Part shown: positions 1-21,202 of the stretch, one piece after another
Position numbering within the stretch: the stretch's first letter is position 1
How the letters are laid out: each line of letters opens with the position of its first letter
Source: a virus
Strand: one strand, 5' to 3'
Virus record (IMG/VR): IMGVR_UViG_3300009684_000207
Span: 1 to 21,202 of that record
DNA: 21,202 bases
Position numbers and translations under genes: made by a program
Notes under the pieces: model-generated
Databases searched by the model: none
Seen by the model: only the letters and a program-made list of their open reading frames with translations
Told to the model about the DNA's origin: nothing

Positions 1-1640
1 TATCCTAAAGCACCTTGTGCTATCATTGAATATCCAGTAACTCTATCTACAGGCACTTTTTTTAGTAATTGAGAAGTGTCATTTAATACAGATGTAAATT
101 TACTACTTTTTTGTGCGCTGTTAAGCGCTGCTCTTGTTTCAGTAGCAATACCACCAAGTTCTCCAACTCCATGAGTAACTGCTGCTTGCAATAACATGTC
201 CGATATCACGCTAGAAGTTTGAACTGCTGCTCCTTGAGTACTAAATGTCCAATCTTCTGGTCCATATTTAGAATCGTCTACTATCTTTTTATATTGTTTT
301 TCATCAAATAAATCAGTAACACGTATCTTTGCGTCAGCATCGTATATCTCTCCTTTTGAATCAACTATATAATTAGTTCCATTATATTTAGTAGTCTTTC
401 CAGACACGTAAGATATACCTCTATCATCAGGTCTTACTAATTGATTTTCTTCATGCAACATACGAATCCCTTCCGCCGTGCTTTCCATTCCAATAGTATC
501 ATATAAAGAAGCAGAAGCCTGAGCAACCCTATCTGTAATAGCATTCCAACCGCTTTTAACCATTTTAGTTGGAGTCTCCCAAGACCAAAAGTCAGTTCCT
601 CCTTTTTTAGATTCTTCATATAGTCTAGCATTTTCTTTATCTCTATCTTTTAATTTTTGAGTTATTAAAGGATAATTTTTTTCAACATATTTTGCTATTC
701 CGTTTTGATCGAATAATTGATTTTTTGTTATTTCTTTTTTATTTCTAGATCCAGATGCTATTTCTATATCTTGATTTAAATCTTGTTTAGTGAAGTCACG
801 TCTTTGCATGTCTTCCATATACATATTAAGTAGTTTTTTCTTTGCTAATTCTTTAGCAAGACCTATATCATAACCACTTAAATTATTATTACCTTTACCT
901 TCGTATAAACCTTGAGTTTGTTTTTGTAAGAAGTCAGTTTTATAATCTTTTTTATTTATATAACCATCAAAGTCTTGTGGATTAATACCAAGACCTTGAA
1001 GTTCTTTTACATTATAATTGTCTTGTACAAAAGTGTCTGGTTGTTCTTGATTAACTGATGAGTAATAAATATAAGGATGTTCAAGATCAGAATCTGTTTG
1101 TTGAATCTTTTCTTTTAATTTTAATATCTTAAATTTATTATCTTCTCCTAATTCTCCAGTTATAGGATTATCAGCAAAGTTTTCTGTAAATTTTTTAAGT
1201 TCTTCTTTAGAACCGTTTAATTTACCTTTTAAATTTATATCAATTCTTTGACCAGGTAGTTTTACTTTTCCTATGTCAGCATTATTATTTTTCTCTTTTG
1301 CTTGATTTTCTTTTAAGTCATATAAAGAATTATAATTGTCAATGTAATTATTAGGTTGCGCAGAAGGTGGAGGTACTATTCCTTTTTTCTGCATGACTTG
1401 ATAATCATTTTCATTTGGTAATCTATATTTCTTTGTAGAAACCAAAGAACCATCTTCCAAATTCGATTCCGTATCTTTGTTTAGTGCTTGATTTTTCTTT
1501 GGCGCTACGTCCGCACTCTTCGCACCGCCTTTTGTCTTTTTTGCACCAGGATTTTTAATAAGAAAACTAGTTTTTTCAAATTGTGATTTACCTGATAAGT
1601 CTACTTGAGAACCGTCTGGTAGGATATATATTTCTTCCAT
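1..1640 (-). CDS. Large virion protein, N-terminal 546 residues (gene runs off the left edge)
   Basis: Translating the minus strand from the ATG at 1640 gives an open frame of 546 codons with no stop before the window ends, so the C-terminus is missing. The start lies 9 bases after the stop of the previous gene. The first 38 residues form a compact unit: a hydrophobic stretch with LPDG (residues 7-10), then FLIKNPGAKK (26-35). I recall such N-termini on very large structural proteins of marine phages. Residues 36-130 are Lys/Asn/Gln-rich and probably disordered. The rest is mostly helical and charged, with a Trp-containing patch near residue 360 and an Ala/Gly-rich helical stretch near 490-515. 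Its place after two internal-protein candidates suggests an internal or ejected virion protein. No enzyme motif is visible in the part present. Coding status is sure; role is inferred. Confidence 0.85.
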   Translation of the reverse strand, partial: MEEIYILPDGSQVDLSGKSQFEKTSFLIKNPGAKKTKGGAKSADVAPKKNQALNKDTESNLEDGSLVSTKKYRLPNENDYQVMQKKGIVPPPSAQPNNYIDNYNSLYDLKENQAKEKNNNADIGKVKLPGQRIDINLKGKLNGSKEELKKFTENFADNPITGELGEDNKFKILKLKEKIQQTDSDLEHPYIYYSSVNQEQPDTFVQDNYNVKELQGLGINPQDFDGYINKKDYKTDFLQKQTQGLYEGKGNNNLSGYDIGLAKELAKKKLLNMYMEDMQRRDFTKQDLNQDIEIASGSRNKKEITKNQLFDQNGIAKYVEKNYPLITQKLKDRDKENARLYEESKKGGTDFWSWETPTKMVKSGWNAITDRVAQASASLYDTIGMESTAEGIRMLHEENQLVRPDDRGISYVSGKTTKYNGTNYIVDSKGEIYDADAKIRVTDLFDEKQYKKIVDDSKYGPEDWTFSTQGAAVQTSSVISDMLLQAAVTHGVGELGGIATETRAALNSAQKSSKFTSVLNDTSQLLKKVPVDRVTGYSMIAQGALG

Positions 1641-1649
1641 GTTTTAATT

Positions 1650-3425
1650 TTAAATAGATTTCTGTGCTCTTTTAGCGTATGCTTGATCTGATTCATTTGC
1701 TTTTTTTGGATTTTTTTTAACCCAATCCATTAATCTAGCATCTTGTAATTTTCCTTGTAAAGCTTTTCTTTCTCCTGAATTTGCAGTATAATTTAAAGCT
1801 AGTTTAATTCTATCTGTTGCATTTTCAAGATTATAATTTTTCAATGCTTTGTAAGTTCCTTCTCCTTCTTTTGTATAAATATAACTGTCTCCGTATATGT
1901 TTTTAACCATGTCTTTTACAGTACCTTTTATTTTTCCTTTAGCAATAGCTTCTCCAATCGTAAGTCCAGTATCAAAATTTCCAGATTTATAAGGAGCATT
2001 AACATATTGTTTTTCAAGATCTTCTCTAGTTACAAACCTATCTGTTTTACCTGACAAATCGTTTAAAGTACTAACAACATTTGCTCTAGTTCTATAAGCT
2101 GCTTGACCAGTAGTTACGTTCTCGTCTTGTTTAGGTTGATAACCACTTATTAGATTATCGTAATATTCGTTTAAGTACGTTGGTTCTTGTTCTTCTTTTT
2201 GTGATTTATCTACGCCAGTATTTTCTTTTCCCTTAAGACCAATGTTTGCACTTGGTGCCCAATAAACTCTTTTACCATTAATATCAGAACTTTCAAGTTC
2301 TCTAGTCATTTTACCCCAAGCATGATCTGTTAGCATTTGAGTTAACGCCTCTGTTTGAGCAGTTGGATCTTTTATTGTTGCAAAATTTTTATCGTAAAAT
2401 TCTGGACCTTTCTTTAATGTATAATTAATATAGGTTCTCAAAGTAGCAGGTTTACTACCAGCTGCAGATATTAATCCAGTAGCAGTTATTTCTGCTTTTT
2501 TCTGTATTTCTTTTTTTATAGCACCTTCTTGAAGCATTCTACCATTTCTTATTTGATATATATCTCCTTGACCTTTTGCATCTGAATTTCCTTTACTAAG
2601 CAAGTCATGAGTGTATGTTGTTTCAGATAAAAATCCAGGTATAATATCTTTACCTTTTTCATCAAAAACAATTTCTCTTGCTTGTTTTATAAATGTATCG
2701 TCACTTTCAACATTTAATAAAAAACCATTATTAGCGTCTTTGTCTGCGGTGTTAAATATTTTAGAATTTATAGGCATATTAAATACAGTTCCATCTGTTC
2801 TTTTTCCTGAAACATTTAATAAAACACTATCTCCATTTCTCTGTACATTTATTTTAGTATCAGTGTAATCTTTGTCCATGCCTCCTAAAACTTCTAAAAC
2901 AGCGGTATTATCCATTATTTCTTTAGCGTCTTTTCCATTTACAACATTACCACCAATTTCACCTACTTTTGCTGCAGGAGTATTTAATCTCCAAGTAGCT
3001 ACTTGACCTGCTAGAACTTTAGCAAATTGACCAGTATTGGTCATAAGAGCATCTGCGTCTCTAATTGACTGTAAATATTCTTGTCTTTTTGCAGGATTTG
3101 TTTCGTTTAATAATCTTATTCTGTTATCAGCAGCAGTTGTTATAGCTTCTTGGACTATACCATATATTTGATTATCTACTTCTGAATTAGTGTTTTCTTG
3201 TTTCACAGACCAATCAGATAATTTATCATTATAAGCTAGGTCTACTTCGTATTTTCTTTCTTGTAATCTTTTTAAAGTTAATTCTTGCTGTTGTTCTTCT
3301 TGACGTTTTCTATCTGCTCTTTGATTCATTCCTTGCACAAAAGCATTAGAAGCATTTATTATACCTGAAGAATAATCTTGACTTTTACTAAAGTCGACTA
3401 TTGGAGGATTATCATAATATCCCAT
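1650..3425 (-). CDS. Internal (ejection-type) virion protein, coiled-coil N-terminus
   Basis: This encodes 591 residues with no signal peptide, membrane segment or enzyme motif that I recognise. The N-terminus (MGYYDNPPIVDF) is followed by a long Gln/Glu/Arg-rich helix, about residues 25-110, likely a coiled coil. The middle mixes short beta-like and helical stretches. The C-terminus (about 545-591) is helical and Lys-rich. The gene starts 2 bases after the stop of the S74-domain gene and ends 9 bases before the next ATG, so all three are probably translated from one message. Position, length and coiled-coil character fit the middle internal protein of T7-like phages (the gp15 role), which helps carry DNA across the host envelope. 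That role is inferred from context; an inner capsid or tail-lumen protein is an alternative. Confidence 0.85.
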   Translation of the reverse strand: MGYYDNPPIVDFSKSQDYSSGIINASNAFVQGMNQRADRKRQEEQQQELTLKRLQERKYEVDLAYNDKLSDWSVKQENTNSEVDNQIYGIVQEAITTAADNRIRLLNETNPAKRQEYLQSIRDADALMTNTGQFAKVLAGQVATWRLNTPAAKVGEIGGNVVNGKDAKEIMDNTAVLEVLGGMDKDYTDTKINVQRNGDSVLLNVSGKRTDGTVFNMPINSKIFNTADKDANNGFLLNVESDDTFIKQAREIVFDEKGKDIIPGFLSETTYTHDLLSKGNSDAKGQGDIYQIRNGRMLQEGAIKKEIQKKAEITATGLISAAGSKPATLRTYINYTLKKGPEFYDKNFATIKDPTAQTEALTQMLTDHAWGKMTRELESSDINGKRVYWAPSANIGLKGKENTGVDKSQKEEQEPTYLNEYYDNLISGYQPKQDENVTTGQAAYRTRANVVSTLNDLSGKTDRFVTREDLEKQYVNAPYKSGNFDTGLTIGEAIAKGKIKGTVKDMVKNIYGDSYIYTKEGEGTYKALKNYNLENATDRIKLALNYTANSGERKALQGKLQDARLMDWVKKNPKKANESDQAYAKRAQKSI

Positions 3426-3427
3426 AA

Positions 3428-4354
3428 TTATAGTTGTTTAAATTCTACATCAATTAAAGAATAATTTACCATATCATAACCGTCTTTGTGTTTTATAACT
3501 GCAATATCTGGAACCTCATCTGACAATACACCTTGCCAAACTCCATTACCAAACTTGTTGTCTATGTATTCAAAAGAATATATGTTTATTCCACTAGGTG
3601 ATACATTTATTTTATTTATATTTTTCTTAAGTTTTTTGTCTGAAGCACCAATCGCTGCTCCAGCTATATTACCAATTGTTCCAATACCAGCTGATATTGC
3701 TCCCGCCTGAGCGGCTTGAGCACCGGCTTGATTAGTTTGAGCTTGTACTTGTTGTCCTGACAATCTATTTAATTTTGCAATATCTCTAGATTCTTGTTCG
3801 CCATACTGAAATTTAATACCTTCAGCACCTGCAGTTTGCATTCTTTGACCTTCTTGAAATTTAGCATTTTGAATTCTTTTTTGTTCTTCTAATTTAGCAT
3901 TTTGAAGATCAGCGGCTCCTTGAGCTTTTAATTTCTCATTTTGAGCTTCTTGTTGTTCTATACTAGCAGAAACTCCTTTTTTACTTTGCAATGCAGCTTG
4001 CGCTAAAGCTGTTGCACCGCCAGCACTTGCTCCTGTAGCTCTTAATGTATCTAATGTATTAGCTAAAGATATATCAGCTTCTTCTGCTTGCATTTTAGCT
4101 GCTTGAGTTGCAACTCCTAAATTAGCATAAGGATTAGTCATATTTCCGCTAAGATCTTTAGCTATATCGCTAAGATCTCTAAAGTTTGCATAAGGATTTG
4201 GAATTGCTTGTCTGTTAGCTTCTAGATTTGCTATTTCCCAAGTTTTTCTATCCGCTTCATTCGCAAAACCTTGTGCTGCCATTTTAGACTGATGTGAAGC
4301 AACAAGAGTTCCACCAATTACCGCTGCTCCAACACATGCTGTTACTACTGCCAT
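3428..4354 (-). CDS. Internal virion protein with a short C-terminal S74 chaperone domain
   Basis: The 308-residue product has two parts. Residues 1-237 look like a gp14-type internal virion protein: a hydrophobic N-terminal stretch (about 4-20), two near-identical hexapeptides NPYANF (53-58) and NPYANL (74-79), a long Ala/Gln/Glu-rich helix (about 80-210), and a second Ala/Gly/Ile-rich hydrophobic stretch (211-236). Residues 238-308 form a short peptidase S74 (intramolecular chaperone) domain starting SDKKLKKNI and containing GVLSDEVPDIAVI and a DGYDMVNY segment. In known S74 proteins the Ser of the SD motif and a Lys five residues later act in self-cleavage; here S238 and K243 keep that spacing. 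The domain has only 71 residues, shorter than those on endosialidases and tail fibres. It starts 1 base after the acetyltransferase stop. Cleavage is predicted, not shown. Confidence 0.88.
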   Translation of the reverse strand: MAVVTACVGAAVIGGTLVASHQSKMAAQGFANEADRKTWEIANLEANRQAIPNPYANFRDLSDIAKDLSGNMTNPYANLGVATQAAKMQAEEADISLANTLDTLRATGASAGGATALAQAALQSKKGVSASIEQQEAQNEKLKAQGAADLQNAKLEEQKRIQNAKFQEGQRMQTAGAEGIKFQYGEQESRDIAKLNRLSGQQVQAQTNQAGAQAAQAGAISAGIGTIGNIAGAAIGASDKKLKKNINKINVSPSGINIYSFEYIDNKFGNGVWQGVLSDEVPDIAVIKHKDGYDMVNYSLIDVEFKQL

Positions 4355-4355
4355 A

Positions 4356-4769
4356 TTATTGTATTTTTTTTGAAATTTCGTACGAAGGATCTTCGTCTAT
4401 TGTATAACCTAATCTTTTGTGCGCGTTTAATACACTTTTATTTTTACCAACGCTAAATATCATTTTAGCACCGGTACTTTTAGCAATAGACTCTAATGAA
4501 TTTATCAATAATTCTAATGCTTCTTTTTTATTTTTGTTTCTATAGTTTTTATCAGATATTATCCACTCTAACCAAGCAATCGATGAATTTGTTAAATATA
4601 AAAAACCAGCAATAATAGGTTGTCCATCACTCTCAATTATTAAACCACCCATGCCGTTTAAAGGTAGTATTTCTTTAGGAGGATGTGTTTTCCATTCTTC
4701 CCATGATGACCACCAACTAACTAATGTTTCCCAGTCTGATTCTCTTAATTCTCTTACTTTTAATTCCAT
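4356..4769 (-). CDS. GNAT-family N-acetyltransferase
   Basis: The 137-residue product has the length and strand-helix order of a GNAT domain. It begins with a beta strand and REL (residues 6-9), then a Trp-rich helix (13-27). A GGLIIESDGQPIIAGFLYLT hairpin (41-60) and the central strand IAWLEWIISD (64-73) follow, then the turn YRNKNKKEA (76-84) leading into a helix. The C-terminal part, ending FSVGKNKSVLNAHKRLGY (105-122), is typical of the family. The turn sits where acetyl-CoA pyrophosphate is usually bound but lacks the textbook Q/RxxGxG/A glycines, being Asn/Lys-rich. Catalytic activity and substrate are unknown; a virion protein or host target is possible. It lies between tail and internal-protein genes with gaps of 10 and 1 bases, so it is co-expressed with them. 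I recall similar acetyltransferases in structural clusters of other aquatic phages. Confidence 0.85.
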   Translation of the reverse strand: MELKVRELRESDWETLVSWWSSWEEWKTHPPKEILPLNGMGGLIIESDGQPIIAGFLYLTNSSIAWLEWIISDKNYRNKNKKEALELLINSLESIAKSTGAKMIFSVGKNKSVLNAHKRLGYTIDEDPSYEISKKIQ

Positions 4770-4779
4770 TTGATTTGAT

Positions 4780-6378
4780 TTAATATGACGATTCTACATA
4801 TTCTGCAGATACAGCATATAATTCTGCTTTTTGATTTAAGTTTGCATTTACAGTGGCATTGTCAGTTGTAAAAGTTGCTGTAGAATAAAAACCTTTAATA
4901 CCTGATATAGATTGTCCCCATTCTACTTCTCCTCTTTGTACAGCGCTTATGTTTAAAATATTAGCAAAATATTTATTTTCTTTCTTTTTAAATTTATTTT
5001 GAAACAATTGATCTTCTAAACCAGATAAAGTAGAAGGAAAGAAATATTGTTGTACAACGGCAGAATTATCTGTTTCTGTGTAAAAACTAGTTAAACCCCA
5101 GTTCTGTGTTCCTTCATAATTTATTGTTAAAAATGATTTAGAAACAGAGACATTAGGATTAAATACAATGGTTACATTTGATTTATAAAAATTATTATAA
5201 AAAGTTGCTTTAGGAACAGAATTAATATAATGTTTCCAAAGTTTACCTTCATAAACAGTATAAAAATTGTTTCTTAAACTTATTCCAAAATTAGGTATAT
5301 AACTAAAGAAACTTGTCCAACCATTAGATTCTTCATCAAAAGAAAGAGTTACATTTTCTCCTGATGTTGGTTGAATAGATAGTACATACTGTTTATTATG
5401 CATGTCCCACATTCCATAAACATATCCGTTTACTAAACTAGTATTTGATAATTGATCTCTAAAATAATCAAGCATTCCATAGGCAGATATTTCTGTTATG
5501 CCGTCTTGAGATAATCTTAAAACAACATTCTGATAATTATCTACAAAGTATTTTCTATATCCATATACTGCAAAACTCTCAGGATGTGAACCTATACCAT
5601 AATTACCAGCATAGGATTGAATCTGACCTATTACAGCGGTTCCAGAAGTAGTTATTGGTTGACCGTCAGCAGAGTAAACAGCGTCTTTGTCTATCAATGC
5701 TCTACTAACTTTTAATTCTTGAAATATAATTAAATTAGTATCTTCTGCATATAGTTTTTGTATTGAACCCTGAGCAGGATCTACTGTTCTAGTAATATCA
5801 TCCGCAACAGAGAATTGATTAGTATTATTAATCCCTGTTTTTGAATTAAATATTCCAGAGTATATTAATGTGCTTATTAGTTTTTCTCTATTAGGAGAAT
5901 CATCTACTATATAAGCTTTAACACCAAAATCTACAGATGTATTATCATATCCACCTCTAATTCTTGATTCTTCTATATACCAATCTCTATCTGCTGTAGT
6001 TGCATAACGACTAGGTAACCAAGCATTATTTACTATTTTTCCAAAAGTTAATATTGTACTAGTAAGTACATTTGATCCAGTAATTACTTTTGATAATGTT
6101 AAAACAGTATTAGAACCACCAACAACTTTTAATATTATTGTATAAGTATATTCAATACCCGATATTGTATAGGTTAATATTTGTCCAATACCTACTGATA
6201 TTGCATCTGCATTTGTTATAGTTATAGTATTTGTACCAATATTTGAATTAACCACTGGTAATGCCGTGTTAGGGGTAGGTGGTGAAGAACCAGGTTCTAC
6301 ATCACTAACAGCGACAATAGTAGCCATTTTCTTTAACCAAAATGAATTATAATATTTTATTTCTATAGTAGCTGACAT
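4780..6378 (-). CDS. Tail-stabilisation (muzzle-like) protein, C-terminal-type half
   Basis: The 532-residue product matches, from memory, the C-terminal part of tail-stabilisation/muzzle proteins of crAss-like and flavobacterial podoviruses. Telling stretches are IEESRIRGGYDNTSVDFGVK (135-154), IYSGIFNSKTGINNTNQFS (172-190), GSIQKLYAEDTNLIIFQE (204-221) and VVLRLSQDGITEIS (285-298). It is beta-rich, as expected for a propeller-like tail part. Residues 35-115 look like a small inserted beta module between the KYYNSFWLKK start (8-17) and the family core. I chose the ATG at 6378 because that KYYNSFWLKK stretch looks conserved in relatives; the ATG at codon 18 would remove it. The gene follows the 1352-residue tail gene after 32 bases, in a different frame. 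The two probably form one complex at the tail tip. It is one of the likelier cell-surface-facing parts of the virion. Confidence 0.85.
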   Translation of the reverse strand: MSATIEIKYYNSFWLKKMATIVAVSDVEPGSSPPTPNTALPVVNSNIGTNTITITNADAISVGIGQILTYTISGIEYTYTIILKVVGGSNTVLTLSKVITGSNVLTSTILTFGKIVNNAWLPSRYATTADRDWYIEESRIRGGYDNTSVDFGVKAYIVDDSPNREKLISTLIYSGIFNSKTGINNTNQFSVADDITRTVDPAQGSIQKLYAEDTNLIIFQELKVSRALIDKDAVYSADGQPITTSGTAVIGQIQSYAGNYGIGSHPESFAVYGYRKYFVDNYQNVVLRLSQDGITEISAYGMLDYFRDQLSNTSLVNGYVYGMWDMHNKQYVLSIQPTSGENVTLSFDEESNGWTSFFSYIPNFGISLRNNFYTVYEGKLWKHYINSVPKATFYNNFYKSNVTIVFNPNVSVSKSFLTINYEGTQNWGLTSFYTETDNSAVVQQYFFPSTLSGLEDQLFQNKFKKKENKYFANILNISAVQRGEVEWGQSISGIKGFYSTATFTTDNATVNANLNQKAELYAVSAEYVESSY

Positions 6379-6410
6379 ATTTAATAATTACTTGTTTTTT
6401 AATATTATTA

Positions 6411-9400
6411 CTAACAATTGTCAATAATAACCGTTCCACCTACTCCATAACTTAATGAGTTATCTCTTATGCATGTATAAGTTCCTCCATAAAATGTACT
6501 ACCTACAAAGTTACCTGGAGTTAATATACCTCCTATAACTTCTCCTGCGCTAGATGTTAATGCTTGCCATCTAATACTAGTTGTAAGATTATCATTTGTT
6601 AATTTCCATTTTTTATTATTAGTACTAGGAGGTACTGGAGGTAAATAAAAATTAGGAGCAATATTACATGTTTGTGATCCAGACGTGAATGTAGTAGGAA
6701 CACCTGTATATTGACTTTGTAAATCTATTGGTATAGTTCTTCCAGAAGGTAATACACTAATACTACCTGATAATTCTAATTGGTCTGCAGGATTAAAATC
6801 GGTTGGACCTTGATTTGCTGTAAAAGCAAAAGTACCATCAAAATTACTAGAAGAAAAAACAAGTTTATTTGAACCAGGAGGTGGAAAATAAAAACCACCA
6901 CCAATAGCACTATAACCAAATATTTCTACATTAGTATTAGCAATGTCTATGGTTTCACCAGGTCCAAACATTCTCCAGAAGTTAAACTTTCCATGAATAA
7001 AATTACCATAATCAAATTCAGGACCAGGACCAGTTACAACACCGCTTGTCCATTCAGAACAAAAATTAGCACTTGCAGGTACGTTTATTATTATATTTCT
7101 TTCCGCATACAAAGAACCATTGCCTGGAGTACTTGTAGCAAAATTATAAGCGTCTGTGAGTCTAATAGTGGTATAAAAATCAACACCAACAGGTACTGTT
7201 ATAGTGTTTAAGTTAATAACTCCTGTTACTGGGTCAATACTAAAATAAGTTGAAAATCCAGGAGTAATACTAGATATTGACCACTGCAATTGTTGTGTGT
7301 TAAATGCAGGATCTGATGCAATAGTAGGCGCTCCATTTATTCCAGTACAAGATATTATAGGTCCAACTATTAAGTCATTAATATAGAAAACTTCGACTGG
7401 ACTCTGTAATATAGGATAACTTATCACTGGAATAGAATTATTTAAACTATTAACAGTTGTTAAAGTCGTATTACCATTAGTTGTATCTATTATATTAAAT
7501 GTGAATATATAACTTTCTTTTGAAGTTGAGTTTATTAAAAATACAAATGGATTTTTAATTTTAATAGCAAATTTTCCAGATTCTAAAGTAGGTGGTAATA
7601 TTGGCACTCTAATTAATTCAAAATCTTCACTTCTATTAGCACCTGTTAAATCAACAACAGTCATAGACATACTGTCTACGTTTATTGGTAATCCTAAACT
7701 ATTTATAGGAGAAAAATATCCAGTTATATATGGAGAATTTTGATCTCCGTAATCTAAAGGACCAAGTATTCCACTAGATTCTTGAAATTCATTATGTTCA
7801 AATATTAAATTATCAAAACCTATAACTATATCACTGCCTGTCAATATATCCACATTTAAATCTGATATTAAACCAGAAGAAGACGTTTCCCAAAATATAT
7901 CAAGTAAAGAAACAACTGGTGCTGTTTCATATATACTTAAAAAAGGATTCATAGTATGTTGAACAGTTGGAGGAGCAGCAGAAACAAGGTCGCTAGCTAT
8001 AACACCTATTTTATTTACTGTAGATATTCTAGCAATAATTGGAGTTGTACTTAATTGATAAAAATTATTAGAAGCAGTTCCATTAATATTATCCGGATTA
8101 TTTGTCACTAAAAAATTCAAATCTGCTGATGATGCAATAGTAGAAGCTACGTCTGCTTTTTTAGCTGGATAATATTGTTTATTACTAGTTATAATTGCTT
8201 CTAATAAGTTTTCTACTCTACCAAATAATTTAACACTACTTCTATATTGTTTTTGATCTGGACCAACTTCTGTTAAGTCTCTAGGTATTTTATTTATATT
8301 GTCATTTAGTAATACAGTATGAATTGTTTTATTTACTTCATTTGAAGGAAATAAAGTAGGATTAGTACCTCCTGTAGAAATAGTTTGAAACATTGGATAA
8401 CCATTAAGAAATCCTGGTAAATAAACATTGTAGTACTCTTGTTGTTGTTGTCTTACAACTATTTTATATGAATACCAACCTGGTTGATTTAAATCATAAG
8501 CGTATTTAATATCTGGATTATTAGTACTATTATAATTATATATATCACTAATTTCTCCGTCACAAGTTAAAGGACCATCAACATCTATTATTTTAACATA
8601 ATCTGTATACTTTCCTCTTAAATAATTCCCTAAAACAGGTATATTAGTTTGAGAAGTACCAGTTTGTAAAACATAATAGTATTGCGTACCGCCAACTATA
8701 TATCCAGAAGATATTGCAAAACCATTTCCGGTTTGACCATTTACCCCTGAAACAATAGCATATAGACCAGGAGTTCCAGCACCTTCGTTTATAGAAGATA
8801 CTATAGGAGAGTTAACAATCATTGCCAATGTATTACCTCTCCATTCTTTAACGTTTAAATTAGAACTTTGAATGTAATATGGCGAATACAAAGTTGATCC
8901 AACTAAACTAATCCCATCTGCTGTTTTTCCAATATCATTAGAAGATAATATAACTGTTGATTGTCTACCAAATTTATCAGATAAAACTATACCTGCTTGA
9001 TAATTTCTATTTTGTTTTAATGTATGATTAGGATACTCTGCCCAACTAGTAAAAGAATCAGTCTTTTTGGTTACTGCTAAGTTATAATCTATAGCGGCAG
9101 GAGGAGTACTTTTATTTATAAAATTACCATATATAACTCTATTACCAACTATTTCTTGAGCTCTTGCTCTAACTGGAACTTTATCGTACACTCTAACTGT
9201 TTGAGATTCTGGTAGTGTTTTGTATGGTTTTTGTGATCTATAAATATAAGTATAATTATTTGTTGAAGTTGCTTGTAATTTTATTTCATTTACATTTACA
9301 GTTTCCAATACTTTTATAGTAAGAGCATCTGATTCTTTATATAGAATGTCTATGCTTTTTATCTTGTATGAATTTTCTATATTATTGCCAGTATCAGGTA

Positions 9401-10469
9401 ATTCTACATGTAATTCTATATTGTTTATAAAATTTTCCATCCAAGATACTATAGTACTTCTATATGCCGCATCTTCATCTCCACTTAAGAAATAACCATT
9501 TTGATTTGGTATAAACATTATTTGAGTAAAAGGAGCCATTAAAGAATATTCTCCATCGTCAAATTTATATCTATAACTAAATCTTACATATTTGTCTTTT
9601 AAATAATTTGGATCTCCAGGCCAATTTTGTTCATCTGCTTTATTTGTCATTGATGTTCCGTAAAAGTGCAAAACAGATCCTGATGGAATTGTAGTTGTTA
9701 CAGGAACAGAAACTATAACAGTATAAACCGCACCAATATTATTTAGTTCCGTTATCACAGCATAATTATTCAATGTCAATGCTGGAGTAGATAAATTAGT
9801 TATTAATTGCATACCAATATTTAGCAATGCAAAGTCGGTAGATGAAACTGTAAAAGATACAGATTGAATGGTAGGATTACTAGATGCACTTGTCGTTGTG
9901 ATAGGTATATCTAAATAAACATTCATTGGTAATACAGGAGCGTATTTAGCTACAGATATTTGTACTTCATCTGTATAATAATTTGGGTTTGTAATAGCAC
10001 TTGATATATTTATTTTTCTAGGTTGATTTCTATTATCAGTCCAGAATAATAAATTTTCTAAAACATTTGCTCCTAATATTTTATATTGTGGATTTGTAGC
10101 AAAATTTAAAAAAGGTCCAGAAACTAAAGTTTTTAATGGAGGACTTGAATTAAGATCGTAAACAGTAATACGCATGTCTGCTAATACAGGAGGAATTAAC
10201 GTATTAAGTGTGTCAGTATAATCAGTCCAAAATTGAAATATTCTATTATTTTGATTGTCAGCAACTTGACCTATACAAATTAAATCATTATTACCAGTAT
10301 CAGCAACAAGATCATTGCCAAGAACCGCTTCCAACGCTCCAACATCTTTATCCTCTGCTTTACCTACTGATATATTTAAAGCGTCTCTATATTCTCCATT
10401 AGGAATAAGTCTATCATCTAGATCTTTATTCATTTTGGATTGTAGAAAACTATTTTTTACTTCTGCCAT
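6411..10469 (-). CDS. Tail-stabilisation (muzzle-like) protein, N-terminal-type half with cadherin-like region
   Basis: This is the largest complete gene, 1352 residues. The N-terminus has the pattern KMNKDLDDRLIPNGEYRDAL (12-31), which I associate with the tail-stabilisation or muzzle protein of crAss-like and related podoviruses. Further family-like stretches are SYRYKFDDGEYSLMAPFTQ (298-316), AGIVLSDKFGRQSTV (492-506), a WYSYKIVVRQQQQEYYNVYL stretch (665-684) and SLLDIFWETSSSGLISDLN (854-872). A small beta module appears inserted at about 198-273. Residues 1065-1130 resemble a cadherin/Ig-like repeat (FSIDPVTGVINL at 1076-1087, then IRLTDA). The last 220 residues are Gly/Pro/Ser-rich beta sequence and hold four of the seven cysteines (1137, 1268, 1333, 1352). 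This tail end is a candidate host-contact region. The gene starts 5 bases after the adaptor gene and ends in TAG; the C-terminal half of the family follows as a separate gene. Confidence 0.87.
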   Translation of the reverse strand: MAEVKNSFLQSKMNKDLDDRLIPNGEYRDALNISVGKAEDKDVGALEAVLGNDLVADTGNNDLICIGQVADNQNNRIFQFWTDYTDTLNTLIPPVLADMRITVYDLNSSPPLKTLVSGPFLNFATNPQYKILGANVLENLLFWTDNRNQPRKINISSAITNPNYYTDEVQISVAKYAPVLPMNVYLDIPITTTSASSNPTIQSVSFTVSSTDFALLNIGMQLITNLSTPALTLNNYAVITELNNIGAVYTVIVSVPVTTTIPSGSVLHFYGTSMTNKADEQNWPGDPNYLKDKYVRFSYRYKFDDGEYSLMAPFTQIMFIPNQNGYFLSGDEDAAYRSTIVSWMENFINNIELHVELPDTGNNIENSYKIKSIDILYKESDALTIKVLETVNVNEIKLQATSTNNYTYIYRSQKPYKTLPESQTVRVYDKVPVRARAQEIVGNRVIYGNFINKSTPPAAIDYNLAVTKKTDSFTSWAEYPNHTLKQNRNYQAGIVLSDKFGRQSTVILSSNDIGKTADGISLVGSTLYSPYYIQSSNLNVKEWRGNTLAMIVNSPIVSSINEGAGTPGLYAIVSGVNGQTGNGFAISSGYIVGGTQYYYVLQTGTSQTNIPVLGNYLRGKYTDYVKIIDVDGPLTCDGEISDIYNYNSTNNPDIKYAYDLNQPGWYSYKIVVRQQQQEYYNVYLPGFLNGYPMFQTISTGGTNPTLFPSNEVNKTIHTVLLNDNINKIPRDLTEVGPDQKQYRSSVKLFGRVENLLEAIITSNKQYYPAKKADVASTIASSADLNFLVTNNPDNINGTASNNFYQLSTTPIIARISTVNKIGVIASDLVSAAPPTVQHTMNPFLSIYETAPVVSLLDIFWETSSSGLISDLNVDILTGSDIVIGFDNLIFEHNEFQESSGILGPLDYGDQNSPYITGYFSPINSLGLPINVDSMSMTVVDLTGANRSEDFELIRVPILPPTLESGKFAIKIKNPFVFLINSTSKESYIFTFNIIDTTNGNTTLTTVNSLNNSIPVISYPILQSPVEVFYINDLIVGPIISCTGINGAPTIASDPAFNTQQLQWSISSITPGFSTYFSIDPVTGVINLNTITVPVGVDFYTTIRLTDAYNFATSTPGNGSLYAERNIIINVPASANFCSEWTSGVVTGPGPEFDYGNFIHGKFNFWRMFGPGETIDIANTNVEIFGYSAIGGGFYFPPPGSNKLVFSSSNFDGTFAFTANQGPTDFNPADQLELSGSISVLPSGRTIPIDLQSQYTGVPTTFTSGSQTCNIAPNFYLPPVPPSTNNKKWKLTNDNLTTSIRWQALTSSAGEVIGGILTPGNFVGSTFYGGTYTCIRDNSLSYGVGGTVIIDNC

Positions 10470-10474
10470 ATTTT

Positions 10475-11707
10475 TTAGTGTTTAATCCATTTGGATTGTC
10501 CTCTTAATACTTGAGTTATTTCTTCTAATTTAATATTAGACAATCTAATTTTAGTATTTCTTAATTTAGCGCTTTTTTCTTGTTTTAATCTTTGTACTAA
10601 ATATTCAGGTTGATTTGATCTAGTAGAAATTATAGCATGTAATATATAAGCATACATTGCTTCTTCTGCTAACTTAGGTACTCTTGAATCTAAGTCATAA
10701 GCTAAACCATCTGATATATATTCTAATACTATTAATCTACCAATTAAATCACTACTAAAAGATATTTTACCTTCTCTGTCATTTATCGTAAAATAACCAT
10801 TTATATTAGCGAACTGAGGATCTATTCCGTATCTTCTTCCGTACCAAGCATTTTGAACCCACATATCTCCATTATACCAATCACCAATAAAAGCGTTTGC
10901 ATCAAATGTAATTGGTCCTAATTGATTTCTTTTCCATCTTTCTTCTGTTAAAGAACTTCCTTCAATATTATAACCAAAATTGTCTTGTATAGGCACACCT
11001 CCCGCATCTTGAATTGGATTTTCGTAAGGTGTTATAGTAAGATTATTTGTAGGGTAGATCGGATGTTTAACACCTTGATGATCTATCCATGAAATTTTAA
11101 CATAATTAACATAGTCTTGTGGTAATACAATACTTAAACTATGTGGTATGTTTAATTCTATGGAATGAATACTTTTTAAAGTATCATAACTAAATTCTTG
11201 CATACTTCTTTTAGCATGAAATATAACGTCAGTTCTTTTAACAGAATTTATTAATTTTCCAGTACCAACATATCCAACCATAAAATTGTTAACAACATCA
11301 TTTAAAGACATATAAGCATAACTACCATAATTTTCTTCAACTGTATTGCCATATGCCATTTCAGTAGGTGTAGTTCCATAATTACCACCGTCTAATATTT
11401 TTAACTGAACAACAATATATTCTCCATCAAGTGGAGCATTACCAATTGTAAATACTACTGAATTATTAATTATAGAATAATTAGACACAATTTCACTGAA
11501 ACTACCTGGAAAACCAGTTAGACTTCTATATAATTTATAATTATTTAAAGCATAATCAATTGCATTTGGATCTTCACTACCAAATATTAAGTCTGTATTA
11601 AAAGTTGTTAAGAAAGATAGTGTTGTGCCATCTCCAATAAACCCTTGAGCACCTTCGTAGTATTGTCTATTTGTTTCGGTTATTAAACCATTATTTGGAA
11701 TTGGCAT
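10475..11707 (-). CDS. Tail tubular / adaptor protein
   Basis: The 410-residue product falls into two parts. Residues 1-110 are a beta-rich extension (ITETNRQYYEGAQGFIGDG, 9-27; FNTDLIFGS, 36-44; DYALNNYKLY, 51-60). From about 130 to the end lies the adaptor core: YAYMSLNDVVNNFMVGYVG (130-148), KRTDVIFHAKRSMQEFSYDT (157-176) and VLPQDYVNYVKISWID (194-209), closing with a helical, basic C-terminus (about 343-410). The mostly helical core with a beta insert agrees with tail tubular A/head-to-tail adaptor proteins (T7 gp11 or P22 gp4 role) in Bacteroidota podoviruses. Such proteins form a ring beneath the portal that receives the tail. The gene starts 6 bases after the previous stop and ends 5 bases before the large tail gene. 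Family placement is from recognised stretches and order. Exact ring position is uncertain. Confidence 0.85.
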   Translation of the reverse strand: MPIPNNGLITETNRQYYEGAQGFIGDGTTLSFLTTFNTDLIFGSEDPNAIDYALNNYKLYRSLTGFPGSFSEIVSNYSIINNSVVFTIGNAPLDGEYIVVQLKILDGGNYGTTPTEMAYGNTVEENYGSYAYMSLNDVVNNFMVGYVGTGKLINSVKRTDVIFHAKRSMQEFSYDTLKSIHSIELNIPHSLSIVLPQDYVNYVKISWIDHQGVKHPIYPTNNLTITPYENPIQDAGGVPIQDNFGYNIEGSSLTEERWKRNQLGPITFDANAFIGDWYNGDMWVQNAWYGRRYGIDPQFANINGYFTINDREGKISFSSDLIGRLIVLEYISDGLAYDLDSRVPKLAEEAMYAYILHAIISTRSNQPEYLVQRLKQEKSAKLRNTKIRLSNIKLEEITQVLRGQSKWIKH

Positions 11708-11713
11708 GTGTTA

Positions 11714-12460
11714 TTAACTTTTTGAGTTAGCGGTTTCAGTTTGTATTTGTTGAGCAGCTGCTTGTACAATCTGTGGATCTTTAATAATTACACCTGAATA
11801 AAGCAATATTTTAATTATAATATTAATTTGTTCAGTAGGATGTAAGTCAAAATTCTGAGAACCAGTTGGTGTTACTACTGGATCATATTGTGTTGGATTA
11901 TATATATATTGATAATTAGGTGTTGTAGTTGTAAAACCCCATCTTGGATCGTAAGGTTTTCTTAAATAAGTACAGGATATTACATTATCACCGGTTATAC
12001 TAATTGGATATATTTTTATATTGAAATCTTTATAAGTGTATACTGGCCAATATGTTGAAGGTTTTGTAATTGGTGATAAATTAAGTTCTAGCAATTCGTT
12101 TGGTTGAACGTATTGAACTTCTTTTTCATCTTTATATATAACAGTACCTAATTTGTATAATTCAGGTTGAGGTGTTAATGTAGGTATAGTTATATTAAAT
12201 ACTCCACCTGTATAAGTACATGGAGCAGATTCTTGAAATATGGCTATCTTTTCTTCTAAGTTTTTTACACGATCACTATATTCACTGTCATTTCCAGGAA
12301 CTCGTAATTGTTGATTTAAATCTTCAAAATATTCATTAAAGATTTCAAGTTGAACTTGAGCAGCAGTTCTATTGAACTCATCTGGAGTCAAATAACCTCT
12401 TTGCTCTTTATTAAGAATTAATAAAACAGTTCTATAAACTGTATTAACATTTACTGCCAT
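11714..12460 (-). CDS. Neck/adaptor-like virion protein
   Basis: The 248-residue product starts with a helical segment, TVYRTVLLILNKEQRGYLTP (7-26), and a long helix to about residue 76. A beta-rich middle follows (85-175, with YLRKPYDPRWGF at 165-176). It ends in a helical segment, FDLHPTEQINIIIKILLYSG (204-223) and DPQIVQAAAQQIQ (228-240). I recall similar proteins between capsid and tail-tube genes in uncultured marine phages, annotated only as structural. Placement between head and tubular genes supports a neck or head-completion role, which is inference. It is the first gene after the compound hairpin at 12476-12518, and its ATG lies 15 bases beyond that stem. The helical termini with a beta centre resemble adaptor folds, but I cannot name a family securely. 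Confidence 0.83.
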   Translation of the reverse strand: MAVNVNTVYRTVLLILNKEQRGYLTPDEFNRTAAQVQLEIFNEYFEDLNQQLRVPGNDSEYSDRVKNLEEKIAIFQESAPCTYTGGVFNITIPTLTPQPELYKLGTVIYKDEKEVQYVQPNELLELNLSPITKPSTYWPVYTYKDFNIKIYPISITGDNVISCTYLRKPYDPRWGFTTTTPNYQYIYNPTQYDPVVTPTGSQNFDLHPTEQINIIIKILLYSGVIIKDPQIVQAAAQQIQTETANSKS

Positions 12461-12475
12461 ATCGTATATTTATTA

Positions 12476-12518
12476 TAGTATTAAGGCGATAACTAAGAGC
12501 TACCGCCTATAAATACTA
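12476..12518 (-). other. Compound hairpin between head-region and neck genes
   Basis: An outer 7-base-pair stem (TAGTATT at 12476-12482 with AATACTA at 12512-12518) encloses a short internal loop and a GC-rich inner stem (GGCG 12485-12488 with CGCC 12504-12507, extended by one A-T pair). A 15-base loop is left. In the message it begins 10 bases after the stop of the 295-residue gene and ends 15 bases before the next ATG. It has no T-run after it, so it is not a standard terminator. A role in message stability, processing or translation of the neck gene is possible. Pairing is seen; function is a guess. Confidence 0.5.
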
Positions 12519-12528
12519 ATATTACATG

Positions 12529-13416
12529 TTATTTTAATTTTTTCTCTATAGACTTGAAGACTAAAATACCTTCATCTGTCTTAAAGAATGCCGCCATTGC
12601 TGAGTATGGATTTTCGTCAAACGGAACTGTCATTAATTTTCTATCATTTTCACCCCATAAGAAAGTTCTTTGATCGTGTGATAATTTTATAATGTTTGCT
12701 TCTGTAGCTCTAATAGCTAAATTTCTAAGTTGAACATTATCATCATTCGCTAATTCTAAGAACAAACTAGGGTTTCTTCTAGCAAACAATAATAAATCTC
12801 TTTTTATCTCCTTAGAACTCATCTTATTGACTCTAGAACCAACTTCTACACGTACAATTGCTTCCGCATCGTCAATATCCATTTGTAAAGCAAGATTCAT
12901 TGCGTCTATTTCTAGTTCTAGATAATCTAAATCATCTTCAGCATCAATTGTTGCATCAAATTCTGTATATTTAACTCCTAAACCAGGGTGATATAAAGAT
13001 AATAATTTTTGTAAATTTTGTTTTTCTTTTGGAACATTTAAAATACCTTCTTCAAAAATAATATGTCCTAATGTTACCTGTCCTTTTTGTTGACTAACTA
13101 AAGGTGAATTTTGATTTGTTGCGTATCTTAATTCTTCTTGTTGACCTGTTTCTTTGTCAAACCATATAAGTGGATATCTACCGGTATGTTTACTTTGTAA
13201 TGTATAAGTTATTGGTGAATGACTATCTGCTATTATATAGGTTCTGTCTTTTATATCCCAAATAGGTTTAGTAGGTTCTGCTTGAGTATATTTTTTTTCA
13301 ATAACTACTTGAGTAGGTTCGTTAACTTCTATTTCATTAACCATATCAACGTCTTTCGTAGTAGTTTGTGATTTTGCACTTGTAGGTGCTGTTTGTTTTT
13401 TTATTGGTGTTGCCAT
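12529..13416 (-). CDS. Conserved head-region protein of unknown function
   Basis: The 295-residue product has a Thr/Lys/Gln-rich, probably disordered N-terminus (1-50). A beta-rich domain follows (about 55-150: RYPLIWFDKETGQQEELRYA at 80-99, GHIIFEEGILNVPK at 117-130, LLSLYHPGLG at 138-147). Then comes an acidic helical stretch (155-190, DAEDDLDYLELEIDAMNLAL) and a helical C-terminus with KMSSKEIKRDLLLFARRNP (198-216) and DENPYSAMAAFFKTDEGILV (267-286). I have a memory of this arrangement next to capsid genes in aquatic phages, without an assigned function. Position right after the capsid gene suggests a head-completion, decoration or packaging-related role, which is inference. It is set apart by 80 bases from the capsid gene and 68 from the neck gene, the two longest gaps in the window, each with a hairpin. 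It may therefore be expressed at its own level. Confidence 0.83.
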   Translation of the reverse strand: MATPIKKQTAPTSAKSQTTTKDVDMVNEIEVNEPTQVVIEKKYTQAEPTKPIWDIKDRTYIIADSHSPITYTLQSKHTGRYPLIWFDKETGQQEELRYATNQNSPLVSQQKGQVTLGHIIFEEGILNVPKEKQNLQKLLSLYHPGLGVKYTEFDATIDAEDDLDYLELEIDAMNLALQMDIDDAEAIVRVEVGSRVNKMSSKEIKRDLLLFARRNPSLFLELANDDNVQLRNLAIRATEANIIKLSHDQRTFLWGENDRKLMTVPFDENPYSAMAAFFKTDEGILVFKSIEKKLK

Positions 13417-13430
13417 AATATAATATAATT
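13414..13430 (-). repeat. Repeated AT-only leader over a start codon (copy 1)
   Basis: On the minus strand the bases before and including the ATG read AATTATATTATATTATG. The same 17 bases precede the scaffold-like gene at 16161-16177. No Shine-Dalgarno sequence is present, as is common for Bacteroidota and their phages, where AT-rich, unstructured leaders favour initiation. It supports the chosen start at 13416. Confidence 0.5.
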
Positions 13431-13448
13431 TAATAATTTATTTTAAAA

Positions 13449-13484
13449 GGTAATAATTACCCCCGTCAGTTCAACGAGGGTAAT
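13449..13484 (-). terminator. Hairpin after the capsid gene, possible weak terminator or attenuator
   Basis: The arms ATTACCC (13456-13462) and GGGTAAT (13478-13484) pair over 7 bases. After one mismatch, CGT (13464-13466) pairs with ACG (13474-13476), leaving a 7-base loop. In the message it begins 12 bases after the capsid stop. A second, exclusive pairing exists: GGTAATAATTACC at 13449-13461 is a perfect palindrome that shares the ATTACC arm (13456-13461) with the larger stem. The sequence after it reads CCTTTTAAAATAAATT, only a short T-run, so termination would be partial. A likely effect is to keep capsid message high relative to later genes, either by partial termination or by protecting the 3' end. 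Pairing is seen; function is inferred. Confidence 0.45.
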
Positions 13485-13496
13485 ATCACCATATTT

Positions 13497-14966
13497 TTAC
13501 ACTGATGCAGTAAACAATACAAAATTGTTAGCAGCTTGTGTAACTAAACATCTTTCAGACAAGAAGTGTACTTGCATTGCATCAAGATCAGAAGTGTAAG
13601 CACCTCCAACAGATCCAGTGATCCAGTTTTTCATTCTTCTATCGTCAGCTTGGTTAGCTCTATAGCGAACGTGTAAGAAAGGTCTACGGATATTAGTACC
13701 TAATTGTTGATCGTATACAGTAGATGTTCCAGCAGGAATAAGGATACCATCAATAGATGTATTAGCCATACCACCACGAGTAGAAGCATCATTTAAGTAT
13801 TTCCAGTCAGTTTTGTAGAAATCATAAGATCCACGACGGAAACCAGAGAAACCTAAGTTTAAAGCCATTTGCTCAGAGTTTTCAAATAAACCGTAAGCAA
13901 CACCACCGGCAGCACCTGCTGATAAAGAAGCTAACATGTCGTCAAAGTCAAGAGAAGTAGCTCTATTTAAAAAGAACATGTTTTCTTCAATAGCTCCTTG
14001 AGTATCTAAGTTTTTCAAGATTGAATCAAAATCAGATAAACCTGCAGCAGCAGTAAAGTTATTTACAACATTACCTCTTTCTTTTACAGCAGAGAAAAGA
14101 CCTTGTGTTCCTTTGATATTGTTAACACTTCCTAATGTAGAACCACCAGAAACTAACTCACCTTCAATTACAGACATTTCTAAGTAATCTTCAAAACGTA
14201 ATCTTGTTTCAGATTCAGCTTTTAAATACCATAAGTATCCACCAGTTCCATCTTCAGTTGCAACTTCAACCCAACCAATTTGAGCGGTATCAGAACCAGA
14301 GATTTGGTATCTTTCTTTAATGATAATAGGTGAATTACTATATTGCGTGAAAGAAGGAACTACAGAGTTTAATGTAGCATCAGTTGTTCCTTTTTTAAAC
14401 TCAGAACCGTATACAAAGATTTTAAGATCTGTTGCTCCAGTAAAATTAACAGTATTACCAGAACCTGTAGTTAAATCTAACTGAGTATAAGGTTTTACTG
14501 TAATAACCGCAGGGTTAGTAGCTCCACCAGCACTCGCGTTAGCAGGAGTAGCGGTTGAATCAGTAACGTAAACTTTAAGTTCTTTTCCTGTAGAAGGACT
14601 CATAACTACTAAAGTTTGTCCAATAGAAATAACGTTATTTACAAAATTAGCACCAGTACCACCAGTAACAAAAGTTAAAGTTGTTGCAGAAGCACATGAT
14701 ACATCTTTGTAAGCAATATGTAATCTGTTTTGTTCAGACCAAACTACCTGGTCAGAAGACATAGGCATTTCAGCACCTACCATACGTAAGAAACCAGAAA
14801 GAGTTCTGTTTCCATAACGCTCTACTTCTGCCTCGTAGATTTCTGGTAAATATTGTTGCGCGAAATCATTACCACTTCCATTTGTAAAGTTTAAGTAATT
14901 TGTTTCTAACGCTTGTTGTTTTTGAGACGGTTTAATTGAACCGAATTGTGGAGTCACATTTGACAT
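13497..14966 (-). CDS. Major capsid protein
   Basis: The 489-residue product lies directly after the portal and scaffold-like genes, the classical capsid position. Residues 1-60 are helical (SIKPSQKQQALETNYLNF at 10-27, EIYEAEVERYGNRTLSGFL at 42-60). Residues 88-187 appear to be a beta insertion with small residues and IGQTLVVM (115-122). IIIKERYQISGSDTAQIGWV (214-233) and RLRFEDYLEMSVIEGELV (255-272) resemble the long helix and strands of HK97-fold capsids of Bacteroidota phages. PFLHVRYRANQADDRRMKNW (429-448) and the C-terminal strand follow. No protease or propeptide is apparent, so a separate scaffold seems used. Codon choice differs from neighbours, with more TTC, TAC, AAC and CGT, as expected for the most abundant protein. 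The ATG lies 12 bases after the scaffold stop. The HK97 fold is inferred from the family, not proven. Confidence 0.88.
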   Translation of the reverse strand: MSNVTPQFGSIKPSQKQQALETNYLNFTNGSGNDFAQQYLPEIYEAEVERYGNRTLSGFLRMVGAEMPMSSDQVVWSEQNRLHIAYKDVSCASATTLTFVTGGTGANFVNNVISIGQTLVVMSPSTGKELKVYVTDSTATPANASAGGATNPAVITVKPYTQLDLTTGSGNTVNFTGATDLKIFVYGSEFKKGTTDATLNSVVPSFTQYSNSPIIIKERYQISGSDTAQIGWVEVATEDGTGGYLWYLKAESETRLRFEDYLEMSVIEGELVSGGSTLGSVNNIKGTQGLFSAVKERGNVVNNFTAAAGLSDFDSILKNLDTQGAIEENMFFLNRATSLDFDDMLASLSAGAAGGVAYGLFENSEQMALNLGFSGFRRGSYDFYKTDWKYLNDASTRGGMANTSIDGILIPAGTSTVYDQQLGTNIRRPFLHVRYRANQADDRRMKNWITGSVGGAYTSDLDAMQVHFLSERCLVTQAANNFVLFTASV

Positions 14967-14978
14967 AATTCTTTAATT

Positions 14979-16163
14979 TTAATTGTTAAATTTTTTTGTT
15001 TGTATTCTTAATTTAGAAGAATCAAAACCACTGATAGATTTAACTTTTAAACCATTAATAAAAACCTCTCCGCCTGTTTGACGAGGTTGGTTTTGACTAG
15101 GATTTCTAGAGTTATTAACTACTTCTTTAACTGCATCCGCTCTTCCTTGTTCATAGAAGTGTTGTGCAATCTTATCAGAATTCATAGCGGTATAAAGAGC
15201 TTTGTGATAATTTACAGAATCAGTAACGTTTCCATCTTTGTCAAGGAACTTCCCTACGAAATTGTTAATGTCTGATTGTTTTTCTGCAACTTGTTCGTTG
15301 TTTTGTACATTATATCTAAATCTTTTATCACCAACATTATATTCAAAACCTTTGAATTCGTTGTTAAATAAATTTTTAGTTTGTTGTTTAAACGTTTCAT
15401 GTCGCGTTTTCTGCTCTTCTTCATTCTTCTTATATCTGTTGAAAAAGTCAAAAGCGTCTTGTTGTTCTTTAGATACGCCCGGTCTCAACTTGATCTCGTC
15501 GTAGTATTGATTTTTAATAGACTCTAATTCGTTTTTAGCTCTTACAACTTCTTCTTTAAAGGCAAGTTTCTTTTTTCTAATATCTCGCTCTTCATCTATA
15601 TCCTCATCGTAAGCAAAATTATCTTCCATTAAAAATTGGATTTCTTCTGCGTCTAAATGAGGTTTAGTTCTTTTATAATATTCTTTTAATAATGTTTTTT
15701 CATCAACATTAGAATAGTCTGTATTTAATCTAACATAATCTTCTACTGTTCCACCTGTCTCTTCCATAAAACTAACTAGTTTTTCTATGTTTTCAGGTAA
15801 TGGTTTTCCAGTATTAATTTGTTCTTGAACATGTTTTTCTACTTCTTGTTCAATTACATTAACTTCTTGTTTTATTTCTTCATTACTGATTTCTTCAATA
15901 ACATTTTCAAAGGTCCCTTCGTTTCCTTGGACCACTCCTTGCAATTCCATTTTGGATTGTTCTGTGCGTAACACGCTTTCATTTGTGCTTTGTTCTTGAA
16001 CGGCATCTTTTTCTGTATTTGGTATTACAATTTTTGTTATTTCTTGTTCTGTATTTGGTATAGATAAATCTACCTTTGTAACTTTATCCTCTTTAGATAA
16101 GTTTCTAGGTTTTTTTGCTTTTTGGATTTTAAATTCTCCTTCTTGTTTTACGATTTCTGACAT
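14979..16163 (-). CDS. Capsid scaffolding-like protein
   Basis: The 394-residue product is highly charged and mostly helical, lying between portal and capsid genes where scaffolds are encoded. Residues 1-115 are Glu/Gln/Lys/Asn-rich and likely disordered. Residues 120-187 contain IEKLVSFMEETGGTVEDYVRL (126-146 region) and an acidic patch (DNFAYDEDIDEERD, 181-194). Residues 195-260 form a long Lys/Glu helix, likely a coiled coil. The C-terminal part (270-394) holds DKRFRYNVQ (279-287), GKFLDKDGNVTDSVNYHKAL (304-323) and a basic end rich in Lys, Arg and Asn. An acidic body with a basic C-terminus is usual for scaffolds that bind capsid protein through that end. It lacks protease motifs. The gene starts 29 bases after the portal stop, behind an AT-only leader shared with the gene at 13416. 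Role is inferred from position and composition. Confidence 0.82.
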   Translation of the reverse strand: MSEIVKQEGEFKIQKAKKPRNLSKEDKVTKVDLSIPNTEQEITKIVIPNTEKDAVQEQSTNESVLRTEQSKMELQGVVQGNEGTFENVIEEISNEEIKQEVNVIEQEVEKHVQEQINTGKPLPENIEKLVSFMEETGGTVEDYVRLNTDYSNVDEKTLLKEYYKRTKPHLDAEEIQFLMEDNFAYDEDIDEERDIRKKKLAFKEEVVRAKNELESIKNQYYDEIKLRPGVSKEQQDAFDFFNRYKKNEEEQKTRHETFKQQTKNLFNNEFKGFEYNVGDKRFRYNVQNNEQVAEKQSDINNFVGKFLDKDGNVTDSVNYHKALYTAMNSDKIAQHFYEQGRADAVKEVVNNSRNPSQNQPRQTGGEVFINGLKVKSISGFDSSKLRIQTKKFNN

Positions 16164-16177
16164 AATATAATATAATT
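16161..16177 (-). repeat. Repeated AT-only leader over a start codon (copy 2)
   Basis: On the minus strand this reads AATTATATTATATTATG, ending in the start codon of the scaffold-like gene. It is identical over 17 bases to the leader at 13414-13430. Upstream of it the message holds only further A/T-rich sequence and no Shine-Dalgarno match. Confidence 0.5.
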
Positions 16178-16192
16178 AAATAGTTATTTTTT

Positions 16193-18586
16193 TTACATAC
16201 CTAAATCTTCTAAACCAGTAAACTGTGCTGATTCAAAACTTTGAGGTAATGCGTTTGTTTTTCTTTGTTGAACTAATTCAGATTGTTGTGTGGCTTGTAT
16301 TCTTGTTCTCTCATCTTTTCTATCTTCTGCTAATTGTACATTTTGAATTTGAGTTTGAGATTTTAATTGTTCTAATTGCATATTGTATTGAAACTGTTGT
16401 TCTGCTAATTGTAGTTTTAATTGCATCTCAGTTTGTAATTTTTGCATTTCAAATTGAGATTTTGCTCTTTCTATATTTATAGTTTCTTGTGTTATTGCTT
16501 GTTGTTTTTGAACTTCAAATAATGCTGCTTTTTCTGCTGTCTGTTGATTTGCTTGAGCTTGCGCTTGAATATTTTGCATTTGAGCAGCTTGAGCGGCTTT
16601 TTGTTTTTTAGACTTTCTTAATTTAAGTAATTGATTAGCTAGTTTTAAATTCTTAACTTGTCTAATGTCTATAGCATCATCTAAATCTATAGTACCACTT
16701 TGTAATGATACTTGAATATTTTGTTCTAGCATTGCTTTTTCTTCTTCATCTGGTTCTAATTCTAAATATATACCAAAGTCGTAAAGATTTAAGTCTTTTA
16801 TTTCTCTTAGAGTAGCAACATTATAAGTAGTAATACTTTGCTCTAATGATTTTGCTATTAGTGGATAATCTAAACAATCAGAGATTCTAAGAGCTATATT
16901 TTCACATACTCTAAGGGTCAAATAAAGACTAGCTTGTAATATATGTTTTGTAGCGGTATTTGACGCATTAGCAGCCATTTTTTGTAGACCAACTAAAGTA
17001 TCTTTATCTACCATACTTCCGTCTCTCGCTTCATTTAACCCCGTCACGTCTCTTATCATTTGTAAATAATACTGATAAGTTTGTATTAATGAAGCAATTT
17101 TAGCTTGACCAGAAGATCCGTTTAATTCCTGTATTGGAATTTTACCCATATTTGGACTTCCGTCTTGTGTCAATGATCTACCAATAATACTACCAGTTTG
17201 AAAATACATGTTCAATGCCTCTGCTGGATTATAATTAGTGCCATTACCTAAATCAACCTCTGCTAAACCATCAACATCTACAAACACACCATCAGGCACC
17301 ATTCTTGATAATACTTGTTGTAATTTCAAATGTGTTAACTGAATTATATCTGCAAATCCTGTGATTTTATTTACAGTAGAATCAATTCTACCTTTGTAAA
17401 TTCTAGGAGCGCATATAACATAGTTCATTTCAACTTTAGTAGTATCAGCGAAAGGTCTTGACATGTTTTCAGACAATTTCCATTCTAACATATTGTTAGT
17501 ACCAAGAATTTTAGCACCTGTGTATAATACTTCTATTGTTCTTGAAACTCTTTCAAAATTATCGTTTGGTGGAGGATTAAATTCGTCTGTTTTTTCAATA
17601 ACTTTCTCAAGTCCATTCTCACCATACTTTATTTTAAATACCTGATTCATGTATGTTTTATATTCAAAATATAATACTTGAACTGTATTTTCATCATAAT
17701 TACCCCAACCAGTAATATACTGTCTATTACCTGGCATTTGTTGTATCTTATATAATTCTTCTTCTGATAAATTAGGGAATTGCTTTTTTAATTCTGTAAT
17801 AGTAACTGCTTTAACTTCTCCAACATAATATATATCTTCAAAATTTGGATCTTCTGTATACGAATAAACCAAGTAAGCAGGATCTACATATTCAGTTGTA
17901 ATTCCTTCGCTAGTATTAAAATTTGTTTTAACGCAACCTATACCTAATACAGTTAAATCGTAGTTTATTCTTCTACGAATTAAATCCCATTTATTAGCGG
18001 CTAGTACGTTATTAATAGCTTCTTCTTCAGCAATCTCTATTGATTGTTTATAAGATAACTGCATGTGTAAGTCTAACTCTTCTTTAGTCTCAGGTAATTG
18101 GTCTTGAGGCAAAGGAGAAGCAGCAAAATCTTTTCCTATAATTTGACTAGCTTTATTAAGTAAGTCTTGAGAATACATGTCTCTAAGAATTGATTGAGCA
18201 TAAGAAGTTCTTGCTTTTAAAGACTCAGGATCTTGAGCATAAGCTTTAATATCATAAGTCTTTTGTGACATACCATTAACAACTATATCTACAAATTTAG
18301 ATATAATAGGTACAGGTTTCCAGTCTATATTAAGATAAGATAAATCACCATTAGTCGCTAATTCATCTTTGTATTTTTGTACTGATTGTTCTCCTCTGGC
18401 GTATAATCTTAATTGGTGAAAATTATTCCAATTAGTTAAGTATCTATTACCAGTAGTTCTGCCTTGATCAAACCACTCTTGTTCTATAGCGCGAGATACT
18501 TGCAATCCGTATTCTTCGGAAGCTTTTACCGCATCAGGTACTACCTGACTAGGAAACGCACTATTTGTATTTGTGTATATATTCAT
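16193..18586 (-). CDS. Portal protein
   Basis: The 797-residue product directly follows the large terminase and has the size of a portal of podovirus type. The N-terminal part (30-115) is helical, with NRYLTNWNNFHQLRLYARGE (47-66) and IISKFVDIVVNGM (94-106). Residues 200-260 carry RRRINYDLTVLGIGCVKTNF (204-223) and VDPAYLVYSYTEDPNFED (234-251), and 390-470 the stretch after PRIYKGRIDSTVNKITGFAD. Residues 500-560 include YQYYLQMIRDVTGLNEARDG (504-523) and a helix, the region that usually lines the channel. Residues 655-775 are an Ala/Gln-rich continuous helix or coiled coil, like the C-terminal barrel that some portals push into the head. The 12-fold ring would anchor the terminase and later the adaptor. 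The ATG follows the terminase TAA with no base between, implying coupled translation. Confidence 0.88.
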   Translation of the reverse strand: MNIYTNTNSAFPSQVVPDAVKASEEYGLQVSRAIEQEWFDQGRTTGNRYLTNWNNFHQLRLYARGEQSVQKYKDELATNGDLSYLNIDWKPVPIISKFVDIVVNGMSQKTYDIKAYAQDPESLKARTSYAQSILRDMYSQDLLNKASQIIGKDFAASPLPQDQLPETKEELDLHMQLSYKQSIEIAEEEAINNVLAANKWDLIRRRINYDLTVLGIGCVKTNFNTSEGITTEYVDPAYLVYSYTEDPNFEDIYYVGEVKAVTITELKKQFPNLSEEELYKIQQMPGNRQYITGWGNYDENTVQVLYFEYKTYMNQVFKIKYGENGLEKVIEKTDEFNPPPNDNFERVSRTIEVLYTGAKILGTNNMLEWKLSENMSRPFADTTKVEMNYVICAPRIYKGRIDSTVNKITGFADIIQLTHLKLQQVLSRMVPDGVFVDVDGLAEVDLGNGTNYNPAEALNMYFQTGSIIGRSLTQDGSPNMGKIPIQELNGSSGQAKIASLIQTYQYYLQMIRDVTGLNEARDGSMVDKDTLVGLQKMAANASNTATKHILQASLYLTLRVCENIALRISDCLDYPLIAKSLEQSITTYNVATLREIKDLNLYDFGIYLELEPDEEEKAMLEQNIQVSLQSGTIDLDDAIDIRQVKNLKLANQLLKLRKSKKQKAAQAAQMQNIQAQAQANQQTAEKAALFEVQKQQAITQETINIERAKSQFEMQKLQTEMQLKLQLAEQQFQYNMQLEQLKSQTQIQNVQLAEDRKDERTRIQATQQSELVQQRKTNALPQSFESAQFTGLEDLGM

Positions 18587-20809
18587 TTACTTATGTATTT
18601 TTGATAAAGAACCTGTATTATCGTATTTTTTAATTCCTAAATTATGAATCTGTCTAAAGACTGGAGCTGATGGAGTATACTTGTTTTTATTACATGCCAT
18701 TATCGCTAAACCAGAACTAATAGAAGCATCGTATTTAGTTCTATCATTTATATTAAATCTTGCCCAATCATTTAGAGTTCTATTGAAGTACATGTCTCCA
18801 TATCCTTCTTCTGTCATTCCAACATAATCTTCTATATAAGATTCTATTGCTGCGGCATGTGCTTGTTTTATATCTTCACTTGAGTTTGGTATTCCACCTA
18901 TATCTCTTTCTGTTATAGATAATTTATTCCAAATTTTATCAGGTCTATTCATAGAGTAACCTCTATAACCTCTTCTTTTAAAATGAAATAATAATCTAGG
19001 TTTATTATTCTCAGCAAGTATAGGCATTCCATAGAATATACAAGCCATTAAAACTTCTTCAAAAAATATCTCAGCGGTTTGAGGTCTTGCGATGTACTCT
19101 AAAAAAAATTGATTTGCAGGAACTTCTTCCATAGAAAACTTAGTAAGTCCACTCAAAGCTCCATTAGATCCTTTGCCATCTACTGTTCCTGATATATCAT
19201 AAGGGTCACATCCAAAAGCGCCACAGTGTTCGTTACCTGGATATTTAATCCCATTTTTAATTACAATGCGATTTTGCAAATGTAAGGGTGGAATCCACGA
19301 AACTAAAAATCTACCGTCTTTATTTGGATAGAATATAACTCTAGTATCCTGTACGCCGTTTTCCCATTGAAAACTTCCACGTGTTATTATACTTGTATTT
19401 CTTAAATCTTCATTATAATCTATCTGTTCGTATATTCTAGTTAGATTAAATAAAGATTGCTTTGTTTCATCTCTAAAAGCATGTTGTTCTGTTCTTGGAA
19501 ACTGACGATAGTATTCATTTAAACCATCTTGGTCGGATTTTAAACCATCGACTTCGTTCTGCCAATGTTCTATAACTCCGTATTCAATCCAATTTCCATC
19601 TACACCTTTAATTGGTTTTTCTGGAGTATCGAATACAGGTAACCCATAAGTGTCAATGAATCCCTCGTAGGACCACTCCATAGGTATAAACAAACTATAT
19701 AATCCTGAACTAGTTTGTCCATTACGGTTTCTTTTTGTGACATCAGAATTATGATAAAGAGTTTTAAAATTTTCTCCTCCTTTATCTAAAGCATTTGAAG
19801 TAGAACCCATCATACACTTACCGATAATTCTACTACCTAATCTAAGAGTTGTTTTTGTAACCCTCCAGTTATTTAATATATTATCAGGTCTTTCCCATTT
19901 ACCACTTTCATCATGTACTAATAATTTTAGTTTTTCACCATCATAACTATTATCTCCAGTATTCTTCCAGTCAATAGTTGTATCAAGACCTTCCATGTCG
20001 ATGGCAAAATCATTATTATCTAATTTTCTTCTTGTTAATTTAGAAGCAGGTATTCTATATGCTAATTCTGTTTTTGGTCTATCCATACCATCTTGGATAG
20101 GTTTAAAAAAGAAAGGATAATTAATTGATATTGGTACTACTTTATCTGTAAACATCTTTTTAGCATCTGCTCCAGATTTAGATAATATACCAAATCTTGA
20201 ATCACTAGATATTGTTGCTAAATTAACTAATTCAGCAGATGACATAAATGAAAACCCAGAACGTCTATTTTTTAAATAACACATTCCGTAACACCTAGTA
20301 TCTGCCTTACATGCTTCCCAAAAAATAAAGAATAATCTATTTGATTCTCTAAAATCAGGTGCTCCAATATCGATCTTACTCCATTGAAGATACATGTAAT
20401 GTGTACCTGTTATATAAGTTGGTTTACCATTATTGTAAAAGAATAAACCCTCTTCTCTATATTTAAACTCATTATCTATGTAATCATACCAACGATCTTT
20501 AAAAATATCTGATTGTTTATTCCAATCAAATGTGCTTTTAATTTTACTTATTTCTTTTGGGAAATCCATTTGTTCCCAATATTGTTCTTCTTTTGTATTA
20601 GATCTTGAATAGGTATTTTCTTCTAGTGGTAATGCTATTTTTAAATTTTGGATTTCAAGTATTTCACCAATCTTTCCAGTCTTACTAATAACAACCACAT
20701 CATGATCTTTATCATACCCATATTTCCATTTTTTAAGACGGTTGTTTTGTTTTATAATACTAGACTTTATATAATCTGGTACTATTTTGTATAGTGATTG
20801 CTCGTACAT
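18587..20809 (-). CDS. terL: Terminase large subunit (DNA-packaging ATPase/nuclease)
   Basis: The 740-residue product powers DNA packaging and cuts the concatemer. The ATPase part (about 100-440) has a Walker A-like stretch KNRRSGFS (180-187) where GFS replaces the usual GKS/T, a Walker B strand LLVHDE (296-301, acid pair D300 E301), and a GSTSN coupling-type motif (335-339). The nuclease part (about 500-720) has GCDPYD (533-538, first acid D535), ILAENNK (597-603, E600) and YDASISSGLA (693-702, D694), which fit the three metal-binding acids of the RNase H-like fold. The missing lysine in Walker A is known for other terminase families with GFS/GxS variants, where an upstream Arg or Lys may take over; here R182 R183 or K180 could. 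The start ATG overlaps the previous stop (TAATG). Function is well supported; assignment of individual acids is by pattern. Confidence 0.92.
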   Translation of the reverse strand: MYEQSLYKIVPDYIKSSIIKQNNRLKKWKYGYDKDHDVVVISKTGKIGEILEIQNLKIALPLEENTYSRSNTKEEQYWEQMDFPKEISKIKSTFDWNKQSDIFKDRWYDYIDNEFKYREEGLFFYNNGKPTYITGTHYMYLQWSKIDIGAPDFRESNRLFFIFWEACKADTRCYGMCYLKNRRSGFSFMSSAELVNLATISSDSRFGILSKSGADAKKMFTDKVVPISINYPFFFKPIQDGMDRPKTELAYRIPASKLTRRKLDNNDFAIDMEGLDTTIDWKNTGDNSYDGEKLKLLVHDESGKWERPDNILNNWRVTKTTLRLGSRIIGKCMMGSTSNALDKGGENFKTLYHNSDVTKRNRNGQTSSGLYSLFIPMEWSYEGFIDTYGLPVFDTPEKPIKGVDGNWIEYGVIEHWQNEVDGLKSDQDGLNEYYRQFPRTEQHAFRDETKQSLFNLTRIYEQIDYNEDLRNTSIITRGSFQWENGVQDTRVIFYPNKDGRFLVSWIPPLHLQNRIVIKNGIKYPGNEHCGAFGCDPYDISGTVDGKGSNGALSGLTKFSMEEVPANQFFLEYIARPQTAEIFFEEVLMACIFYGMPILAENNKPRLLFHFKRRGYRGYSMNRPDKIWNKLSITERDIGGIPNSSEDIKQAHAAAIESYIEDYVGMTEEGYGDMYFNRTLNDWARFNINDRTKYDASISSGLAIMACNKNKYTPSAPVFRQIHNLGIKKYDNTGSLSKIHK

Positions 20810-21138
20810 TACTTAGATCTCCCTTCTGCAAACCCTTTAAATACTTTTACTTCAACTTCTTTATCTACTTCAACTAATAATTTTTCTTCCTCTTCAATAC
20901 GGGTTAGTATTTCAAAAGCATCGAAGATCGCTAGCTTTTTGGTTGCAGCAGCATTCTTTAATTTTTCAGGTTCAGGATCATCATCATTACCGGATAGTAT
21001 AGGTGAACTTGCTACTTTTATCAATTCTTCTACAGCGCGTTTGCCTGCTTCTATAATAGCATGTTTAGCGTTTTTAGTATAACTATTAGCGATTTGCCCA
21101 AGAAGGGTTGTATTCTGTTTCGTCTCCTTTATATTCAT
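20809..21138 (-). CDS. Small protein in the small-terminase position
   Basis: The 109-residue product is mostly helical. Residues 15-45 form an Ala/Lys/Glu helix, 47-58 an acidic loop (SGNDDDPEPEK), and 60-90 a second helix (LKNAAATKKLAIFDAFEIL and the Glu-rich IEEEEKLLVEV). The C-terminus is basic (FAEGRSK). Its stop overlaps the terminase ATG by one base (TAATG), implying coupled translation. Small helical proteins in this place often are the small terminase subunit that recognises phage DNA, but I see no helix-turn-helix, so this is positional inference. I recall a similar KNAAATKKLAIFDAFEIL stretch upstream of terminase genes in Bacteroidota phages. The ATG at 21138 is the only Met codon in the frame. 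It overlaps the upstream gene by 53 bases. Confidence 0.75.
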   Translation of the reverse strand: MNIKETKQNTTLLGQIANSYTKNAKHAIIEAGKRAVEELIKVASSPILSGNDDDPEPEKLKNAAATKKLAIFDAFEILTRIEEEEKLLVEVDKEVEVKVFKGFAEGRSK

Positions 21139-21202
21139 ATTTAATTACAATATCATTAGATTTCATACAATAAAGTCTTTGACCTTCTACTATAAAGTCA
21201 AA
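21086..21202 (-). CDS. C-terminal end of an upstream gene (runs off the right edge)
   Basis: On the minus strand the frame beginning at base 21202 is open for 38 codons and ends in TAA at 21088-21086. The predicted peptide reads FDFIVEGQRLYCMKSND followed by IVIKYEYKGDETEYNPSW, ending ANR. It looks like ordinary coding sequence (beta-strand-like, charged, aromatic). The true start lies outside the window. It overlaps the following 109-residue gene by 53 bases in another frame, long for this otherwise tightly spaced but rarely overlapping cluster. No function can be given. Because only a short piece is present, a chance open frame is possible, but amino-acid make-up argues for a gene. Confidence 0.55.
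   Translation of the reverse strand, partial: FDFIVEGQRLYCMKSNDIVIKYEYKGDETEYNPSWANR

Follow-up and report, generated by a model that had tools for sequence, protein, structure and literature searches.

Two adjacent genes encode successive parts of a crAss-like muzzle protein in an uncultured phage

Results

We analysed a 21 kb virus contig from IMG/VR (record IMGVR_UViG_3300009684_000207; 21,202 nucleotides, all of which we refer to as the window), whose minus strand encodes a block of structural genes from a phage with a short tail. The block runs in the order terminase, portal, scaffold-like protein, major capsid protein (MCP), three further head/tail proteins, gene A and gene B; 3' of gene B lie a gene for a small acetyltransferase-like protein and then genes for other virion proteins. 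Gene A (10469-6411, minus strand) encodes 1352 amino acids, and gene B (6378-4780, minus strand) encodes 532 amino acids with the C-terminal part of a muzzle. They are in different frames, and 32 nt separate the stop codon of A from the ATG of B. An earlier note on this DNA had proposed that one tail muzzle protein is encoded here by two adjacent genes, and its coordinates, lengths, 32-base gap and frame change all proved exact on recomputation. A and B come directly after the ring (tail tubular) genes of the block, which is the position of a muzzle, as judged by the gp43-gp44 gene order of crAss001. The phage is closer to Pervagoviridae and the elemoviruses than to the order Crassvirales.

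Both products match the virion structural protein family PHROG 14478 (phrog_14478; 1474 positions), at separate places: the best stretch of A, residues 287-451, falls on positions 188-334, and B 162-495 falls on 947-1278. B also matches Pfam crAss_MUZ_C (PF25729) over the curated cut-off (E 1e-7; residues 391-474, 4957..5208, minus). The Pfam model crAss_MUZ (PF25731) fits gp44 of phiCrAss001 but had no match in A or B up to E 1, and such a match is also missing from phi38:1 and the elemovirus. In profile-profile comparison (hhalign) with phi38:1, A 1-509 aligned to 1-395 and B 136-472 to 877-1197; with crAss001 gp44, A 1-157 aligned to 1-150 (E 2.6e-9) and B 199-425 to 1058-1281. The N-terminal anchor motif recognised in the earlier note is therefore genuine.

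We built AlphaFold models of A 1-1200 (mean pLDDT 80) and of B (mean pLDDT 77) from alignments of 77 and 81 relatives, respectively. In structure alignment, the model of A 53-872 matched gp44 55-934 (Z 12.1, 346 residues aligned), and that of B 161-529 matched gp44 1024-1371 (Z 18.1, 310 residues). The top structure matches of B were gp44 entries (7qok and 7qol), and gp44 was the only phage-tail match in the VIA list for A. Searching A and B by sequence against solved structures gave nothing useful, gp44 being reached there only by structure comparison. Jointly, A and B provide the ring-joining domain, the seven-bladed propeller, IG2 and the crass domain in the order of gp44, with assignments of single strands approximate because the model of A differs from gp44 by an rmsd of 4.5-4.8 Å over 346-361 residues. 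A and B thus correspond to consecutive portions of a single crAss-like muzzle protein and do not overlap, as the earlier note had supposed; they align to different, adjoining stretches of one chain.

The core of A (residues 1-872; 7854..10469, minus) is the N-terminal and middle part of the muzzle by phrog_14478, hhalign and structure alignment. It contains the N-terminal segment, blades 1 and 2, the start of blade 3, the IG1 site, the strands of IG2 as far as G, and the main crass insertion, where the blade and strand labels are carried over from gp44, with domain limits from its description (PMC10172136). At the IG1 insertion site lies a small beta-rich region (A 185-275; 9645..9917, minus) that is variable in relatives. 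It is missing in phi38:1, where 11 residues lie between the flanking profile segments N1 and N2, and is replaced in one relative (L130) by a Fib_succ_major domain (Pfam); conservation drops at A 201-250.

We then located the point at which the chain is broken. In gp44, IG2 is inserted in propeller blade 3, the crass domain sits within IG2, between strands E-F (453-904) and G-H (940-1012), and the gate loop is in blade 4 (PMC10172136). As aligned partly by hand, the conserved strand at the C-terminus of the A core (YETxPVxSxLDIFWETSxxGLISDLN) corresponds to SINIEYTE of gp44, just before residue 940. The conserved start of B (residues 1-18, MSATIEIKYYNSFWLKKM; 6325..6378, minus), with KYYNSFWLKK, corresponds to the YNAFAW strand of phi38:1 and YDCLR of gp44, and, after the insert, DWYIEESRIRGGYDN of B corresponds to VSFMCESKVNIDGRYD of gp44. 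Weak but collinear hhalign matches place B 2-13 on phi38:1 859-870 and on residues 977-988 of another relative (L084). Only about 10-30 residues separate the end strand of the A core from the start strand of B in single-chain proteins. The break therefore falls at the start of the G-H insertion, right after IG2 strand G and, by this hand alignment, at about gp44 residue 940.

A break at this point would make IG2, the crass domain and the propeller each common to both chains, so that a free stoichiometry is unlikely. From homology we infer that A and B contact each other and form a complex, and 1:1 co-assembly is likely. The earlier note's suggestion that separate chains would allow a different A:B ratio is thus unlikely to hold for the core, where the break appears to lie inside a nested fold. 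With each chain folded alone by AlphaFold, A 1-55 and B 131-197, both of them conserved, had pLDDT below 50, which agrees, if weakly, with domains common to both chains. It is possible that these low values partly reflect limits of AlphaFold; conservation in these segments equals that elsewhere and is not significantly higher (p about 0.11).

Gene B contains the IG2 G-H insertion, strand H, the rest of blade 3, blades 4-7 and the C-terminal domain. Between its first strand and the conserved WYIEESRIRGGY segment lies a small beta domain (B 35-117; 6028..6276, minus), modelled with pLDDT of about 90 and matched by VIA-align to 9n71_A 103-180 (Z 12.4, rmsd 1.7) and 7w1d_H 139-229 (Z 11.6). Among the virion proteins of our set, this domain was not found as a mobile module outside type I B genes, that is, B genes of the window's kind. 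Residues 131-197 (5788..5988, minus), the counterpart of gp44 from the G-H insertion to blade 3, are highly conserved, with mean identity of up to 0.93 per block.

Alignment also revealed a conserved leader, AAAAAACAAGTAATTATTAAAT (6379..6400, minus), directly 5' of the B ATG. Its motif is close to AAAAAYAAGTRATWATTAAWT, and 72 of 82 genomes have the strict form immediately 5' of the start of B (0.8 in shuffles). The strict form was never found before the starts of A, R410, MCP, X295, S308, G137, portal or terminase, and was found before 2 of 79 R248 starts. Candidate roles for the leader are those of promoter, translation signal and regulator-binding site. An extended Shine-Dalgarno sequence was rejected by inspection, on the ground that the common GTAAT form of the leader is not expected to pair with the 16S tail.

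The remainder of A, residues 873-1352 plus the stop codon (6411..7853, minus), starts directly after the conserved end strand of the core and has no counterpart in single-chain relatives. These 480 amino acids, noticed earlier as extra, are genuine and variable: across 77 relatives the extension ranges from 281 to 986 amino acids (B, 424-609), and its identity to the window is 0.2-0.3, down from 0.4-0.7 in the A core. By structure comparison, its beginning consists of two tandem cadherin-like domains (A 880-1133; 7071..7832, minus). The predicted structure of A 1014-1133 matched 5co1_A with Z 12.2 and an rmsd of 1.8 Å over 94 residues (VIA-align); the whole of A 880-1133 matched many two-domain cadherin fragments, with a larger rmsd than for the second domain. 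The window's own extension gave no match to Pfam Cadherin, and 18 of 75 relatives' extensions did so weakly (E up to 0.1, best 1.1e-4); among these 75 members, single extensions have Fib_succ_major, beta-trefoil or lectin-like Pfam matches, mostly weak.

The most likely and most economical reading is that the extension is a putative exchangeable cell-contact module at the distal tip, and the fast-changing cadherin-like domains at the new chain end could be candidates for host contact, as the earlier note had suggested for these residues. It is also conceivable, though a good deal less likely, that the split is real and the extension has a structural or regulatory role, such as that of a chaperone or of a cap lost during assembly. 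Indeed, cadherin-like folds also occur as plain spacers, the adhesin role is putative, and the last 219 residues of A (1134-1352) are poorly modelled or outside the model. Against a structural or regulatory role speak the occasional lectin-like, Fib_succ_major and beta-trefoil matches, the fact that the extension is the most variable part in both length and sequence, and its place at the distal crass region, which has been proposed to touch the cell (PMC10172136).

A and B are inherited together. The distances between A cores and between B cores were correlated at 0.67 (partial correlation 0.63 given MCP), and none of 500 permutations gave a value as high; for A and R410, the 410-aa protein that is A's other direct neighbour, the correlation was 0.26 (0.09 given MCP). 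Linkage alone could raise the A-B correlation. The capsid protein of the window is 95% identical to that of one relative (L059), whereas their muzzle parts are only 45-55% identical. Taken with the distance correlations, this contrast suggests that the A-B pair is exchanged as a cassette.

These data bear on whether A and B might be different tail proteins of muzzle descent, placed apart or present in different copy number, B perhaps plugging the propeller and A forming a fibre-like tip. In favour, expression levels could in principle differ between two genes, and B has its specific leader. However, each chain lacks parts needed for a complete IG2 and propeller, and A and B are always found together, in the same order and with correlated divergence, which makes two separate proteins very unlikely.

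The split is not peculiar to the window. A scan with B found 80 of 80 loci split, and all nine MAG contigs with both halves were split. Scanning with the capsid protein of the window, a query that takes no account of how the muzzle is built, gave 26 of 26 scorable loci split, 25 of them like the window and one further divided, with none fused. The split muzzle of this kind (type I) is thus a consistent trait of a large uncultured clade of aquatic crAss-related phages. Relatives do not always have two genes: the muzzle is fused as a single gene in phi38:1 (gp97, 1324 aa), the elemovirus (1493 aa), phi14:2 and crAss001 (gp44, 1371 aa). In a literature search of open-licence papers we found no description of a split muzzle.

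A second type of split (type II) was found by a scan from MW202828, a Manatee Spring podovirus, with 27 clear and 8 probable cases. Here too the muzzle is made by two genes, and the first has a C-terminal tail, of roughly 270-800 aa, that is missing from fused forms. Unlike in A/B, the break comes before the last propeller blade, at which the second gene (about 250-275 aa) begins (MxNYTLTYSExxxGWPSFYSF), an extra gene of 144-634 aa usually lies between the halves, and there is no leader of the B type. The type II split marks another clade, and the phi38:1 group has both fused and type II members. In capsid and muzzle trees, which are quick FastTree trees with long branches, the window's type forms one well-supported group, and muzzle architecture changes at least three times in all. 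Two further candidates were rejected: the muzzle of the gut crAss phage cr108_1 is one gene of 2031 aa and not an independent split, and Bohxovirus PV686213, with four features under the match, has no split of this kind, the whole region being annotated as short fragments, possibly owing to a changed genetic code.

It is highly improbable that A and B are one chain after all, divided by an intron, intein, ribosomal bypass, frameshift or assembly error: introns in structural genes are known for crAss-like phages (PMC7886860) and A itself is broken in overlapping frames in a few relatives (L045, L070), but both genes are complete in about 95 split loci, the split recurs in independent MAG assemblies, the A/B gap varies between an overlap and 70 nt and, in L055 and L066, contains an entire additional gene, the C-terminus of A is unrelated sequence of varying length, B has a conserved ATG start and its own leader, and an Rfam scan of the window found no intron or other RNA family. 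RNA structure at the A/B junction was not above that of shuffles (z -0.92). Finding the same arrangement in dozens of independent contigs and MAGs also led us to reject an assembly error or a pseudogene. The recurrent split, the frame change and B's own ATG and leader support the earlier claim of two chains rather than readthrough.

Discussion

The above results are best explained if A and B form one muzzle subunit in two chains, broken at the IG2 tip, with the extension of A as a putative cell-contact module, a reading to which we give a probability of about 0.86. The closest known system is gp44 of phiCrAss001 (PDB 7qok, 7qol, 8ckb; PF25731, PF25729; PMC10172136), which has the same domain order and fold and shares PF25729 with B. 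It is, however, one chain of 1371 aa without a cadherin-like extension. The gp97 of phi38:1 (Cellulophaga phage, Pervagoviridae) and its elemovirus counterpart belong to the A/B family (phrog_14478), with about 30% identity, and share the gene order terminase-portal-capsid-ring proteins-muzzle with the window, but are single genes with a short linker at the site of the A/B junction. The T7-like nozzles (T7 gp12, P22 gp10 and the SU10 nozzle) have at the tail end a propeller and ring-joining fold that is matched by B, but, unlike A and B together, they are single chains without a crass domain.

We suggest that an ancestral single chain was broken at the IG2 tip, immediately past strand G and at about gp44 residue 940. 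Chain A would then provide the N-terminal segment, blades 1 and 2 with the beginning of blade 3, the main crass insertion and most of IG2. Chain B would provide the G-H portion of the crass domain, the final strand of IG2, the C-terminal domain and the remaining part of the propeller, which would include the counterpart of the gp44 gate-loop region (blade 4). A and B would associate 1:1, presumably while folding, thereby closing IG2 and the propeller, and the closed subunits would then form a hexamer at the tail end. What had been an internal loop in the distal region would, after the break, have become the free C-terminus of A, where the variable extension was gained. When the extension is engaged, the signal may pass by way of the crass and IG domains to the chain B gate.

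More tentatively, and with slightly less than even confidence, breakage of the muzzle may be a recurring device of environmental crAss-like phages. The cuts would fall at two loops, where the IG2 G-H insertion begins and before the last propeller blade. Each would add a tail to the first chain, and often a further gene would lie between the two halves. The opened loops might then serve as ports for exchangeable host-contact modules on a rigid gatekeeper, and the B-specific leader would control the second chain.

The muzzle, which plugs the tip of the tail, is a conserved gatekeeper of crAss-like phages, with a unique fold, and has so far been described as a single chain. In the two-chain form, the proposed cell-contact region is on one chain, and most of the propeller, together with the counterpart of the gate blade, is on the other. 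This arrangement offers a direct way to probe how contact with the cell opens the tail, since the chains could be produced apart and then recombined in vitro. More generally, related lineages appear to have split a conserved virion protein at two different loops and to have added new modules to the chain end set free.

Division of the muzzle genes in related loci

A second kind of split muzzle was seen in locus L084 (8001-14021) and in about 30 related loci, for example L173, L176 and L236. In this kind the chain break precedes the last propeller blade, the first gene has a long tail, and an unrelated gene of 144-634 aa usually lies between the halves. Relatives of the cultured Cellulophaga phage phi38:1 (L251, L253, L254 and L259) are split in the same way, but without the extra gene.

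Among relatives sharing the window's type of split, an additional gene was found between muzzle genes A and B in L055 (8827-9849; 340 aa) and L066 (9055-9852; 265 aa). Neither product gave a family match; judged by eye, their N-termini are fibre-like. Gene A is itself split over two overlapping frames in L045 (5479-9661) and L070 (5403-9766), which may reflect either a sequencing error or a real frameshift. In L130, it is B that is divided, into two ORFs of 202 and 203 aa, and A of the same locus (14592-19514) carries a Fib_succ_major domain (residues 217-390; Pfam E 3.8e-22), which occupies the insertion site of the Ig-like domain IG1.

Features of gene B and its surroundings

In the window, B contains a small inserted beta domain (residues 35-117; 6028-6276), which structurally resembles one domain of the phage Mystique tail tube protein (9n71) and one of a Klebsiella K1 capsule lyase (7w1d), and which, within the compared set, is restricted to B genes of the window's type. 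The B-specific leader motif AAAAAYAAGTRATWATTAAWT (6379-6400, minus strand) is conserved in 72 of 82 genomes, and most other structural genes lack it upstream. The muzzle genes are followed by a GNAT acetyltransferase-like gene (phrog_17252; 4356-4769); the Manatee Spring podovirus MW202828 also has an acetyltransferase-like gene downstream.

The window's capsid protein (13497-14966) is 95% identical to that of the related locus L059, whereas the muzzle halves are only ~45-55% identical. Judged from these identities, the structural block is thus a mosaic, in which the muzzle pair appears to have been exchanged.
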